A stretch of 63,492 bases of DNA from an uncultured bacterium (GTDB lineage Bacteria > Bacillota_I > Bacilli_A > Acholeplasmatales > Anaeroplasmataceae), in the NCBI GenBank assembly GCA_949292525.1, contig CASEZJ010000009.1, forward strand, positions 1-63,492, given 5' to 3'. This document shows positions 1-63,492 of this stretch, piece by piece. The first letter of the stretch is position 1. The number at the start of each line of letters is the position of its first letter. The notes beneath the pieces were generated by a model that was not told the DNA's origin, did not search any database, and saw only the letters and a program-made list of their open reading frames with translations. Both the position numbers and the translations under genes were made by a program.

Positions 1-57
1 CCCTAGTGATTTAATATAAACATTCCTTCATTACTATTATACTATAATATTAGAAAT

Positions 58-115
58 AAAAAACTAAGAAATAACTCTTAGTTTTAGTATACGAAAAGAA
101 GGCCTAAGCCTTCTT
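58..115 (-). terminator. double terminator after tuf
   Basis: Two hairpins follow the tuf stop codon on the minus strand. The first has an 8-bp stem (96-103 with 108-115) followed by a short U run. The second has a perfect 10-bp stem (60-69 with 76-85) followed by U-rich RNA. Bases 1-57 are AT-rich and I see nothing else in them. Confidence 0.85.
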
Positions 116-121
116 AATTAA

Positions 122-1306
122 TTATTCAATAATTTCAGTAACTGAACCAGCACCAACAGTGTGTCCACCTTCACGAATTGAGAATTTAGTACCATTTTCA
201 ATAGCGATTGGGTGAATTAATTCTACTGTCATAACTGTGTTATCACCAGGCATTACCATTTCAGTACCTTGTTCAAGAGTAATAATACCTGTAACATCTG
301 TAGTACGGAAATAGAATTGAGGACGATAACCTGAGAAGAAAGCTGTATGACGGCCACCTTCATCTTTAGTTAAAACGTAAACTTGAGCTTTGAATTTTTT
401 ATGTGGGTGAACTGATTTTGGTTTTGCTAAAACTTGACCACGTTGAACTTGTTCACGAGAAATACCACGTAATAATACACCGATATTATCACCAGCTTCA
501 GCTTGGTCTAATAATTTACGGAACATTTCAACACCAGTTACTACTGTAGATTGAGTATCATGGATACCAACGATTTCTACTGGATCACTTAATTTAACTA
601 CACCACGTTCAACACGGCCAGTAACAACTGTACCACGACCAGTGATTGTGAATACGTCTTCGATAGGCATTAAGAATGGTTTATCAGTTTCACGAGTTGG
701 AGTAGGAATATAATCATCAACGATGTCCATTAATTCTTCTACTTTAGCAACCCATTGAGGTTCACCATTTAAAGCACCTAGAGCTGAACCACGAACGATT
801 GGAGTATCATCACCAGGGAAACCATATTCATTTAATAATTCACGTGTATCCATTTCTACTAAGTCGATTAATTCTTCATCATCAACCATATCACATTTAT
901 TTAAGAATACAACGATTCTAGGTACACCAACTTGACGAGCAAGTAAGATGTGTTCACGAGTTTGAGCCATAGGACCATCTGTAGCTGCGATAACTAAGAT
1001 AGCACCATCCATTTGAGCAGCACCAGTGATCATGTTTTTTACATAATCGGCATGTCCTGGGCAGTCAACGTGCGCATAGTGACGTTTTTCAGTTTCATAC
1101 TCAACGTGAGCTGAGTTAATAGTTATACCACGTGCTTTTTCTTCTGGTGCAGCATCAATTGCATCATAAGCCATTGATTTAGCTAAACCTTTTTTAGCTA
1201 ATACAGTAGTAATAGCTGCAGTTAAAGTAGTTTTACCATGATCTACGTGACCAATAGTACCTATATTAACATGTGGTTTTGTACGTACATATTTTTCCTT
1301 TGCCAT
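122..1306 (-). CDS. tuf: elongation factor Tu
   Basis: EF-Tu is the GTPase that carries aminoacyl-tRNA to the ribosome in the cytoplasm. The 394-residue protein has the full set of G motifs: [10 protein letters not shown] near residue 19, the [13 protein letters not shown] switch region, DCPGHADY and NKCD. Length is normal for bacteria. A strong AAGGAG (1319-1324) precedes the ATG by about ten bases. It is the last gene of a classical rpsL-rpsG-fusA-tuf operon and may also have its own promoter in the 95-bp gap after fusA. Codon use is more biased than in neighbouring genes, as expected for high expression. Identification is certain. Confidence 0.99.
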
Positions 1307-1353
1307 AATTTTTAATTTCTCCTTAAATATTATTTTCTTTCTTTTTTTACCAT

Positions 1354-1382
1354 ATAATATTTTACATTATACGTTAGGTAAA
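1354..1382 (-). promoter_or_regulatory. possible tuf promoter between fusA and tuf
   Basis: On the minus strand TTTACC (1382-1377) and TATTAT (1359-1354) are separated by 17 bases. A TATAAT also sits at 1371-1366 with a weaker upstream partner. Extra tuf transcription from the fusA-tuf gap would be reasonable, but this is read from sequence only. Confidence 0.4.
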
Positions 1383-1401
1383 ATCAAGTAAAACCCTAAA
1401 T

Positions 1402-3468
1402 TTATCCTCTAGCTTTAATTATTTCTTCTTGAATAGCTTTAGGACAAGCTTCATAATGGTGAGTTTGCATAGTGAAGTTACCACGGCCTTGTGAATTAGA
1501 ACGTAATGTGGTTGCATAACCAAACATTTCAGCTAGTGGAACATATGCTCTAATTTTTACACCATTACCACGTTTTTCTTGAGAATCTAAACGGCCACGA
1601 CGGCTTGTTAAATCCCCAATAACATTACCCATATATTCTTCTGGAACTGTTACATCTACTTCCATGATAGGTTCTAGAAGAACTGGTTTACATTTATCTT
1701 TAGCTGCTTTTAAAGCTAATGATGCTGCCACCTTGAAGGCTGCTTCTGATGAATCGACTTCATGGTATGAACCATCAAATAATGTAGCTTTAATATCAAT
1801 TAATGGATATCCAGCTAAGATACCATTAGGTAATGCTTCTTGTAAACCTTTATCAACAACTGGGATATATTCACGAGGAATAACACCACCAACAATATTG
1901 TCAATAAATTCATAGCCTTTTTCTGGGTTTGGTTCAAATTTGATCCATACATGACCATATTGACCACGACCACCAGATTGACGAATGAATTTACCTTCAC
2001 AATCACCTGCTTGAGTAATTGTTTCACGATATGAAACTTGTGGAGCACCAACATTAGCAACAACATTGAATTCTCTTTTCATTCTATCAACGATGATATC
2101 TAAGTGTAATTCACCCATACCAGCAATGATAGTTTGACCAGTTTCAGCGTTTGTATATGTTCTAAATGTTGGATCTTCTTCTGCTAATTTTAATAATGCT
2201 GCAGTCATTTTATCTTGATCTGCTTTAGTTTTAGGTTCAACAGCAACACTAATAACTGGTTCTGGGAATACCATTTTTTCTAGAATGAATTCACTTTTTT
2301 CATCAGTTAAAGTATCACCAGTTGTTGTATTTTTAAAACCAACAGCAGCTGCAATATCACCTGAATAAACTTCTTTAATTTCTTCACGGTGATTTGCATG
2401 CATTTGCATGATACGACCAAGTCTTTCTTTTACATTCTTAGTTGTATTTTTAACATAAGAACCTGAAGTACAATGACCAGAATAAACTCTAAAGTAAGTT
2501 AATTTACCGATAAATGGATCTGTAACAACTTTAAATGCTAAAGCTGCGAATTGTTCATTATCATCAACAGCAAGTTCAAATGAAGTACCATCTTCTCTAT
2601 GAGCGATAGTCTTTTTAATATCAAGTGGGCTAGGTAAGTAATCGATAACTGCATCTAATACTTTCTTAACACCCATATTTTTGAACGCTGAACCACAAAG
2701 AACAGGGAAGAAATCAACCGCTAATGTAGCTTTACGAATTACTTCTTTAATTTTTTCAACTGGAATATCTTCACCTTCAAGATACATCATAGCTAAATCA
2801 TCATCAAATTGTGATAATGTATCTAATAATACATCTCTTTTTTCTTTACAAATATCAACTAATTCAGCAGGAATTTCTACTTCTTGATAATTTTCATGTT
2901 GTTCACCATCGTAGATATAAGCTTTCATAGTTATTAAATCTACTTGGCCTTTGAATTGATCTTCAGCACCGATTGGCCATTGAATAGCAGCCGCACAGGC
3001 ACCTAAACGTTCATGAATTGTATTTACAGAATATTCAAAATCAGCACCAATCTTGTCCATTTTATTAACAAAAACGATACGAGGTACATCATAATCTGTA
3101 GCTTGACGCCATACAGTTTCTGTTTGTGGTTCAACACCAGCTTGACCATCTAATACTGTAACAGCACCATCTAATACTCTTAAAGAACGTTGAACTTCAA
3201 CAGTGAAGTCTACGTGTCCTGGAGTATCAATAATATTTACACGGTAATCATTCCAAATAGCTGTTGTAGCTGCTGAAGTAATAGTTATACCACGTTCTTG
3301 TTCTTGAACCATCCAATCCATTGTTGAAGCACCATCATGTGTTTCACCAATTTTATGAATTTTCTTAGTGTGGAATAAGATACGTTCAGTTGTAGTAGTT
3401 TTACCAGCATCAATGTGAGCCATAATACCAATGTTACGTGTATGTTCTAATGAATATTGTCTTGGCAT
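1402..3468 (-). CDS. fusA: elongation factor G
   Basis: EF-G is the translocation GTPase of protein synthesis. The 688 residues carry [16 protein letters not shown] (P loop), the switch region ending in [19 protein letters not shown] and NKMDK near the N-terminus, then the usual domains II-V ending in a [11 protein letters not shown]-type C-terminus. Length is normal. The start has AAGGAGAG seven to eight bases upstream. It lies 24 bp after rpsG in the str operon. Nothing looks truncated or unusual. Confidence 0.99.
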
Positions 3469-3492
3469 AGCTTAAAATCTCTCCTTGATGTA

Positions 3493-3963
3493 TTACCAAC
3501 GATAATGTGCAAAAGCCTTATTAGCTTCAGCCATTCTATGTGTATCTTCTTTTTTCTTGAATGCGCCACCTGTACCATTAGCTGCATCAATAATTTCTTT
3601 AGCTAGTTTTTCTTCCATAGTTTTATCATTTCTAAGTCTAGCATAACGAACTAACCATCTTAGTGCTAAAGTTTGTCTTCTTTCAGGACGAACTTCGATA
3701 GGTACTTGATAGTTTTGACCACCAATACGACGGCTCTTAACTTCTAAAACAGGCATAATGTTTTCTAATGCTTTATTAAACATTTCTAAAGCATCAGTGC
3801 CAGTTTGGTTTTGAACGCGTTCTAAAGCGTTATAAAATATAGTTTGTGCAGTTCCTTTTTTACCTTCTAACATAATTGCATTAATTGCTCTAGTAACAAC
3901 TTTTGAATTATATATTGGATCAGGAAGCACGTCTCTTTTTGCGATATGACCCTTACGAGGCAT
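3493..3963 (-). CDS. rpsG: 30S ribosomal protein S7
   Basis: S7 is the primary assembly protein of the 30S head and binds the 3' domain of 16S rRNA. The 156-residue length and sequence ([20 protein letters not shown] at the start, [15 protein letters not shown] in the middle, [10 protein letters not shown] at the end) are typical. AAGGAGG precedes the ATG. It is the second gene of the str operon, 33 bp after rpsL. In E. coli S7 represses this operon translationally; I see no clear S7 target here and do not claim it. Confidence 0.98.
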
Positions 3964-3996
3964 CTTCTTTTCCTCCTTTTATTCAAATATTATTAA

Positions 3997-4413
3997 TTAT
4001 TTTTTCTTTGGTCTCTTAGCACCATATTTAGAACGGCCTTGCATACGATTTGCAACACCAGTTGTATCTAAGGCACCACGAATTATATGATAACGAACAC
4101 CAGGTAGATCTTTAACACGTCCACCACGAATTAATACTGTACTATGTTCTTGTAAACTGTGACCAATACCTGGAATATAAGCTGTTACTTCAACGCCGTT
4201 AGTTAAACGAACACGGGCATATTTACGTAATGCTGAGTTAGGTTTCTTAGGTGTCATAGTAGTAACACGAGTACAAACACCACGTTTTTGAGGTGAAGGT
4301 AAATTGTTATACTTCTTTTCTAAAGAATTAAAGCTAATCCCTAATGAAGGTGATTTAGACTTTGTTACCTTGTCTTTTCTTCCTTTACGTACTAATTGTT
4401 CTATAGTTGGCAT
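3997..4413 (-). CDS. rpsL: 30S ribosomal protein S12
   Basis: S12 sits at the decoding centre of the 30S subunit and is the classical streptomycin-resistance target. The 138-residue protein contains [11 protein letters not shown] and the [10 protein letters not shown] loop. The lysine of KKPNSALRK is the wild-type residue at the streptomycin position. AAGGAG precedes the ATG. It is the first gene of the str operon. No rpoB/rpoC lies upstream, unlike many Firmicutes; the neighbour is a divergent transporter. Confidence 0.98.
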
Positions 4414-4471
4414 ATTTTTCTCCTTTCTAAAAGCAATAAATTAATTCACTGCTTTTTTAACAGACAAGCGT

Positions 4472-4499
4472 ATTATACTAGTAAAAATAAATAAGTCAA
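4472..4499 (-). promoter_or_regulatory. str operon promoter
   Basis: On the minus strand TTGACT (4499-4494) and TATAAT (4477-4472) are separated by 16 bases, about 60 bases upstream of the rpsL start. This is a near-consensus vegetative promoter and the obvious start of rpsL-rpsG-fusA-tuf transcription. Confidence 0.85.
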
Positions 4500-4500
4500 C

Positions 4501-4579
4501 AAAAAAATAGCTACTTTTTTCATTATTTTAAACTTTTCAAGAAACACAGGTGACGTGTATATGAAAAATGTAGCTATTT
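4501..4579 (-). terminator. orphan terminator-like hairpin upstream of the str promoter
   Basis: Arms at 4505-4523 and 4561-4579 pair as 10 bp, one mismatch, then 8 bp. Read on the minus strand the stem is followed by a U7 run that abuts the rpsL -35 box. No minus-strand gene lies upstream to be terminated. It could insulate the operon, be a leftover of a lost upstream gene, or be the end of a small RNA. Confidence 0.5.
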
Positions 4580-4661
4580 ACTTATTTATATCTATCATTG
4601 CTTTTTTAAATATTTATCTATTTTTCATTCATTTTTACAATTAAAATCATTATTAAAAATT

Positions 4662-4707
4662 TTAAAGCGCTTTAACTGTTGTATTACTTAGTTTATGGTG
4701 TTAAGAT
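4662..4707 (+). promoter_or_regulatory. promoter with adjacent palindrome (cre-like) for the AEC transporter
   Basis: A perfect 14-bp palindrome TTAAAGCGCTTTAA (4662-4675) lies four bases upstream of TTGTAT (4679-4684), which is 17 bases from TAAGAT (4702-4707). The palindrome core resembles operators of LacI-family regulators such as CcpA cre sites. Which protein binds is inference. Confidence 0.45.
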
Positions 4708-4732
4708 AAACTAAAAATTGGAGGATCATATT

Positions 4733-5650
4733 ATGGATTTATCATTAATTGTTTTAATTCAATGTTTAATCATGCTGATTTATGTTCTAATTGGCTATAT
4801 TTTATACAAACTAAAATTAATAACATCTATTGGTTCTAAAACAATAGGTAACATTTTAGTATATATTGTTATTCCTGTTGTCATAATTAAAGCTTTCTTG
4901 ATTCCTAGAACTGAAGAAACTACAATAAATTTGCTTTGGTCATTTGCTCTTGGTGCTTTATCATTAGTGATATCTATTTTAGTAGGGCTTATTATATATA
5001 GAAATAAAAACGGGGCCTTAAACTTTGCTGCCGCTTTTTCAAATTGTGGTTTTATGGGGATTCCATTAATTTCGGCAGTCTTAGGCGATGAAGCTGTTAT
5101 TTATATAAGTGGCATGAACGCTTTAATGGCTTTGTTACAATTCACTTATGGACAGTTTATAATAACAAAAGATAAATCGCTTATCAGTTTTAAAAAAGTA
5201 TTAACAAGTCCTGCCTTAATAGCATTAATTATTGGTATAATCCTTTATTTCTTAAATTTAGAATTACCAGAACTTATACTTACACCAATAAACGGAATTC
5301 AAGCTTTAAACACACCATTAGCAATGATTGTTATGGGAGTGTATTTAGCCCAAACACCTTTAAAAAATATTTTTATTTCGCCAAGAATATATATATTATC
5401 ATTAATTAGACTAGCTATTATTCCTATTTTAACAACCTTTATTTTCCTCTTATTCCCTGTAGATAATAGTGTTTTATTAACACTAATCATAGCATCAGCT
5501 GCGCCTGCTGGATGTAATGTAATAATATTTTCCCAAAAAAATAATATTGATCCTACTGATGGTACTTTAGCTGTATGTCAATCAACAATTTTATCTATAA
5601 TTTCTTTGCCATTAATTGTAATGCTTGCTAGTACATTGCTAGGAATGTAA
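4733..5650 (+). CDS. AEC family transporter
   Basis: This is a membrane protein of the auxin efflux carrier (AEC) family, which exports or exchanges small organic acids such as malate. About ten hydrophobic segments span the 305 residues, split into two five-helix halves. FAAAFSNCGFMGIPL in the N-terminal half and AAPAGCNVIIFSQ in the C-terminal half are the family's usual conserved loops. I place the start at the ATG 4733, eight bases after GGAGG (4720-4724), not at an in-frame TTG upstream. Substrate cannot be told from the sequence. It is a single-gene unit with its own promoter and palindrome. Confidence 0.85.
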   Translation: MDLSLIVLIQCLIMLIYVLIGYILYKLKLITSIGSKTIGNILVYIVIPVVIIKAFLIPRTEETTINLLWSFALGALSLVISILVGLIIYRNKNGALNFAAAFSNCGFMGIPLISAVLGDEAVIYISGMNALMALLQFTYGQFIITKDKSLISFKKVLTSPALIALIIGIILYFLNLELPELILTPINGIQALNTPLAMIVMGVYLAQTPLKNIFISPRIYILSLIRLAIIPILTTFIFLLFPVDNSVLLTLIIASAAPAGCNVIIFSQKNNIDPTDGTLAVCQSTILSIISLPLIVMLASTLLGM

Positions 5651-5730
5651 CAATTTCATCGCCTTGCATACATCAGCAATTTATATTATAATTAGCTCAC
5701 ATAATAAAGCATTTACAAAAATGCTTTTAA

Positions 5731-5806
5731 GCTCGGGTAGCACAATGGATACTGCATTCGCCTCCTAAGCGAAAGATTATGGGTTCGAGTCCCATCCCAA
5801 GCGCCA
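5731..5806 (+). tRNA. tRNA-Arg (anticodon CCU)
   Basis: A 76-nt cloverleaf with encoded CCA. The anticodon stem TTCGC/GCGAA encloses loop CTCCTAA, giving anticodon CCT for AGG. The T arm is ATGGG-TTCGAGT-CCCAT. The acceptor stem has one C-A mismatch at pair 4-69, and the D stem has only three clean pairs. tRNA-Arg genes are common integration targets, and the accessory patch begins about 200 bases downstream. Confidence 0.93.
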
Positions 5807-5819
5807 TTAAAGATGATAG

Positions 5820-5848
5820 AACCAGCTTTTTTAAGGCTGGTTTTTTAG
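5820..5848 (+). terminator. terminator of tRNA-Arg
   Basis: AACCAGC (5820-5826) pairs with GCTGGTT (5836-5842), followed by a T run. The same hairpin with its upstream CATTAAAGATGATA occurs again at 7502-7545. Confidence 0.8.
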
Positions 5849-5915
5849 TTTGATTATCAAAATATCTACCAATTTATTTATATCTATGATATAACCCGAG
5901 TTTGCCAGTTAATAT

Positions 5916-5954
5916 AAAAAGAAAGCCTGTAGTTTTTGTTGTAACTACGGGCTT
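5916..5954 (-). terminator. terminator downstream of lrgAB
   Basis: A stem of about 11 bp with one mismatch (5923-5934 with 5943-5954) encloses an 8-nt loop. On the minus strand it is followed by a U-rich tract, on the plus strand by a weaker one. It lies about 155 bp after the lrgB stop. Confidence 0.65.
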
Positions 5955-6002
5955 TTGGTTGTTAATATATTCTTTTTAGTTTGTTTTTTTATGTACCTAC
6001 AA

Positions 6003-6036
6003 TGAAAATAATTGCCGTAAACGGCAAAAATATTCA
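6003..6036 (+). repeat. 34-nt direct repeat, left copy
   Basis: The sequence centred on the hairpin TTGCCGTAAACGGCAA recurs at 11458-11491 in the same orientation. The last 24 bases are identical and only one of 34 differs. The two copies bracket the accessory patch. They could be attachment sites of a decayed integrative element or members of a dispersed palindromic repeat family. Confidence 0.75.
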
Positions 6037-6108
6037 ACAGCTAAACACCTACCAAGTTTTCACATTTGTTCTATTAAAAACGAAAAACCAATCCTATTCA
6101 TTATTTCA

Positions 6109-6801
6109 TCAGATTAACATAGCATAGAAACTAGCTAAAACTACCGTTAAGATACCACTTATAGCTATTGATAAACTACTCATAGCTCCTTCTATATCGC
6201 CTAATTCCATAGCTTTAGCGGTTCCAATCGCGTGCGCACTAGTACCTAAAGCTAAGCCTTTCGCTATATCGCTTTTAATATGAAATATTTTAAATATGGT
6301 AGTCCCTATCATATTACCCAAAATACCAGTAATGATTATTACTGCAACAGTTATAGTTTGATATCCACCCATTTGTTCACTAACTTGCATTCCAATAGCT
6401 GTCGTGATTGATTTTGGTAATAATGTAACATATTGTTCATGAGTCAACCCAAATGCCAAAGATAATAAATATACACTAGTTAAACTTGTTAATACTCCTG
6501 CAATTATACTAACCATAATTGCCACAAAATTCTTTTTTAATAAATTAATTTGTTCATATAATGGGATAGCTAGAGCTACTGTTGAAGGTGTTAATAAATA
6601 AGATAAATATTTAGCACTACCTTCATAGGTTGAATAGTCGATTTTCCCTACCAATAAAACAATTATGACTAGAATAATAGCTATTAATAAAGGATTAAAA
6701 ATAGCTAATTTTAGCTTCTTTTTAATAAATAATGCTAGTACATATGCTAAAACACTAATGAACATTCCAAAAAATAACGAATCTTTTAAAAAATCACTCA
6801 T
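6109..6801 (-). CDS. lrgB: LrgB/CidB family membrane protein
   Basis: LrgB-type proteins work with LrgA. In Bacillus subtilis the equivalent pair (PftAB) facilitates pyruvate transport, and in Staphylococcus the pair was described as an antiholin-like system. The 230 residues contain about seven membrane helices and family segments such as LLTPSTVALAIPLYEQ and GTSAHAIGTAKAMELG. The start overlaps the end of lrgA by eight bases, with GGTGAG upstream, so the two are co-translated. A pyruvate role would suit a PFOR-based metabolism but is inference. Confidence 0.9.
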   Translation of the reverse strand: MSDFLKDSLFFGMFISVLAYVLALFIKKKLKLAIFNPLLIAIILVIIVLLVGKIDYSTYEGSAKYLSYLLTPSTVALAIPLYEQINLLKKNFVAIMVSIIAGVLTSLTSVYLLSLAFGLTHEQYVTLLPKSITTAIGMQVSEQMGGYQTITVAVIIITGILGNMIGTTIFKIFHIKSDIAKGLALGTSAHAIGTAKAMELGDIEGAMSSLSIAISGILTVVLASFYAMLI

Positions 6802-7153
6802 TTATCTCACCATTCTTCTTAGTTAGAAGTTGACAAACAACACCGGTAACAGCCATAACTAGTATAGTAGTAACTATCACAATAACTGTTACTTCTAAAA
6901 TTATTGGTTTTAAATCTAAATAGCTCGTAATTAACCCAACTCCAGCCGGAATAAACATCAGTGGCATTATTTCAATAATAAACTTAGCTGTCGTTTTAAT
7001 ATTATCAAGCTTAATAATTTTTGTGCATAAACAAAAAAGCATTATAGCTAGACCATAAACACTGCCTGGAATAGGTAAAGGAATAAAGTAGTTTAATGCT
7101 TCTCCAATAAATGATATTAAAATAATAATGCAAAATTCACCTATATATTTCAT
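6794..7153 (-). CDS. lrgA: LrgA/CidA family membrane protein
   Basis: A 119-residue protein with four predicted membrane helices and the family segment FIPLPIPGSVYGLAIMLF near residue 24. It is the partner of the downstream LrgB. Length is normal. A purine-rich AAGGGAAGG lies seven bases before the ATG, and TGA is the stop codon. Upstream are a well-formed promoter and a cre-like box, matching the carbon-catabolite control known for the B. subtilis pftAB pair. No LytS/LytT two-component system is seen nearby. Confidence 0.88.
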   Translation of the reverse strand: MKYIGEFCIIILISFIGEALNYFIPLPIPGSVYGLAIMLFCLCTKIIKLDNIKTTAKFIIEIMPLMFIPAGVGLITSYLDLKPIILEVTVIVIVTTILVMAVTGVVCQLLTKKNGEINE

Positions 7154-7178
7154 ATTAAACCTTCCCTTAATGCCTAAA

Positions 7179-7223
7179 ATTATATGTCTTTCTTATTATG
7201 AAAACAATTATTAAGCGTTTTCA
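7179..7223 (-). promoter_or_regulatory. lrgAB promoter with cre-like box
   Basis: On the minus strand TTGTTT (7207-7202) and TATAAT (7184-7179) are 17 bases apart. Just upstream, 7223-7210 reads TGAAAACGCTTAAT, which matches 12 of 14 positions of the CcpA cre consensus TGWAANCGNTNWCA. Placement upstream of -35 would allow activation or repression. Confidence 0.55.
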
Positions 7224-7243
7224 AAAGCTTCTATTATTTAAAT

Positions 7244-7292
7244 TAAAAACCTCCTATTAAATGATTAACATTCACAAATAGAAGGTTTTCTT
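7244..7292. terminator. inverted repeat, terminator-like
   Basis: AAAACCT-CTATT and its complement (7244-7256 and 7280-7292) form a stem of about 12 bp with one mismatch. It is followed by U-rich sequence in both directions. It separates the lrgAB promoter from the degraded region behind it. Confidence 0.45.
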
Positions 7293-7413
7293 AAGACTTA
7301 GTTTACGATAATCATTACTGTCTCGTTTAATTATTTCTGCTAGAGCTGTGATAGGTATTAATAACCAACCCCAAATAAAGTTATTGGCAACCCAATAATT
7401 ACCTTGTTCAGCA

Positions 7414-7509
7414 ACTAAATTCACATTTTCACCTGATATACTTTTTGATTTAGAACAAATTATAAGATATATTATATAAAACCTTTTGATGAACAAGCAG
7501 TCATTAAAG
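7414..7509 (+). pseudogene. remnant of a relE/parE-type toxin gene
   Basis: The plus strand here closely matches the first third of the intact toxin gene at 9842. It reads TKFTFSPDILFDLEQIIRYII and then stop, against TKIKFSPDALSDLEQIKRYI in the intact copy. DNA similarity continues past the stop through GAACAAGCAGTCATTAAAG and then ends abruptly, where the duplicated tRNA-Arg terminator begins. There is no start codon and no antitoxin gene in front. It is a decayed second copy of the toxin gene. Confidence 0.8.
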
Positions 7510-7545
7510 ATGATAAAACCAGCCTTAAAAAGCTGGTTTTTAGTT
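7502..7545. terminator. second copy of the tRNA-Arg terminator
   Basis: CATTAAAGATGATA plus an AACCAGC/GCTGGTT hairpin repeats the sequence at 5805-5848. Here the hairpin has T runs on both sides and lies directly behind the ATPase gene that ends at 7553, so it probably terminates that gene on the minus strand. Confidence 0.75.
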
Positions 7546-7552
7546 CTATATT

Positions 7553-8851
7553 TTACAAAAACATTGACATATATAATGGTAATGTTAATTTATTATTCGC
7601 ATTCCCTACGTTACCATAAACATATTTATAAGCTTTTTGTGGCTTATATTTTAAAATATAATTATCTAAAGAAATACTTTTATTATTGCTAGCTTTAACT
7701 TCAATAGGTAAAACAAAAGCTTCATCATCTATTAAAAATTCTATTTCTTGTGTGCTATTGGAGTTTTTAAAATAATATAAATTAATATCCTTTTTAATTA
7801 ATATATCTGCTATTGCGCTTTCATATATTCCCCCTTTTATAGCACCTACTAACTTGTTATTTAATATAGCTTGTTTCAATGAGAACCCGTACATTGCTGT
7901 AAATAAGCCTATATCAGTTAAATAAATTTTAAATTCATTTATTATTTCATAACCTTTTAAAGGGAACAATGGTGTACTAACATTATAACAAAACTTGATT
8001 AATCCGGCATCTAATAACCAATTTAATGAATTTTCATATTTCCTGCTAGACGCATTTTTTTCGATTACTTTATATTGAAATTTAGTATACTCTTTACTTA
8101 ATTGCTTTGGTATTGAATCAAAACAAAGCTTAATTTTACCTTTTTCAACATTATTAGAATATTTTTCTATATCATAATAAAAACTATCTAATATTTTTTG
8201 TTGAACTAAAAAAGCTTCATAATAATTATTTTTAGCTATAAAAGTAGATACAACTTCTGGAAATCCGCCAATAACCATATATTCTTTGAATCTATTTAAA
8301 AAATAATCATTAATTGAATCTTCTATTTTAACTTTTTTTGCAAATTGTTCTTTTAATAATTTTATGCTTTCTTCACTTTGACCCAATCCCCATAAAAATT
8401 CTTCAAAATCCAAAGGATACATATTAATGTGTTTTTCATATCCAACCGGAATAGATTTAATTTCTTTATAATGCAAGCCTAATAAAGAACCGGTAGCTAT
8501 GACATCATATTTATTATCTATGGCCAAAAACTTCAGTGCTGTCCTAGCATTAGCACATTCTTCTATTTCATCTAAACATATGAGTGTATTTTTTTCTATA
8601 AATTTAACTCCAGGAATAAAATAAGACATTTTTTTATAAATATCTTCTGCCGTTAAACTATCGCTAAATATATCTTTCATTTTTGGATTCTCAATAAAAT
8701 TCAAATATATAAAGCTTTTATATTCTTTTTTACCAAATTCTTTAATTATATAAGTCTTGCCACATTGTCTAGGGCCTTTAATTAGTAAACACTCTTCAAC
8801 TTTATTCTTTTTCCATTTTAATAATTCATCGTATATTTTACGTTTCAACAT
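7553..8851 (-). CDS. AAA-type ATP-binding protein (DUF4143 class)
   Basis: The 432-residue protein has an N-terminal P-loop ATPase domain: GPRQCGKTY near residue 27 (Walker A), LICLDEIEE near residue 91 (Walker B) and IATGSLLG near residue 117 (sensor). A C-terminal DUF4143-type nuclease-fold region follows, including FLIDDEAFVLPIEVKAS. This large family is common in gut anaerobes and its function is mostly unknown; a role in accessory or defence functions has been suspected. I choose ATG 8849-8851, with AGGTGA just upstream, over an in-frame GTG nine bases earlier. It stands alone behind three 33-bp tandem repeats. Confidence 0.85.
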   Translation of the reverse strand: MLKRKIYDELLKWKKNKVEECLLIKGPRQCGKTYIIKEFGKKEYKSFIYLNFIENPKMKDIFSDSLTAEDIYKKMSYFIPGVKFIEKNTLICLDEIEECANARTALKFLAIDNKYDVIATGSLLGLHYKEIKSIPVGYEKHINMYPLDFEEFLWGLGQSEESIKLLKEQFAKKVKIEDSINDYFLNRFKEYMVIGGFPEVVSTFIAKNNYYEAFLVQQKILDSFYYDIEKYSNNVEKGKIKLCFDSIPKQLSKEYTKFQYKVIEKNASSRKYENSLNWLLDAGLIKFCYNVSTPLFPLKGYEIINEFKIYLTDIGLFTAMYGFSLKQAILNNKLVGAIKGGIYESAIADILIKKDINLYYFKNSNSTQEIEFLIDDEAFVLPIEVKASNNKSISLDNYILKYKPQKAYKYVYGNVGNANNKLTLPLYMSMFL

Positions 8852-8892
8852 AGTAATCACCTAATATTATTTTAACATATTTTTAATCAATT

Positions 8893-8975
8893 GCAACTAA
8901 TTTGACTATGTTTAATTAAAAATGCGCAACAAATTCGACTATGTTTTAATTAAAACATGCAACAAATTCGACTAT
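8893..8975. repeat. 33-bp tandem repeats upstream of the ATPase gene
   Basis: Three units start at 8893, 8926 and 8959, each opening with GCAACAAATTCGACTAT or a near copy. The first two continue into an AATTAA-centred palindrome, perfect in unit 2 as GTTTTAATTAAAAC (8943-8956). The third stops after the shared block. The array sits 40-125 bp upstream of the ATPase start and looks like an iteron or operator array. Confidence 0.85.
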
Positions 8976-9114
8976 TTTCTCTTGCTGAATAACGAAGTGT
9001 TAGAGATATTATTAAATGTTAAAATCATTTTTATTTAAAACAAACACAAATATACTTTTTTCCTAAACTAAAGATTATTTAAGATTTGGTACTGAAACAA
9101 CAAACCTTAACTTA
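8976..9114. other. non-coding stretch
   Basis: AT-rich sequence between the tandem repeats and the small membrane-protein gene. I see no open frame, clear promoter or terminator in it. Confidence 0.6.
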
Positions 9115-9234
9115 TTAATTATTAGAAAAATCATTTTTAACTTTTTCTTTTTTATCATATATTTTATTAGCAATACTACCCGCTAATAAACCTAATGCTG
9201 CTGCAACTGGTATAAGTAATAGCCATAGATTCAT
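9115..9234 (-). CDS. small membrane peptide, candidate type I toxin
   Basis: A 39-codon frame starts at ATG 9234 with a perfect GGAGGTG seven bases upstream (9240-9246). The peptide begins MNLWLLLIPVAAALGLLAGS and ends in a highly charged tail, NKIYDKKEKVKNDFSNN. One hydrophobic helix plus a charged tail is the layout of Fst/Ldr-like type I toxins. The leader carries a CCTCC stretch (complement of 9296-9300) that could pair with and mask the ribosome binding site, and a 13-bp inverted repeat. It lies in an accessory patch that already holds another toxin-antitoxin pair. Similarity to a named family is not established. Confidence 0.6.
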   Translation of the reverse strand: MNLWLLLIPVAAALGLLAGSIANKIYDKKEKVKNDFSNN

Positions 9235-9261
9235 TTTTTCACCTCCATATAATGTTTATAA

Positions 9262-9332
9262 ATTAAGGCTTAAGCATATAAGGAGAAATTAAAAAGGAGG
9301 AAAGGAAATCGAAACAAACCTTAAGCCTTAAT
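9262..9332. repeat. 13-bp inverted repeat in the leader of the small peptide
   Basis: Positions 9262-9274 and 9320-9332 are perfect reverse complements around a 45-base loop. The loop is purine-rich on the plus strand and holds two GGAG motifs. On the minus-strand mRNA it presents CCTCC and CTCCTT, complementary to the peptide gene's own ribosome binding site. Confidence 0.85.
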
Positions 9333-9430
9333 CTATAAAGTTATATATTAATAATTCACAAATAGAAAAAGTTGCGATTTAAAAACATTAACTTTTTACA
9401 ACTAAATTATAGTTAAATAACTTCTTATTT

Positions 9431-9463
9431 TAGACGTTTTTTTAAAAAAACATCTATTTTTTT
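9431..9463 (+). terminator. intrinsic terminator
   Basis: TAGACG-T7 pairs with A7-CATCTA with one mismatch and is followed by T7. No coding gene lies upstream on this strand. Confidence 0.65.
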
Positions 9464-9517
9464 AAATAAAATTTAGATTATTAAAAATATATATAAAAGC
9501 CTCTCTACATATATGGT

Positions 9518-9563
9518 AATCAGCTGATTTGCTGTTGAATTTTACGATAAATTAATATATAAT
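9518..9563 (+). promoter_or_regulatory. promoter and palindrome of the toxin-antitoxin pair
   Basis: TTGAAT (9535-9540) and TATAAT (9558-9563) are 17 bases apart. The perfect palindrome AATCAGCTGATT (9518-9529) sits six bases upstream of the -35 box, and GCTGT/ACAGC half-sites bracket the promoter. Antitoxins of this type normally repress their own operon, so these are the likely operators. Confidence 0.7.
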
Positions 9564-9595
9564 ATTTACAGCAAAGGTAGAAAGGAGAACCCGTT

Positions 9596-9841
9596 ATGCC
9601 AAATATAAAACCAGTATCAGATTTAAGAAATTATAATGAAGTTCTTAAAAATGTCAGTGTTGGTGAACCTGTGTTTTTAACGAAAAATGGTAGGGGTAGA
9701 TACGCTATTGTAGATATTGAAGAGTACGAAAAAACGAAAGCTATCATAAAATTGATGAGTGAGCTTTCTAAAGGTGAAAAATCCGCTCAAAATAAAGGCT
9801 GGATAAACTTAGAAGATGTCGAAAAACATTTTGGGTTATAA
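9596..9841 (+). CDS. Phd/YefM-family antitoxin
   Basis: The 81-residue protein (MPNIKPVSDLRNYNEVLKNV at the start, VFLTKNGRGRYAIVDIEEYE in the middle) has the Phd/YefM fold: an N-terminal DNA-binding region and a C-terminal tail that would wrap the toxin. AAGGAGA precedes the ATG. The stop codon is followed directly by the toxin ATG, the standard arrangement for co-translation. It would neutralise the toxin and repress the operon. Confidence 0.88.
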   Translation: MPNIKPVSDLRNYNEVLKNVSVGEPVFLTKNGRGRYAIVDIEEYEKTKAIIKLMSELSKGEKSAQNKGWINLEDVEKHFGL

Positions 9842-10147
9842 ATGACTAAAATCAAATTTTCACCAGATGCCCTTTCTGATTTAGAACAAATTAAAAGATA
9901 TATTACATTAGAACTTTGTAATGAACAAGCGGCAATTAAAGTAATTAGTAATATCATTAAAAAAATACATATTCTAGAAACGTTTCCTCTTAGTGGTGCC
10001 CAACTTTCATCAATAATTAACATAGAAACTAATTATCGTTTTTTAGTTTGTGAAAATTATAATGTCTTTTATAATTTTAAAAATGACATAATTTATATAA
10101 TTCGAATCCTTTATAATCGAAGAAATTTTATGGAAATCCTTTTTTAA
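9842..10147 (+). CDS. RelE/ParE-family toxin
   Basis: The 101-residue protein belongs to the RelE/ParE superfamily: FSPDALSDLEQIKRYI helix at the N-terminus, then YRFLVCENYNVFYNF and IIYIIRILYNRRNF strands at the C-terminus. The RILYNRRNF motif suits the ParE/RelE plasmid-stabilisation branch. Whether it cleaves mRNA on the ribosome or inhibits gyrase cannot be decided here. It starts at the base after the antitoxin stop. A decayed copy of its first third lies at 7414-7509. Confidence 0.85.
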   Translation: MTKIKFSPDALSDLEQIKRYITLELCNEQAAIKVISNIIKKIHILETFPLSGAQLSSIINIETNYRFLVCENYNVFYNFKNDIIYIIRILYNRRNFMEILF

Positions 10148-10183
10148 TTTAATCCCATTTTAACAATAATTTCATTGTAAGTA

Positions 10184-10211
10184 TTGCTTTTTTAACTTGT
10201 TATGGTACAAT
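10184..10211 (+). promoter_or_regulatory. promoter of the candidate small RNA
   Basis: TTGCTT (10184-10189) and TACAAT (10206-10211) are 16 bases apart, 37 bases after the toxin stop. A start near 10218 would give a transcript that opens directly into a series of hairpins. Confidence 0.5.
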
Positions 10212-10217
10212 ACAAAC

Positions 10218-10320
10218 ACAAATAAAAGGATGTTTTTTTCATCCATTTCAATGTCATATGACATTTTGGGCTGGCTTTTGTCATGGTCCACCAACGGCGG
10301 GAAATAGTCCCGCTTATTTT
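10218..10320 (+). ncRNA. candidate small structured RNA, family not recognised
   Basis: About 100 nt with a promoter in front and a good terminator behind. Elements in order: hairpin GGATG-T7-CATCC (10228-10244); ATGACA/TGTCAT stem (10258-10263 with 10279-10284) that competes with the palindrome AATGTCATATGACATT (10250-10265); loop TTGG that could pair with CCAA at 10291-10294, giving a pseudoknot; and terminator GCGGGA-loop-TCCCGC (10297-10313) with a T-rich tail. No open frame fits inside. No gene follows within 800 bases, so it is not an obvious riboswitch. It does not match any RNA family I know. Confidence 0.5.
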
Positions 10321-10414
10321 ATTGTTAAAGGCGTATATCCATCTCACAAGTACAATAATTTATATTTCTATTAGCTAAATAATACGCTGATTTTTTATAT
10401 AAATTAATTAACAA

Positions 10415-10612
10415 TCAAAAATTCCTTCCTATTCCTAGGAGGGAGTTAATTATTGTTTCTTTCATTCTTTTATATTCTTCTATATCTAATTCAGTTTTAC
10501 TTTTATTATCTTTATTAGCTACTGGTAAAAACATATCATTTAATATTTCACCAACTTTTTTAATACCTTCAGGTGTTGCATGAGTGTAATATTTTAAGAA
10601 TGTAACTATGTC
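10415..10612 (-). pseudogene. C-terminal remnant of a tyrosine recombinase (integrase)
   Basis: On the minus strand a 65-codon open stretch before TGA reads DIVTFLKYYTHATPEGIKKV and continues to a charged end. This matches the C-terminal block of phage and conjugative-element integrases, where the Tyr of YxH is the nucleophile. A stop codon precedes it in frame, and no N-terminal or catalytic R/H-x-x-R part is seen upstream. It is a relic that marks past integration beside tRNA-Arg. Confidence 0.7.
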
Positions 10613-10653
10613 TTAACGAATAGATTAATATTTTTTACCAATTATATCATTAT

Positions 10654-10680
10654 GAAAAAAAGAGACTCATAAAGAGCCTC
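10654..10680 (-). terminator. orphan minus-strand terminator
   Basis: GAGCCTC and GAGACTC (10674-10680 and 10662-10668) pair with one G-U and are followed by a U8 run on the minus strand. It would end transcription before the integrase remnant. No intact gene remains upstream. Confidence 0.6.
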
Positions 10681-11142
10681 CTAGGTGGATTTCACATTTC
10701 TTAAAGTTATATTAATTTACGTTAGTTAACATGCTATATCTTTTTATGCCATCAAATATCATTATTTCATAGATCATTTGACATTATCTAGATAAATCAT
10801 ATATTCTCTTTAACATTGAAAGCATCATAAGATATTTTTTTGCTGCTACGTTTTAAAAAAATTTATAATTGAAATAAGGTAGTAAATGGCGTCACAACAG
10901 CATAGCCTTATAATTTAGGTTCTCTTAAACCCTACTAATCACCAAATTTATTTATTGACATCATGTAATTCTAAAACTAATTCTATATCAATATCATTTA
11001 GCTAGTTTCTCAAAGAAACTATTGCACTAGAACTTAAAAGTATAAAAACGTTAAGAAAAAAACAATCGATAAATTTAAAATGCTTTGTTTCATTTATTAA
11101 CTTGAAAGTAATTTACTTTAAAGTAAATAGTGAGGTGGGAAA
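10681..11142. other. decayed non-coding stretch
   Basis: No frame longer than a few dozen codons on either strand, and stops are frequent. A short hairpin (TAGTTTC/GAAACTA) lies near 11008. It looks like eroded accessory DNA. Confidence 0.6.
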
Positions 11143-11367
11143 ATGTTTGTTGGCAGAAAAAAATTATCTTTCTTAAATGAACTGTATAATAGTAACAAAT
11201 TTGAATTTTTAATCTTACATGGCAGGAGACGTATTGGCGAATCTTATTTATTAACTAATTTTATTAAAGATAAAAAGAATTCTATATATTATGTGGATGA
11301 CAAAAGCAATGCGGAAAATAATGTTAAACTTTTTGTTAAAGAACTTAAAAAATATACAATTTTTTAA
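11143..11367 (+). pseudogene. N-terminal fragment of a P-loop ATPase with a broken Walker A
   Basis: A 74-residue frame opens MFVGRKKLSFLNELYNSNKF and reaches the P loop as GRRRIGESY. In the usual archaeal-type/DUF234 ATPases this segment is GRRR-GKT/S-, so the essential lysine is now glutamate. The frame ends soon after, and no Walker B or C-terminal part follows. A good ribosome binding site (GAGGTGGG) remains. It is almost certainly a dead remnant of a gene normally over 400 codons long. Confidence 0.75.
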
Positions 11368-11647
11368 TGTTTAAAAAACATCTATTTTTATTCATCAATC
11401 TTTCATATTATCTATTTCTAATTTAAAACAAATTCCTATATATTTAGATCTTTGCACTGAAAATAAATGCCGTAAACGGCAAAAATATTCAGTGGAGGTG
11501 TTATAATGAAGCAAATTAATAAGAAATATTAAAATAGATCTTCTAGTATTTCTATCTACTATGCTAAATACATCTAAAAAGGATTGCCATCTACAATGTA
11601 CAATAACAATCCGATAGTTATGCTATTGTATATGCTATTGTAATAGT
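11368..11647. other. non-coding stretch with small hairpins
   Basis: Holds the right-hand 34-nt repeat, an isolated GGAGGTG followed by an 8-codon frame (11506-11532), an inverted repeat GGATTG/CAATCC near 11580-11611, and a 12-base direct repeat TATGCTATTGTA (two copies near 11618-11642). The 8-codon frame could be a truncated gene start. I see no intact gene. Confidence 0.6.
11458..11491 (+). repeat. 34-nt direct repeat, right copy
   Basis: Same orientation as, and one mismatch from, 6003-6036. Everything between (lrgAB, toxin-antitoxin genes, ATPases, integrase remnant) is bracketed by the two copies, about 5.4 kb. Confidence 0.75.
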
Positions 11648-11962
11648 TTAATATAAAACAATATCATTTATTTTAGTTAAACTAATATTATTTCTTTTTA
11701 AATACATTTTTATTTCTTCAATTAATTTGGTTTCAATTTCAGACTTCTTCACTTTTTCTAATTCATTTTCATCATAAAAATGAAATGTACCATTATAATA
11801 AAAATAATAGTTTTTATGACTTATTTTATATTTGCTTTCTTGTTTGGTCTTTCTAAATAACAATTTATCAGCTTGTAATTTAGGAAAGACTTTTTCAATT
11901 TGTTCCTTAATTTGTATACTAATCTTACCTACAATTCTTGAATGATCTAATATGTAAAACAT
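11648..11962 (-). CDS. unknown protein downstream of the antiporter
   Basis: A 104-residue soluble protein, rich in Lys, Glu and Tyr, that I do not recognise. It opens with MFYILDHSRIVGKISIQIKE and ends with a predicted amphipathic helix region. The start ATG has AGGTGAT upstream and lies six bases after the antiporter stop, so it is the second gene of that operon. A role linked to the antiporter is only inferred from position. Confidence 0.7.
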   Translation of the reverse strand: MFYILDHSRIVGKISIQIKEQIEKVFPKLQADKLLFRKTKQESKYKISHKNYYFYYNGTFHFYDENELEKVKKSEIETKLIEEIKMYLKRNNISLTKINDIVLY

Positions 11963-11968
11963 TTTTAA

Positions 11969-13267
11969 TCACCTTTCTTTTTTTACTATTTTTAATTCCT
12001 TTAAAGGCTGTATTGTGTTTGCTTTTTCAACTATAGTATCATTTTTTTCTTCAATTAAGTTAATATTTGGATTTATAGATTTACTTTTAATTAAAGCATA
12101 TTTTGCTAATATCGGCCCCAATAATTCATATAAAACTGATGAACATAATATAACTGTTAAAAAAGTATCACCTAATTCTTGCGGTAATATTCTTGCGGCT
12201 AAAAACGCAAGACCAATCGCTACACCAGCTTGTGGAGCTAAAGCAAACCCAAGATATTTTTTAGTTTCGTTAGAACTATGACAGAGCTTAGCACTTAAAT
12301 ATGTGCCAAAATATTTACCGATTAAGCGAATAACAAAGTAAACTACTCCGACTATACCTATAGTTTTGAAAGCTGTAATATCCATATTCATACCTGACAT
12401 TACAAAAAACGGTAACATAATTGGAGGATCAAACTGATTGATGGCTTCAAAAATCTCTTCATCACTTGTTTTATTAAGATAGGTAGCACCAAAAATCATG
12501 CAAGATAATAAAGGTGAAACATCAACTATACTAGCTATCCCAGCGATTGTACATATTAAGCCAACAACAACAATAAGCTTAGAATTTTTACTCCTACCTT
12601 TAGTAAGTGATGGCAATAACAATCCTACTATAAGTCCTATTAACATAAAACCTAAATTATAAAGAATAGGCAGAATTATATTCAATACATCAATTTGATT
12701 TTGACTACTGCTAGCTATGGCTGTTGCTACACTAAACGCTAATAAACAAATTACATCATCTAAAGCTACGACCTGTAACAAAGTATTAACAAAATCACCC
12801 TTAGCCTTATATTGATTTATGGTCATCATAGTTGAAGCAGGGGCTGTAGCTGAAGCTATTGCACCTAAAAGAATAGCAAAATCAAATCCTAAATTCGGGA
12901 ATAATAGATACGTTATAAACGTAACTAAGAAGGCTGCAAATAAGGCTTCTGCTAAAGTTATTACAATAACTTTAATCCCGGTTTGTTTTAACACTTCTTT
13001 TTTAAAGAATTTTCCTACACCAAAAGCTATAAACCCTAGAGCTAAATCACTTAAGAATGCCATATTATCTATAATATAATGGGGAATTAAATCTAATACA
13101 CAAGGCCCGATTATAACTCCTGCTAATATATAAGCTGTAACATTTGGTAATTTTAATAATTTCGTTATTCTAGATAATAAAAATCCTGACATTAAAATTA
13201 TTGCTAATGCTATTAAAATTGTAGAACCGCCTTTACCATCATAAAATTCATATAAATTCAAATCCAT
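11969..13267 (-). CDS. cation:proton antiporter, CPA2 (KefB-like) family
   Basis: A 432-residue integral membrane protein with about 12-13 helices and CPA2 signatures: LPNVTAYILAGVIIGPCVLD near residue 40, ASATAPASTMMT and LDDVICLLAF in the middle, and LAPQAGVAIGLAFLAARILP near the C-terminus. It exchanges Na+ or K+ for H+; the ion cannot be told. No TrkA-N domain is attached. Stop is TGA. It has an extended -10 promoter and is divergent from a LysR regulator, which probably controls it. The 104-residue gene follows in the same operon. Confidence 0.9.
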   Translation of the reverse strand: MDLNLYEFYDGKGGSTILIALAIILMSGFLLSRITKLLKLPNVTAYILAGVIIGPCVLDLIPHYIIDNMAFLSDLALGFIAFGVGKFFKKEVLKQTGIKVIVITLAEALFAAFLVTFITYLLFPNLGFDFAILLGAIASATAPASTMMTINQYKAKGDFVNTLLQVVALDDVICLLAFSVATAIASSSQNQIDVLNIILPILYNLGFMLIGLIVGLLLPSLTKGRSKNSKLIVVVGLICTIAGIASIVDVSPLLSCMIFGATYLNKTSDEEIFEAINQFDPPIMLPFFVMSGMNMDITAFKTIGIVGVVYFVIRLIGKYFGTYLSAKLCHSSNETKKYLGFALAPQAGVAIGLAFLAARILPQELGDTFLTVILCSSVLYELLGPILAKYALIKSKSINPNINLIEEKNDTIVEKANTIQPLKELKIVKKER

Positions 13268-13310
13268 AATTCAGCCTCTTTTCTTTACAATTTATTTCTT
13301 ACGTGCTATC

Positions 13311-13377
13311 ATTATAGCAAGTTAAACAATAAATAAAACTAATGTTTTTTTATATTTATATAAGAAAAACTTATAAT
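13311..13377. promoter_or_regulatory. divergent promoters and LysR-type operator
   Basis: The antiporter has an extended -10, TGCTATAAT (13319-13311, minus). The regulator has TATAAT at 13372-13377. The inverted repeat TATAAG-N5-CTTATA (13359-13375) has the T-N11-A form of LysR boxes and overlaps the regulator's -10, as expected for autorepression combined with control of the divergent gene. Confidence 0.6.
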
Positions 13378-13388
13378 GAGGTGTTGAT

Positions 13389-14279
13389 ATGTTAGATCAA
13401 AAATTTAAAACTTTATTAAAAATAGCAGAGGTTAAGAACTTTACTACTGCTGCAAATGAACTAGGTCTTACCCAACCAGCAGCTAGTCAGCATATTAAAG
13501 CTTTAGAAGATGAATACAATATCAAAATATTCAACAAGGCTAATAAAGAGCTTAAAATAACTGAAGAAGGGCAAGTTTTAATCAAATATGCTAAAAGAAT
13601 AGCTTCCTTATATAAAGAATTAGAATTAAAAATAGATGATGAAAGGAAACAAAAAAAGAGTTTAGTTGTTGGTGTTTCACATACTTCAGAATCTAACGCA
13701 ATAGCTGAAGTTTTAGCTACTTATTGTGCTAAAAATAAAGGAACAAGAATAAAAATAATTTCTAATACTATAAAAAATCTTTATGATAAATTGCAATCAT
13801 ATGAGATTGACTTAGCTATTGTAGAAGGTGTTATTCCTTCTAAAAAATATAATTCTATACTTTTAGATACCGATAGTTTAGTAGCTGTTTTAGCTAATGA
13901 CAATCATTTAGCTAATAATAAAATCATTAATATAAATGATTTAAAAAACGAAAATTTAATCCTTCGTTCAACAAATAGTCAAACTACTGCTCTTTTCGAA
14001 GCCAGTTTAAATAATGTCAATCTTTCTTTAAATGATTTTAATGTTATTTTAGAGTTAGATAATATTGCAACTATAAAAGACTTAGTTTCCCATAATCGAG
14101 GTATATCTATTTTACCTAAAAGCGCTTGTTATCATGAAATAAAAAATAACACATTGCAAATTAGACCAATAGCTAATTTTAATATGTCTAGACAAATAAA
14201 TCTTATTTTCCCTAAAAACTTTGAATATGAATATATATTAAATGATATTGTTTCTATTTATAATAATTTAGTCCATTAA
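13389..14279 (+). CDS. LysR-family transcriptional regulator
   Basis: The 296-residue protein begins with the LysR winged helix (FTTAANELGLTQPAASQHIKALEDE, residues about 18-42) and continues with the periplasmic-binding-like effector domain (SLVVGVSHTSESNAIAEVL onward). Length is typical. GAGGTG precedes the ATG. It is divergent from the CPA2 antiporter, and a T-N11-A box lies in the shared gap, so ionic or pH-related control of the antiporter is likely. The effector is unknown. Confidence 0.9.
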   Translation: MLDQKFKTLLKIAEVKNFTTAANELGLTQPAASQHIKALEDEYNIKIFNKANKELKITEEGQVLIKYAKRIASLYKELELKIDDERKQKKSLVVGVSHTSESNAIAEVLATYCAKNKGTRIKIISNTIKNLYDKLQSYEIDLAIVEGVIPSKKYNSILLDTDSLVAVLANDNHLANNKIININDLKNENLILRSTNSQTTALFEASLNNVNLSLNDFNVILELDNIATIKDLVSHNRGISILPKSACYHEIKNNTLQIRPIANFNMSRQINLIFPKNFEYEYILNDIVSIYNNLVH

Positions 14280-14280
14280 A

Positions 14281-14303
14281 AAAATCAGCCATAGCTGATT
14301 TTT
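14281..14303. terminator. bidirectional terminator
   Basis: AAAATCAGC-CATA-GCTGATTTTT directly follows the LysR gene and also serves the convergent gene ending at 14302. Confidence 0.85.
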
Positions 14304-14943
14304 ATTTATTTAAAACATCTTTCGCTTCTTTTATTTTATTAGTAAAACAACTAAAATCATTTAAAGGATATGATTTTTTAGCATTATTATAAATTCCTTT
14401 AGTTTTAACTTCTAAAAGCTCATAGCTTTCATCTTTATCAACCGGTTCATATATTAGTTGATTAGCAACAGTTTCATATGCATCTCTAAGACTAATGTTA
14501 AGACCACTTATCCCACTTTCTGTATAACTAAATACATAGTGACTTGCAGTATAAAACATTAAACTAATTAAATCTAAAACAGCTTCTTTAGCGTTATAGA
14601 ATAAAGGGTTATCACTTTTAACTTCTAATAATCTATTAATAGAATTTTTAACATATGTGCGCCAGGTCTTTTTTAATTTACTATTTTTCTTTCTTCTAAC
14701 AAAAGCACCTGCATAAGCATCAAGGATAAAACAATTTACTTCTACAAGCAAAACATTTAGAGGCATTGTTTCTTCTGGTTTTTTAATTACTGTATCTTTA
14801 GGATTATCACTTAAAATAAGTTGATCAATTTCTATTTTTTTATCTTTACTTAATTTTTTATAAGTTTGAATAAATATATATTCTAAATCTGCATTATTAA
14901 TATTTTTTTATTGAGTTTTTAATTCTGGAATCTTCGCTTTCAT
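14302..14943 (-). pseudogene. unknown gene interrupted by an in-frame stop
   Basis: A frame from ATG 14943 reads MKAKIPELKTQ, hits TAA at codon 12 (14910-14908), and then stays open in the same frame for 200 more codons. The only internal ATG with coding after it is at 14766, in the middle of the protein. The product has no family I recognise; it has a hydrophobic segment (DLISLMFYTASHYVFSY) in a mainly soluble sequence. The stop lies beside a T7 tract. A nonsense mutation, a sequencing error or an unusual internal start are possible. It follows the upstream gene by nine bases. Confidence 0.55.
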
Positions 14944-14952
14944 CACCTATAT

Positions 14953-16209
14953 TTAATCTTCAAGCATTATATCAAGTATTTCTTTATCTGTTTCTTTCAT
15001 TCCCTTACTTGCAAGTCTACCTACATTTTTTATTGTGTTATCTACTCCCTTAGTTATAATACCTTCTCCAGCTTTAAATTCTTTATGATGTAGATACATA
15101 TTATAACCTATAAATCCTGCTTCTAAACCTAAAACAATTTTGCCAGCACATGAAGATTTAGCTCCATCACAAATAACACCTGAACTAATCGCTAAAGCAT
15201 TAACAATTGTATGAGCTACAGCTTCTAAACTACCACCAAGCATATAAGTAATACCAGCAGCCGCTGCTGCCCCGGCACTAATAGCTCCGCAAAAAGCTGA
15301 GAGTCTACCGATATCTTTTTTCTCTTCTAATGCAATTAAATCACTAACAATTAGTGACCTTAATAATTTTTCTTCACCAATATTATTTTCCTTAGCAAAA
15401 ACCATCAATGGTACTGATGTAGTAATTCCTTGGTTACCACTACCAGATATTATAACAACTGGCATATCACAACCTGCCATTCTAGCATCTGAGGCACTAG
15501 CAGTATAAGCTTTAGCTTTATCTTTTATACTTGTAGCTTGTTCTAGTAATATTTTACCGATTGAAGCTCCATACTTGCCAGTCATTCCTTCTATAGCAAT
15601 AGCATAATTGTAATTTAATTGTCTTTTTAAATATGGCCTTAGTTCAGTTAAATCACAATTGTTGGCAAAATCAATAATATCATGAACATTTAAATAGCTA
15701 TATTCTTGTTGTTTTTGTTCTAATATATCTTTTTTAGTGAAAATTATTTTATTATTTTTCCTAATCTTAGTTATATTATTGTGAAAATCTTCTAAGATAA
15801 CTTCAACTTCATTTTCTTCATATTTGCCAACTAATTTAATATATAAACTTTTACAAGATGTAGCTAGATTAATATTTACAATGTTTTTAGTCATTAATTC
15901 GGTTATTTTTATTATATCATTTGGCGTTAATTTACTTAATATCTCTAATTCTAAGTCTGGATTTCCGGCTATAAGACCAGCTACTATAGCAGCTTCTATT
16001 CCTTTTAAGCCATTAGTGTTTGGAACAGTTACACTCTTAGCATTTTTTATTATATTACCACATATAAATGCATCTATATGACTTGGAATATTACCTAAAA
16101 TTTCTTTTAATTTTGCGGCTCCTAAGCTTAAAGCAATCGGCTCTGTACATCCCATTGCTACAATTAATTCACTTTTTAAAATGCTAGTATAGAGAGTTTC
16201 TTTATCCAT
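14953..16209 (-). CDS. L-cysteine desulfidase / serine dehydratase-like protein (UPF0597)
   Basis: This family (YhaM/CyuA) degrades L-cysteine to pyruvate, ammonia and sulfide, and is related to the alpha subunit of Fe-S serine dehydratase. The 418 residues show MGCTEPIALSLGAAKL near residue 19, SVTVPNTNGLKGIEAA near residue 60, GSGNQGITTSVPL in the middle, and CGAISAGAAAAAG and SSCAGKI near the C-terminus; the cysteines are the likely Fe-S ligands. I choose ATG 16209, eight bases after AAGGTG, over an in-frame GTG nine bases earlier. No regulator is adjacent. It stands apart from the SDR operon behind a terminator. Confidence 0.85.
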   Translation of the reverse strand: MDKETLYTSILKSELIVAMGCTEPIALSLGAAKLKEILGNIPSHIDAFICGNIIKNAKSVTVPNTNGLKGIEAAIVAGLIAGNPDLELEILSKLTPNDIIKITELMTKNIVNINLATSCKSLYIKLVGKYEENEVEVILEDFHNNITKIRKNNKIIFTKKDILEQKQQEYSYLNVHDIIDFANNCDLTELRPYLKRQLNYNYAIAIEGMTGKYGASIGKILLEQATSIKDKAKAYTASASDARMAGCDMPVVIISGSGNQGITTSVPLMVFAKENNIGEEKLLRSLIVSDLIALEEKKDIGRLSAFCGAISAGAAAAAGITYMLGGSLEAVAHTIVNALAISSGVICDGAKSSCAGKIVLGLEAGFIGYNMYLHHKEFKAGEGIITKGVDNTIKNVGRLASKGMKETDKEILDIMLED

Positions 16210-16272
16210 TAAAATCACACCTTATTTAAATGTATTCTATCATATTTTTATATTTAAGAACATATAAAAAGC

Positions 16273-16300
16273 AAAAAAGGCTTAGAAAAATCTAAACCTT
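16273..16300 (-). terminator. terminator of the transporter-SDR operon
   Basis: A 10-bp stem (16277-16286 with 16291-16300, one G-U) followed by a U6 run on the minus strand. It overlaps the SDR stop codon. Confidence 0.8.
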
Positions 16301-16946
16301 ACCATACAAAATTAAATTTAGCAGCTTCACCATTATCTATTAACAAATCTTCAGCCGTCATAGATTTATTTACAACTGTAATAAAATAAGCCCATTCAGC
16401 TATTTCTTCTACACTAGCCCATTTATTTAACATAGTTTCATCTAATACTTCCCTATATAATTTAGGATCATTAATAATATGTTCATTTAATTCTGTTATA
16501 ACACCACCAGGTGATAAGCTGTTTACTGTTGCCTTATATGTAGAAAGACGCATTGCTATATTTTTCATATAAGCTACAACCCCACCTTTACTTGCGGCAT
16601 AATATGCAAATTCTGCCCCAGTACGAGCGCTTGCTGAAGCTATAAATAAGACACTTTTTATTTTATTATTAAAAGCATATTTTTCTGTAACTTTTATAGT
16701 TCCTTTTAAATTAATATCTATATCATCAATACTATTTTGTGTGCCTGCATTATTTATTAATATTTCAACATCAGTTATATTAGGCAATTCGCTATTATAA
16801 ATATCACAAATATAATGTTTGTAATTAGGGTTTATAATACTAGATTCTAAAACATCAAAACCGATTACTTCATGGCCTGTTTCTAAGAATTTTAAAGCTA
16901 TTGCCCGACCTATTCCTTTAGTTGTACCCGTTATTAATACCTTCAT
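16299..16946 (-). CDS. short-chain dehydrogenase/reductase
   Basis: The 215-residue protein has the SDR cofactor motif TGTTKGIG (residues 7-14), NNAG (about 65-68) and the catalytic YxxxK as YYAASKGG. It is shorter than most classical SDRs, mainly around the first helices. Substrate is unknown. Its ATG overlaps the TGA of the queuosine-precursor transporter by four bases, so both are translated from the preQ1-controlled transcript. A link to queuosine metabolism is inference only. Confidence 0.85.
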   Translation of the reverse strand: MKVLITGTTKGIGRAIALKFLETGHEVIGFDVLESSIINPNYKHYICDIYNSELPNITDVEILINNAGTQNSIDDIDINLKGTIKVTEKYAFNNKIKSVLFIASASARTGAEFAYYAASKGGVVAYMKNIAMRLSTYKATVNSLSPGGVITELNEHIINDPKLYREVLDETMLNKWASVEEIAEWAYFITVVNKSMTAEDLLIDNGEAAKFNFVW

Positions 16947-17692
16947 TTTATTTCCTTCTTTCTATAATCCAAATATAAGGAACCTACATTTTCTTTTCGC
17001 CATTTATTTGTTACATAATAACTAAAATAAGAGAATATTACTTCACACAACAATTCAACTATCATTCCTGTTAATGAACATGTTACGCATTGTAAAAAAG
17101 ACCAACCAAAGAAAATATGGCTTACGATTAAAGCAAATAATAAATTGTCAACAAATTGACCAATCGCAGTTGAAATATAGGTTCTAGAAAAATATGCTAA
17201 TTTGCCATCAGGATTATTTTTAAATAATTTACCTATACCAAAATTAGAAAAATTATTAACTATCGCTGATACGATAAATGCTGTTGTAGAGCCAAGTAAT
17301 ACATACCATGTCCCACCAAAAGTGTTATTTAAAGCTTCATTAATAATGTTTTCACTACCAGGTATATATGATTCACCCCATGTACCTGGAATAATACTAC
17401 CTATATAAAAAACTAAGCATAATATTAAATTTACTGTTATAGCAAATATAGATATTTCTGTAGCTGCTTTAGGTCCAAAATGTTTAGTTATTATGTCCAT
17501 TGCTAAAAAAGCAAACCAAGAAATAATAATTCCACAATCTAAAGCTAACCAATCTAAATTTAAGTTAATGCTTTTATTAGCCAATAAGTTCATGGCTATG
17601 ATTGTTCCAATAAATAAAGCTAATACTAGACCCGGAACTGATCTTAGTAATAATTTGAATTCATAAAATTCATTTTTAATTTTTTCTAACAT
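16943..17692 (-). CDS. queuosine precursor transporter (VUT/YhhQ family)
   Basis: A 249-residue membrane protein with about six helices. VUT-family segments include DWLALDCGIIISWFAFLAMD, ITKHFGPKAATEIS and AIGQFVDNLLFALIVS. Members import 7-deazaguanine precursors of queuosine. The assignment is strongly supported by the preQ1-I riboswitch and terminator in its leader. GAGGG precedes the ATG. The SDR gene overlaps its end. No queuosine biosynthesis genes are in the window, so the cell may salvage the precursor. Confidence 0.92.
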   Translation of the reverse strand: MLEKIKNEFYEFKLLLRSVPGLVLALFIGTIIAMNLLANKSINLNLDWLALDCGIIISWFAFLAMDIITKHFGPKAATEISIFAITVNLILCLVFYIGSIIPGTWGESYIPGSENIINEALNNTFGGTWYVLLGSTTAFIVSAIVNNFSNFGIGKLFKNNPDGKLAYFSRTYISTAIGQFVDNLLFALIVSHIFFGWSFLQCVTCSLTGMIVELLCEVIFSYFSYYVTNKWRKENVGSLYLDYRKKEIK

Positions 17693-17729
17693 GTTATTCC
17701 CTCACAATTAATATTTGTGCCATGCTAAG

Positions 17730-17748
17730 AAAAAAAGCGCTAATGCGC
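17730..17748 (-). terminator. riboswitch-controlled terminator
   Basis: GCGC-ATTA-GCGC (17748-17737 on the minus strand) followed by a U7 run. It lies just after the preQ1 aptamer and before the transporter's ribosome binding site, so ligand binding would favour termination. Confidence 0.75.
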
Positions 17749-17758
17749 CCATCTTTTC

Positions 17759-17798
17759 CCTAGTTTTGTTTATAGACAGGATGGTCACGAACTGTCTT
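17759..17798 (-). promoter_or_regulatory. preQ1-I riboswitch aptamer
   Basis: On the minus strand a GACAG/CTGTC stem (17796-17792 with 17779-17775) encloses TTCGTGACCATC, followed by TATAAACAAAACTA. This matches the small preQ1-I class: 5-bp P1, the TTC...ACC loop and an A-rich tail that forms the pseudoknot. It sits directly upstream of a queuosine-precursor transporter. Confidence 0.88.
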
Positions 17799-17849
17799 GG
17801 TAAAAACCTTATTTAATATATCACAACACTTAATTAGTTGCAATATAAA

Positions 17850-19331
17850 TTATCTATCATATTTTATAATATAATCAAGCAATTCCGTTAAAACATTATC
17901 TTTTAACATATTTTTACTCATTCTAAAACTCCAATTTGCTGTACTTAATGTAGATGGAAAGTTCATTCTTGTACTATCATCTAATCCTAATAAGTCTTGA
18001 ATAGGAATTATACAAGTATTAGCTTTAGATGCAAAAGCTAATTCAACTACCGTCTTACATAATGTTTTAGCTGATCTTCCTCGATATTTAACATTTAACA
18101 ATAAACATTCATTTTTTAAATCATTTTTAAAAATTTCCAAATTATCTTCATCTAAATCTAAAATATATTGATAAAGTGGCATATTGTCATGGGTACCAGT
18201 ATAAACCACAACATTCTCTTTAAAATTACTAGGCTTATGATCATTATCTTTATTCCCATCAAACGCAAATTCTAAAACCTTCATGCCAGGATAATTGACT
18301 TTACGCATTAATTCTATAACGCCGTCATCTATTAAGCCTAAATCTTCTGCTACAATGTTTAAATTTAACTTATCTTTAAAGAAATCAAAACTTGGTCCTT
18401 CTTCCCACCAACCACCTTTAGCATTTATGCTACCATAAGGTATAGCGTAATACTTATCAAAGCCTCTAAAATGATCAATTCGTAAAATATCATAAAGATT
18501 AAAGGCCGATTTAATTCTTTGATTCCACCAACTATAATTATCTTTTTGCATATATTGCCAATCATAAATTGGGTTGCCCCATAATTGACCATCTTCGCTA
18601 AAACAATCTAGTGGACAACCGGCTACTAGGGTAGGTTTTTTATTTTCATCTAACAAAAATAGTTCTTTATGTTTCCATACTTCTACACTATCGTAACTAA
18701 CATATAGCGGCATATCTCCCATAATATTAATGCCATTGATTTTAGCGTAGTTATGCAATTTATTCCATTGTTCTAAGAATTCATATTGTGTCCAAACAAA
18801 AAACAAGTAATCATCATTATAACTAGAAATAATATAATCTTCTAATTCTTGTGTCCATTCTTGAAATTCATTATTCCAATAATACCAAGGTTTAAAATTA
18901 TTTAATTTTTTTAAAGTCATAAAAATAGCAAAATCTTTATATTCTCCAGCTTCAACAAATTTTAAAAATTCATTATCTAAATTAAATCTTTTAAAAGCTT
19001 TGTATAAAATATTTAGTTTTGTATTAAATAAAAAATTATAATCTACAACTTTAGGATTTTGAATTTTAAGATTATATTCTGAAGCTCTCAATAAACCTTT
19101 TTCTTTTAAAATATCATAATCAATAAAATAGTAATTTAGGGCTGTTGAACATACAGATTGATATGGTGAATCACCATAACTTGTAGGTACTAATGGTAAT
19201 ACTTGCCATATTTTTAATTTTGCTTTAACTAAGAAGTCAACAAAATCATATGCTTCTTTTCCTAAAGTACCTATTCCACCTTTACTTGGTAAAGAAGATA
19301 TATGTAATAATAAACCTGCTTCTCTTTTCAT
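17850..19331 (-). CDS. malQ: 4-alpha-glucanotransferase
   Basis: Amylomaltase of glycoside hydrolase family 77; it transfers alpha-1,4-glucan segments between malto-oligosaccharides in the cytoplasm. The 493 residues contain LLLHISSLPSKGGIGTLG at the N-terminus, VLPLVPTSYGDSPYQS, ILRIDHFRGFDKYYAIPYG (nucleophile Asp in RIDHFRG), IVAEDLGLI (catalytic Glu) and GTHDNMPLY. Length is normal. TAGGTT lies before the ATG, a weak ribosome binding site. It is about 54 bp downstream of mntP. No other maltose genes are close. Confidence 0.96.
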   Translation of the reverse strand: MKREAGLLLHISSLPSKGGIGTLGKEAYDFVDFLVKAKLKIWQVLPLVPTSYGDSPYQSVCSTALNYYFIDYDILKEKGLLRASEYNLKIQNPKVVDYNFLFNTKLNILYKAFKRFNLDNEFLKFVEAGEYKDFAIFMTLKKLNNFKPWYYWNNEFQEWTQELEDYIISSYNDDYLFFVWTQYEFLEQWNKLHNYAKINGINIMGDMPLYVSYDSVEVWKHKELFLLDENKKPTLVAGCPLDCFSEDGQLWGNPIYDWQYMQKDNYSWWNQRIKSAFNLYDILRIDHFRGFDKYYAIPYGSINAKGGWWEEGPSFDFFKDKLNLNIVAEDLGLIDDGVIELMRKVNYPGMKVLEFAFDGNKDNDHKPSNFKENVVVYTGTHDNMPLYQYILDLDEDNLEIFKNDLKNECLLLNVKYRGRSAKTLCKTVVELAFASKANTCIIPIQDLLGLDDSTRMNFPSTLSTANWSFRMSKNMLKDNVLTELLDYIIKYDR

Positions 19332-19385
19332 AATAACCTACTATTTTTTCTATTTTAACTAGTTAATACTTAAAAAGCAAACATT

Positions 19386-19955
19386 TTAAAAGAAACTACT
19401 AATAAATATTTCTAAACCAATAATTATTAAAATAATACCACCAGCAATAACTGCTTTATTTTCAAATTTAGTTCCAAATTTTTTACCTATAATTATACAT
19501 ATAAAAGATAAAATAAAAGTTACAATCGCAATTATTAAACAACAAATTACCGCTTCTAAAATACTATAATTAGAAAAGGTTAAACCAACTGATAGTGCAT
19601 CGATTGATGTGGCAATAGCTTGAATAAATATAGTTCTAATTGTCAATTTTTTAAATTCTTCTGTATCTTCTTTTTTCTTCAAAGCATCAATAATCATTTT
19701 AATTCCTAAAAATCCTAATAATATTAAAGCTATCCAAGGAATAAATGGTTCAATATAATCAATAAAAGCATGTCCTACAAAGTAACCTATAAGAGGCATA
19801 CCTGCTTGAAAAAAGCCAAACATAAATGCTATAAATAACATTTTACTTTTCTTCATATTGCTTTCTTCTAAGCCGTTTGCCATTGAAACAGCTGAAGCAT
19901 CAGCCGCTAAACCACAACCAAATAAAATACTTTTAAAGTAAAAATCAAAGTTCAT
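19386..19955 (-). CDS. mntP: manganese efflux pump MntP
   Basis: A 189-residue protein with six membrane helices. LAADASAVSMANGL near residue 17 and ATSIDALSVGLTF near residue 115 are the paired Asp-containing motifs of MntP. It exports Mn2+. GGAGGAAGT precedes the ATG. A yybP-ykoY Mn2+ riboswitch with a terminator lies directly upstream, matching known control of mntP in other bacteria. Confidence 0.95.
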   Translation of the reverse strand: MNFDFYFKSILFGCGLAADASAVSMANGLEESNMKKSKMLFIAFMFGFFQAGMPLIGYFVGHAFIDYIEPFIPWIALILLGFLGIKMIIDALKKKEDTEEFKKLTIRTIFIQAIATSIDALSVGLTFSNYSILEAVICCLIIAIVTFILSFICIIIGKKFGTKFENKAVIAGGIILIIIGLEIFISSFF

Positions 19956-19967
19956 ACTTCCTCCAAC

Positions 19968-20085
19968 AAAAAAAACTTATGGCAAAAAACCATAAGTCTC
20001 GTTTTTTAAGATTGAGCCTGGAAATCCAGTATGTAGACCAATCACCATAAGGCAAACTACTCCCTTATTTCGTGATTATTTTAAC
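19968..20085 (-). promoter_or_regulatory. yybP-ykoY manganese riboswitch with terminator
   Basis: On the minus strand the leader holds AAGGGAGTAG, CATACTGG/TTTCCAGG and GAGACTTATGG, the conserved blocks of the yybP-ykoY class. A terminator follows: ACTTATGG/CCATAAGT (19975-19982 with 19990-19997) with a U7 tail, overlapping the aptamer's 3' side. Mn2+ binding should relieve termination of mntP. Confidence 0.88.
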
Positions 20086-20127
20086 AAATTATTTGATTTA
20101 TGCAATATAAATATTGGTTAGTATATG

Positions 20128-21555
20128 CTAATCTTTAAATATTTCTTTTAATTTTGGGTAGATTTTTTTATATTTTTGATATTTTTGTTCATAATTATTA
20201 TTAGGATAATAAACTTTATCATATTTAATAAATTTATTTAAATCAGAAAATGTAATTTTCTTTAATCCTAACATAACTAGTAATATTGCTCCAAAACTTG
20301 GACCTTGTTCATTTGCTAAGGTTTTAACTTCTAAATTCATAACATCAGCTATTATTTGACACCATAATTTAGATTTAGCTCCCCCACCACATAAAGTTAA
20401 TGTATTAATTTTAATATTAGATTCCTTAACTATTTCTAAAGAATCGCGTAATGCAAAAGCTACACCTTCTAAAATTGCCTTAGACATTGCGCCTTTCGTT
20501 GTTGTATTAGTTAAACCTATGAAAGCTCCTTTAGCTAGGGGATCATTATGTGGGCTTCTTTCACCTTGTAAATAAGGTAAGAAATAAAGATTAGTAGTAT
20601 CAGACTCTAACATTTGTTTTTCATCTAAACTATAGTCTTCATCGGCAATAATGTTTTTTAACCACCATTTACGGCAATTTGCTGCACTTAAAATACAACC
20701 CATAACATAACTACCTGTAATGTGTGAAAATATATGAACACCATAGCTGTTTAGTTTTGGAACTTTTTTAACCGGCATTAAGATAGTTCCACTTGTTCCT
20801 AAACTTATATTACATGTTCCTTCTGAAATTGTATTAGTTCCTAACGCAGCTAAAGCATTATCTGCCCCACCAGTTATAACTAAACAATTATTATTCAAAT
20901 TATATTTTTGGCATATATTATCTAATACCTTACCAACTACATCATAGCTTTCTTTTAATTTTGGTAGTTGTTCTTCTTTAATTTTAGCGATATTAAGCAT
21001 TTTTTGACTATAACATCTATTTTTAACATCTAATAATAAACTACCTGCCATATCAGTATAATCAGATACAAATTCACCTGTTAAATAATATATTAAGTAA
21101 TCTTTAGGTAACATTATCTTAGCTATTTTAGCAAAATTAGTTCTTTCATTGTTGTATAACCACAATATTTTAGGAAGAGTAAATCCAGCATAACTAATGT
21201 TAGAACAACAAGCATATATTTCTTCTTTATATTTATTTAGCTCATTATTTTCTTTTATTGTTCTACCATCGTTCCACAATATACATGGTCTTATTACATT
21301 ATCTTCTTTATCTAATATTACTAAGCCATGCATTTGACCTGAGATAGCTAAACCTTCTATATTAGATAAAAATGGTTTTAATTTTTTTAATATCTTATCT
21401 AAAGCATTAATCCAATCTAACGGATTTTGTTCAGTCCCATTATTAGCTACATAATATACATTATATTCTTCACTTGCTTCAGCAATAATATTACCAGTAT
21501 TATCACTAACAAGAGCTTTTAAGGCACTAGTACCTAAATCAAGACCTAAATACAT
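20128..21555 (-). CDS. FGGY-family sugar kinase, xylulokinase-like
   Basis: The 475-residue kinase starts YLGLDLGTSALKALVSD (phosphate-binding motif), has ISGQMHGLVILD near residue 75 as in XylB, and ends with GGGAKSKLWCQIIADVMN. FGGY kinases phosphorylate ketopentoses, polyols or related sugars; QMHGLV favours xylulose but does not prove it. I choose ATG 21555, five bases after GGAGGT, rather than the preceding TTG. It overlaps the HAD gene by 17 bases and is last in the isomerase-mutarotase-phosphatase-kinase operon. Confidence 0.88.
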   Translation of the reverse strand: MYLGLDLGTSALKALVSDNTGNIIAEASEEYNVYYVANNGTEQNPLDWINALDKILKKLKPFLSNIEGLAISGQMHGLVILDKEDNVIRPCILWNDGRTIKENNELNKYKEEIYACCSNISYAGFTLPKILWLYNNERTNFAKIAKIMLPKDYLIYYLTGEFVSDYTDMAGSLLLDVKNRCYSQKMLNIAKIKEEQLPKLKESYDVVGKVLDNICQKYNLNNNCLVITGGADNALAALGTNTISEGTCNISLGTSGTILMPVKKVPKLNSYGVHIFSHITGSYVMGCILSAANCRKWWLKNIIADEDYSLDEKQMLESDTTNLYFLPYLQGERSPHNDPLAKGAFIGLTNTTTKGAMSKAILEGVAFALRDSLEIVKESNIKINTLTLCGGGAKSKLWCQIIADVMNLEVKTLANEQGPSFGAILLVMLGLKKITFSDLNKFIKYDKVYYPNNNYEQKYQKYKKIYPKLKEIFKD

Positions 21556-22183
21556 CAATTACCTCCAATAAATCGTTTAATTCTATGACTTTGTTACTAA
21601 CTTGAAATCTAACTAAATCTGGAATCCAAATGATTTGCATACCGGCATTTAGGGCTGCCTCAACCCCAGCTTTACTATCTTCTATAACTAAACATTCATT
21701 TGGCTTTAAGGAAAAGTAGGTTGCTACTTTTAAAAATATTTCTGGATTCGGCTTGCTTTGTTTAAAATTTTCTCCACTTACTATTAAATCAAAATAAGAG
21801 GTTAAATTTGTATCATTTAAATTATCAAGAATCATTTGTTTTGAACTTGAAGAAGCTACAGCTAAAAGCTTTTTATTACTTTTTAAAAATGATAAACATT
21901 CAACTAAACCTTTTTTAATAGGTACTCCTTGTGTTCTTAAGGTTGTTTCTAGCATGTTATTTCTTAATTCTTTTAATTCTAAAAAGTTTATTTCATTACC
22001 ATAGATAGAATCAAAGATCAGTTTAGAATCAGCAATATTCCTACCTTTTATTCCATCAAGAAACTCTTTTTTAGGCTCTAAATGATATTTAGCTAATATT
22101 TCAAGCCATATTTGACTTGCTAATCTTTCAGTGTCAAACATAACGCCATCCATATCAAAAATCACACATTTAATATTTTGCAT
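21539..22183 (-). CDS. HAD-family phosphatase (beta-phosphoglucomutase-like)
   Basis: A 214-residue HAD subfamily IA protein: CVIFDMDGVMFDTE (nucleophile Asp, residues 7-20), VASSSS (motif II), SKPNPEIFLKVA and VIEDSKAGVEAALNAGM (motifs III and IV). It dephosphorylates or isomerises a sugar phosphate; the substrate is unknown. The stop of the upstream mutarotase and its ATG overlap as TAATG. Its place between mutarotase and kinase suggests house-cleaning or conversion of the same sugar phosphate. Confidence 0.88.
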   Translation of the reverse strand: MQNIKCVIFDMDGVMFDTERLASQIWLEILAKYHLEPKKEFLDGIKGRNIADSKLIFDSIYGNEINFLELKELRNNMLETTLRTQGVPIKKGLVECLSFLKSNKKLLAVASSSSKQMILDNLNDTNLTSYFDLIVSGENFKQSKPNPEIFLKVATYFSLKPNECLVIEDSKAGVEAALNAGMQIIWIPDLVRFQVSNKVIELNDLLEVIDVFRS

Positions 22184-23163
22184 TATTCCACCACGAATTT
22201 ATATTTAATATAGTAATTTGCTATTTCATTAGCTTTTAATATTGGTTTTGTAACATCCATATTTATAGCATTAGGCATAAATTGTGGTTCTAAACAAAAA
22301 CCTGAATGTTTATCATAAGTTCTTGTTTTACCATTAGTTAATTTTAAGGCACCTGCTGTATATAATTGTAGACAAGGTAGGTTAGTTTCTAATTCCATTT
22401 TAATTTTAGTTTTAGGTGAATAAGCTACACATGCTTTGTTTGATTTTAGAATATAATTATGATCGTAACCATTAGTGTTTTTTAATTCATTAGCTTTAAA
22501 ATCTTGTGTAATTTTTTTCATTTTTCTAAAATCAAATACAGTGTTAGTTACTTCAATTAACTTACTAGTTGGAATTAAATCTAATCTAGCTTCATTATAA
22601 AAATCAGCATTAATTTCTAAATAATTATCTTCAATAGAATTTACATCTTCACCACATAAATTAAAATACGTGTGGTTTGTTGGGTTAAATAATGTATCTT
22701 GATCAGATTTACCTTCATAATATATTGCAAGAGTATCTTTTTCAAGAATATATGTAACATAAAAATCTAAATTTCCTGGATAATTTTCTTCTAAATCATG
22801 GCTATAATAATGTAATTTTAAAGCTGTTTCATTATGTTCTAAAACTTCAAAAAATTGCTTATCAAAGCCAAAATTTCCGCCATGTAAATGATTAGAACCA
22901 TCATTTTTTGCCAATTGATAATTCTTGTTATTTAATCTAAAAGTTCCATTTTCTATTCTGTTAGCAACTCGGCCTATAGTAGCCCCCATATATGAATTAC
23001 TTGCTAGATAATCTAATACATTATTAGTTCCTAAAACTATATCTTTACCATTAATTCTTAATGCATTAATTCTAGCCCCTAAATCGGTTATATCTATACT
23101 AATAAAATTATTTTCTAATTTGTATAAACATACATCTTTATTATTATATTTATCGTATATCAT
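22183..23163 (-). CDS. galM: aldose 1-epimerase (mutarotase)
   Basis: The 326-residue protein has the galactose mutarotase fold with GATIGRVANRIENGTF near residue 74, LHGGNFGFDKQ (catalytic His in the first motif), NPTNHTYFNL (second catalytic His) and SGFCLEPQFMPNAIN (catalytic Glu). It interconverts alpha and beta anomers of aldoses. It starts three bases after the isomerase stop, so it supplies the right anomer for that enzyme. Which sugar is used is unknown. Confidence 0.93.
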   Translation of the reverse strand: MIYDKYNNKDVCLYKLENNFISIDITDLGARINALRINGKDIVLGTNNVLDYLASNSYMGATIGRVANRIENGTFRLNNKNYQLAKNDGSNHLHGGNFGFDKQFFEVLEHNETALKLHYYSHDLEENYPGNLDFYVTYILEKDTLAIYYEGKSDQDTLFNPTNHTYFNLCGEDVNSIEDNYLEINADFYNEARLDLIPTSKLIEVTNTVFDFRKMKKITQDFKANELKNTNGYDHNYILKSNKACVAYSPKTKIKMELETNLPCLQLYTAGALKLTNGKTRTYDKHSGFCLEPQFMPNAINMDVTKPILKANEIANYYIKYKFVVE

Positions 23164-23166
23164 ATC

Positions 23167-24651
23167 TTACCTACAAAAAGGATTTTCAGATTCATATAAA
23201 TCTTTTTCTGATTTATTATAACCTATTTTTTCTACACCTAAATATTTAAACACTTCATATAAATATTTAGCATAGTGCCCAAATGCTACTGCACCATGAT
23301 GTGGGAAACCATTTTCGATCAAAACATGACGATAAAATCTTGCCATTTCCTTAATACCAAACACACCAATTGAACCAAATGAATGACTTGCCACAGGTAA
23401 AACTTCACCTTCAGCCACATAGGCATATAAGTGATTGTCTGAAGTTGATTGTAAACGATAGAATGTTATTTCTCCTGGTTTAATATCGCCTTCAATTGTT
23501 CCGTTTGTAACTTCTTCTGGTAAAGATCTTGCCATGATTTTTTGATTGCGCATAACTGGATTTTTTAATAACCTAGAACATGTATTACCACAATGGAATC
23601 CCATAAATGTATCAGTGAATTTATAATTAAATTTATTAGCTATATCTGTATCATATAATTCTTGTGGTACTGTGTTATTTATATCAAGTAAAGTTACAAC
23701 ATCACCTGAAATACAAGTACCAATATATTCAGATAAAGCACCATAAATATCAACTTCACAACTAACAGGAATGCCCATACCTGTTAAACGTGAGTTTACG
23801 TAGCATGGTACAAAACCAAATTGGGTTTGGAATGCAGGCCAACATTTACTAGCAATAGCCACATATTTTTTGCTACCCTTATGTTTTTCTACCCAATCTA
23901 GAAGTGTAAGTTCAAATTGAGCTAATTTAGGTAATATTTGGGCTTTTTGATTTCCTTTACCTAATTCTTTAGCCATATCTTCAACCACACTTGGGATTCT
24001 ACTATCACCTTCATGGTTTTTAAAGCTTTCAAATAAATCCAATTCTGAATTTTCTTCTATTTCTACTCCTAAATTATATAGTTGTTTAATTGGAGCATTG
24101 CAAGCAAAGAAATTTTGAGGACGTGGACCAAAAGATATAATTTTTAAATTTTTAAGACCGATAAGAGTTCTAGCAATCGGAATAAAATCGTGAACTAAGT
24201 CTGCACAATATGAACTATCACCAACAGGGTATTCAGGTATATAAGCCTTCACATTACGTAATTTTAAATTATACGATGCATTTAACATACCACAATATGC
24301 ATCACCACGATTATCTGCTAATACAGAAATATCTTCTTCAGCTGCGGCACAAAACATAACCGGTCCATTGAAGTTTTGCGCAAGCATAGTTTCGCTAATT
24401 TCTGGTCCGAAATTACCTAAATAAACACATAAAGCGTTACAATTATGTTCTAATAAATCTGCTAGTGCTTGTTGCATATGTATTTCACTTTCGACAATGC
24501 AAATAGGACATTCATAAATCGCATTATCAGCATATTTTTCTTTATAAGCTTGAACTAGAGCTTTACGTCTATTTACCGCTAGGCTTTCTGGAAAGCAGTC
24601 ACGTGAAACTGCGACAATACCAATTTTTACATTTGGAATATTATTAATCAT
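23167..24651 (-). CDS. L-fucose/L-arabinose isomerase family protein
   Basis: The 494-residue protein matches the FucI/AraA fold: an N-terminal domain that samples NADH-like folds (AVSRDCFPESLAVNRRKALV), CEVDIYGALSEYIG in the middle, and GFHCGNTC and FPHHGAVAFGHYAKYL near the C-terminus, with Glu, Asp and His as the likely metal ligands. These enzymes turn aldoses into ketoses with Mn2+. The substrate may be L-arabinose, D-arabinose, L-fucose or another sugar. AAGGAG precedes the ATG. It is first in a four-gene operon with no transporter or aldolase. Confidence 0.85.
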   Translation of the reverse strand: MINNIPNVKIGIVAVSRDCFPESLAVNRRKALVQAYKEKYADNAIYECPICIVESEIHMQQALADLLEHNCNALCVYLGNFGPEISETMLAQNFNGPVMFCAAAEEDISVLADNRGDAYCGMLNASYNLKLRNVKAYIPEYPVGDSSYCADLVHDFIPIARTLIGLKNLKIISFGPRPQNFFACNAPIKQLYNLGVEIEENSELDLFESFKNHEGDSRIPSVVEDMAKELGKGNQKAQILPKLAQFELTLLDWVEKHKGSKKYVAIASKCWPAFQTQFGFVPCYVNSRLTGMGIPVSCEVDIYGALSEYIGTCISGDVVTLLDINNTVPQELYDTDIANKFNYKFTDTFMGFHCGNTCSRLLKNPVMRNQKIMARSLPEEVTNGTIEGDIKPGEITFYRLQSTSDNHLYAYVAEGEVLPVASHSFGSIGVFGIKEMARFYRHVLIENGFPHHGAVAFGHYAKYLYEVFKYLGVEKIGYNKSEKDLYESENPFCR

Positions 24652-24682
24652 TTTAATTATCTCCTTTATTTATTGTACTAAT

Positions 24683-24691
24683 ATTATATCA
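24683..24691 (-). promoter_or_regulatory. extended -10 promoter of the sugar operon
   Basis: On the minus strand TGATATAAT (24691-24683) is an extended -10 box about 32 bases before the isomerase start. No good -35 is seen. Confidence 0.55.
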
Positions 24692-24721
24692 TAAATTTTT
24701 ATATATATTAGCATTTTAGAT

Positions 24722-24756
24722 AAAAAAAGAACCTTAAACTAGTTGTCTAAGGTTCT
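24722..24756 (-). terminator. terminator of PFOR gene
   Basis: AGAACCTTA/TAAGGTTCT (24728-24736 with 24748-24756) followed by a U7 run on the minus strand, 18 bases after the stop codon. Confidence 0.88.
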
Positions 24757-24773
24757 AAATATTATTTGATTAA

Positions 24774-27700
24774 TTAACCTTCATAATGTGGGTCTTCTGC
24801 CATCTTTTTATATCTAGCATAACGACGTTGTGCATCAGTTTTATTTAATTCTAATAATTCTTTTGCATGGTCAGGGTTAATCTTTGTTAATTGAGCATAA
24901 CGACCTTCATTTAATAAGAATGCTTCGTATTTATCCCAATCTGGTTCTTTAGAGTCAAGAGTAAATGGATTCTTACCTTCTTTTACTAAATCCGGATTGA
25001 ATCTGAATGTTGGCCAATAACCACATTCTGTAGCTAATTTAGCTTCATTTTGGCTCATGAATAAACCTTTCTTAATGTTATGAGCAATACATGGTGCATA
25101 AGCAATAACAATTGATGGACCATGATATGCTTCAGCTTCTTTTAATGCTTTAATTACTTGGTTTTGGTTATAACCATGACAAATTTGAGCAACATATACA
25201 TGACCATAGCTCATAGCGATAGATGCTAAATCTTTCTTCTTTGTAGGTTTACCTGCAGCAGCGAATTTAGCAATAGCGCCTAAACGACTTGATTTAGATG
25301 CTTGACCACCTGTGTTAGAGTAAACTTCAGTATCTAGAACTAAAATATTTACATCTTGATTATTAGCAATTACGTGATCTAAACCACCATAACCGATATC
25401 GTAAGCCCAACCATCACCACCAATAATCCATTGAGATGATTTAACAAAGTATTGTTTTAAGCCTAAAATTTCTTTTGCATATGGAGCATCAACAGCAGCT
25501 AAAGCAGCTTCTAATTTTGGTGCTAAAGCTAATGTATAATCACCATCTTCACGATGAGCAACCCAATCTTGACATACAGCTTTTAAATCAGCTGGCATTT
25601 CATCATAATGATTTACCATAACTGTTTGAACACGGTCACGCATTGTAGTATAAGCTACTTCCATACCGAAACCAAATTCAGCATTATCTTCGAATAATGA
25701 GTTAGCCCAAGCTGGACCACGACCACAAGCATCAGTTGTATATGGGCTTGATGGGTATGAACCAGAATAAATTGATGAACAACCTGTAGCATTAGCTACC
25801 ATCATTCTATTACCGAATAATTGAGCTACAGCTTTTACATATGGAGTTTCACCACAACCACCACACGCACCACTGAATTCAAATAATGGTTTAGAGAATT
25901 GAACATTCTTAGCATTATTTTTACCAGCTACTTCAGATTTATATGTTACATGATTGTAATAATAATCAGCTAATTCAACTTCACCATTAGCACGAGCAGC
26001 TGCAATTGGATGACTAGTAAGAGATTTAACTTTCTTAATAGTACCATCTTCATTTTTGCCCATAGGTTTACCAGGACATACAGTTAAACATACACCACAA
26101 CCTGTACAATCTAATACTGATACAGAAATAGCATATTTATAACCTTTGAATCCTGTTGCATCTAATAATTTAGCATTACTTGGAGCAGCAGCAACTTCTT
26201 TTTCATCTAATAAGAATGGACGAATACATGCATGAGGACAAGCAAATGCACATTGATTACATTGGATACAAGCTTCAGGATTCCAAGCAGGAACATCTGT
26301 TGCTACACCACGTTTTTCATAGGCAGCTGTACCTTGAGGCATATGGCCGTCTAAATAATCTTTAAATACAGAAACAGGTAATGAATCACCTTTAATAGAG
26401 TCAATTACTTCAGCGATTTCTCTTACAAATTTAGGTTTAGATTCATCAACACTAACTTTCTTAGTTGCATCTAATTTAGCCCATTCAGGTTTAACTTCAA
26501 CTTCAACTAAACGAGAACCACCAAGATCGATAGCTAAGTGATTTTGTTTTACAACATCTTCACCTTTCTTCATATATGTCTTAGTAGCGAATTCTTTCAT
26601 ATGAACACAAGCTTCATCATAAGACATTACATTTTGATTTAATTTGAAGAATGCTGATTGCATTACTGTGTTAACACCAAGACCTGGACGGAAACCACAT
26701 TCACGTGCAGCTTGATATGCATTAATAATATAGAATTTAGCATGACGTTCAGCTAATATTTTCTTATATGAATTTGGTAATAATTCTTCAATTTGATCAG
26801 GTGTAGCTACAGTATTTAATAAGAATGTACCACCTTCACGAAGACCTGCAATCATATCAAATTTCTTTAGATATGCATCAAGTGAGCATGATACGAAGTG
26901 AGGGTTATTTACTAAATATGTAGATCTAATAGGGTTCTTACCAAAACGTAAATGTAAACGAGTAGAACCGCCTGATTTTTTACTATCATATGCAGCATAT
27001 GATTGAGCATATAAATCAGTATAATCACCAACGATCTTAGAAATATTCTTACATGCACCAACTGTACCATCAGAACCTAAACCGAAGAATAATAATTCTG
27101 TAGTATCTTTATCAGCTGTATCAATATGTTCAGAATAATCTAAAGATGTATGACCTAAATCATCATTAATACCTAATGTGAATTGATCTTTAGGATCTTT
27201 AGCAGCTAAATTCTTGTAAACTGCATAAACCATATCTGGTGTAGTATCTTTTGAAGATAAACCATAAATACCACCAATAATTAATGGTTTCTTAGCTGCA
27301 TCATAATATAATGATTTAACATCTAAATATAATGGTTCACCAACAGAGCCTGGTTCAATTGTTCTATCTAAAACTGCAATTCTCTTAACTGTTTTAGGCA
27401 TTGCTTCTAAGAAATATTCTTTAGCAAATGGACGATATAAATGAACGATCATTAAACCAACTTTTTCACCTTTAGCAGTTAAATAATCAACTACTTCTTG
27501 AGCTGCTTGAGTAACAGAACCCATAGCTACGATAACATCAGTTGCATCTTTAGCACCATAATAAACATAAGGAGCATAATGACGACCTGTAGCTTCAGAT
27601 ATTTTTTCCATATAATCTTTAACAATTGCAGGAACTTTAGCATATTGTAAAGCTTGTAATTGTCTTGTTTGAAAATAAACATCATCATTTTGAGCTGTAC

Positions 27701-28355
27701 CGCGAGTTTTAGGTGTAGCAGGATTTAAAGCATTTTCTCTAAATTTAGCTACTGCTTCTTTATCTAATAATTTATCAAATACAGAATAATCAATAGCTTC
27801 AATAGTATTAACTTCATGTGAAGTTCTAAAACCATCAAAGAAATGTAAGAAAGGAATACTAGCTTTAATTGCTGATAAGTGAGCAACACCAGCTAAATCC
27901 ATTACTTCTTGAACAGATGATGAACATAACATAGCAAAACCAGTTTGACGGCATGCCATAACATCTTGATGATCACCAAAAATAGATAAAGATTGAGCGG
28001 CTAAAGCACGTGCAGATACGTGAATAACACCTGGTAAACATTCACCAGCAATCTTATACATATTAGGAATTTTCAATAACAAACCTTGAGATGCAGTATA
28101 AGTTGTAGTTAAAGCACCAGCTTGTAAAGAACCATGAACTGTACCAGCAGCGCCTCCTTCTGATTGCATCTCTACAATTTTAACAGGCATATCAAATAAG
28201 TTTTTCTTACCTTGAGCAGCCCATTCATCAGTATACTCAGCCATTGGTGATGACGGAGTAATAGGGTAGATACCAGCTACTTCTGTAAAAGCATAAGCAG
28301 CATAGGCAGCAGCGTAATTACCATCGACTGCCATTCTTTTTTTATCTTGACTCAT
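24774..28355 (-). CDS. nifJ: pyruvate:ferredoxin (flavodoxin) oxidoreductase
   Basis: The single-chain PFOR oxidises pyruvate to acetyl-CoA and CO2 with reduction of ferredoxin, a central anaerobic step. The 1193 residues carry the N-terminal pyrimidine-binding domain (GIYPITPSSPMAEYTDEWAA), two 4Fe-4S ferredoxin motifs (CIQCNQCAFACPHACIRP and CTGCGVCLTVCPGKP), SGACGGCGETPYVK, and the TPP motif GGDGWAYDIGYGGLDHV. Length is normal. I start at ATG 28355 after AAGGAGG, not at an upstream TTG frame extension. It has its own strong promoter and terminator and is monocistronic. Confidence 0.98.
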   Translation of the reverse strand: MSQDKKRMAVDGNYAAAYAAYAFTEVAGIYPITPSSPMAEYTDEWAAQGKKNLFDMPVKIVEMQSEGGAAGTVHGSLQAGALTTTYTASQGLLLKIPNMYKIAGECLPGVIHVSARALAAQSLSIFGDHQDVMACRQTGFAMLCSSSVQEVMDLAGVAHLSAIKASIPFLHFFDGFRTSHEVNTIEAIDYSVFDKLLDKEAVAKFRENALNPATPKTRGTAQNDDVYFQTRQLQALQYAKVPAIVKDYMEKISEATGRHYAPYVYYGAKDATDVIVAMGSVTQAAQEVVDYLTAKGEKVGLMIVHLYRPFAKEYFLEAMPKTVKRIAVLDRTIEPGSVGEPLYLDVKSLYYDAAKKPLIIGGIYGLSSKDTTPDMVYAVYKNLAAKDPKDQFTLGINDDLGHTSLDYSEHIDTADKDTTELLFFGLGSDGTVGACKNISKIVGDYTDLYAQSYAAYDSKKSGGSTRLHLRFGKNPIRSTYLVNNPHFVSCSLDAYLKKFDMIAGLREGGTFLLNTVATPDQIEELLPNSYKKILAERHAKFYIINAYQAARECGFRPGLGVNTVMQSAFFKLNQNVMSYDEACVHMKEFATKTYMKKGEDVVKQNHLAIDLGGSRLVEVEVKPEWAKLDATKKVSVDESKPKFVREIAEVIDSIKGDSLPVSVFKDYLDGHMPQGTAAYEKRGVATDVPAWNPEACIQCNQCAFACPHACIRPFLLDEKEVAAAPSNAKLLDATGFKGYKYAISVSVLDCTGCGVCLTVCPGKPMGKNEDGTIKKVKSLTSHPIAAARANGEVELADYYYNHVTYKSEVAGKNNAKNVQFSKPLFEFSGACGGCGETPYVKAVAQLFGNRMMVANATGCSSIYSGSYPSSPYTTDACGRGPAWANSLFEDNAEFGFGMEVAYTTMRDRVQTVMVNHYDEMPADLKAVCQDWVAHREDGDYTLALAPKLEAALAAVDAPYAKEILGLKQYFVKSSQWIIGGDGWAYDIGYGGLDHVIANNQDVNILVLDTEVYSNTGGQASKSSRLGAIAKFAAAGKPTKKKDLASIAMSYGHVYVAQICHGYNQNQVIKALKEAEAYHGPSIVIAYAPCIAHNIKKGLFMSQNEAKLATECGYWPTFRFNPDLVKEGKNPFTLDSKEPDWDKYEAFLLNEGRYAQLTKINPDHAKELLELNKTDAQRRYARYKKMAEDPHYEG

Positions 28356-28386
28356 AATTTCCTCCTTGATATGAGATATCATTAAT

Positions 28387-28415
28387 ATTATAAAACTTAG
28401 TAACCGCTTTTTCAA
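28387..28415 (-). promoter_or_regulatory. PFOR promoter
   Basis: On the minus strand TTGAAA (28415-28410) and TATAAT (28392-28387) are 17 bases apart, 31 bases before the start codon. Confidence 0.8.
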
Positions 28416-28530
28416 CATTCTTTAAGCTAAAAATAATAATAAAATTGTTGTTTTTTGTGTTTTTAAAAATATAATTTTTAACAATGATAATAATATCCCC
28501 TTTTCGCTATAATATGGTCAACTTTAAATC

Positions 28531-28559
28531 TTGAAATTATCATATAATCTTGTTATAAT
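28531..28559 (+). promoter_or_regulatory. promoter of tRNA-Thr
   Basis: TTGAAA (28531-28536), a 17-base spacer, and TATAAT (28554-28559) with an upstream TG. Transcription would start within one or two bases of the tRNA's first nucleotide, so almost no 5' leader is made. Confidence 0.88.
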
Positions 28560-28567
28560 CACATCAA

Positions 28568-28641
28568 GCCCCTTTAGTTTAATGGTAAAACGAAGCAATG
28601 GTAATGCTTAAATCCAAGTTCGATTCTTGGTTGGGGCACCA
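28568..28641 (+). tRNA. tRNA-Thr (anticodon GGU)
   Basis: A 74-nt cloverleaf with encoded CCA. The D stem is GTTT/AAAC, the anticodon stem AAGCA/TGCTT with loop ATGGTAA (anticodon GGT), and the T arm CCAAG-TTCGATT-CTTGG. G1-C72 and C2-G71 fit Thr identity. The acceptor stem has five good pairs but two U-U mismatches at 6-67 and 7-66, which is unusual. A T7 run follows. Confidence 0.8.
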
Positions 28642-28644
28642 TTT

Positions 28645-28710
28645 TTTTTAATGGTAAAACGAAGCAATGGTAATGCTTAAATCCAAGTTCGATTCTTGGT
28701 TGGGGCACCA
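28645..28710 (+). pseudogene. truncated tandem copy of tRNA-Thr
   Basis: From the D stem to the CCA end this repeats the first tRNA exactly at a 69-base offset. The 5' acceptor strand and positions 8-9 are missing and replaced by a T run, so a full acceptor stem cannot form. It lies in the same transcript, directly before the next gene's ribosome binding site. Confidence 0.85.
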
Positions 28711-28733
28711 TTTTTTTATTTACGGAGGTCAAT

Positions 28734-29876
28734 ATGACTGATGAAGAATTAAAACAAAACAATCAAGATTCTCCTAATATTACAAAGGAAAAAAAACCAA
28801 TAAATAAAAAGAAAATAATAGCGGAAATATTAATAGTATTACTAATTTCAGCTGTAACTTTCACAATAATTTTAAGCTTTCAAGATATATCAGAAGTATG
28901 GCAAACTATGCAATCAGCAAATCTAAAAGATTTAGCTATAGCCATTGCCTGCCTAATTTTATATACACTAATTTGGCCATTATCTTTATGTTTAATCGCT
29001 AGAGCTAAAAATATAAAACATCATTTTTTAGATTCTTATTTAGTCGGCTATACAGAACATTTTTTTAATGGTATTACTCCATTTTCAACCGGAGGACAAC
29101 CTATCCAAATCTACTTATACACCAAAAGAAATATTAAAGCTGCTGAATCAACAGGATTAATTTTAACAAATTTTGTTGCTTATATGATTGCTACAAATCT
29201 CTTCGCTATAGCGGCCTTAGTTTTTTATTCTAGATTTAGTGCTAATTTCACTCCTTCTACCGTTTGGATGGTAGGACTTGGTTTTGCAATGAACTTCTTC
29301 ACTCTAGTATTTATGATTTTAATGGCAACTTGTAAATTCATACGAGATTTCTTTAAAAAAGTTCTACTAGCCTTATGTAAGATTAAATTTATCGGTAAAT
29401 TCTTAACAAAACTAGTACCTGTCTTCGACACCTATTGTGCTAATGCTCAAACAGCTTCAAAAGAAATATTTTCTCATGTTGGAACCTTTATAGGTGCAAT
29501 TTTAATTAGAGGTGTTTCTTTAGTGTTTTATTATGCCATTCCTTTCTTTATCCTTAGATCTTTAGATGTTTCTTTAGCATGGAATATGCTACCATTAATT
29601 ATGCTTGCTAGCGCATTTGCTATTACTACAATGGTTTGGGTACCTACTCCTGGTGGAACTGGCGGAATAGAAATAGCTTTTACTACTATCTTCACTACCT
29701 TTGTTGGTGTTACAGCAAGTATCGGCTCAGCTGGTATGGTTATTTGGCGAGGAATCACTTATTACTTTTTAATGCTTATAAGTGCTATATCTTATATTAT
29801 ATTTGAAATAAAAGTTAAACATGACCATAAAAAGGAGATGCTTAATAATGATTCATGTACTACTGTCAGGGAATAA
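28734..29876 (+). CDS. flippase-like membrane protein (UPF0104 / LPG synthase TM family)
   Basis: A 380-residue protein: a charged N-terminal tail of about 30 residues, then about eight membrane helices. FNGITPFSTGGQPIQIYLYT near residue 104 and VPTPGGTGGIEIAF near residue 303 are the two conserved motifs of the lysylphosphatidylglycerol-synthase-type transmembrane family. It lacks the soluble catalytic domain of MprF, so it is flippase-like only. GGAGGT precedes the ATG. A GT8 glycosyltransferase overlaps its end, suggesting work on a lipid-linked glycan. Confidence 0.85.
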   Translation: MTDEELKQNNQDSPNITKEKKPINKKKIIAEILIVLLISAVTFTIILSFQDISEVWQTMQSANLKDLAIAIACLILYTLIWPLSLCLIARAKNIKHHFLDSYLVGYTEHFFNGITPFSTGGQPIQIYLYTKRNIKAAESTGLILTNFVAYMIATNLFAIAALVFYSRFSANFTPSTVWMVGLGFAMNFFTLVFMILMATCKFIRDFFKKVLLALCKIKFIGKFLTKLVPVFDTYCANAQTASKEIFSHVGTFIGAILIRGVSLVFYYAIPFFILRSLDVSLAWNMLPLIMLASAFAITTMVWVPTPGGTGGIEIAFTTIFTTFVGVTASIGSAGMVIWRGITYYFLMLISAISYIIFEIKVKHDHKKEMLNNDSCTTVRE

Positions 29877-30663
29877 TAAAATATTTACTGGAATTTGTTT
29901 ATGCTCTTTAAGTATTTTAAAATATACTAAAGTTCCTGTTCATATTCATATTATGACTATTGAAGTACCTTGGCATGAAGAGAAAAAAATACCTGAATCT
30001 AGCGTTAATTTGTTAAGAACTGTAGTAAAAAATAAAAGTCCATTAAGCGAGGTTTCTTATTACGATGTATCAGAAGATTTAATAAACGATTTTAAAGATA
30101 GTCCAAATAAAAACCCCGCCTATACTCCTGGTACTTTAACAAGATTGTTTTTAACTAGACATATAAATTGTGATAAATTAATCTATTTAGATGCCGACAC
30201 AATGTGTCATATGTCACTTGAAGAATTTGCTAAAGTAGATATTTCTGATGCTGAGATTGGCGTTTGTCTTGATTACATGGGACGCTTTTGGGTAAAAAAA
30301 GATTACTTTAATGCTGGTGTCTTATATATTAATATGAAAAAAGTAAAAGAAACTAATTTATTCGAAAAAGCTATCGATTTATTAAAAACAACTAAATATT
30401 TCTTTAGCGATCAAACAGCCTTATATAAAGCATCTACTTCTAGAGTATATATGCCAATGCGTTTTAATGAACAAAGAAAAATTAAAGAAGACACTGTTAT
30501 TAAACATTTTTGTAAAGGTATAAGATATCTACCATTTTTTAAAATTTATAATGTTAAGCAATGGCAAGTAGCAAAAGTTCATAGTTTTTTAAAAATTCAT
30601 GATTTTGATGATATTTTTGATGAATATCATAAACTATTTCCAAACTTACCACAACTAATATAA
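29848..30663 (+). CDS. glycosyltransferase family 8
   Basis: The 271-residue protein has the GT8 fold: RLFLTRHINCDKLIYLDADT with the DxD motif as DAD near residue 117, VCLDYMG, and YFNAGVLYINMKKVKE followed by SDQTALY. These retaining enzymes use UDP-sugars on lipopolysaccharide- or wall-type acceptors. I choose ATG 29848, 12 bases after AAGGAG; it overlaps the preceding gene by 29 bases. The acceptor is unknown, and the pair may build and move an envelope glycolipid. Confidence 0.85.
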   Translation: MIHVLLSGNNKIFTGICLCSLSILKYTKVPVHIHIMTIEVPWHEEKKIPESSVNLLRTVVKNKSPLSEVSYYDVSEDLINDFKDSPNKNPAYTPGTLTRLFLTRHINCDKLIYLDADTMCHMSLEEFAKVDISDAEIGVCLDYMGRFWVKKDYFNAGVLYINMKKVKETNLFEKAIDLLKTTKYFFSDQTALYKASTSRVYMPMRFNEQRKIKEDTVIKHFCKGIRYLPFFKIYNVKQWQVAKVHSFLKIHDFDDIFDEYHKLFPNLPQLI

Positions 30664-30679
30664 AAAAATAAAATTATTG

Positions 30680-30756
30680 TTGCTTTTAAATAGTGTTTTT
30701 AATATAATTGATAAGGGCACACAAGTTCTTCCCTCGGAAGAACTTTTATTTTTTTT
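30680..30756 (+). promoter_or_regulatory. pyrG promoter and CTP-type attenuator
   Basis: TTGCTT (30680-30685), 17 bases, TATAAT (30703-30708). The expected start is GGGC at 30715-30718. A terminator follows at once: AAGTTCTTCC-CTC-GGAAGAACTT (30723-30745) with a long T-rich tail. A GGGC start plus a pyrimidine-rich 5' stem strand is the known B. subtilis pyrG design, where low CTP causes slippage to extra Gs that pair with the stem and prevent termination. Confidence 0.82.
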
Positions 30757-30760
30757 ATAA

Positions 30761-32420
<1,660 letters not shown>

Positions 32421-32464
32421 TCTAAAGAAATAATTTTAAATTCGCATTTTTAAAGTATTACAAG

Positions 32465-32493
32465 TTGAAATAAAAAGGGTTTTAAGCTATAAT
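32465..32493 (+). promoter_or_regulatory. promoter of aldolase operon
   Basis: TTGAAA (32465-32470), 17 bases, TATAAT (32488-32493), 39 bases before the ATG. Confidence 0.82.
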
Positions 32494-32532
32494 AACTAGT
32501 GAAAAAAATTCAAAATATTGGAGGAATTTATT

Positions 32533-33399
32533 ATGCCATTAGTTAATGCAAAAGAAATGGTTCAAAAAGCAAGAGAAGGACATTATGCTGTTGGTGCATT
32601 CAATATCAATAACTTAGAATGGACTAAAGCAATTTTATTAGCTGCTGAAGAAGCTAAATCACCAGTTATGCTTGGTGTTTCTGAAGGTGCTAACAAATAT
32701 ATGACTGGTTATAAAGTTGTAGCTGATATGGTAAAAGCTATGGTAGAAACATTAAAAATAACTGTACCAGTAGCACTACACTTAGATCATGGTACATTTG
32801 ATGGAGCTAAAAAAGCTTTAGAAGCTGGTTATACTTCTGTTATGTTTGATGGTTCTCATTATCCATTTGCTGAAAATGTAGAAAAAACTGTAGAAATAGT
32901 TGAACTAGCTAAAAAATTCAACGCTTCTGTAGAAGCTGAAGTTGGTGGTATCGGTGGCGAAGAAGATGGTGTTGTAAGTTTAGGTGAATGTGCTGATCCT
33001 GAAGAATGCCATAACATTGCTAAATTAGGTATCGATATGTTAGCTGCAGGTATTGGTAATATCCATGGTGTTTATCCTGAAAATTGGCCTGGTTTAAGAT
33101 TTGATGTATTAGAAAAAATCAAAGAAAAATGTCCAGGTATGCCTCTTGTTCTTCATGGTGGTACAGGTATTCCTGAAGATATGATTAAAGAAGCTATTAA
33201 ACTTGGTGTTTGTAAAATTAATGTTAATACTGAATGCCAATTAGCATTTGCTGAAGCTACTAGAAAATATATCGAAGCTGGTAAAGACAAAGAAGGTAAA
33301 GGATTTGATCCACGTAAATTATTAGCACCTGGTACTGAAGCTATTAAAAATTTAGTAAAAGAAAAAATGACTATTTTCGGCTCAGTAAATAAAGCTTAG
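32533..33399 (+). CDS. fba: class II fructose-bisphosphate aldolase
   Basis: Zn-dependent aldolase of glycolysis. The 288 residues contain AVGAFNINNLEW at the N-terminus, LHLDHGTF (metal His), VMFDGSHYPFAENV, SVEAEVGGIGGEEDG, and LHGGTGIPEDMIKEAI with KINVNTECQLAF. Length is typical of FbaA/GatY. I start at ATG 32533, after GGAGG; an in-frame TTG lies 15 bases earlier. An RpiB-like gene follows after eight bases. Cleavage of fructose-1,6-bisphosphate is most likely; tagatose-bisphosphate is possible. Confidence 0.95.
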   Translation: MPLVNAKEMVQKAREGHYAVGAFNINNLEWTKAILLAAEEAKSPVMLGVSEGANKYMTGYKVVADMVKAMVETLKITVPVALHLDHGTFDGAKKALEAGYTSVMFDGSHYPFAENVEKTVEIVELAKKFNASVEAEVGGIGGEEDGVVSLGECADPEECHNIAKLGIDMLAAGIGNIHGVYPENWPGLRFDVLEKIKEKCPGMPLVLHGGTGIPEDMIKEAIKLGVCKINVNTECQLAFAEATRKYIEAGKDKEGKGFDPRKLLAPGTEAIKNLVKEKMTIFGSVNKA

Positions 33400-33407
33400 G
33401 TGACAAG

Positions 33408-34046
33408 ATGCGTATCGTATTAATAAATGAAAATTCTCAAGCAAGTAAAAATTCTTTAATTTTTACTACTTTGCAAAACGTTGCCGAAAAATACGGCCAT
33501 ACTGTAAAAAATTATGGTATGTTTAGCGCCGACGACAAATCATTAACATATGTTCAAAACGGCTTACTTGCAGCAATTTTACTTAATTCAGGCGCATGTG
33601 ACTTCGTAGTTACAGGTTGTGGAACAGGTGAAGGTGCAATGCTTGCTCTTAATTCTTTCCCTAATGTTTTATGTGGTCATATAGTAGACCCATCAGATGC
33701 TTATATGTTCAATCAAATCAACGATGGTAATGCTGTAGCTTTCCCTTTTGCTAAAGGTTTTGGTTGGGGTGCTGAATTAAACTTAGAATATTGCTTTGAA
33801 AAATTATTCAACGGCCCTAAAGGCCAAGGTTATCCTCGTGAAAGAGCTATACCTGAACAAACAAATAAAAAAATATTAGATCAAGTTAAAGAAATTACTC
33901 ATACTGATATGTTATATATATTAGAACATATCGATCAAACATTTTTAAGAGACACTATAGATCGTGACTCTTTTAAAAACAATTTCTTTACTGATGCTAA
34001 AGACGGTCCAATAAAAGATTATTGTAAAAAAGTCTTAGGATTATAA
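33408..34046 (+). CDS. RpiB/LacAB-family sugar-phosphate isomerase, extended form
   Basis: The 212-residue protein has an N-terminal RpiB-like Rossmann domain (RIVLINENSQASKNSLIF, then FVVTGCGTGEGAMLALNSFP with the active-site Cys) and a C-terminal extension of about 60 residues beyond the usual 150. RpiB proteins isomerise ribose-5-phosphate or galactose-6-phosphate. The HxGxxD pattern of typical RpiB is altered at the N-terminus, so the substrate may differ. It starts eight bases after the aldolase stop and shares its transcript. Confidence 0.8.
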   Translation: MRIVLINENSQASKNSLIFTTLQNVAEKYGHTVKNYGMFSADDKSLTYVQNGLLAAILLNSGACDFVVTGCGTGEGAMLALNSFPNVLCGHIVDPSDAYMFNQINDGNAVAFPFAKGFGWGAELNLEYCFEKLFNGPKGQGYPRERAIPEQTNKKILDQVKEITHTDMLYILEHIDQTFLRDTIDRDSFKNNFFTDAKDGPIKDYCKKVLGL

Positions 34047-34080
34047 AAAAAGCAGTTTGAGGTTTCCTCAAACTGTTTTT
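34044..34080. terminator. bidirectional terminator
   Basis: CAGTTTGAGG-TTT-CCTCAAACTG (34053-34075) with A and T runs on both sides. It serves the plus-strand aldolase operon and the minus-strand glycosyltransferase. Confidence 0.88.
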
Positions 34081-34096
34081 ATATAAAGAAAAAATC

Positions 34097-35116
34097 TTAG
34101 TGATTAGCTAAGACTTCTTCATATACAGCTTTTAATTTATTACCAATAATTTTTAAATCTCTTTCTTTTACTACTTCATATCCTCTACTAGTAATAATAG
34201 TTTGATCTTCAGTTAATATTCTATTTATTTCCTTAATAAAGCCTTCATTATCATCAGCCATATGACAATTATAGTCTTTTTTTAACCAACCATTATATAC
34301 ACCTATATTTCTAACTAGTAAAGGTAATTTTGATGCTAAGGCTTCAAGAGTAACAATTCCTTCAGTTTCTTCATAAGAAGGGAAAAAGAATAAACTAGCT
34401 TTCGCAAAAGCTACTTTCTTATATTCCATATTAATATAGCCAGGTAATATCACATTATTTGGTTTATTTTTTATAGCCTTCATAATTGGTCTACTTGTAA
34501 TAAGAGGATATCTCTTACCAAACCATATAAATTTAATATTTGGGAATTTTCTTGCAACTTCAATAAAATCTACTAAACCTTTACGTACAAAATAAAATCC
34601 CATACCTATTATAAATTTGTCTGACTCTTTAATATTTAAAAAATCATAGAATTTATTTACTTCTTCGTCATTATACTTAGTATCTTCTAAATATTTATTT
34701 AAATTAATACCATTGCTAATAGCAAATATTTTAGCCTTAACCCCATAATTAGTTATTAATTGCTTAGAATAAGAAGTAGGGGTTATTATGTATTTAGTAT
34801 TATTATACATACGTAAAATATTTCTATTAAACCAAGGAGCTAAAATACTATTAGAAAACTTAAAAGAATTTAAAAAATCTTCTTTAGTAGAATGTCCATG
34901 AACAACATATGGAATATTCTTTTTCTTTATTTTTTTTAAAAAACGATAGCTTTTATTTAATAATGTATTAATGTGACATAAATCATAATCATCTTTAGGA
35001 TCAAAAGTCACTTCAATTCCGTTTTGATTAAGGGCATCTTTTTGTTGTAATAAAGCATGTCCTATGCCACTTTTTTTAAAAGTTTTTTGATTTTCTGAAT
35101 ATAATAACACTTTCAT
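34097..35116 (-). CDS. glycosyltransferase family 4
   Basis: The 339-residue GT4 protein (GT-B fold) starts MKVLLYSENQ..KSGIGHALLQQK and has AISNGINLNKY, FIIGMGFYFVRKGLVDFIEV, FFPSYEETEGIVTLEALASKLPLLVR with the family's EGxxxxEA motif. It resembles Firmicutes and Acholeplasma diacylglycerol glucosyltransferases, which make membrane glycolipids, but acceptor specificity is not proven. Its ATG overlaps the GNAT stop by four bases. The operon order is lysS - acidic protein - GNAT - GT4. Confidence 0.85.
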   Translation of the reverse strand: MKVLLYSENQKTFKKSGIGHALLQQKDALNQNGIEVTFDPKDDYDLCHINTLLNKSYRFLKKIKKKNIPYVVHGHSTKEDFLNSFKFSNSILAPWFNRNILRMYNNTKYIITPTSYSKQLITNYGVKAKIFAISNGINLNKYLEDTKYNDEEVNKFYDFLNIKESDKFIIGMGFYFVRKGLVDFIEVARKFPNIKFIWFGKRYPLITSRPIMKAIKNKPNNVILPGYINMEYKKVAFAKASLFFFPSYEETEGIVTLEALASKLPLLVRNIGVYNGWLKKDYNCHMADDNEGFIKEINRILTEDQTIITSRGYEVVKERDLKIIGNKLKAVYEEVLANH

Positions 35117-35616
35117 TCTATCACCAACTCGTATGCTAATCTTTCTGGCTCAACTAATTCATTTTGCAAAAATATCACACCACAATAAACATAATTCATT
35201 TTTTTAATCAAATTCTGCATCGGAAGATTTTTAGGATGCGTATCTATTCTTAAGTTTACACCAGCTTTTAAAGCTTCATCATAGGCAAAATTAAATAAGC
35301 TTTGTGCAATTTTTAAATGGCGATATTCAGCTTTTACAGCTAAACGATGTATTGTGTAATATTTGTTGTTACTAAGCCAATTTCCATCTATTTTATTGTA
35401 ATCGTGATTTATCGATTTTACTAATGCCATTACTGCAATAACCCCAGATTTATCTTCTACATACAGCTCATTATTAGCTATATCATTTATAAATGTTTGC
35501 GCATTAGGATAATCATTGGTCCATTGTTTAAAACCCAACTCATTAATTTGTTTTCTAGCATCATTAACTATTTCTAATATTTGGGGTATATCAGATTTAA
35601 CAGCAAGTCTTATCAT
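35113..35616 (-). CDS. GNAT-family N-acetyltransferase
   Basis: The 167-residue protein has the GNAT fold: IRLAVKSDIPQILEIVNDAR at the N-terminus and YTIHRLAVKAEYRHLKIAQSLFNFAYDEAL, where the R-x-x-x-x-A/G acetyl-CoA loop is weakened to YRHLKIA. Substrate is unknown. I choose ATG 35616 over an in-frame TTG six bases earlier; neither has a clear ribosome binding site, and translation is probably coupled to the upstream gene, which overlaps by 20 bases. Confidence 0.82.
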   Translation of the reverse strand: MIRLAVKSDIPQILEIVNDARKQINELGFKQWTNDYPNAQTFINDIANNELYVEDKSGVIAVMALVKSINHDYNKIDGNWLSNNKYYTIHRLAVKAEYRHLKIAQSLFNFAYDEALKAGVNLRIDTHPKNLPMQNLIKKMNYVYCGVIFLQNELVEPERLAYELVIE

Positions 35617-36220
35617 GGTCAATCAATTCATTAACATATTCATTATAAACATCAGTTTCTTCTTCTAATAATCCTAATGTTTCAGCTATTTGATAAAATA
35701 TCGAATCAATTGGATTGATTTCAATTTGATGTTTAGCAAAAATTTTATCTGCTAATTCATCTAACTTAACAAACATAGCATCATCTACATTTTGACCTTT
35801 AGTTAAATAATCATAAACTTCGTTTTCTAATTTCTCAAATTCTTCTAAATCTGACTTAATTAATTTATCATCATCACTTGTATTATTTAATAATTCTTCT
35901 TCAAAATCAATTATATACAATAATAAATTAACTGTTTTTGAACATTTTTCCATAGCCTTAATATTATTATTGAAATCATCTTTTAAAATATCTTCAATAG
36001 TTATAAAATTATTATCTAAATATTCAAAACCAGTATTAAAAATAACTTCTTCATCTTCCGTTAAATTTTCTTTATTATCTACAGCTTTAGCATATAAATA
36101 GTCTAGGACATTAATCGTATTTAAATAACGTTTAATAATATTACTTTCTAACTCTTTTAAAGTAGTAATTAAATCATATTTCTCAATTTTCCAATTGGCA
36201 TAATCTGTTAATATATCCAT
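35597..36220 (-). CDS. unknown acidic protein
   Basis: A 207-residue protein very rich in Asp and Glu with long predicted helices and no membrane segment. I do not recognise its family. Its ATG begins two bases after the lysS stop and its end overlaps the GNAT gene, so it is a real member of the lysS operon. It could be a helical scaffold or regulator; nothing in the sequence decides this. Confidence 0.75.
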   Translation of the reverse strand: MDILTDYANWKIEKYDLITTLKELESNIIKRYLNTINVLDYLYAKAVDNKENLTEDEEVIFNTGFEYLDNNFITIEDILKDDFNNNIKAMEKCSKTVNLLLYIIDFEEELLNNTSDDDKLIKSDLEEFEKLENEVYDYLTKGQNVDDAMFVKLDELADKIFAKHQIEINPIDSIFYQIAETLGLLEEETDVYNEYVNELIDHDKTCC

Positions 36221-36222
36221 TA

Positions 36223-37713
36223 CTAATTATTACCTCTTTGACGATTATGTGGGAATAAGATAACATCACGAATATTTGTTTTACCAGTTAATAACATAAC
36301 CAAACGATCAATACCAATTCCGATTCCGCCAGTAGGTGGCATACCATACTCTAAGGCTTCAACGAAATCATAATCAATTTCACAAGCCTCATCATTTCCT
36401 AATTTTCTTTCCTCTAATTGTTCTTTAAATCTATTTAATTGATCAATTGGATCGTTCAACTCACTAAATGCATTACAATATTCTGTACAGCCAATATAAC
36501 ATTCAAAACGATCAGTAAAACGTGGATCTTTAGCATTACGTTTAGCTAGTGGTGAAATTTCAACTGGATGTCCATAAACTAATGTTGGTTCTACTAAATC
36601 ATCTTCACAATATTTTTCGAAGAAAGCATTAATAATATGACCTACACCAGTGAAGTGATTAGGAACCTCAACTCCATGAGCCTTAGCTAATTCTTTAGCT
36701 TCAGTAAAAGTCATATTTTGCCAGAAATCTACTCCAACTTTATCTTTTATAGCATCAACCATATGAACGCGCTTAAATTTAGACAAATCATAAGTATGAC
36801 CATCAAATTCTACTGTAGTTGTTCCTAAAACTTCAGTACAAACTGATTTAAAGAAGTTTTCTATTAAATCCATCATATCATACATATCTGCATAAGCTTG
36901 ATAAGCTTCAACAGTTGTAAATTCTGGATTATGTTTAGCATCTACTCCTTCATTTCTAAATAATCTGCCAATTTCATAAACTCTTTCCATTCCACCAACT
37001 ATCAATCTTTTAAGTGGCAATTCAGTAGCTATTCTTAAATAAAATTCCATATCTAAAGCATTGTGATGCGTAACAAATGGTCTAGCTGCAGCTCCACCTA
37101 AAATTGGTTGTAATACTGGTGTTTCTACTTCAGTATAACCTTCACCATCAAAAAAGTGTTGAACAGCTCTAATAATTTTAGGACGCATAAAAGCTACTCT
37201 TCTTGATTCTTCATTTACAATTAAATCAACATATCTTCTACGTCTAGCTTCTTCAACGTCTTGTAAACCATGAAATTTCTCTGGTAAAGGTCTTAAAGCT
37301 TTAGATAAATGGGTAAACTCTTCACATTTAACAGTTAATTGATTAGTATTAGTCCGCATTACATAGCCTTTAATACCTAAAATATCACCAATATCTGATT
37401 TAATAAAAATATCGTAATTACTTTCCCCAATCATGTCTTTAGCAATATAGCATTGTACTAAGCCATAACGATCTTGAATGTTAATAAAGCCAATTTTACC
37501 TTGTCTTCTTTTAGCTATCATTCTGCCTGCTATACTAATAGGGATTTTCTTTTCTTCTAGTTCTTCTTTGCTATATTGATCATATTTTTCTACTAGTGTT
37601 TTTGAATTATCAGTTCTTATATATTTATGTCCAAAAGGTTCTACACCTAATTCTTTTAAATAATTTACTTTCTCTCTTCTAATACGTTCTTGTTCAGTTA
37701 AAACATTATCCAT
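36223..37713 (-). CDS. lysS: lysine--tRNA ligase
   Basis: Class II lysyl-tRNA synthetase. The 496 residues have the N-terminal anticodon-binding OB fold (ISIAGRMIAKRRQGKIGFINIQD), motif 1 around FFDGEGYTEVETPVLQP, motif 2 VYEIGRLFRNEGVDAKHNPEFT and motif 3 GMPPTGGIGIGIDRLVMLL. I start at the second in-frame ATG, 37713, because GGAGG lies eight bases before it and inside the longer frame. It is the first gene of a four-gene operon. Confidence 0.97.
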   Translation of the reverse strand: MDNVLTEQERIRREKVNYLKELGVEPFGHKYIRTDNSKTLVEKYDQYSKEELEEKKIPISIAGRMIAKRRQGKIGFINIQDRYGLVQCYIAKDMIGESNYDIFIKSDIGDILGIKGYVMRTNTNQLTVKCEEFTHLSKALRPLPEKFHGLQDVEEARRRRYVDLIVNEESRRVAFMRPKIIRAVQHFFDGEGYTEVETPVLQPILGGAAARPFVTHHNALDMEFYLRIATELPLKRLIVGGMERVYEIGRLFRNEGVDAKHNPEFTTVEAYQAYADMYDMMDLIENFFKSVCTEVLGTTTVEFDGHTYDLSKFKRVHMVDAIKDKVGVDFWQNMTFTEAKELAKAHGVEVPNHFTGVGHIINAFFEKYCEDDLVEPTLVYGHPVEISPLAKRNAKDPRFTDRFECYIGCTEYCNAFSELNDPIDQLNRFKEQLEERKLGNDEACEIDYDFVEALEYGMPPTGGIGIGIDRLVMLLTGKTNIRDVILFPHNRQRGNN

Positions 37714-37737
37714 ATTATTTTCCTCCATTTCTAAAAA

Positions 37738-37805
37738 ATTATATCATAAACTATCCTAAATAAAAAGAAAATTATATTTTTTATTTTAATAAAAAGTGCT
37801 ATAAT
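37738..37805. promoter_or_regulatory. divergent promoters of lysS and the aminotransferase
   Basis: On the minus strand TGATATAAT ends at about 37738 and would serve lysS. On the plus strand TGCTATAAT (37797-37805) would serve the aminotransferase. Both are extended -10 boxes with poor -35 boxes. Confidence 0.6.
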
Positions 37806-37834
37806 TTAAAAATACATATGGAGGTAAATCGACT

Positions 37835-39082
37835 ATGAAATTTATTACTGAACATGCAAAAAACAAAAAAGATAATTCAAGCATTATCTTTAAATCTGTA
37901 ATAGCTAAAGAAGCTAAGGCTAAAGATAGTTCAACTATTAATGCTACTATCGGTATGTTATATGATGAATTAGAAGAATTTTATACTTTTAATAGTGTTA
38001 AAAAAGTAGATCAAATCCTAAAAAACACCGAAAAATTCCCTTATACTAATAGCGTAGGCATTAAACCTTTTTGTAACGCTGTTTTAAACTGGGTCTTCGA
38101 TAAACATCTAGATTATTTCACTAAACATGAAAATCTTGAAATTATAGCTACCCCAGGTGGAAGCGGGGCAATAAGTAACGCCTTTTCTAACTATTTAAAC
38201 CCAAATGAAAATGTGTTATTACCCGATCATATGTGGTCTAATTACATTCAGATTGCCTATGAAAATTATTTAGGATATAAAACCTATAAATTATTCAACG
38301 AAGAAGGAACATTTAATTTATCTGAATTAAAAAATACCTTCTTAGAACTACAAAAAACACAAGATCGCATTTTATTTGTAATTAATGACCCTTGTCAAAA
38401 TCCTACTGGTTATTCTCTTACTAGCGAAGAATGGCTAGAATTAATTAAGATAATCAATTCTGTAGCTACTAAAGAACATCCTTTCATCTTCTTATATGAT
38501 ACAGCTTATATTGATTACTCAATTGATGGTAGAGAATATACAAGAAATAATATTTATAATTTCAAACTATTTAATGAAAATGTACTAACAATAATCGCTT
38601 TTTCTGGCTCTAAAACCTTAGGCCTTTATGGCTTAAGAATTGGGGCTATGATTGGTTTAGCTAAAGATAAAAACACAATAAATGATTTTTTAAATAGTTG
38701 TCAATACAGTGCCCGAGCAAAATATTCTATGTGCTCAACTTATGGTATGTATTTAATAGCCAAAGTCCTTGGGGAAGAACCTTATTTATCAGAATTTAAA
38801 AAAGAATTAGAGACTGTAACTTCCTTTATAACCGAAAGATCAACTATTTTTATTAATGAATGTAAAAAAGTAGGTCTTAAAACCTTACCATTTAAATGTG
38901 GCTTTTTCGTTACAATACCTTGTAAAAACGATGAGGCTGTTTATGATTATTTAGTAACTAAAAAAATTCATGTTGCCCCAATTGGTAACGCAATTAGAGT
39001 TGCAATTTGTTCAATTTCTAAAGAACATTGTCAAATTCTACCTGCCATAATAAAGGAGGCCTTAGAAAAAGTAGATTTTTAA
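37835..39082 (+). CDS. aminotransferase class I/II (aspartate/aromatic type)
   Basis: A PLP-dependent aminotransferase of 415 residues. NDPCQNPTGYSLTSEEW near residue 186 is the cofactor-binding motif, DTAYIDY follows, and SGSKTLGLYGLRIGAMIG near residue 269 holds the Schiff-base lysine. GNAIRVAI near the C-terminus provides the substrate-carboxylate Arg. It most resembles the aromatic/aspartate group of AspC and TyrB; the amino acid is not settled. GGAGG lies about ten bases before the ATG. The ABC exporter genes follow after 13 bases. Confidence 0.88.
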   Translation: MKFITEHAKNKKDNSSIIFKSVIAKEAKAKDSSTINATIGMLYDELEEFYTFNSVKKVDQILKNTEKFPYTNSVGIKPFCNAVLNWVFDKHLDYFTKHENLEIIATPGGSGAISNAFSNYLNPNENVLLPDHMWSNYIQIAYENYLGYKTYKLFNEEGTFNLSELKNTFLELQKTQDRILFVINDPCQNPTGYSLTSEEWLELIKIINSVATKEHPFIFLYDTAYIDYSIDGREYTRNNIYNFKLFNENVLTIIAFSGSKTLGLYGLRIGAMIGLAKDKNTINDFLNSCQYSARAKYSMCSTYGMYLIAKVLGEEPYLSEFKKELETVTSFITERSTIFINECKKVGLKTLPFKCGFFVTIPCKNDEAVYDYLVTKKIHVAPIGNAIRVAICSISKEHCQILPAIIKEALEKVDF

Positions 39083-39095
39083 TCTATTTCTAACT

Positions 39096-40844
39096 ATGAA
39101 AGATTTAATCTATATTTTAAAATATCTTAAATATTATAAAAAAGATTTAATTATAACTTTAACTCTCGTTATAATTGAAACATTTTTCGAATTAATTATT
39201 CCATTCTTAATGCGTGATATTATCAATCTCGGTATTGAAAATAAAGATTTAAAACAAATTCTTTATAATGGTGGATTAATAATAGGTTGCGCAATTATTA
39301 GCTTAGTCACCGGGCATTTATACTCTAGATCAAATGCTAGATTAGTTACCAAATTTTCTTACAAATTGCGGGAACAAACATTTAAAAAAATCCAAACCTA
39401 TAGTTTTGCAAATATTGATCATTTTGAACCAGCATCATTAATAACTAGAGTTACTAATGATATTCAAATTATGCAAAATACCTTAGCTGGTGGCATAAGA
39501 CCATTATGTCGAGCTCCAATTATGTTAATAATGGGGGTTGGCCTTTCTTTTATTATGGCACCTAGTATAGCTTGGATTTTCCTTTGTGGTGTCCCAGTTT
39601 TAGCTATAATTTTATTTTTAATTGTGCGTAAAACTGCTCCTCAATATAGTGTTTTACAAAAAAGTATTGATAATGTTAACCTTGTAGTTAGAGAAAATGT
39701 TACTGCGATAAGAACTGTTAAAAGTTATGTTCGAGAAGATTATGAAAAAGAAAAATTTAATAAGGCTAACACAAATTTAACAGATATAACTAAATTTACA
39801 TTTAGAATAGCTCAATTAAATCAACCAACATTTCAATTAGTAATGTATGCAGTTACAACTGCTATCTTATATTGCGGATCTAAAGCTGTCCATAACTCTA
39901 CATTAGAAGTTGGAACCTTAACTGCTTTATTATCATATGTATTACAAGTTTTAAATTCTTTAATGATGTTTTCTAATGTTTTCTTATTAGTAAACCGTTC
40001 CTTTGCATCTTCAAAGCGTATTAAAGAAGTTTTCGACGAAATACCTACTATTGAAGAAAATGAAAATGGCTTAACAGAAGTAAAAAATGGTCAAATCACT
40101 TTTAAAGATGTTTCTTTCAAATATAAAGAAAATAGTTCTGAATATGTTCTTTCAAATATAAACATCAATATTAAGGCTGGTTCTAGTGTCGGTATCTTAG
40201 GTGGCACTGGTAGTGCTAAATCAACTCTAGTGTCTTTAATATTAAGATTATATGATGTAACAAAGGGTGAAGTTTTAATTGATGGTGAAAATGTTAAGAA
40301 TTACAATTTAGAATCTTTAAGAGACAAAATATCAATAGTTTTACAAAACAATGTTTTATTTACCGGTACAGTTAGAGATAATTTAAAATGGGGCGATGAA
40401 TCTGCTGATGATTCTAAAATATTACATGCTTGTAAACTTGCCTGTGTTGATGAATTCTTAGACCGCTTACCTGGTGGACTAGATTATGATTTAGGTCAGG
40501 GTGGTGTCAATGTTTCTGGTGGTCAAAAACAAAGATTATGCATAGCTAGAGCTTTGTTAAAAAACCCAAAAATAATTATTTTTGATGATTCAACTAGTGC
40601 CTGTGATATGGAAACAGAACGCAAAATATTAAATAATATAAGAAACCTTAAAGGACTAACTAATATAATTATAGCCCAAAGAATAACTTCTGTTATGGAT
40701 GCTGATATGATTGTTATTTTAGATAATGGTACTATATCAGATATCGGTAACCATGAAGAATTATTGAAACGTAATACAATTTATCAAGAGTTATGTCATA
40801 CTCAGTTAGGAGGTGTAAATTATGCCGCCGATTCTTCAAAGTAA
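39096..40844 (+). CDS. ABC exporter half, degenerate ATP site (first pair)
   Basis: A 582-residue half-transporter: six membrane helices, then an ATPase domain. Walker A is GGTGSAKST, with Ala where Gly is usual. The signature is NVSGGQKQR. Walker B ends IIIFDDSTSACD, so the catalytic Glu is Asp. That is the usual sign of the non-catalytic site in heterodimeric exporters of the BmrC/LmrC type. It overlaps the next gene by 23 bases. Likely cargo is drugs, lipids or peptides; it is not identifiable. Confidence 0.9.
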   Translation: MKDLIYILKYLKYYKKDLIITLTLVIIETFFELIIPFLMRDIINLGIENKDLKQILYNGGLIIGCAIISLVTGHLYSRSNARLVTKFSYKLREQTFKKIQTYSFANIDHFEPASLITRVTNDIQIMQNTLAGGIRPLCRAPIMLIMGVGLSFIMAPSIAWIFLCGVPVLAIILFLIVRKTAPQYSVLQKSIDNVNLVVRENVTAIRTVKSYVREDYEKEKFNKANTNLTDITKFTFRIAQLNQPTFQLVMYAVTTAILYCGSKAVHNSTLEVGTLTALLSYVLQVLNSLMMFSNVFLLVNRSFASSKRIKEVFDEIPTIEENENGLTEVKNGQITFKDVSFKYKENSSEYVLSNININIKAGSSVGILGGTGSAKSTLVSLILRLYDVTKGEVLIDGENVKNYNLESLRDKISIVLQNNVLFTGTVRDNLKWGDESADDSKILHACKLACVDEFLDRLPGGLDYDLGQGGVNVSGGQKQRLCIARALLKNPKIIIFDDSTSACDMETERKILNNIRNLKGLTNIIIAQRITSVMDADMIVILDNGTISDIGNHEELLKRNTIYQELCHTQLGGVNYAADSSK

Positions 40845-42684
40845 ACGCCCTACTAACTTAAAAGGAACCCTTAAAAAATTCCTTAAATATTTAGGTAAAC
40901 ATAAATTTTTGCTGCTAATAGTTGCTGTATTAGTTACACTATCTGCCTTAGCTAACTTATTAGGAACATTTATGTTTCAACCTATAATTGATGAATTTGC
41001 CGACCCTAACAGCAACAAATTCAACATTTTATGGCAAGGTATTTTATTAGAAGCTTCCATTTATTTTGTTGGTGCCTTATCAACATTAGGTTATACTCAA
41101 ATAATGATTTATTTAGCACAAAAAGTCATCTATGAATTAAGAAGAGACATGTTTTCTAAAATGGAAACCTTGCCATTATCATATTTTGACCATCAAACCC
41201 ATGGCCAAATTATGTCAAACTATACTAATGATATCGATATGCTAGCTGACGCAATGAATAATGCTTTCGCAATGTTAATTTCTAACTTCATTCAAATTGT
41301 TGGGCTTTTTGTCTTAATTTACATCTTAAATTGGTTATTATCTATATTATGTACTATTTTCTATATAATAATATTCATCTATGTTGTTAATGCTAGTAAA
41401 AAAGCTAAAAGAAATTTTGAAAAACAACAAGAAGCTATGGCTAAACTTAATGGTTTTGTTGAAGAAAGCCTAGCTGGACAAAAAGTAGTTAAAGTGTTTA
41501 ACCATGAACAAGCTAATATTGCTACATTCATGGAACAAAATAAATTTCTCCAACAAGTTGGTGAAAATGCTCTTCGCTACTCTTTTTCAATGGTGCCTTT
41601 TGTAGTTAGTATATCTTATATTAACTATGCCGTTGTAGCAATAATCGGAGCCTTGTTATCAATTCACCCATTATTTGGTGTGACTTTTTCAGTAGGGGGG
41701 ATTTCAGCATATCTCGTTTTTGTAAGACAAGCAACAATGCCTATAAACCAATTTACACAACAAGCTAATCTTCTGTTAGGCGGTATGGCTGGTGCTGAAA
41801 GAATATTTAAACTAATTGATGAACACGAAGAAATTGATGATGGTAACATCACTTTAGTCAATGTTAAAGAAAATAATGGTAATTTAATTGAAGTAAATGA
41901 AAAAACCAATCTTTGGGCATGGAAAAAAGCTGATGATACTTTAGTTAAATTAAAAGGTGATGTTAGATTTTATAATGTTGATTTTGCTTATTATGAAGAC
42001 AAACCTATTTTAACAGACCTATCATTATATGCTAAACCTGGACAAAAAATAGCCTTTGTCGGATCTACCGGAGCTGGTAAAACAACTATAACAAACCTAA
42101 TTAATAGGTTTTATGAAATAAATAATGGAACTATAACTTATGATGGTCTAGATATTAAAAACATTAAAAAAAGTGATTTAAGGCAATCACTAGGTATAGT
42201 TTTACAAGATACTCATTTATTCACAGGAACTATTAAAGATAATATAAAATATGGAAAACTAGATGCCACCGATGATGAAGTCATCTTAGCCGCAAAATTA
42301 GCTAACGCTGATAGCTTCATTAAACGTCTCCCAGATGGATATAACACATATATTAAATCTGATGGGGCCAATCTAAGTCAAGGCCAACGTCAATTATTAT
42401 CTATAGCTAGAGCTATGATAGCCGACTTACCGGTTTTAATATTAGATGAAGCCACTTCCTCTATTGATACTAGAACTGAAGCTCTAGTCGAAAAGGGAAT
42501 GGATAAGTTAATGGAAGGCCGAACAGTATTTATGATTGCTCATCGTCTGTCTACGATAAAAAACGCCAATGCAATAATGGTTTTAGATCATGGCAAAATT
42601 ATTGAACGCGGAACCCATGATGAATTGTTAGCTAAACATGGTGTTTATTATCAATTATATACAGGCGCATTGGAATTGGATTAA
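40822..42684 (+). CDS. ABC exporter half, catalytic ATP site (first pair)
   Basis: The 620-residue partner has six helices, Walker A GSTGAGKTT, an unusual signature LSQGQRQ and Walker B VLILDEATSSID with the catalytic Glu. About 40 extra residues lie between the membrane domain and the ATPase domain. Start ATG 40822 follows AGGAGGTG and lies inside the end of the first gene, so the two are co-translated and heterodimeric. Confidence 0.92.
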   Translation: MPPILQSKRPTNLKGTLKKFLKYLGKHKFLLLIVAVLVTLSALANLLGTFMFQPIIDEFADPNSNKFNILWQGILLEASIYFVGALSTLGYTQIMIYLAQKVIYELRRDMFSKMETLPLSYFDHQTHGQIMSNYTNDIDMLADAMNNAFAMLISNFIQIVGLFVLIYILNWLLSILCTIFYIIIFIYVVNASKKAKRNFEKQQEAMAKLNGFVEESLAGQKVVKVFNHEQANIATFMEQNKFLQQVGENALRYSFSMVPFVVSISYINYAVVAIIGALLSIHPLFGVTFSVGGISAYLVFVRQATMPINQFTQQANLLLGGMAGAERIFKLIDEHEEIDDGNITLVNVKENNGNLIEVNEKTNLWAWKKADDTLVKLKGDVRFYNVDFAYYEDKPILTDLSLYAKPGQKIAFVGSTGAGKTTITNLINRFYEINNGTITYDGLDIKNIKKSDLRQSLGIVLQDTHLFTGTIKDNIKYGKLDATDDEVILAAKLANADSFIKRLPDGYNTYIKSDGANLSQGQRQLLSIARAMIADLPVLILDEATSSIDTRTEALVEKGMDKLMEGRTVFMIAHRLSTIKNANAIMVLDHGKIIERGTHDELLAKHGVYYQLYTGALELD

Positions 42685-42712
42685 AAAAATAGCCTTATTA
42701 GGCTATTTTTTC
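42684..42712. terminator. bidirectional terminator
   Basis: AAAATAGCC-TTATTA-GGCTATTTT with A and T runs at the sides. It ends the ABC operon, and the hflX stop codon lies in its right arm. Confidence 0.85.
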
Positions 42713-44026
42713 TTTACCATAAGACTCTTCATATTTAGCATATAAAGGATAATACTTTTCATCAGTGTAAATATCATATAAAACAAAATCATTTAAATAA
42801 GTTTTTGAAACTATTTGAGCATGTTCTTCAATCATATTTATAATTTTCCCATCTGTATAGGGTATTTCTAAATATAAATGTAAAAAGTTTTTACTTAAGC
42901 TTTTATAAATAGCTTCAGCTAAATTATTGATACCAGCCTTATTTTTATTATTTATAAACGTAAAATTATATTCTTTATAACTTATTTCTTCTTTAATATT
43001 TTGACTAATATAATTTAAAATCTGAGGTGGCAATAAACTCTTATTATCATTTAATTTATCAATTTTAGTAAACAAGACAATAAATGGTATATTATTAGCA
43101 CCTATCGTTTCTAAAACTTTATAAGTTATTTCAAATTCTGTCAAAGCATATTGAGATGATATATCTATAACATAGATAATCAAATCTGAATTTTTAACCT
43201 CTTCTAAAGTGAAATAAAAAGAATTGATTAATGTAGTTGGTAATTTTGAAACAAAGCCTATCGTATCCGTTAATATAAAATTTAAATTATTATATTTTAA
43301 TCCTCTTGAAAAGGTATCAAGTGTCGCAAATAAGCAATCCTTTTCTAAGACCTTCTTATCATTATCAGCATTTAAATATTCAATTAAAGAATTCATAGTA
43401 GAACTTTTACCCGCATTTGTATAACCTACTAAAGAGACAATCGGAATACTGTTTTTTTTACGTCTATTTATTTGACTTAACTTTTGTTTTCGAATTAATT
43501 TAAGTTCTTGTTGAAGTTTACTTATTTCATCTGCTAAATGTCTACGATCTAATTCTTGTTGTGTCTCACCACTACCTCTATTTGATAAGCTACCACTTGT
43601 ACCACCACTTCGAGATTCTTCTTCACGCATTAAACCAATTCGCGGTAATAAATATTTATATTTAGCTAAAGCTATTTCATATTTAGCTTCTTTACTCATA
43701 GCTCTTATATTAAAAATTTCTAAAATTAAATACGTTCTATCAATAACTTTAATTTTTAAAATTTCTTCTAAATTTCTATTTTGAGCAGGTGTTAAAACAT
43801 CATCAAAAATAACTATTTCCGCTTTATATTCGCTAATTAATTCACCAAGTTCATAAACTTTACCCTTGCCTATAAATGTTGCTGGATCTGGTTTATCTTT
43901 AGCTTGTCTTATATTATATACAATTTCATAATCTAAGGTTTCTGCTAATTTTTTCAATTCATGCAAGGAATAATCAATATCAAAAAAATCATTTTTGGAA
44001 TTTATCCCAACTAAAATTGCTCGCAT
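42698..44026 (-). CDS. hflX: GTPase HflX
   Basis: HflX is a ribosome-associated GTPase that splits stalled or heat-stressed ribosomes. The 442 residues have an N-terminal glycine-rich domain (PDPATFIGKGKVYELGELI), the coiled-coil linker ending in SGGTSGSLSNRGSGETQQEL, and the G domain with GYTNAGKSS, LFATLDTFSR, DTIGFVSKLP and TKIDK. I choose ATG 44026 with AAGGTGA upstream; a possible ATG lies 15 bases earlier. It is a single gene on the minus strand. Confidence 0.93.
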   Translation of the reverse strand: MRAILVGINSKNDFFDIDYSLHELKKLAETLDYEIVYNIRQAKDKPDPATFIGKGKVYELGELISEYKAEIVIFDDVLTPAQNRNLEEILKIKVIDRTYLILEIFNIRAMSKEAKYEIALAKYKYLLPRIGLMREEESRSGGTSGSLSNRGSGETQQELDRRHLADEISKLQQELKLIRKQKLSQINRRKKNSIPIVSLVGYTNAGKSSTMNSLIEYLNADNDKKVLEKDCLFATLDTFSRGLKYNNLNFILTDTIGFVSKLPTTLINSFYFTLEEVKNSDLIIYVIDISSQYALTEFEITYKVLETIGANNIPFIVLFTKIDKLNDNKSLLPPQILNYISQNIKEEISYKEYNFTFINNKNKAGINNLAEAIYKSLSKNFLHLYLEIPYTDGKIINMIEEHAQIVSKTYLNDFVLYDIYTDEKYYPLYAKYEESYGKEKIA

Positions 44027-44080
44027 CTTCTCACCTTCCATCTAAATTATACAATATTTTTTCAAAAATTAATAAAACTT

Positions 44081-44109
44081 TTTACTATCTAAATAATTTA
44101 TTGTATAAT
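44081..44109 (+). promoter_or_regulatory. degV promoter
   Basis: TTTACT (44081-44086), 17 bases, TATAAT (44104-44109), followed by TAGGAGG and the ATG at 44132. Confidence 0.75.
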
Positions 44110-44131
44110 TTTATTTAGGAGGTTAAACATT

Positions 44132-44986
44132 ATGAATAAAATTAAAATTATTACTGATTCTACTAACGATTTAGGGAGAGATTTATTAGAAAAACATGAC
44201 ATTGCTGTAATTCCTCTTCATGTAAATTTTAACGATGATTCTTTTGACGATGGTATAAATATTACTACTACTTCCCTTTATGAAAAAGTAAAAGAATATA
44301 ATATGTTACCAAAGACTGCGGCTATCACTATAATGGAATTTATTAATGTTTTTGAAACCTATTTAAATCAAGGCTATGACATCATTTATACCGGTATTTC
44401 TAAAGCCTTATCATCAACTTACAACAACGCTAAAATTGCCGCTAATGAACTAGATGAAGATAGAATTAGCGTTATAGATTCAATGAATCTTTCTACTGGT
44501 ATAGGGCTTAATTTATTAAGAATAGCTAAATTACGCGATGAAGGTAAGTCTTTAGAAGAAATAACAAATGACCTCTTAAATTATAGGTTAAGAGTTAAAT
44601 CACAGTTCGTAATTCCAACTCTTGATTACTTATATAAAGGCGGTAGATGTAGTAGCTTAACTAATTTAGTCGGTAAAGTTTTTAAAATAAAACCAATTAT
44701 TGAAGTGAGAAATGGTAAAATGAGCGTCGGACCTAAACCAAGAGGTAAAATGATAAATGCTCTTAATATCTTACTGAATATGATTAAACAAGATTTAGAT
44801 AATTTAGAACTTGAAAATGTATTTGTAACTCATTCTTTAAACGAGACTGATGCAAAATATTTAGTAGATGAATTAAAAAAATTCTTACCTGCTAAGATAA
44901 ATCTTTATACTACATGTGCTGGATGTGTAATATCTTCACATTGTGGTAAAGATACAATTGGAATTTTATATGTAACAAGAAGGTGA
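44132..44986 (+). CDS. DegV family fatty-acid-binding protein
   Basis: The 284-residue protein has the DegV fold: IKIITDSTNDLGRDLLEKHD at the N-terminus, YTGISKALSSTYNNAKIA near residue 90, and YLYKGGRCSSLTNLVGKVF near residue 165. DegV/FakB proteins bind a fatty acid and present it to the kinase FakA. No FakA gene is in the window. GGAGG precedes the ATG. The M3 peptidase gene follows after four bases. Confidence 0.92.
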   Translation: MNKIKIITDSTNDLGRDLLEKHDIAVIPLHVNFNDDSFDDGINITTTSLYEKVKEYNMLPKTAAITIMEFINVFETYLNQGYDIIYTGISKALSSTYNNAKIAANELDEDRISVIDSMNLSTGIGLNLLRIAKLRDEGKSLEEITNDLLNYRLRVKSQFVIPTLDYLYKGGRCSSLTNLVGKVFKIKPIIEVRNGKMSVGPKPRGKMINALNILLNMIKQDLDNLELENVFVTHSLNETDAKYLVDELKKFLPAKINLYTTCAGCVISSHCGKDTIGILYVTRR

Positions 44987-44990
44987 TTAT

Positions 44991-46673
44991 GTGAAATTTA
45001 AAGATCTACCTTACAACAGAATTGATATTAAAGAATATCAAAATAAACAATCCACATTAATTAATAAAATAAATAAAACAGTAGATCATAATGAACTAAA
45101 AAATTTAATTAATACTTATAATATAAATTATATCGATGCAGCAACTAAAACTACCTTAGCTGAAGTAAGACACACCATCGATACAAATGATAAATTTTAC
45201 GCTGATGAATATAACTATATTTGTGAAATAACTCCTTTAATTAATGATATTTCTAATAAATATAATTTAGTTCTCTTAAATCATTCTGAAAAGGAATATT
45301 TAGTAGAATTATTAGGTCAATATTATTTTACAAAATTAGAAACTGAAGCAAAAACATTCAACGATAGTGTTATTGATTTATTAGTTTTAGAAACAAAATT
45401 AGTAAATCAATACGATACTATAATGGCCAATGCTAAAATAGAATTTGATGGTCGCTACAATAATCTAAGTCAAATGGCTAAATACGGCCAAAATTTAGAT
45501 AGAGAGATAAGAAAAAATGCCGCTATAGCTGTCGATAATTTTTATGCTCAAAACGATGATGAAATAGGCAAAATCTATGATGAATTAGTTAAAGTAAGAG
45601 ATCAAATTGCTAAAAAATTAGGCTATAAAAATTATATAGAATTAGGCTACTTAAGATTAAATAGAACAGATTATAACGCGGATTTAGTTTCTAAATTTAG
45701 AGAACTAATAAAAACAAAAGTTGTTCCTATAGCTAATGAATTATATATACAACAAGCAAAAAGAATCAATATAACAAACCCTTATATGTATGATTATTCA
45801 TTAAATTATTTAGATGGAGATCCTACTCCTAAGAGTAATAATTTAGTTCAAGAAGCTTATAAAATGTATAGTGAAATGTCAAATGAAACTAAAGAGTTTT
45901 TTGCCTTCATGAAAGATAATGATTTAATGGATTTAGAAACTAAACCTGGCAAAATGAGTGGTGGATACTGTACTGATTTCTTAAAATATAATTCTCCTTT
46001 TATTTTTGCTAACTTTAATAGCACTAGTGATGATGTTAACACTCTAACTCATGAAGCTGGTCATGCATTTGAATTTTATTATGCTTCTAAATTTATTGAC
46101 AATAAAGCATTAATTTCACCAACTTTAGAAACCTGTGAAATTCATTCTATGTCCATGGAATTTTTTGCTTATCCTTGGCTTAATTATTTTTTTAAGGAAG
46201 ATACAAATAAATATAAACACCTTCATTTAACTAGCACTATAACCTTTTTACCTTATGCTGTAGCTGTAGATCATTTTCAACATTTAGTATATGAAAATCC
46301 TAACGCTACCCCAAATGAAAGAAAAGAAATTTGGCATAAACTTGAACAGATATATTTACCTTGGCGCAATTATGGTGAATGTAGTTTTACAGCTACTGGT
46401 ACTTACTGGTATCGACAAGGCCATATCTTCAGTTCACCATTTTATTATATTGATTATGCGCTTGCTCAAATTTGTGCATTAGAGTTTTATTTACTTGATC
46501 TTGATTCTCATCAAGATACTTGGCAAAAATATTTAAAGCTATGTAGTTTAGGTGGTACAGATTCATTTTTAAGTTTAATTAAAAAAGTAGGTATTGCTTC
46601 TCCTTTTCTAGATGAGACCATTATCAATATTCTTTCTAAATTACTTCCTATCATAGGTGGTATTAAATTATGA
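44991..46673 (+). CDS. M3 family oligoendopeptidase
   Basis: A 560-residue zinc metallopeptidase of the PepF type. THEAGHAFEFYYASK near residue 350 holds the HExxH motif, and the third ligand Glu lies in the ETCEIHSMSMEFF segment about 25 residues later. It cleaves short peptides in the cytoplasm. I start at GTG 44991 with AAGGTGATT upstream. Its stop overlaps the ATG of the XRE gene as ATGA. Confidence 0.92.
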   Translation: MKFKDLPYNRIDIKEYQNKQSTLINKINKTVDHNELKNLINTYNINYIDAATKTTLAEVRHTIDTNDKFYADEYNYICEITPLINDISNKYNLVLLNHSEKEYLVELLGQYYFTKLETEAKTFNDSVIDLLVLETKLVNQYDTIMANAKIEFDGRYNNLSQMAKYGQNLDREIRKNAAIAVDNFYAQNDDEIGKIYDELVKVRDQIAKKLGYKNYIELGYLRLNRTDYNADLVSKFRELIKTKVVPIANELYIQQAKRINITNPYMYDYSLNYLDGDPTPKSNNLVQEAYKMYSEMSNETKEFFAFMKDNDLMDLETKPGKMSGGYCTDFLKYNSPFIFANFNSTSDDVNTLTHEAGHAFEFYYASKFIDNKALISPTLETCEIHSMSMEFFAYPWLNYFFKEDTNKYKHLHLTSTITFLPYAVAVDHFQHLVYENPNATPNERKEIWHKLEQIYLPWRNYGECSFTATGTYWYRQGHIFSSPFYYIDYALAQICALEFYLLDLDSHQDTWQKYLKLCSLGGTDSFLSLIKKVGIASPFLDETIINILSKLLPIIGGIKL

Positions 46674-46873
46674 CAAATAAAGTGTATTTTTATCGTAAAA
46701 AATTCAAAATGACACAAGAACATTTAGCTAAAATCTTAGGAGTAACTAGACAAACTATAATTTCAATCGAACAAGGACGTTACATTGCTTCTTTACCTTT
46801 AGCTTTAAAAATGTCACGAATCTTCAATGTTCATGTTGAAGATATCTTCAGTTTGGAGGAAAAAGATATATGA
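46670..46873 (+). CDS. XRE-family helix-turn-helix regulator
   Basis: A 67-residue protein consisting of one helix-turn-helix: YRKKFKMTQEHLAKILGVTRQTIISIEQGRY. It is a compact Cro/CI-like DNA-binding protein typical of Firmicutes HTH-plus-membrane-protein pairs. Start and stop both overlap neighbours by four bases (ATGA), so it is translated with the peptidase and the membrane protein. Its target is unknown. Confidence 0.88.
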   Translation: MTNKVYFYRKKFKMTQEHLAKILGVTRQTIISIEQGRYIASLPLALKMSRIFNVHVEDIFSLEEKDI

Positions 46874-47313
46874 ACAATCTCCCTCGCTACAAAAAGGTAA
46901 CTAAAATTAAACTAATTTTAATGTGTTTAGCAACATTATTACCAATTCTAATAGTGTCAAGCTTAGAAGCATTTATTAAAAAACAATTTGGAATTACCTT
47001 TTTAGTATTAAGATACTTAGTATTTTCATTATGTGAATTATCTATTATTTTAAAAATAATTCATTATATTCTAATCTTAAAAAAAGAAGATTACTGTTTA
47101 AAAATATATACAAAAATAAATGATGAAAGAAATATTTTTATTAGAGCTAAAACTCATAGTTTTACAATTAAGACTATCTTATTTATTAATGCAATTTTAC
47201 TAATAGTCTTTGGCTTTATTGAGCCTTTGGTTTTTATAGTGCTTGCTTCAGAAAGTCTTTTAATTATTATAATATTAATAATTTCTGCTGTTTATTATAA
47301 TAAAAAATATTAA
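46870..47313 (+). CDS. unknown membrane protein paired with the XRE regulator
   Basis: A 147-residue protein with four predicted membrane helices (residues about 12-30, 43-63, 98-117 and 121-140). Small HTH plus DUF-type membrane-protein pairs are common in Firmicutes, and the membrane partner may sequester or sense for the regulator. I do not recognise a more specific family. It is last in the degV operon. Confidence 0.78.
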   Translation: MNNLPRYKKVTKIKLILMCLATLLPILIVSSLEAFIKKQFGITFLVLRYLVFSLCELSIILKIIHYILILKKEDYCLKIYTKINDERNIFIRAKTHSFTIKTILFINAILLIVFGFIEPLVFIVLASESLLIIIILIISAVYYNKKY

Positions 47314-47318
47314 ACTAG

Positions 47319-47592
47319 TTGACAATTTAATTTAAAATCTTTATTATTTAAACATAAACATGAAGATAAGAAACGTGGTTATTTATTTTTAGCCTAGAGA
47401 GCTCTTGTTAGGTGAAAAAGAGACTAAAAAAATAACAAATTCATCTTGGAATGATTAACTGAAATTAAGTAGGTTAAATCGGGAATGCCCGTTACAGCAA
47501 AATGTATTGTTAGATACATGAGGTCTATTTATAGATAAATAAAGGTGGTACCACGTTAAAACGTCCTTAGTCAAACTAAGGCGTTTTTTATT
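47319..47592 (+). promoter_or_regulatory. promoter and Phe-type T-box leader of aroF-pheA
   Basis: TTGACA (47319-47324), 17 bases, TATTAT (47342-47347). The leader's Stem I pairs AAGAT/ATCTT and GTTATTT/AAATAAC; the internal loop on the 3' side is AAATTC, giving specifier TTC (47440-47442) for Phe. The T-box core AAAGGTGGTACCACG (47541-47555) and terminator (47560-47592, stem with one bulge, T6 tail) follow. Uncharged tRNA-Phe should turn on the aromatic genes. Confidence 0.93.
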
Positions 47593-47611
47593 ATATGAGG
47601 AGGAAAAGAAT

Positions 47612-48628
47612 ATGATCGTCGTTTTAAAACAAACTGCCAAAAAGGAAGACATAGAAAGGTTAACTAGTCAAATCGAAAAACAAGGTTTAAAAACTAGTAT
47701 TGTAATTGGAACTGATCAAACTATTATTGGTCTTATTGGTGACACAACAATCATCGATCCTAAAACAATCGAAGTTGATGAAGCTGTTGACCATGTAATG
47801 CGCGTAAGTGAGCCTTATAAATTAGCTAACCGCGTTTTCCATCCAGAAGACACTATAATTAATGTCGGTGGTGTTAAAATTGGTGGTGGGTATTTAGGCC
47901 TTATTGCCGGCCCATGTTCAGTAGAGAGTAAAGAACAAATAATTGAAGTTGCAAAAAGTGTTAAAGCAAGTGGGGCAAACATTTTACGTGGTGGAGCATT
48001 TAAACCAAGAACTAGTCCTTATTCTTTCCAAGGAATGGGCGAAACAGCTCTTGATTTATTGTTAGCTGCTAAAGCCGAAACAGGCTTACCAATTTGTACT
48101 GAATTAATGGATGCTGAATATATTCCTCTTTTTAACGAAAAAGTCGATTTAGTTCAAATCGGTACTCGTAATATGCAAAATTATTCATTGTTAAAAAAAG
48201 TTGGTCAAGAGATTAAAAAGCCTATTCTCTTAAAACGAGGCTTAGCTTCAACATATGAAGAATGGATTATGGCAGCCGAATACATAATGGCTAATGGTAA
48301 TCCTAATGTAATTTTATGTGAACGAGGAATCAGAACTTACGAAACTTATACTAGAAACACTCTAGATATTCAAGCAATACCTGTAATAAAAAAATTAACG
48401 CATCTACCTATTATAATTGACCCGAGTCATGCTGGTGGTAAATGGTGGTTAGTAAGTCCAATGGCTAAAGCTAGTATAGCTGCCGGTTGTGATGGTTTAA
48501 TGATTGAAGTACATAATGATCCTGAAAAAGCCTTATCAGATGGTCCGCAATCATTGCGACCTGATAAATATGCAAGTTTGATGCAAGATATTAAAAAAAT
48601 AGCTACTATCTTCGGTAAAAAATCATGA
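47612..48628 (+). CDS. aroF: 3-deoxy-7-phosphoheptulonate synthase
   Basis: First enzyme of the shikimate pathway, condensing PEP and erythrose-4-phosphate. The 338-residue protein has an N-terminal ferredoxin-like regulatory domain of about 65 residues, then the type I-beta catalytic barrel with LIAGPCSVES, LRGGAFKPRTSPYSFQG, QIGTRNMQNYSLLK and PIIIDPSHAGGKWW. GAGGAGG precedes the ATG. It is directly behind a Phe T-box and overlaps the start region of pheA. Confidence 0.96.
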   Translation: MIVVLKQTAKKEDIERLTSQIEKQGLKTSIVIGTDQTIIGLIGDTTIIDPKTIEVDEAVDHVMRVSEPYKLANRVFHPEDTIINVGGVKIGGGYLGLIAGPCSVESKEQIIEVAKSVKASGANILRGGAFKPRTSPYSFQGMGETALDLLLAAKAETGLPICTELMDAEYIPLFNEKVDLVQIGTRNMQNYSLLKKVGQEIKKPILLKRGLASTYEEWIMAAEYIMANGNPNVILCERGIRTYETYTRNTLDIQAIPVIKKLTHLPIIIDPSHAGGKWWLVSPMAKASIAAGCDGLMIEVHNDPEKALSDGPQSLRPDKYASLMQDIKKIATIFGKKS

Positions 48629-48684
48629 ATAAATTAGATATTTTAAAAGAATACCAAAATGATACTTTAGGTGAGGAACATAAA

Positions 48685-49506
48685 ATGCCAACTAATATCA
48701 CCATAGGTTATATGGGAGTTGAAGGAGCCTTTGCCTATGAAGCTACAAAAAAGCTTTTTGGTGACAATAAATGTTTAGCATTTGAAAACTTTAAATCTGT
48801 TTTTGAGGCTATTAAAAATGGCGAAGCAACTTATGGTGTATTGCCAATTGAAAACAGTTCTACAGGTTCAATTAATGATATTTATGATTTGATTAGAGAA
48901 TATCAATTCTATATAATTAGGGACACTAATCTTCCTATAAGTCAAAATCTTTTAGGAATTAAAGGTAGTAAACTAAACGATATAAAAACTGTATATTCCC
49001 ATCCTCAAGGATTACTACAAGCCAAAGATTTTCTAGAAAAGCATAATATTAAGGGTAAATATTATTCAAACACAGCAACTAGTGCTAAATACATTAGTTC
49101 ATTAAATGACAAAACTATTGGCTCAATTAGTTCTAAGCTTTGTGCAAAATTATATAATTTAGATATTATTGCTGAAGATATTAACGAAGATAAAGCAAAC
49201 ACTACTAGATTTGTTGTAGTTAGTAAAAATTTAGAAATAGCTGATGATGCTAAACAAATAAGTATAATATTTAATTTAAAACATCAAACTGGGACTTTAT
49301 ATCAAATATTAAAAGATATTAAAGATTATAATTTAAATATGACAAGAATAGAATCTAGACCTATTAGAACCAAACCTTTTGAATATTATTTTTACATTGA
49401 TTTTTTAGGAAATATTAATGATGTTAATGTAATAAACGCATTAAATAAAATTAAAAATGATTCTATAAATATGCGAATCTTAGGTAATTATAAAACCATA
49501 AAATAA
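48685..49506 (+). CDS. pheA: prephenate dehydratase
   Basis: Converts prephenate to phenylpyruvate, the last step before Phe transamination. The 273 residues show TIGYMGVEGAFAYEA, PIENSSTGSINDIYDLI, the catalytic NTTRFVVVS, and a C-terminal ACT domain with LKHQTGTLYQIL and IESRPIRTKPFEYYFYID for Phe feedback. I choose ATG 48685 with AGGTGA ten bases upstream, because it gives the canonical N-terminus; ATG 48625, which overlaps the aroF stop, would add 20 residues and has no clear ribosome binding site. No chorismate mutase domain is attached. Confidence 0.93.
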   Translation: MPTNITIGYMGVEGAFAYEATKKLFGDNKCLAFENFKSVFEAIKNGEATYGVLPIENSSTGSINDIYDLIREYQFYIIRDTNLPISQNLLGIKGSKLNDIKTVYSHPQGLLQAKDFLEKHNIKGKYYSNTATSAKYISSLNDKTIGSISSKLCAKLYNLDIIAEDINEDKANTTRFVVVSKNLEIADDAKQISIIFNLKHQTGTLYQILKDIKDYNLNMTRIESRPIRTKPFEYYFYIDFLGNINDVNVINALNKIKNDSINMRILGNYKTIK

Positions 49507-49529
49507 AAGACACCAAATGGTGTCTTTTT
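49505..49529 (+). terminator. aroF-pheA terminator
   Basis: AAAAGACACCA/TGGTGTCTTTT with a two-base gap at the tip, followed by T-rich sequence. Confidence 0.85.
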
Positions 49530-49552
49530 ATAATAAAAAATCTCTTAACAAC

Positions 49553-49586
49553 AAGAAAATAGCTTATACCGATTAGTATAAGCTAT
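49553..49586 (-). terminator. tRNA-Leu terminator
   Basis: ATAGCTTATAC/GTATAAGCTAT (49559-49569 with 49576-49586) followed on the minus strand by TTTTCTTG. Confidence 0.8.
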
Positions 49587-49596
49587 AATATGCTAT

Positions 49597-49680
49597 TGGT
49601 GTGGATAATGAGACTCGAACTCACATAGATAACCTACTACCGTCTGAAGATAGCGCGTATACCAATTTCGCCATATCCAC
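49597..49680 (-). tRNA. tRNA-Leu (anticodon CAG)
   Basis: An 84-nt tRNA with encoded CCA on the minus strand. The acceptor stem GTGGATA/TATCCAC is perfect, the anticodon stem CTATC/GGTAG encloses TTCAGAC (anticodon CAG), and the variable region of about 12 nt is long, as in Leu tRNAs. It starts ten bases after the peptidase stop codon, so it may be processed from that transcript. Confidence 0.93.
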
Positions 49681-49690
49681 AAATATAAAG

Positions 49691-50710
49691 TTAACCTTTA
49701 TATTTTTTTAAATATTCAATTTTAATGTTTCCATCAGCGTATGAAACTAAAGCTTTAGCTCCATTTTTAATTGGCATTGAAGGGGCAAAATGTCCTAGAT
49801 CAACATCCATTAAAATAGGAACATTGAATTCTTGTAAAACATCAATTACAGCTGTATATTTATCTACACCCATTATTTCTTCTTCATTACATAATGGTCT
49901 ACCAATTAAAAAGCCTTTAACTTTTCTAAACCAACCGGCTTCTTTTAATTGAAATAAAGCTCTTCTTATCCCAAGTGGTGAAAGTTCACAAGCTTCTAAA
50001 TACCAAATTATTCCTGTATGTTTACCAATAAAATTACTTACATTATCATATTTAGTTCCACATAAAGTAACTAAACAATCTAAACAACCACCAAGCATGG
50101 TTCCATAAAAAGGGGCATTGTAATAAAATGGTTTAATAATTTTTCTTTCTGTTAAATTAAGCTTAGCTAAAGGTTTAGCTTCACTAGCTAAACTTTTTAA
50201 TTCCCATCTAGGATAGCCTCTGACAATTCTCTTCCCTTCTAATAAACCAATCGTATCTTTTGTGTCATATTTAAAAGGATATTGGAAAAACTTAGATGCA
50301 CATGGTCCATATATAGTTACCATATTATTAATTGTAGTTATAGTAAAAGTTAAATTAGTATTATCAGAAAAACCTATAAACCATTTAGGCTTTTGTCTCT
50401 TTATTCTCTTAAAATCTAAATGTGGTAAAATTTCACACATTAATTCACCACCACCAACAGATAAAATAACATCTGTGTCACTTTCAAAAGCTTTCATTAT
50501 TTCCATTGCGCGTTCTTGTGGGGTGTTAGATGATGCGACACCTTCAGCTAAATATATATTTTTACCTTCTATTATTTGATAACCTAAATTTTTAAAGTTT
50601 TTAATCGCTTCATTTAAACGTGATAAATATGGCTCAGTTGTACAACCAAAGCTTGGAGCTACTAAAGTTATTTTAGCATTTTTATTTATTTTCTTTGGTT
50701 CTAAAATCAT
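49691..50710 (-). CDS. S66 family peptidase (LD-carboxypeptidase/MccF type)
   Basis: A 339-residue serine peptidase of family S66. ITLVAPSFGCTTEPYLSRL opens it, FIGFSDNTNLTFTI near residue 110 holds the nucleophile Ser, and GHFAPSMPIKNG near residue 311 holds the catalytic His. Members cleave murein LD-peptides or inactivate microcin C-like compounds; the MccF branch looks somewhat closer because of the long insertion with YYNAPFYGTMLGGCLDCL. tRNA-Leu lies directly downstream. Confidence 0.88.
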   Translation of the reverse strand: MILEPKKINKNAKITLVAPSFGCTTEPYLSRLNEAIKNFKNLGYQIIEGKNIYLAEGVASSNTPQERAMEIMKAFESDTDVILSVGGGELMCEILPHLDFKRIKRQKPKWFIGFSDNTNLTFTITTINNMVTIYGPCASKFFQYPFKYDTKDTIGLLEGKRIVRGYPRWELKSLASEAKPLAKLNLTERKIIKPFYYNAPFYGTMLGGCLDCLVTLCGTKYDNVSNFIGKHTGIIWYLEACELSPLGIRRALFQLKEAGWFRKVKGFLIGRPLCNEEEIMGVDKYTAVIDVLQEFNVPILMDVDLGHFAPSMPIKNGAKALVSYADGNIKIEYLKKYKG

Positions 50711-50739
50711 TTATATACCTCCTAAAAAACTATGTGTAA

Positions 50740-50763
50740 ATTATACCATAAATGTGGTATAAT
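50740..50763. promoter_or_regulatory. back-to-back divergent promoters
   Basis: ATTATACC (50740-50747) and GGTATAAT (50756-50763) are a perfect inverted repeat eight bases apart. Each arm is a TG-N-TATAAT-type -10 box, one for the peptidase on the minus strand and one for the gene at 50802 on the plus strand. The two polymerases could not bind at once. Confidence 0.65.
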
Positions 50764-50801
50764 AACAAAGAAAAATAAAAATTTTAAAAGGAAGATAATA
50801 A

Positions 50802-51308
50802 ATGTTTAAAAAAAATAACAACAATGATTCAACCACTTTGACAAGAGTAGGTTATTTAGATGGTAAACCTTTTGAATATATTAATGATCAATTGGAATAT
50901 GCCAAAGAGCGTTATGTTATACATACCGATAATTTAATATTACGAACAAGAGTCTATAATGATTATTTATTTAAAGTTGTTCTTATTTCTGATTTTTCTA
51001 GTTTTGATCTTAGTAAAACAACAAATAAATATTTACGTGATAATAATTTATTAACTGATGAAGAAGCTAATTTAACTAAAAGTATGAATATCTATATTAT
51101 TGAAGAAAATACTCTTAGAACGAGAGAATTTGCTAAAAACAATACAATTTTGACTAAAAATGGTTACCAACAATTTTTAATCTATAACGCTAAAGAAACA
51201 GTTTTAGATTATTATAATGTCTTACCAGAATTTGATTTTAACTTAATGCGTTATTATAGAACTATCGTATTTTTTGATTTAGCTTGTCATGATAAGGAGG
51301 ATGATTAA
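50802..51308 (+). CDS. unknown protein, first of a two-gene module
   Basis: A 168-residue soluble protein without signal peptide or membrane segment. It opens with an Asn/Asp-rich low-complexity stretch (KKNNNNDSTT). I do not recognise its family. AAGGAAG precedes the ATG. Its last codons run up to the ribosome binding site of the next gene, and both may share one function ahead of the glucokinase-like gene. Confidence 0.75.
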   Translation: MFKKNNNNDSTTLTRVGYLDGKPFEYINDQLEYAKERYVIHTDNLILRTRVYNDYLFKVVLISDFSSFDLSKTTNKYLRDNNLLTDEEANLTKSMNIYIIEENTLRTREFAKNNTILTKNGYQQFLIYNAKETVLDYYNVLPEFDFNLMRYYRTIVFFDLACHDKEDD

Positions 51309-51309
51309 A

Positions 51310-51966
51310 ATGGCTAAAAAAAGAAAACCTTGGGTCTTATGGCTTATTGTAGGAATCACATTTTTAATTGCAGTCGGACTAATCTGTTTAAGTTTATATG
51401 TTAAGAACTCTACTGCAATAATCGTGTTGATTGTTATTGACTTTATTATTATGACATTTTCTTTAAACGCTGCCATCTCTACTTCTTTTAGATATAAACC
51501 AAAACCAAAAAAATATCTCAACAAAGCCTTTAAGTATGACCCTGGCTTTTTAATAGATAACCTATTAAAAAATGGTTTTAAAGAGAAAAAAGTTAGATAT
51601 GGAAATGTTTATATGAAGATTTTAGGTGCTGTGGCATATAAAATAACAGTTATTACTAATGCTAGTGAATATTTAAATACAGATAATAATCAAAACAAAA
51701 CTAACACTACTAATAATGACCTAAAAAAATGTCAACGTTTTATTGGTTGTGAAGTTTTCTTAGATTATAATGATCCTGACAATAAAATTTTAAAAAATAT
51801 TGCTGATTTTTCTTTTCAAGGAAAAAATATCTATTATGAAGCTTTTTACTTTGATAAAGAAGCTAATACTTTACATGAACCAAATATAATTACTGTTAGT
51901 GATGATTTTAAAGAAGACGTAGATCGTCTTAAAAACGAATATTTAATGTTAATTGAGGAGATATAA
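51310..51966 (+). CDS. unknown protein with two N-terminal membrane helices
   Basis: A 218-residue protein: short basic start MAKKRKP, two hydrophobic helices (residues about 8-30 and 36-56), then a soluble domain of about 150 residues, presumably cytoplasmic. I start at ATG 51310, ten bases after GGAGG, rather than upstream. The family is not recognised. It sits directly before the ROK gene, three bases from its start. Confidence 0.75.
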   Translation: MAKKRKPWVLWLIVGITFLIAVGLICLSLYVKNSTAIIVLIVIDFIIMTFSLNAAISTSFRYKPKPKKYLNKAFKYDPGFLIDNLLKNGFKEKKVRYGNVYMKILGAVAYKITVITNASEYLNTDNNQNKTNTTNNDLKKCQRFIGCEVFLDYNDPDNKILKNIADFSFQGKNIYYEAFYFDKEANTLHEPNIITVSDDFKEDVDRLKNEYLMLIEEI

Positions 51967-51968
51967 TA

Positions 51969-52859
51969 ATGTATATAGGAATTGATATCGGCGGAACATC
52001 TAGTAAATTAGGTCTTTTTGAAAATGATAATTTATTAACAACCTGGCAAATAAAAATGACAGCTACAACCCCAAGTGAATTAGTTAGTCAATTACTTAAC
52101 TCGATAAAAGAAAAAACTAATAATATTACTGGTATTGGAGTTGTTATTCCTGGTTTTATTAAAAATGATTACATTGCTTTATCACCAAATTTACACTATT
52201 TGAATAATATAAATTTAAGAGAATATTTTGAAAAAGAAATTGATTGTCCTATTAGAATAATAAACGATGCTAATGGTCATGCTTTTGGTGAAGCTCGATA
52301 TAAAGGCTTAGATAATATTATGTTTATTACTTTAGGCACTGGAGTTGGTGGTGGTTTTGTCTATAATCATGAGATTCTAGAAGGATTTTCAGGTGCGTTT
52401 ATGGAAATAGGACATATGCATGTAGATGATAAATATAATTTTCATTGTGGTTGTGGCAATATTGGCTGTTTAGAAACTTTAGCTAGTCAAAAAGGAATTT
52501 ATAACTTAATTAAGTATTACAAAAATACTTACAATACTTCTTTAACTTCTGAATATACAATTAAAGATGTTTTTGACTTAGCTAAAATAAATGATGAATT
52601 ATGTTTAATAGTTGTTGATGAATTTACTAAATACTTAGGTTTAGCCTTAGCTAATGCGGCAACACTTTTAAATCCTGAAACCATTATTATTGGTGGTGGT
52701 ATTAGTAATGCTGGTTATTTTTTATTAGATAAAATAAAGAAACAGTTTACTAATTATGCTAATAATGTCATAAAAAACACCAACATTATATTAGCTAGTT
52801 TAGGTAATAATGCTGGTATTTACGGAGCTTATTATTTAATTAAAGATGGAAACAATTAA
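51969..52859 (+). CDS. ROK family sugar kinase (glucokinase-like)
   Basis: The 296-residue ROK protein starts YIGIDIGGTSSKLGLFEND (ATP motif) and has INDANGHAFGEARYKG with the catalytic Asp, ITLGTGVGGGFV, EIGHMHVD and the zinc motif CGCGNIGCLETLAS. No N-terminal helix-turn-helix is present, so it is a kinase rather than a repressor. Glucose, N-acetylglucosamine and N-acetylmannosamine are all possible. It overlaps the next gene by 14 bases. Confidence 0.9.
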   Translation: MYIGIDIGGTSSKLGLFENDNLLTTWQIKMTATTPSELVSQLLNSIKEKTNNITGIGVVIPGFIKNDYIALSPNLHYLNNINLREYFEKEIDCPIRIINDANGHAFGEARYKGLDNIMFITLGTGVGGGFVYNHEILEGFSGAFMEIGHMHVDDKYNFHCGCGNIGCLETLASQKGIYNLIKYYKNTYNTSLTSEYTIKDVFDLAKINDELCLIVVDEFTKYLGLALANAATLLNPETIIIGGGISNAGYFLLDKIKKQFTNYANNVIKNTNIILASLGNNAGIYGAYYLIKDGNN

Positions 52860-53529
52860 AAAAAATTATAAACCCGAAATATTAATTTGTCCTAAATGTA
52901 ATAAAAAACTAGTTTATGCTTATGCTAGTAGTGCTAAACTAATTACATTTACGCAGGGCCGACAATATTTTGTTAAAAATTTAGCCTATAAGTGCCCTTG
53001 TTGTGATCATTTATATGTATCACAAACAGCTACTAAATTCGCTTTTAAAGGGATTAGATATTCTGCTAAAGTTTGTTTTATGATTTATTATTATAAAAAA
53101 TCAGCTTATAGTAGGGAACGAATATGTGACATGTTGAGTTTAAATAATATTTTTATTTCTGACCGTAATATAGATAATATTTATAATTTATTTAAACACT
53201 ATTTAAGCATTGATTATTTAGCTATAATTGATAAAGAATATCAAGAAACCCTAAATGAATATCATGATTTAAAAATATCAATTGATTTAATTAGTTATAA
53301 TAAAAACAGATTAATTATTATCAGAAACTATTTTACTAGTAAAATAATAGGATTTTATCATTTCGAATCAATTGATGATCCACAAATAAAACAAATTTTA
53401 AGTGCTTATATTAATGAAAAATATAACATATCAACCATAATAAGTATTAGAAAAGATGATATTTTTATACCATTACTAAAAAAATTGGCTGGCCCAAAAA
53501 CAAAGTTTTTAAGTTATCTTAAAATCTAA
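52846..53529 (+). CDS. transposase-like zinc-ribbon protein, possibly domesticated
   Basis: The 227-residue protein has an N-terminal zinc ribbon (CPKCNKKL and CPCCDHLY, residues about 15-50), a helical/HTH-like segment (YSRERICDMLSLNNIFISDRNIDN), then a beta-rich part (LKISIDLISYNKNRLIIIRNYFTSKIIGFYHFES) that resembles the first half of a DDE transposase core. It stops before the rest of a catalytic core could fit. Codon use matches its neighbours, no inverted repeats flank it, and it overlaps the ROK gene. It is either a truncated or a domesticated transposase. Family is not certain. Confidence 0.6.
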   Translation: METIKKNYKPEILICPKCNKKLVYAYASSAKLITFTQGRQYFVKNLAYKCPCCDHLYVSQTATKFAFKGIRYSAKVCFMIYYYKKSAYSRERICDMLSLNNIFISDRNIDNIYNLFKHYLSIDYLAIIDKEYQETLNEYHDLKISIDLISYNKNRLIIIRNYFTSKIIGFYHFESIDDPQIKQILSAYINEKYNISTIISIRKDDIFIPLLKKLAGPKTKFLSYLKI

Positions 53530-53530
53530 T

Positions 53531-53558
53531 TTGACTTTATTTATATTAGTGTTATAAT
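53531..53558 (+). promoter_or_regulatory. promoter of the Lrp-type regulator
   Basis: TTGACT (53531-53536), 16 bases, TATAAT (53553-53558), with TG upstream of the -10 box. Confidence 0.8.
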
Positions 53559-53583
53559 AACAATGGTTAGGAGATGAGACATA

Positions 53584-54063
53584 ATGGATATTCCAAAAAT
53601 AGATGATTATGATAAAAAAATATTAAAAATAATACAAGAAGATGCTTCAATTTCTAACAAAGATTTAGCTAAAATGATTAATCTTGCTCCTTCTTCTTGT
53701 TTATTAAGAGTAAAAGGTTTAGAAAAATCTGGTCTCATCAAACGTAGAGTTACCGTCTTAAACGAAAGATTATTAGGGTATAATATAACTGCGTTTTTAC
53801 GCGTTGAATTGAAATTAATTAATCAAGATAGTATTAATGAATTTTTAGCATATACACTAAATTATCCACAAATTTTAGAGTGTTATATGATTACTGGTGG
53901 CGGTTTATTTTTAATGAAAATAATCGCTAAAGATTTAGATGATTATCGTGATTTCGTTGTTAATAAATTAACAGCTATTAATAATGTTGGTAATGTTGAG
54001 ACTTCAATTGTAGTCGGTATAGAAAAAGACACCGGATTTATTCCAATACAAGAAACCTTTTAA
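53584..54063 (+). CDS. Lrp/AsnC family transcriptional regulator
   Basis: A 159-residue regulator: N-terminal winged helix (DDYDKKILKIIQEDASISNKDLAKMINLAPSSCLLRVKGLEKSG) and C-terminal RAM effector domain (VELKLINQDSINEFL, TGGGLFLMKI). These respond to amino acids. AGGAG precedes the ATG. It could control the following ABC exporter, from which it is separated by a terminator that may be leaky. Its effector is unknown. Confidence 0.93.
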   Translation: MDIPKIDDYDKKILKIIQEDASISNKDLAKMINLAPSSCLLRVKGLEKSGLIKRRVTVLNERLLGYNITAFLRVELKLINQDSINEFLAYTLNYPQILECYMITGGGLFLMKIIAKDLDDYRDFVVNKLTAINNVGNVETSIVVGIEKDTGFIPIQETF

Positions 54064-54078
54064 GGTTTCTTTTTTTTA
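54051..54078 (+). terminator. terminator after the Lrp gene
   Basis: AAGAAACC/GGTTTCTT around the stop codon, followed by T8, 11 bases before the next ATG. Confidence 0.8.
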
Positions 54079-54088
54079 GGGGGTTTAT

Positions 54089-55903
54089 ATGAAATCAAGT
54101 ATAAATTTATGGCGTTGGGCTAAAAAATATATTTATATAATCTTAGTAGTAATCGCCTTAAACTTTATTTTGCAATGGTTATATTCTTATATTGCTCTAT
54201 TTGTTAAATATGCCTTTGCCATCTTAGGTCAAGAAACTAATGATGTGAATTTACCTAAGTTCTTAATCAATTTTTTTAACTCTTTCGAAGATATTTTAAC
54301 AATTGTTTTAGTTGTCGGAGTAGCTATGGTCTTATTACAGCTTTTTCGCTCATTTTTACGTTTTTTAGATAACTATTTAAGGCAAAAAGGAACCGAAATG
54401 ATAGCTTATGATATGCGAACTAAATTATATAATCATATCATTGATCTTCCTTATAGCTATCATAATAATTCTGATATTGGTGATTTAATTCAACGATCTA
54501 CTTCAGATGTCGATACTGCTTCTTCTTTTATTTGTTCACAATTTCCTGAATTAATTGCTATATTTATTACAATTGGAATCGGGGCTTATCAAGTTGGACA
54601 AATCAATTTAATTTTAATGGGTGTTAGCTTAATATCTATTCCGATTTTAGGTATATCAAGCATTATTTGGTTTATTTATTTAAATAAAACTTATACTGAT
54701 ATTGAAAATGAAGAAGCTAAGTTAACAACTGTAATTCAAGAAAATATTAATGGGGCTAGAGTGGTTAAGGCATTTGCTAATGAAAAATATGAGCTAACTA
54801 AAATGCAAAATGCTAATGATAAATATTACAATAAGCTTTACCATTTATATGTTCGCGAACCCTTCTTTTGGGGTGCATCTGATTTTGTAGCTATATTTGA
54901 ATATGCTTTAACTATAGCTGTAGCTATTTATTTAGCATATAAAGATTTGGTTACAGCGTCTGATATAACTGCATGTTTATTGTTACTTGGAATGGTTATT
55001 TGGCCAATAAGAGGTTTAGGTAGAATAATTTCTAATTATGGCAAAGCTATAGTAGCTGCTAATCGTATTGAACATGTATTAAATGAGAAAATTGAATATG
55101 TAAATAACGGCTCTTTAAAGCCAAATATTTCAGGAAAAATCAGATTTGAAAATGTTTCTTTTAAGTTCGATGATAGCAATAACGAACTATTAAAAAATAT
55201 AACTTTTACAATTGAAGCTGGTCAAACTATAGCTATAGTTGGTAAAACAGGTTGTGGTAAAACTACTATTTGTAATTTATTAAATAGATTCCTAAATTAT
55301 AATTCTGGTGCTATCTATTTAGATGATACTTTAATTACTGATATAGAAAAACATTATTTAAGAAAAAAAGTTAAAATGGTCTTACAAGATCCCTTCTTAT
55401 TTACAAAAACAGTTTATGAAAATATTGCTATAACAGATGATAATTTTAATAACAATGATGTTTTAGGCGCTGCAAAATTAGCCTATGTTGATGAAGAAAT
55501 CAACCACTTCGAAAAAGGATATCGAACTATAGTTGGTGAAAAAGGCACAACCTTGTCAGGCGGACAAAAACAAAGAATAGCGATTGCTAGAATGCTTATT
55601 TCTCCTTCGCCTATTATTATATTTGATGATTCATTATCAGCTCTTGATACTAAAACTGATTATTTAATTCGTAAAGCTTTAAAAAATAAATCTAAACGAA
55701 CCATGATAATCATTACTCACCGAATTACAACCGCTAAAGAAGCTGATAAAATTCTCGTTTTAAACAATGGTCAAATTGAAGATTTTGCCACTCATGAAGA
55801 ACTAATTAATAAACCGGGATTATATCAAGAATTATGGCAAATTCAAGGAGATTTAGAAACTGAATTTAACGCTGTTTTAAAGGTAGGTGAAAACAATGTT
55901 TGA
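54089..55903 (+). CDS. ABC exporter half, degenerate ATP site (second pair)
   Basis: A 604-residue half-transporter with six helices and an ATPase domain. Walker A GKTGCGKTT is intact, the signature is LSGGQKQR, but Walker B ends IIIFDDSLSALD, with Asp for the catalytic Glu. It matches the non-catalytic half of heterodimeric exporters, as in the pair at 39-42.7 kb. The ribosome binding site is AGGGGG. It overlaps the next gene by eight bases. Confidence 0.9.
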   Translation: MKSSINLWRWAKKYIYIILVVIALNFILQWLYSYIALFVKYAFAILGQETNDVNLPKFLINFFNSFEDILTIVLVVGVAMVLLQLFRSFLRFLDNYLRQKGTEMIAYDMRTKLYNHIIDLPYSYHNNSDIGDLIQRSTSDVDTASSFICSQFPELIAIFITIGIGAYQVGQINLILMGVSLISIPILGISSIIWFIYLNKTYTDIENEEAKLTTVIQENINGARVVKAFANEKYELTKMQNANDKYYNKLYHLYVREPFFWGASDFVAIFEYALTIAVAIYLAYKDLVTASDITACLLLLGMVIWPIRGLGRIISNYGKAIVAANRIEHVLNEKIEYVNNGSLKPNISGKIRFENVSFKFDDSNNELLKNITFTIEAGQTIAIVGKTGCGKTTICNLLNRFLNYNSGAIYLDDTLITDIEKHYLRKKVKMVLQDPFLFTKTVYENIAITDDNFNNNDVLGAAKLAYVDEEINHFEKGYRTIVGEKGTTLSGGQKQRIAIARMLISPSPIIIFDDSLSALDTKTDYLIRKALKNKSKRTMIIITHRITTAKEADKILVLNNGQIEDFATHEELINKPGLYQELWQIQGDLETEFNAVLKVGENNV

Positions 55904-57722
55904 TGAAGAATTTGAAGATATAGACTATTCTAAGGGTGCGGTTAAACCTTGGAAAAAAATAATTAAAATAGTTTTAGAGAAAAAAGTTGAAGCTTTTTTA
56001 CTAGTCTTTTCTGTTCTATTACTAGCCGCAGCTGATTTAACCTATCCTTTATTAAATCAGTATGCGATTGAACAATTCATCGAAAAGAAAGATTTTAGTT
56101 ATGCTGTACCTTTTGTTGTTTTCTATTTTATATTTGCTTTTATTTATGGGGTTATAGTTTCCTTATTTATTTTAGCTGCAAATAAAATAGAAATTAGAGT
56201 TGCTTACACCTTAAGAGAACAAAGCTTTAAAAAATTACAAGAACTACCATTTAGTTACTTTGATGTAACACCTCAAGGATGGATTATGGCTAGAGTTACC
56301 TCTGATTCCCGTAAATTATCAATTATCTTATCTTGGGGTTTTATAGATTTCTTCTGGGGATTCTTAACAATGGTTGGTATCTTCATAATATTAATTATTA
56401 AAAATATTAAACTTGCTTTAATTGTTATAGCTATTTTACCAATACTTCTCTTATTTTCTATATTCATTAGAAAAGTAATTTTAAAATATTACCGTAAAGC
56501 TAGAAAAATAAATTCTGAAATTACTGGTGCCTATAATGAAGGCTTCTTAGGAGCAAAAACAATAAAAAGTTTAGTTATTGAAGACAAATTTAAAGCAAGT
56601 TTTGAAAACAAAGCCAATTCATATAAAAAAGCCGCTTTAAAAGCTGCCGCATTTAGTGCCCTATTTGGACCTGTTGTTTTTATAATTGGTTATATTGGGG
56701 TTGCCTTAACTTTATATAGTGGTAGTATAATGGTTCTCGGTAGTGCTTTATTATTATCAGAATTATATCTATTTATCGACTATACGATTAAATTTTTTGA
56801 TCCTGTAATTTCTATTTCAAGAGTTATTGGTGATTTCCAACAAGCTCAAGCTTCAGCAGAACGTATTGTTTCTTTAATCGATGAAACTCCTGATATTTTA
56901 GATACACCAGAAGTTATTGCTAAATACGGAACTATATTTGAACCAAAAAGAGAAAACTTTGAACCTTTAATAGGTGATGTTAAATTTAATAATGTAACTT
57001 TTAAATATAAAACTGGTGAACAAGTTTTAACTAATTTTAATCTACACATTAAAGCCGGTTCTAATGTGGCTTTAGTTGGTCATACAGGATCTGGTAAATC
57101 AACAATCGTAAATTTAATTTGCAGATTCTATGAACCAACTAATGGTGAAATACTTATTGATGATAAAAACTATAAAGAACGCTCAATTACTTGGCTTCAC
57201 GATAACTTAGGTTATGTTTTGCAAACACCCCAACTATTTAGTGGGACTATATTTGAAAATGTAGCATATGGTAAATTAGATGCAACTATAGATGATGTAA
57301 TAAGAGCTTGTAAATTAGTACATGCTGATGATTTTATTGAAAAACTAGATGATAAATATAACACATATATTGGTGAAGGTGGATCAAAACTATCACTTGG
57401 TGAAAAACAATTAATTTCCTTTGCTAGAGCTTTGATTCGTGACCCTAAAATCTTAATTTTAGATGAAGCCACTTCTTCTATCGATACTAAAACTGAAACT
57501 TTAATTCAAAACGCAATTGAAGTTGCGTTAAAAGGTAGAACAAGTTTTATGATTGCTCATAGATTATCAACTGTAGTTAATGCTGATTTAATTCTTGTTA
57601 TGCAAAAAGGCCAAATAATAGAATGCGGTACTCATCATGAATTGTTACTAAAGAAAGGTTATTATTTTGACTTATATAAAACTCAGTTTGCAAAAGAAGC
57701 TACTGATAAAATACTAAACTAA
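55896..57722 (+). CDS. ABC exporter half, catalytic ATP site (second pair)
   Basis: A 608-residue partner with six helices, Walker A GHTGSGKST, signature LSLGEKQ (non-canonical, as in the first pair's catalytic half), and Walker B ILILDEATSSID with Glu. I choose ATG 55896, six bases after AGGTGA. Cargo is unknown. Together with the Lrp gene upstream it could be an amino-acid-derivative or drug exporter. Confidence 0.92.
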   Translation: MFDEEFEDIDYSKGAVKPWKKIIKIVLEKKVEAFLLVFSVLLLAAADLTYPLLNQYAIEQFIEKKDFSYAVPFVVFYFIFAFIYGVIVSLFILAANKIEIRVAYTLREQSFKKLQELPFSYFDVTPQGWIMARVTSDSRKLSIILSWGFIDFFWGFLTMVGIFIILIIKNIKLALIVIAILPILLLFSIFIRKVILKYYRKARKINSEITGAYNEGFLGAKTIKSLVIEDKFKASFENKANSYKKAALKAAAFSALFGPVVFIIGYIGVALTLYSGSIMVLGSALLLSELYLFIDYTIKFFDPVISISRVIGDFQQAQASAERIVSLIDETPDILDTPEVIAKYGTIFEPKRENFEPLIGDVKFNNVTFKYKTGEQVLTNFNLHIKAGSNVALVGHTGSGKSTIVNLICRFYEPTNGEILIDDKNYKERSITWLHDNLGYVLQTPQLFSGTIFENVAYGKLDATIDDVIRACKLVHADDFIEKLDDKYNTYIGEGGSKLSLGEKQLISFARALIRDPKILILDEATSSIDTKTETLIQNAIEVALKGRTSFMIAHRLSTVVNADLILVMQKGQIIECGTHHELLLKKGYYFDLYKTQFAKEATDKILN

Positions 57723-57746
57723 AAAGGCGCCATTTAGCGCCTTTTT
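57721..57746. terminator. bidirectional terminator
   Basis: AAAAAGGCGC-CATTTA-GCGCCTTTTT is perfect. It ends the ABC operon and the convergent sirtuin operon. Confidence 0.92.
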
Positions 57747-58311
57747 AAAATCTATGTTCCTTTGGCTTACATAATTCTTCTAATACTTTTCTAGTCTTAT
57801 TTGCCGCATCATCATTAATTTCAATTACTCTAGCTCCTCTTCTTCGAGCTAAATCCCTTAAATCACACGCAATAGCCGTATGATAAGAACAGCCAATAAC
57901 TAATAAGACATCACCAGGATATAAATTCGCAACAATTTGATATGCCTTCATATAATTAGGTGCTTCATCTCCATATAACACTGGTTTATTATATAAAAGA
58001 TAAGCATGATCTAATTCCTCATCAGTAGGTAAAGTACCATGTAAGGCTAAAACTTCGCTCCCTGCTTTTTCATGTAAACCATCAATATTCATGGTTATAA
58101 TCGGAATTCGATATTCCTTTAAAGCCATGTGAGCATCATTAGGTAAGGCATTACGCATACTATCTTTTAATTTTTTTATAACCTCATTATATTCTTTAGG
58201 ATGACTATTAGCATAATCCCTAAATAATTTTTCTCTTATTCCTGGCTGGTCTTGAAATGTATCTACACCACTTTGTTTAGATATCCCTGCTCCTGTAAAC
58301 GCAACTATCAT
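57745..58311 (-). CDS. short Sir2-family protein (zinc-less sirtuin-like)
   Basis: The 188-residue protein has the Sir2 Rossmann motifs: FTGAGISKQSGVDTF near residue 5, TMNIDGLHEKAG near residue 73, and LHGT with the presumed catalytic His. The GAGxS loop lacks the usual FR pair (here FQDQ). The cysteine pair of the zinc module is absent, and the small domain is nearly missing; usual sirtuins are 230-250 residues. It could be a NAD-binding deacylase, ADP-ribosyl-type enzyme or NAD sensor. It is last in a four-gene NAD-linked operon. Confidence 0.8.
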   Translation of the reverse strand: MIVAFTGAGISKQSGVDTFQDQPGIREKLFRDYANSHPKEYNEVIKKLKDSMRNALPNDAHMALKEYRIPIITMNIDGLHEKAGSEVLALHGTLPTDEELDHAYLLYNKPVLYGDEAPNYMKAYQIVANLYPGDVLLVIGCSYHTAIACDLRDLARRRGARVIEINDDAANKTRKVLEELCKPKEHRF

Positions 58312-58312
58312 T

Positions 58313-58912
58313 TTATTCTTCCTCGTATTCCTTAGCTAATTTTTCCCAATATTTACTGTCTTCACTAGTGATTTTTCTTAATACTTTACATGGGTTGCCA
58401 ACTGCTACTACCCCATCAGGTATATCTTTTGTAACAACTGAACCTGAGCCAATTACAACATCATTACCAATCTTAACCCCTGGATTGATCACTGTTTGCC
58501 CACCTATCCAAACATTATTACCAATTTTAATTTCTTTACCAAATTCTAAATTAGTATTTCTAACTTTACTATCTAGCGGATGACCAGCTGTAAATATAGA
58601 AACTCTCGGCCCAATAAAAACATTATCACCAATAAAAACCCTAGCCACATCTAAGATTATCAATTCACAATTAGCATAAAAATTATTACCTATATAAGTA
58701 TTACAACCATAATCCATGCGTAATGGTGGTTCTATATTAAATGTTTCTCCTATTCGCCCCATAAGTTGCTTTATTAAGGCTTTTCTTTCATTATAATCAT
58801 CACAATTATTAAATTGTCTTAACAATTTAGTCTTTTTTAAATTCATTCTTGCTAATTCTTCATCATTAGCTATATATAATTTACCTGCTAACATTCTTTC
58901 TTTTTCTGTCAT
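58313..58912 (-). CDS. maltose/galactoside-type O-acetyltransferase
   Basis: A 199-residue hexapeptide-repeat acetyltransferase. MTEKERMLAGKLYIANDEEL is the conserved N-terminus, MDYGCNTYIGNNFYANCELI precedes the left-handed beta helix, and AGHPLD holds the catalytic His. It transfers acetyl from acetyl-CoA to a sugar hydroxyl. The ATG overlaps the GGCT stop as ATGA, and the sirtuin-like gene follows after one base. The reason for its place in this operon is not clear. Confidence 0.92.
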   Translation of the reverse strand: MTEKERMLAGKLYIANDEELARMNLKKTKLLRQFNNCDDYNERKALIKQLMGRIGETFNIEPPLRMDYGCNTYIGNNFYANCELIILDVARVFIGDNVFIGPRVSIFTAGHPLDSKVRNTNLEFGKEIKIGNNVWIGGQTVINPGVKIGNDVVIGSGSVVTKDIPDGVVAVGNPCKVLRKITSEDSKYWEKLAKEYEEE

Positions 58913-59316
58913 TGCTCTTTAAATACTCCGTTTAAATAATTAAGATCAAAATTAAAGTCTCTATATCCTTCCATACATTCTAGTATATATTCATTTGTGG
59001 GTTTTTGTAGACTTTTTTTCTTCATAAAATAAATTAGTCCAATTTCTTTTTTACCATTTAACATAAAAGGTATCATTTCTTTATAATACAAATTAGGATA
59101 ATCTTCATATTCATCTAATAAATGTTCATCTTCCTTAGCATAACTAAAAACACCTATTTCTACACTACTATTACTATTAGGAATTAAATTTAAATACTGC
59201 CAACATACTAGTTTATATCCAGCTAATCTAAAACTGCCAACCTTAACTGCACTAGGACAACGTTTAGCCATAGCCTTTAAGTTTAAATTTGATCCATAAG
59301 CTAAATAATATTTCAT
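58909..59316 (-). CDS. gamma-glutamylcyclotransferase family protein
   Basis: A 135-residue protein of the GGCT/AIG2-like fold: YYLAYGSNLNLKAM at the N-terminus (substrate loop YGSNL) and LLDEYEDYP with the catalytic Glu. These enzymes cyclise gamma-glutamyl amines to 5-oxoproline, or act on other gamma-glutamyl adducts. The ATG overlaps the nnrD stop by four bases. Confidence 0.88.
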   Translation of the reverse strand: MKYYLAYGSNLNLKAMAKRCPSAVKVGSFRLAGYKLVCWQYLNLIPNSNSSVEIGVFSYAKEDEHLLDEYEDYPNLYYKEMIPFMLNGKKEIGLIYFMKKKSLQKPTNEYILECMEGYRDFNFDLNYLNGVFKEQ

Positions 59317-60158
59317 ATCCGTAATATCTCCTCCTTTAAGGCCTTAGCTAAAGTTTTAGCATTTAATAAACCATCACTATTTTTTCTTGAATAATTATAA
59401 GCTGCTTGATGTATTAAATCATCAGCATAAATAATAAGTTTAGAATACCCTAATTCTTTACTACCATAAGCTAATAATCCAGCTATATAACCAGCTAAAG
59501 CATCACCAGAACCAGCCCTAGCCAAAGCAGGAATTGGTTCATATTTACTATGATAAACATCACCATTTTTCATAATTAAAATAGATTTATAACTTTTTAT
59601 TAAAATGTTTACTTTATATTTCAAGCAAAAAGCTTTTGTTAATTCTAAATAATCATCAGGATTTCTACTATCAGATTCATAGTTTAGAAGTTGTTTTAAT
59701 TCCCCAATATGGGGAGTTAATAATATATTATTATCATTTTTTCTATTTAATAATTTCAAATTTTTACTTAATATTGTAATACCTGATGCATCAATTATTA
59801 AATTATCAATCTGCCAAATCAAATCATTTAAAAATTTTGTATTACAGTCATTAATTTGAACACCATTACCAAATAATACACTATTATATTTCATTATATT
59901 TTGATTGAAAATAAAGTTATCTTCTTCACTTATCATTTCGTGTATAACATTAAAACTGACATTATTTATAGCTGCTTCATAAATACTATTAGGTACAGCT
60001 AAAGCTACATAACCAACACCACTTAATTCAGCAAATAAAGTGGCAATAAAAGCTGCCCCTGGATACATTTTACTACCTGCTATTATAAGTGTTTTACCAA
60101 AATCATTTTTTATGCTGTAAGGATTACGATTGAAATATAGTTTTTTTATTGCATTCAT
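59313..60158 (-). CDS. nnrD: ADP-dependent NAD(P)H-hydrate dehydratase
   Basis: The enzyme repairs hydrated NAD(P)H. The 281 residues have the ribokinase-like fold: GKTLIIAGSKMYPGAAFIAT near residue 20, NNILLTPHIGELKQLL near residue 147 and AGSGDALAGYIAGLLAYGS near residue 218. The partner epimerase (NnrE/YjeF N) domain is not attached and not in the window. GAGG precedes the ATG. It is first in an operon that ends with a NAD-binding sirtuin-like protein. Confidence 0.92.
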   Translation of the reverse strand: MNAIKKLYFNRNPYSIKNDFGKTLIIAGSKMYPGAAFIATLFAELSGVGYVALAVPNSIYEAAINNVSFNVIHEMISEEDNFIFNQNIMKYNSVLFGNGVQINDCNTKFLNDLIWQIDNLIIDASGITILSKNLKLLNRKNDNNILLTPHIGELKQLLNYESDSRNPDDYLELTKAFCLKYKVNILIKSYKSILIMKNGDVYHSKYEPIPALARAGSGDALAGYIAGLLAYGSKELGYSKLIIYADDLIHQAAYNYSRKNSDGLLNAKTLAKALKEEILRI

Positions 60159-60217
60159 ATTTAAAACCTCATACCTAGTATATTATATAACTAAATTAAT
60201 AATAAATAAAATAACAT

Positions 60218-60246
60218 TTTACAATTCAAGAAATAGAGATTATAAT
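60218..60246 (+). promoter_or_regulatory. promoter of the zinc-ribbon gene
   Basis: TTTACA (60218-60223), 17 bases, TATAAT (60241-60246), 27 bases before the ATG. Confidence 0.75.
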
Positions 60247-60273
60247 ACTACTATCTTGAAGGAGATTGATAAA

Positions 60274-60765
60274 ATGAATAAAATATTAGATCCTAAAAAT
60301 GAAAAAGCTCGCAAGAAATTTAAAATTATTGGCCTAATAATTTTAGGTATTGGCTTAACATTGTTTATTATTTCTATTATTAGTTTCTTCACTGCCTTTA
60401 GTTCAATGGAATTTCCTCGCTTAATTTGGCTACCATTCATTGCCATTCCTTTAATAGCTATTGGTTCGTTTATGACTAAACTCGGCTATATGAAACAAAT
60501 GAATTCTTATGTGGCTAGTCAAACTGCACCTGTGACGAAAGATACTATAAATTATTTAGTAGATGGAACTAGTGATACTATAGCTAATGCTATAAACAAT
60601 GCTAAAAATACCGAAATAGCATGTCCAAATTGCCAAACCTTAAATGATCCTGATGCTTTATACTGTGATAACTGTGGTAAAGCACTTAAAAATGTTTGTC
60701 CAAATTGCCAAACTCTAAATGATCCTGATGCTTCATATTGTAAAAAATGTGGTGGTAAATTATAA
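60274..60765 (+). CDS. membrane protein with two tandem zinc ribbons
   Basis: A 163-residue protein: short charged start, two hydrophobic helices (residues about 17-43 and 50-70), then two zinc ribbons, CPNCQTLNDPDALYCDNCG and CPNCQTLNDPDASYCKKCG, that are almost identical and arose by duplication. The ribbon domain is probably cytoplasmic. I choose ATG 60274 with AAGGAG seven to eight bases upstream. Function is unknown; such proteins are common in Firmicutes. Confidence 0.85.
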   Translation: MNKILDPKNEKARKKFKIIGLIILGIGLTLFIISIISFFTAFSSMEFPRLIWLPFIAIPLIAIGSFMTKLGYMKQMNSYVASQTAPVTKDTINYLVDGTSDTIANAINNAKNTEIACPNCQTLNDPDALYCDNCGKALKNVCPNCQTLNDPDASYCKKCGGKL

Positions 60766-60778
60766 CCACCATTTTTTA
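60750..60778 (+). terminator. terminator of the zinc-ribbon gene
   Basis: TGGTGGT/ACCACCA (60750-60756 with 60765-60771) followed by a T6 tract. The stop codon lies between the arms. Confidence 0.8.
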
Positions 60779-61963
60779 TTTGACTTTGTCTTGATAAAGC
60801 CATTTTTTTCCAAAGACATCTATTAAAATACCTCCAATAGGTGCAGTTATAATTATTGCTAAAACAGCTATTGCTAAAACAATGCCTCCACAATCAAGTC
60901 CATTAGATAGTGCTATACCACCAATTGAAGCCTGAACAGTAGCTTTAGGTAAATAGGCGAATATGCAAAATATTTTTTCTTTAAATTTAAGTTTGCCGCC
61001 AATTACTGATAAATAAACGCCAATTGAGCGAAAAAATAAACCAATTAATACTACTAATATTCCTAATAATCCACTATCTATTACATATTTAAAATTTACT
61101 GCTGCCCCTACTAAAACAAATAAAATGATTTCAAAAAACTTCCAAATATTATTATAACCATCAGAAATTCCCTTAGCTTTTTGGGGTAATTTTAATAATA
61201 ATACCATTCCCATAACCATGATTGCTAGTAATGACGAAATAGAAAAGTATTGTTTAAGTAATTCTTCTAATCCAAATAACAAAAGGGAAAAGCTTAAAAA
61301 TATAAGAATATTAATTACTAACTTGAAGTTAGTCTTTTTATATATACATATTAATAAAATTCCCATAAGCAAACCAAGTAAAATACCTGAAAGAATAGTA
61401 ACTGGAATTAATGAGACTGATATAAAATTAAACTTCCCGCCTTCTACAATTCCTAAAAAGGCATAAAACAAAATTATAGTATATGTATCATCGGCAGATG
61501 CCCCAGCTAATATGATTTCTGGAATAGAATTTTTATTATAGCCTTCATCTATTAATTTAATCATCCTAGGTGATACCACTGCTGGTGATACAGCACCTAA
61601 AACACTGCCTAACAAAAAGCCTTCAAACCAACTTAAATTCAATAAAAAATGACTAGATATACCAACAGCTACTATTTCAAAAGTAGCTGGCAAGAAACAC
61701 ATTAAAATTGCTTTACGTCCAACTTTTTTTAATTTTTTTAAATTTAAATTTAATCCACTTCTTGTTAATACAATAACCAAGGCGATTTGCCTTAATTCGC
61801 TTGATATATTTAACAAATCTGGCGAAATGATATTCAATACTGTTGGGCCTAATAAAAAGCCTAAAATTATCATTCCTATAAAACCTGGTATATGTGTTTT
61901 TTCTAGAATAAAGCCTATAAAAAAACCTAAAATTAAAATTAAACCAATTGATATAAAAAACAT
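60776..61963 (-). CDS. cation:proton antiporter under fluoride control
   Basis: A 395-residue membrane protein with about 12 helices in the CPA (NhaP/KefB-like) fold: PGFIGMIILGFLLGPTVLNI near residue 29, LGAVSPAVVSPRMIKLI near residue 119 and ASADDTYTIILFYAF with the ion-binding Asp pair. It differs clearly from the antiporter at 11969. I choose ATG 61963 after GGAGG rather than an upstream TTG. A fluoride riboswitch controls it, so it probably helps fluoride tolerance, either by antiport or by ion balance; direct fluoride transport is not proven. Confidence 0.88.
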   Translation of the reverse strand: MFFISIGLILILGFFIGFILEKTHIPGFIGMIILGFLLGPTVLNIISPDLLNISSELRQIALVIVLTRSGLNLNLKKLKKVGRKAILMCFLPATFEIVAVGISSHFLLNLSWFEGFLLGSVLGAVSPAVVSPRMIKLIDEGYNKNSIPEIILAGASADDTYTIILFYAFLGIVEGGKFNFISVSLIPVTILSGILLGLLMGILLICIYKKTNFKLVINILIFLSFSLLLFGLEELLKQYFSISSLLAIMVMGMVLLLKLPQKAKGISDGYNNIWKFFEIILFVLVGAAVNFKYVIDSGLLGILVVLIGLFFRSIGVYLSVIGGKLKFKEKIFCIFAYLPKATVQASIGGIALSNGLDCGGIVLAIAVLAIIITAPIGGILIDVFGKKWLYQDKVK

Positions 61964-61982
61964 ATTTTTATAACCTCCTAAC

Positions 61983-62075
61983 AAAAAAAGCTAATAACTC
62001 CACAACAAAAAAAGTTGTAGAAGTCATTAGCATTAACAGCGGTTTTGATATATCAAGGGAGACCTCATTCCCGTC
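61983..62075 (-). promoter_or_regulatory. fluoride (crcB) riboswitch with terminator
   Basis: On the minus strand the leader runs GGGAATGAGGTCTCCC, then AACCGC, then GCTAATGACTTCTACAAC. These are the conserved blocks of the crcB class: GAGGTC pairs with GACTTC and the UAC end closes it. The 3' aptamer strand also forms one arm of a 17-bp terminator (62014-62030 with about 61990-62006) ending in U7. Fluoride should stabilise the aptamer and let transcription continue. Confidence 0.87.
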
Positions 62076-62078
62076 TAA

Positions 62079-62106
62079 ATTATACTACTTATTTATTTTA
62101 GTGCAA
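62079..62106 (-). promoter_or_regulatory. promoter of the fluoride-controlled antiporter
   Basis: On the minus strand TTGCAC (62106-62101) and TATAAT (62084-62079) are 16 bases apart, immediately before the riboswitch. Confidence 0.82.
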
Positions 62107-62118
62107 CTTATTCTTTAA

Positions 62119-62508
62119 TTAATTTTTAACTTCGTAGGAATATGGTAATAATTCATTTATTTTAATCTTATAATCATCATTAATAATAACATCAATATCT
62201 TGAGCATAAGTTAGTAAAACTTGTCGACAATTCCCACAAGGTGGTATAATTTCTTCCTTCTCTCCACCTCTAACCGCAACAACACTAACAAATTCCCTTT
62301 CTCCATTCGCAATAGCTGAACCTAATGCTATAATCTCAGCACAAGCACCATGAAGTGAGTAAACATTAACACCAAGATAAATGTTACCTTTTTTAGACAA
62401 TAATGCTGATCCTACAGTATGATTAAATTCTTTATTATCATAATTTTTTTTAATAATCTCTTTAGCTTTTTCAATTAATTTTAAATCATTTTTGTTCAAT
62501 CGTTCCAT
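62119..62508 (-). CDS. cytidine/blasticidin-S deaminase-like protein
   Basis: A 129-residue zinc deaminase: HGACAEIIALGSAIANGE near residue 52 (zinc ligand Cys and catalytic Glu; Cys replaces the usual His of HAE) and PPCGNCRQVLLTYA near residue 89 (two zinc Cys). The C-terminus LLPYSYE is typical of small homotetrameric deaminases. Cytidine deaminase and blasticidin-S-deaminase-like forms look alike at this level; the CAE motif favours the second. No convincing promoter is seen. Confidence 0.85.
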   Translation of the reverse strand: MERLNKNDLKLIEKAKEIIKKNYDNKEFNHTVGSALLSKKGNIYLGVNVYSLHGACAEIIALGSAIANGEREFVSVVAVRGGEKEEIIPPCGNCRQVLLTYAQDIDVIINDDYKIKINELLPYSYEVKN

Positions 62509-62624
62509 TTTACTTTACCCACTTTAATATCCTTATATTCATCTACTTAATTCTATTATAATAATCTTACAAATGTTTTTTTCTATATTTTAAGGCATAA
62601 TAGATATATTAAAGATTAGAAACA
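62509..62624. other. intergenic stretch
   Basis: AT-rich and short; a possible -10 for the deaminase lies inside, but I see no other signal. Confidence 0.5.
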
Positions 62625-62780
62625 TTAAAAAAACTTAACTAGGCGTTTTTTAATAGCTTGAGTATATGCATTTTCGTTAATCTGAACTTTTTCCTTTAGA
62701 ACATTTGGCACAATGTTTGCAATTTTGCTAAGCGAAAACAATGAGGCGCTCGCAACTAAAACTAACAGTAATTTCTTCAT
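62625..62780 (-). CDS. small secreted or membrane peptide, unknown
   Basis: A 51-residue frame starts MKKLLLVLVASASLFSLSKI, a signal-peptide-like N-terminus with a basic start and hydrophobic core; no clear lipobox is present. The rest is short and basic. The ATG lies three bases after the stop of the next gene upstream, so they form a pair. The ribosome binding site (AGGTT) is weak and too close. It may be a small secreted peptide; no family recognised. Confidence 0.5.
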   Translation of the reverse strand: MKKLLLVLVASASLFSLSKIANIVPNVLKEKVQINENAYTQAIKKRLVKFF

Positions 62781-62783
62781 AAC

Positions 62784-63014
62784 CTATCTCTTTTCTAATT
62801 GATATTCAGTGATTATTGTTTTTTCATTTTGTTCAATTGTAAAACTAATAATATTATCCAATGGTGTGCAATGAATAAAAGTTAAATCAAATATGTTACT
62901 TTCAGCTTTAATTTGAAATTCTTTCCAATATGTCTCTTCTACAAAGAAATCATAACATTTAATTGGAATTAATTGACTAGTATTTCCATCTACACCTCTT
63001 AAATCAAAGGACAA
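62784..63014 (-). CDS. unknown small protein
   Basis: A frame of 76 codons with a TTG start and GGGAGTG about 12 bases upstream. The sequence (FDLRGVDGNTSQLIPIKCYD, and later FTIEQNEKTIITEYQLEKR) is soluble-looking and not recognised. The frame stays open a few codons further upstream. An alternative is ATG 63034 in another frame, which would join this frame if the T7 tract near 63015-63021 had one more T, so a frameshift is possible. It lies behind a structured leader. Confidence 0.5.
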   Translation of the reverse strand: MSFDLRGVDGNTSQLIPIKCYDFFVEETYWKEFQIKAESNIFDLTFIHCTPLDNIISFTIEQNEKTIITEYQLEKR

Positions 63015-63100
63015 AAAAATGTCTTCACTCCCATTTGGTTATTCTTATTTTACTATTTACAACAATCATTTGTTCTTTCATAATTAATTCTTTCAACAAG

Positions 63101-63263
63101 AAAAAACTATGAGTTAACCTCCTTTCGCAGGATTAACAAGTGCTCTGATTGATTATAGAGCGACCTATTGCTGATACCTCAAAGGGTAGTTCTCTTAACA
63201 GCTTTGATAGAAAACTTTATCAATCTACTCTTTAACAAGAGAATTAAGATTTGGTTCCTTACG
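63101..63263 (-). ncRNA. structured leader RNA, class not recognised
   Basis: An extended -10 TGATATAAT (63278-63270, minus) starts the transcript. Then come stems AAGAGAA/TTCTCTT (63237-63243 with 63190-63196) enclosing TTGATA/TATCAA, then TACC/GGTA, then GCTCT/AGAGC (63142-63146 with 63157-63161), and a terminator GTTAATC/GGTTAAC (63113-63119 with 63130-63137) with a U6 tract. This promoter-aptamer-terminator shape is that of a riboswitch or attenuator. I could not match it to a known class. Confidence 0.45.
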
Positions 63264-63308
63264 TTTCAAATTATATCAAAAATTAATGAAAATTCAATTT
63301 ATAGAAGC

Positions 63309-63338
63309 AAAAGACTAAGGATTTTACTCCTCAGCCTT
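63309..63338 (-). terminator. terminator of the gene running off the right edge
   Basis: An 11-bp stem with two G-U pairs (63311-63321 with 63328-63338) followed by a short U run on the minus strand. Confidence 0.65.
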
Positions 63339-63399
63339 AATTATTATATGTATTAGGTTTTTAAGATTAATTATTAAATAGTTTAATAATGTAAGATGA

Positions 63400-63492
63400 T
63401 TAATCATTAGTTTTCAATTGCCACTTGTCATGCTTATTTGCTCTAGAGCCAACAATTATGCCTTTTTTCTTCAATGCTGAAAATATTCTTCT
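63400..63492 (-). CDS. partial gene, C-terminal end only
   Basis: The minus strand at the right edge reads a 30-codon open frame ending in TAA: FSALKKKGIIVGSRANKHDK and a short tail. The gene continues beyond the window. Too little is visible to name it; a winged-helix or similar DNA-binding end is conceivable. Confidence 0.55.
   Translation of the reverse strand, partial: RRIFSALKKKGIIVGSRANKHDKWQLKTND

Follow-up and report, generated by a model that had tools for sequence, protein, structure and literature searches.

A small single-helix peptide gene with a conserved hairpin leader, possibly of type I toxin kind, in an uncultured Acholeplasmatales genus

The window, that is, the whole 63,492-nucleotide stretch of DNA analysed here, carries on its minus strand a short ORF for a 39-residue peptide, preceded by a hairpin-containing leader and followed by a hairpin terminator (Table 1). 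What is observed is the ORF with its Shine-Dalgarno (SD) sequence, a conserved leader, a leader hairpin at the level of sequence, and the hairpin of the terminator. The element is present in four of eight genomes of one uncultured Acholeplasmatales genus, namely that of the window and three relatives, G002, G006 and G007. A good ribosome binding site (RBS) had been claimed for the peptide in a preliminary description of this DNA, and the claim was borne out: among the ATG ORFs of 25 to 70 aa in the window, this is the only one with a GGAGG at working distance. Since the ORF also overlaps no large ORF, the GGAGG is not regarded as a product of chance. Its counterpart reads GGAAG in G002 and GAGG in G007. 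The peptide had further been described as a single helix with a charged tail, which agrees with the AlphaFold2 model (one helix, residues 7–37, mean pLDDT 85). The best 19-residue stretch has a hydropathy of 2.26, and the C-terminal tail is DKKEKVK. The peptide thus fits the usual type I toxin pattern of a hydrophobic single-helix peptide of fewer than 60 aa, often with a cationic C-terminus. A single helix with a cationic tail is the form usual among type I toxins that act on membranes (PMC8309996).

Table 1. Features of the peptide locus and its neighbours (positions in the window)
Feature	Position	Strand	Remark
Small-peptide ORF, MNLWLLLIPVAAALGLLAGSIANKIYDKKEKVKNDFSNN, 39 aa	9115..9234	minus	One TM helix and Lys-rich tail
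Shine-Dalgarno GGAGG	9242..9246	minus	7 nt 5' of the ATG (GGAGGTG)
TATAAT claimed as antisense promoter	9248..9253	plus	Not supported
AT-only stem and T-run claimed as antisense terminator	9431..9463	plus	Not supported
Candidate -10 TATAAT of peptide mRNA	9406..9411	minus	Same sequence and place in G002
-35 of candidate promoter, TCTAAA, poor	9429..9434	minus	PWM scan
Hairpin terminator of peptide mRNA	9079..9110	minus	T-tail weak in window, good in G002
Leader hairpin 3' arm	9255..9274	minus	Perfectly kept in G002 and G007
Leader hairpin loop, 45 nt, 80% pyrimidine	9275..9319	minus	Contains UUUCCUUUCCUCCUUUUU and UCUCCUU
Leader hairpin 5' arm	9320..9339	minus	Stem in G002 has a mismatch and a wobble pair
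Conserved noncoding block	9235..9440	minus	93% identity to G002 outside gaps; ORF 81%
Phd/YefM-type antitoxin, neighbour	9596..9841	plus	PF02604, only one above cut-off in the genome
ParE-type toxin, neighbour	9842..10147	plus	PF05016
AAA_14/DUF4143 ATPase, neighbour	7553..8860	minus	PADLOC candidate defence family PDC-S01

The leader contains an inverted repeat with 20-nt arms that are 95% complementary. The preliminary description had reported it as a 13-bp repeat; the repeat is real and unique in the window, but its length had been set too short. No other inverted repeat of comparable quality exists in the window, and none arose in 15 first-order Markov simulations of it, so the hairpin is not attributable to chance. 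Each arm itself contains an 11-bp palindrome (TTAAGGCTTAA and TTAAGCCTTAA). Instead of forming an RNA hairpin, the two palindromic arms could serve as a DNA operator to which a dimeric regulator binds at a pair of sites. Both 11-mers occur nowhere else in the 1.24-Mb assembly, and the ORF-side arm is perfect in the window, G002 and G007, which speaks for an operator. Yet the complementarity reaches well past the palindromes over the full arms, and the distal arm of G002 still pairs although it is no longer a perfect palindrome. A palindrome regulon was rejected, as no further sites were found elsewhere in the genome, and we consider the operator very unlikely. A direct repeat, AACAAACCTTAA, common to the leader arm and the terminator (9099–9110 and 9313–9324), was also set aside because G002 does not have it.

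The best minus-strand promoter candidate in the PWM scan is the TATAAT upstream of the hairpin, from which the peptide mRNA would start at about 9399. All four copies retain the terminator hairpin that follows the ORF, and its stem in G006 carries one two-sided compensatory change (A-U to G-C) and two changes from U-A to U-G. The retained and compensated hairpin supports a separate transcription unit on the minus strand. In the window copy, the stem is reduced to 10 pairs and has no good T-run. A structured leader and an own terminator are both characteristic of type I toxin mRNAs, and both are present here.

On the plus strand, a TATAAT and a terminator had been proposed as the ends of an overlapping antisense RNA, and neither signal held up. 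The hexamer occurs 123 times on the plus strand of the window. By PWM, the copy in question scores in the top 0.3% of all positions, so that each strand would show a site as good every 330 nt or so; it has a poor -35, and its counterpart in G002 scores lower. A promoter scan from 8900 to 9530 found no promoter. Mapped promoters of Acholeplasma laidlawii show a distinct -35 together with a TRTG extension (PMC5138195), and both are missing from this site. The stem proposed as terminator is AT-only, contains a C-A mismatch and has a folding energy of -5.3 kcal/mol; the terminator scan did not call it. Its G002 counterpart is weaker and has no adjoining T-run. Because the candidate -35 on the minus strand is poor too, the weak promoter does not exclude an antisense RNA and only removes positive evidence for one. 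The statement that all parts of a type I system are present therefore stands for the toxin-like peptide, its own terminator and its leader, but not for the antisense RNA, which has no sequence support.

An anti-SD CCTCC had also been noted in the peptide's own leader. The motif exists (minus strand, 9300–9296) and lies in the hairpin loop, but it reads CCTCA in G002; its pairing with the SD is not conserved, and a conserved anti-SD was rejected for the window copy. When loop-RBS pairing is compared with that of shuffled loops, the 12 bp of G002 stand out (p = 0.004), but the window pairing does not (p = 0.35). The first folds resembled a 5'-3' long-distance lock, before comparison with 43 genes of the window. 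The cost of opening the start site, calculated without pseudoknots, is 8.3 kcal/mol in the window and 10.2 kcal/mol in G002, against a median of 7.8 kcal/mol for the 43 genes. With the leader alone, the cost falls below average. After this comparison, RBS masking was no longer taken as a special feature, since the predicted masking of the start site is ordinary for the genome.

A rival explanation is that the ORF encodes a stand-alone small membrane protein, not necessarily toxic, whose structured leader stabilises the mRNA or senses a signal, with no antisense RNA involved. All the sequence evidence is on the minus strand (the SD, the compensated terminator and the -10 that is identical in G002), the plus-strand transcription unit has no support, and with the leader hairpin in place the RBS is still more accessible than average. 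But a leader conserved above its own ORF calls for an explanation, and patchiness in a spot of toxin-antitoxin (TA) and defence genes, together with repeated decay, is less expected of a housekeeping small protein. We regard this explanation as doubtful, though well within reach.

The leader, about 210 nt long, is 92.6% identical between the window and G002 outside gaps and 89.8% identical by BLAST with gaps. In the same two genomes, the coding DNA of tuf, rpsG and rpsL is 94% identical and that of fusA 89%, as is the tuf-fusA spacer. The leader is thus constrained like ribosomal-protein coding DNA and above the peptide, provided that the copies came by descent and not by recent transfer, and its closeness to tuf, rpsG and rpsL points to strong constraint on the noncoding part. 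The preliminary description had staked its reading on conservation of the peptide frame in relatives, which holds only in part. The frame is open in three of the four copies, and the open copies differ only by in-frame 3-nt indels; the G006 copy is frameshifted, and constraint is weak. The dN/dS is about 0.4–0.55 (0.40–0.54), and pairwise simulation did not reject neutral evolution of the peptide (p 0.15–0.36). Judged from these comparisons, purifying selection on the peptide is weak. The N-terminal MNLWLL and the IPVAA are identical and the start and SD region are kept in three copies, while the tail varies in length and frame. Taken as a whole, the ORF is a genuine small gene with a constrained hairpin leader.

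The excess of leader over ORF identity could also reflect a noncoding regulatory RNA of about 200 nt, or a cis-acting DNA or RNA element, in which the short ORF is secondary or merely tolerated. Besides the weak coding constraint, the G006 frameshift and the variable tail would fit such an element. Against it, the ORF is the only SD-bearing short ORF of the window, with the start region and the two peptide motifs preserved and with indels of 3 nt only among its open copies, and no Rfam family matches. We therefore hold a noncoding element to be unlikely.

Only two copies, those of the window and G002, are complete. In G007, the frame is open and the loop is interrupted by a mobile-element insertion, the end of a repeat. 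This end (G007 C45 1–98, and ten other sites) belongs to a high-copy, near-identical repeat terminating in ...TATACCGATTGCTTTT; it has 11 matches in the assembly that are 99–100% identical, and the flanks read differ among one another. The inspected copies sit at the ends of contigs, where a recent insertion sequence would be expected to lie. In G006, the leader hairpin is lost as well as the frame. Beyond the genus, the other genera of the family yielded no relative, and no homologue of the peptide turned up among 160 order-level genomes or in samples of the class (395 genomes) and the phylum (392). An order-level match in G146 (E = 4e-4) falls within a frame of 111 aa and was put down to chance. 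A search of 84,980 species genomes returned only G002 and G007 again, and viral contigs, phages and plasmids yielded no peptide relative. A covariance search of the leader, a check that the preliminary description had proposed, recovered only the four known loci in 55 genomes of the family, and a leader DNA search in the genus gave the known loci and short AT-rich chance matches. Pfam, NCBIfam, PHROGs, PADLOC and PDB returned only insignificant matches for the peptide, and Rfam gave none for 9040–9600 at gathering score or at E up to 1. The view that neither peptide nor RNA matches a known family was thus upheld. By these searches, the element is outside known families and confined to one genus.

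Such a distribution might be that of a dying relic, a small-ORF cassette already losing its function in the genus, the window included. Half of the copies are broken, four of the eight genomes are without the element, and the window terminator has its stem shortened and its T-tail lost. Set against this are the leader identity and the near-perfect hairpin of the window, which indicate recent or present selection. A relic of this kind is hardly credible.

In each genome that carries it, the element is no more than about 1 kb away from the sole Phd-family antitoxin above the Pfam cut-off. The adjoining type II pair is Phd-ParE in the window and Phd-Doc in the relatives, Doc being recognised by sequence inspection. 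The element precedes phd-doc in G006 and G007, follows doc in G002, and is divergent from its neighbour pair in the window. The four loci are partly syntenic, so the association with Phd does not amount to four independent events. The spot, one where genes are shuffled, also carries AAA_14/DUF4143 ATPases of PDC-S01 type. Compared with the element-free genome G001, G002 has an extra segment of about 560 bp that contains the element and is flanked by a 14-bp direct repeat, AAAAGCTGGTTTTT, which is part of a tRNA-Arg terminator.

Several further observations were made in this region. AAAAGCTGGTTTTT and its variants form direct repeats around inserts, the peptide element in G002 and lrgAB in the window (window 5820–5850 and 7515–7542; L045 6786–6799 and 7348–7361; L050 6239), and this terminator repeat may mark a hotspot of integration or recombination. 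Just upstream of the ATPase gene, the window has about three tandem 33-bp repeats (GCAACAAATTCGACTATGTTTTAATTAAAA, 8893–8990), and similar repeats precede the same gene in G007 (L042, about 3495–3550); they look like an operator array for it. A degenerate remnant (10876–11014), flanked by the Phd-ParE pair and a truncated AAA_14 ORF, has 74–77% DNA identity to the phd-doc genes of the relatives; an older phd-doc seems to have been lost from the window. An intergenic block of about 175 nt (10209–10383) contains a G+C-rich hairpin (GGCGGGAAATAGTCCCGC), is 88% identical to noncoding DNA that precedes the ATPase gene of G007 (L042 3266–3437), and has no Rfam match at gathering score. Farther away, a partial, weak tRNA match (28646–28699; 31.8 bits, positions 10–63 of 71) directly follows a full tRNA (28568–28638) and is possibly a decayed tRNA.

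The form of the peptide, the layout of the mRNA and the patchy, decaying occurrence beside a type II TA pair make the toxin side of a type I system the most plausible role. We tentatively favour a self-contained small gene of type-I-toxin kind, its antitoxin unproven, at somewhat short of an even chance. In favour are the SD-bearing ORF, its frame kept in three copies, the single helix with a cationic tail, the leader conserved above the ORF, the own terminator and the hairpin beyond chance, as well as the repeat-bounded segment of G002 and the occurrence in half of the genomes, with two separately damaged copies, in a PDC-S01/phd spot. Points against are antisense signals no better than chance, ordinary RBS masking, the window's loop-RBS pairing, the weak selection on the peptide, and the G007 ORF that is still open despite its interrupted leader. 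With only two complete copies and partly syntenic loci, the reading is also limited. As the antisense RNA has no sequence support and the toxicity is inferred, the element is not filed as a type I system.

If the gene is of type-I-toxin kind, a minus-strand mRNA would begin near 9399, with a leader of about 165 nt that folds into a strong hairpin of 20 bp, its large loop being rich in pyrimidines. This mRNA would be translated into the membrane peptide with its lysine-rich tail and would end at the terminator. In excess, the peptide would probably act on the membrane of its own cell. Expression control would sit in the leader: most likely, an RNA from the opposite strand, with a hairpin of its own exposing the complementary purine-rich loop, would meet the leader loop, and this loop-loop contact would block or destroy the peptide mRNA. 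The stronger proposal, a first Acholeplasmatales type I TA family whose toxin and antitoxin form mirror-image hairpins that meet through the 45-nt pyrimidine loop and its purine complement, appears rather unlikely. Should the antitoxin RNA exist, RNA-controlled peptide toxins would extend to Acholeplasmatales, with an added family of loop-loop design. Should it not, the locus would still clearly exemplify a short gene with a noncoding leader more conserved than its protein.

Systems of the tisB/istR-1 type are divergent antisense systems. As in these, the pairing site of the proposed antisense RNA would be in the leader, 5' of the SD and clear of the coding part; unlike them, the locus has no supported antisense promoter. 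With Fst/Ldr toxins, the peptide shares its size, one helix with a proline in the N-terminal half, and a charged tail. It lacks the PxxxG motif reported for that family (PMC8309996), since P9 to G15 gives PxxxxxG and the G is lost in G007, and no Fst or Ldr Pfam profile matched it at E up to 10. Like aapA/IsoA of Helicobacter pylori, the locus combines a small cationic single-helix membrane peptide, a structured mRNA, and CU-rich anti-SD sequences in the toxin mRNA (PMC6733600). It differs in having no sequence match (Pfam, NCBIfam), no conserved anti-SD and no supported antisense promoter, and in its ordinary RBS masking. Membership in Fst/Ldr or aapA was rejected on the missing PxxxG, the lack of a profile match and the anti-SD not kept. 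Three modules of Clostridioides difficile, CD2517.1-RCd8, CD2907.1-RCd9 and CD0956.2-RCd10, are described as type I (PMC6563280). They overlap a convergent antisense RNA, whereas the peptide locus has no evident convergent promoter and its sequence beyond the terminator is not conserved. These modules resemble the present gene in their hydrophobic N-terminus, Lys-rich C-terminus and long 5' UTR, and, as here, they show no homology to other type I toxins (PMC6563280).

Follow-up and report, generated by a model that had tools for sequence, protein, structure and literature searches.

What kind of RNA lies near the end of this contig, and which gene does it serve? The window, the whole stretch of 63,492 nucleotides that was analysed, carries a minus-strand region that the earlier note described as an unrecognised, riboswitch-like leader. 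In that description, an extended -10 promoter, several stems and a terminator formed an attenuation-type unit with two short genes. The promoter was present, with the extended -10 sequence TGATATAAT at 63278-63270 and a -35-like TTGAAT at 63297 (minus strand). The multi-stem RNA was also borne out at 63257-63133 of the same strand, by a match to an Rfam family (E 2.4e-12) and by covariation in relatives. The features of this part were as follows.

63311..63338, minus strand: terminator-like hairpin of the upstream gene, lying upstream of the promoter
63270..63297, minus strand: promoter TTGAAT-16-TATAAT with a TG extension, read from the sequence; 18 of 27 aligned copies have the exact TATAAT
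63133..63257, minus strand: structured RNA, divergent relative of Rfam RF03112 (Staphylococcus-1), 66.1 bits, E 2.4e-12

The match to RF03112 covered model positions 1-127 of 127, indicating homology over the entire model. A search of the window's whole genome with RF03112 returned the leader at E 7.2e-13. Our own model R1, whose training includes the window copy, returned it at E 4.5e-20, and R1 found one strong copy of the RNA in this genome. The score of the window copy is 21.6 bits short of the curated gathering cut-off of 87.7, so the leader is missed by a standard Rfam scan. Five of the 26 aligned relatives were also under this cut-off (L052 74.4, L029 81.5, L064 65.4, L072 43.8 and L030 42.4). 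Rows above it numbered 17 in one scan and 11 in another, in which L026 repeats L022 and L104 repeats L032. On its sequence, we file the window RNA as a divergent relative of RF03112; by Rfam's rule it is no member. The earlier note had recognised no class. This held for the riboswitch classes it listed, as no Rfam riboswitch class reached its gathering score within the leader, and failed for Rfam as a whole, where a known family was matched below its cut-off. The free-energy fold of the single leader sequence was unremarkable (z -0.82) and, folded on its own, neither strand stood out, so the case for the RNA rests on homology and covariation. The Staphylococcus-1 motif reportedly comes from a 2017 study of 224 candidate RNAs. 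A search of the open-access literature found nothing on 'Staphylococcus-1 RNA' or RF03112, nor, among the papers listed, on a link with an HNH nuclease. Elsewhere in the window lie a T-box leader (RF00230, 107.2 bits, 47354-47571, plus strand) and a fluoride riboswitch (RF01734, 42.9 bits, 62011-62081, minus strand). The latter is directly 5' of a Na+/H+ exchanger-family gene (60776-61984), plausibly a fluoride exporter.

The structure was then read from an alignment of 27 copies, the window and 26 relatives. Copies L041, L054 and L059 (near-identical to L038) and the partial copies L033, L051 and L058 were omitted. Some rows of the MAFFT alignment have this strand of the pseudoknot one base out of register, and offsets were set by hand for the window, L052, L029 and L072, so that these four rows were placed with the pseudoknot helix in mind. 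The elements of the window copy are listed below.

63228..63241, minus strand: P2 hairpin, both-side changes at 3 of 4 counted pairs
63219..63225, minus strand: 5' strand of P3, partner 63147-63153, both-side changes at 7 of 7 pairs
63210..63216, minus strand: pseudoknot 5' strand AGTTTTC, partner 63188-63194, 189 of 189 cells paired in 27 copies
63199..63202, minus strand: 5' strand of P4, GCTG, partner 63170-63173, from the covariation count
63188..63194, minus strand: pseudoknot 3' strand GAGAACT, pairing with 63210-63216
63176..63186, minus strand: near-invariant core CCCTTTGAGGT, from the alignment of copies
63155..63168, minus strand: P5 hairpin, 100% of counted cells paired

For P2-P5 and five pseudoknot pairs, with the outer stem P1 left out of the count, 94.9% of cells were paired across the window and its relatives. 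Double changes occurred at 17 of the 24 counted pairs, a result matched by none of 500 shuffles; the stems are thus conserved among homologues. The H-type pseudoknot has 7 bp, formed by seven bases 5' of the P4 strand and seven inside the P4 loop. All 189 of its cells pair in the 27 copies, in six distinct versions and with both-side changes at four pairs. This pairing was reached by 4 of 2000 shuffles, and shifting the strand lowered the count to 65-136 cells. In Rfam's consensus the first pseudoknot strand is unpaired and the pseudoknot is missing, whereas the aligned copies have it. The core CCCTTTGAGGT of the window copy is the same as in most relatives. In the fold read from the alignment, helices P2-P5 and the H-type pseudoknot surround a core, CCCUUUGAGGU, that hardly varies. 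An AT-rich copy in Mycoplasmopsis cynos (L064, 4846-5006), with a shortened P5 hairpin, stands in front of WP_129720803.1.

Rfam types RF03112 as 'Gene; sRNA', and its output names no gene partner. We looked at what lies downstream in relatives. Scanning genome contigs with a pattern yielded 32 loci, of which 24 held real RNA copies; in the other eight (L035, L036, L037, L048, L055, L056, L057 and L061) the pattern was not part of such an RNA. L033, truncated at the edge of its locus, was dropped, which left 23 loci with readable downstream sequence, among which the fetched slices of L041, L042, L049 and L054 hold only the start of the HNH gene. In 20 of these 23 loci, the RNA lies directly 5' of the start of an HNH nuclease gene. 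Among the three exceptions, a deletion in L058 fuses the RNA to the middle of the HNH gene, and L045 and L046 have lost the gene, their genomes giving no HNH homologue at E<=1e-15. A scan of viral contigs added one further RNA copy, again with the HNH gene.

The link was also seen from the protein side. Protein-driven searches gave matches at E<=1e-40 in 13 distinct genomes. The RNA was upstream of the HNH gene in all 10 genomes that keep the D-H motif of the nuclease and in none of the 3 with an altered motif (L069, L070 and L071, all of one genus). Some caveats apply: the RNA-driven set already contained some of the ten genomes, several of them had served to train R1, and L104 and L032 are one and the same locus. 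The divergent L072 keeps the D-H motif and has the RNA upstream, at 43.8 bits with the Rfam model. Matches restricted to the HNH region (about 80-130 residues, E<=1e-15) gave no RNA match at E<=1 in the fetched loci. These results indicate, at the level of sequence, that the RNA is the 5' leader of one HNH nuclease gene on mobile DNA in many other gut bacteria. The downstream frame in relatives is thus the HNH gene and neither of the two ORFs that the earlier note had taken as the leader's partners; the conserved partner is missing in the window. A free sRNA that merely happens to lie upstream of the HNH gene would agree with the Rfam typing and with the persistence of the core without the gene in three genomes (the window, L045 and L046). 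However, no terminator follows the RNA in the window, and the RNA leads straight into a Shine-Dalgarno sequence and start codon, which makes this reading highly improbable.

The -10 box gives a predicted start of transcription. Of 27 aligned copies, 18 have an exact TATAAT 3-7 nt 5' of the point where the RNA row begins. In the remaining nine, the best box has one mismatch (seven copies) or two (two copies), and some are shifted. The box suggests that transcripts of intact copies start at or near the RNA 5' end. At the 3' side of the window RNA we found the following.

63118..63125, minus strand: Shine-Dalgarno-like AAAGGAGG, from the sequence
63079..63111, minus strand: predicted hairpin CAUAG...UUAUG pairing the former start codon, AUG unpaired probability 0.02

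The relatives have the same order: the RNA, a Shine-Dalgarno-like AGGAGG and a predicted hairpin that usually takes in the AUG. The mean unpaired probability of the AUG was 0.22 in 20 copies versus 0.52 in 35 control starts from the same loci (p 6e-5), and it was below 0.5 in 17 of the 20 copies and 19 of the 35 controls. The form of the hairpin varies among copies, and three of the 20 starts (L032, L039 and L040) are predicted to be mostly open. In L069 and L070, which have no RNA, AGGAGG and a CATAG...CTATG hairpin are still present near the start. No terminator was found between the leader and the ORFs, the sole terminator-like site being 63338-63311, upstream of the promoter. Where the earlier note had placed a terminator, a start-codon hairpin follows the leader, and with no attenuator terminator found the attenuation-type unit was not upheld. 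A translation start hidden by a hairpin is known from the phage T4 homing endonuclease I-TevI, which is translationally repressed. The likeness is that of a selfish nuclease whose start is hidden, here by a predicted hairpin; the present case differs in the large, conserved, pseudoknotted RNA domain 5' of the hairpin.

We next compared the window copy with intact relatives, which gave the features below.

63400..63492, minus strand: 3' part of the upstream gene, truncated where the contig ends; the 353-aa protein whose C-terminus it encodes is intact in G002 and L021
63025..63081, minus strand: remnant of the start of the HNH gene, 18 codons ahead of a stop (MKEQMIVVNSKIRITKWE); codons 1-7 are homologous to L052
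63027..63060, minus strand: 34-nt junction matching neither source, by sequence comparison
62784..63014, minus strand: 76-aa ORF, the C-terminal part of a 164-aa lipoprotein-like gene, intact in L004
62625..62780, minus strand: 51-aa ORF, by sequence comparison the N-terminus, with the signal peptide, of a secreted protein at least 548 aa long

Positions 63321-63061, containing the leader and the first seven HNH codons, were 88.9% identical to 412-668 of L052, an intact relative. On the two sides of this segment, 63026-62635 was 94.4% identical to L004 (contig C14 of the same-genus genome G002) and 63492-63311 was 96.7% identical to L021. Pfam gave no family for either small ORF, and no HNH homologue was found in the window's genome at E<=1e-15. 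The two ORFs claimed earlier do exist; as small genes of the unit they do not stand, since by sequence comparison they are truncated pieces of larger, unrelated genes fused to the leader. The comparison likewise indicates that, in the window assembly, the HNH gene was removed by a deletion or rearrangement that formed this fusion, leaving the leader an orphan. The fusion could be a mis-join in the metagenome-assembled genome, although the orphan copies in two other genomes, those of L045 and L046, show that gene loss recurs. The contig end falls in a repeat: 63331-63492 shares 96.9% identity with the beginning of C38, another contig of this genome, and 96.7% with G002 C7; in C38 a further piece of the secreted-protein gene comes after the repeat.

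The partner protein is an HNH_4 nuclease of about 310-330 aa. The D-H motif and flanking residues are invariant in 21 aligned members, all of which match Pfam HNH_4 at E<=0.01; Cas9 models match the HNH region weakly as well. No RuvC domain was found, Pfam at E<=0.01 giving HNH-type families only. In two structure models built from the same 15 sequences, the C-terminal half resembled 4cll, a class III nucleotidyl cyclase (Z 12.3, rmsd 3.9 and 147 aligned residues for model 1; Z 11.5, rmsd 3.5 and 148 for model 2). We take this predicted likeness as a hint of fold, not of function. Foldseek with the HNH protein model gave no match at E<=0.001, and the HNH profile had no significant match among PDB sequences (best E 0.52). 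Residues 1-80 were poorly predicted in both models (pLDDT 34-43), so no claim is made on the fold of the N-terminus.

The RNA might instead be a working partner of the nuclease, binding it as an inhibitor, scaffold or targeting RNA. The obligate neighbourhood and the absence of the RNA where the D-H motif is altered agree with this, as do an HNH_4-type nuclease weakly matched by Cas9 models and a pseudoknotted RNA with an almost invariant core. On the other side, an exact -10 box so close upstream (3-7 nt, in 18 of 27 copies) would leave little space for a 5' guide, the 3' side consists of AGGAGG and a start-codon hairpin, no RuvC domain was found, and the 27-copy alignment shows no variable spacer. 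The omega RNA of IscB, formerly named HEARO RNA, is similar in arrangement, a structured RNA just 5' of an HNH-domain gene on mobile DNA. Here, however, the protein is only about 310-330 aa without a detected RuvC domain, no 5' guide was seen, and the RNA does not match the HEARO Rfam family. Type III toxin-antitoxin systems (ToxIN-like) have a tandem-repeat antitoxin RNA upstream of an RNase toxin; this candidate was rejected, with no tandem RNA copies in the 27 aligned loci and an HNH gene downstream. PMC11061315 offers a precedent in which a neighbouring nuclease accounted for an Rfam RNA that had not been characterised: reRNA, derived from RAGATH-18, accompanies IS607 TnpB. As described there, an Rfam RNA of obscure role was likewise tied to one nuclease family; TnpB differs in being a RuvC protein, whereas the partner here is HNH. 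Taken together, we regard a partner RNA as a possibility of limited weight. That Staphylococcus-1 RNA is the RNA half of a ribonucleoprotein nuclease, binding the HNH/cyclase-fold protein of the same transcript and controlling or directing its cutting in mobile-element competition or as an anti-phage device, appears rather unlikely.

Distribution and neighbours were also examined. Among 160 genomes of the order RF03112 was found in 4, and among 395 of the class in 5, the window's own counted; the cassette was found in 2 of 391 genomes of one class, one being the centre genome. L040 and L043 share sequence only from -160 to +1192 around the RNA core and have different flanks; a left edge at -256 is common to L038, L041 and L105. 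Large serine recombinases made up 3 of 119 neighbours at 24 loci, and tRNAs, in some cases distant from the RNA, were present in 9 of the 31 loci that were scanned. A sparse cassette with differing flanks would fit cargo of integrative elements. The leader DNA was not found in phages or plasmids. With tblastn, the HNH protein was not found in phages; in plasmids it matched over almost its full length once, in a Mycoplasmopsis cynos record of 987 kb, and gave one weak Roseovarius match. A protein scan of viral contigs returned the contig of L031 alone. The 119 neighbours included defence-like matches (methyltransferases, DdmD, dGTPase and ThsA-like), and most families were housekeeping. As a rough control, 56 window genes had PADLOC matches too, so no defence enrichment is claimed, and a defence-island reading was rejected on these two grounds.

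A metabolite or ion riboswitch would be another way to govern the nuclease. A compact H-type pseudoknot whose loop bases hardly vary would suit such a switch, as would a translational expression platform. Yet one gene type alone lies downstream, in unrelated contexts on sparse mobile cargo, and among the loci read no biosynthesis or transport gene is under the control of the RNA. Nothing was found pointing to a metabolite ligand, and the riboswitch reading is improbable.

We favour a translational-control leader, with an RNA-protein complex as its strongest rival. On balance, the window copy is probably the leftover leader of a mobile cassette of RNA and HNH nuclease whose gene has been lost here, with the RNA most likely controlling nuclease translation. 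In an intact copy, the promoter would start the transcript at or near the RNA 5' end. The RNA would fold into P2-P5 and the H-type pseudoknot around its almost invariant core, followed by AGGAGG and a predicted hairpin hiding the AUG of the nuclease gene. The leader would thereby most likely limit translation of a nuclease that might harm its own cell, up to the point at which a signal or partner changes the fold. In the window, the nuclease would have been deleted or rearranged away and the leader joined to fragments of lipoprotein-like and secreted-protein genes. Against translational control, the RNA core is far more elaborate than such simple control requires.

These results link one nuclease family with an RNA that Rfam lists simply as an sRNA, and correct the structure of RF03112 by a pseudoknot supported by covariation. 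The range of the RNA now takes in Mycoplasmopsis as well as uncultured Clostridia and Bacilli, and the RNA and the HNH gene together define a testable cassette of about 1.3 kb. The window copy illustrates how such a cassette decays, and that a chance downstream ORF is a poor guide to the function of a leader.
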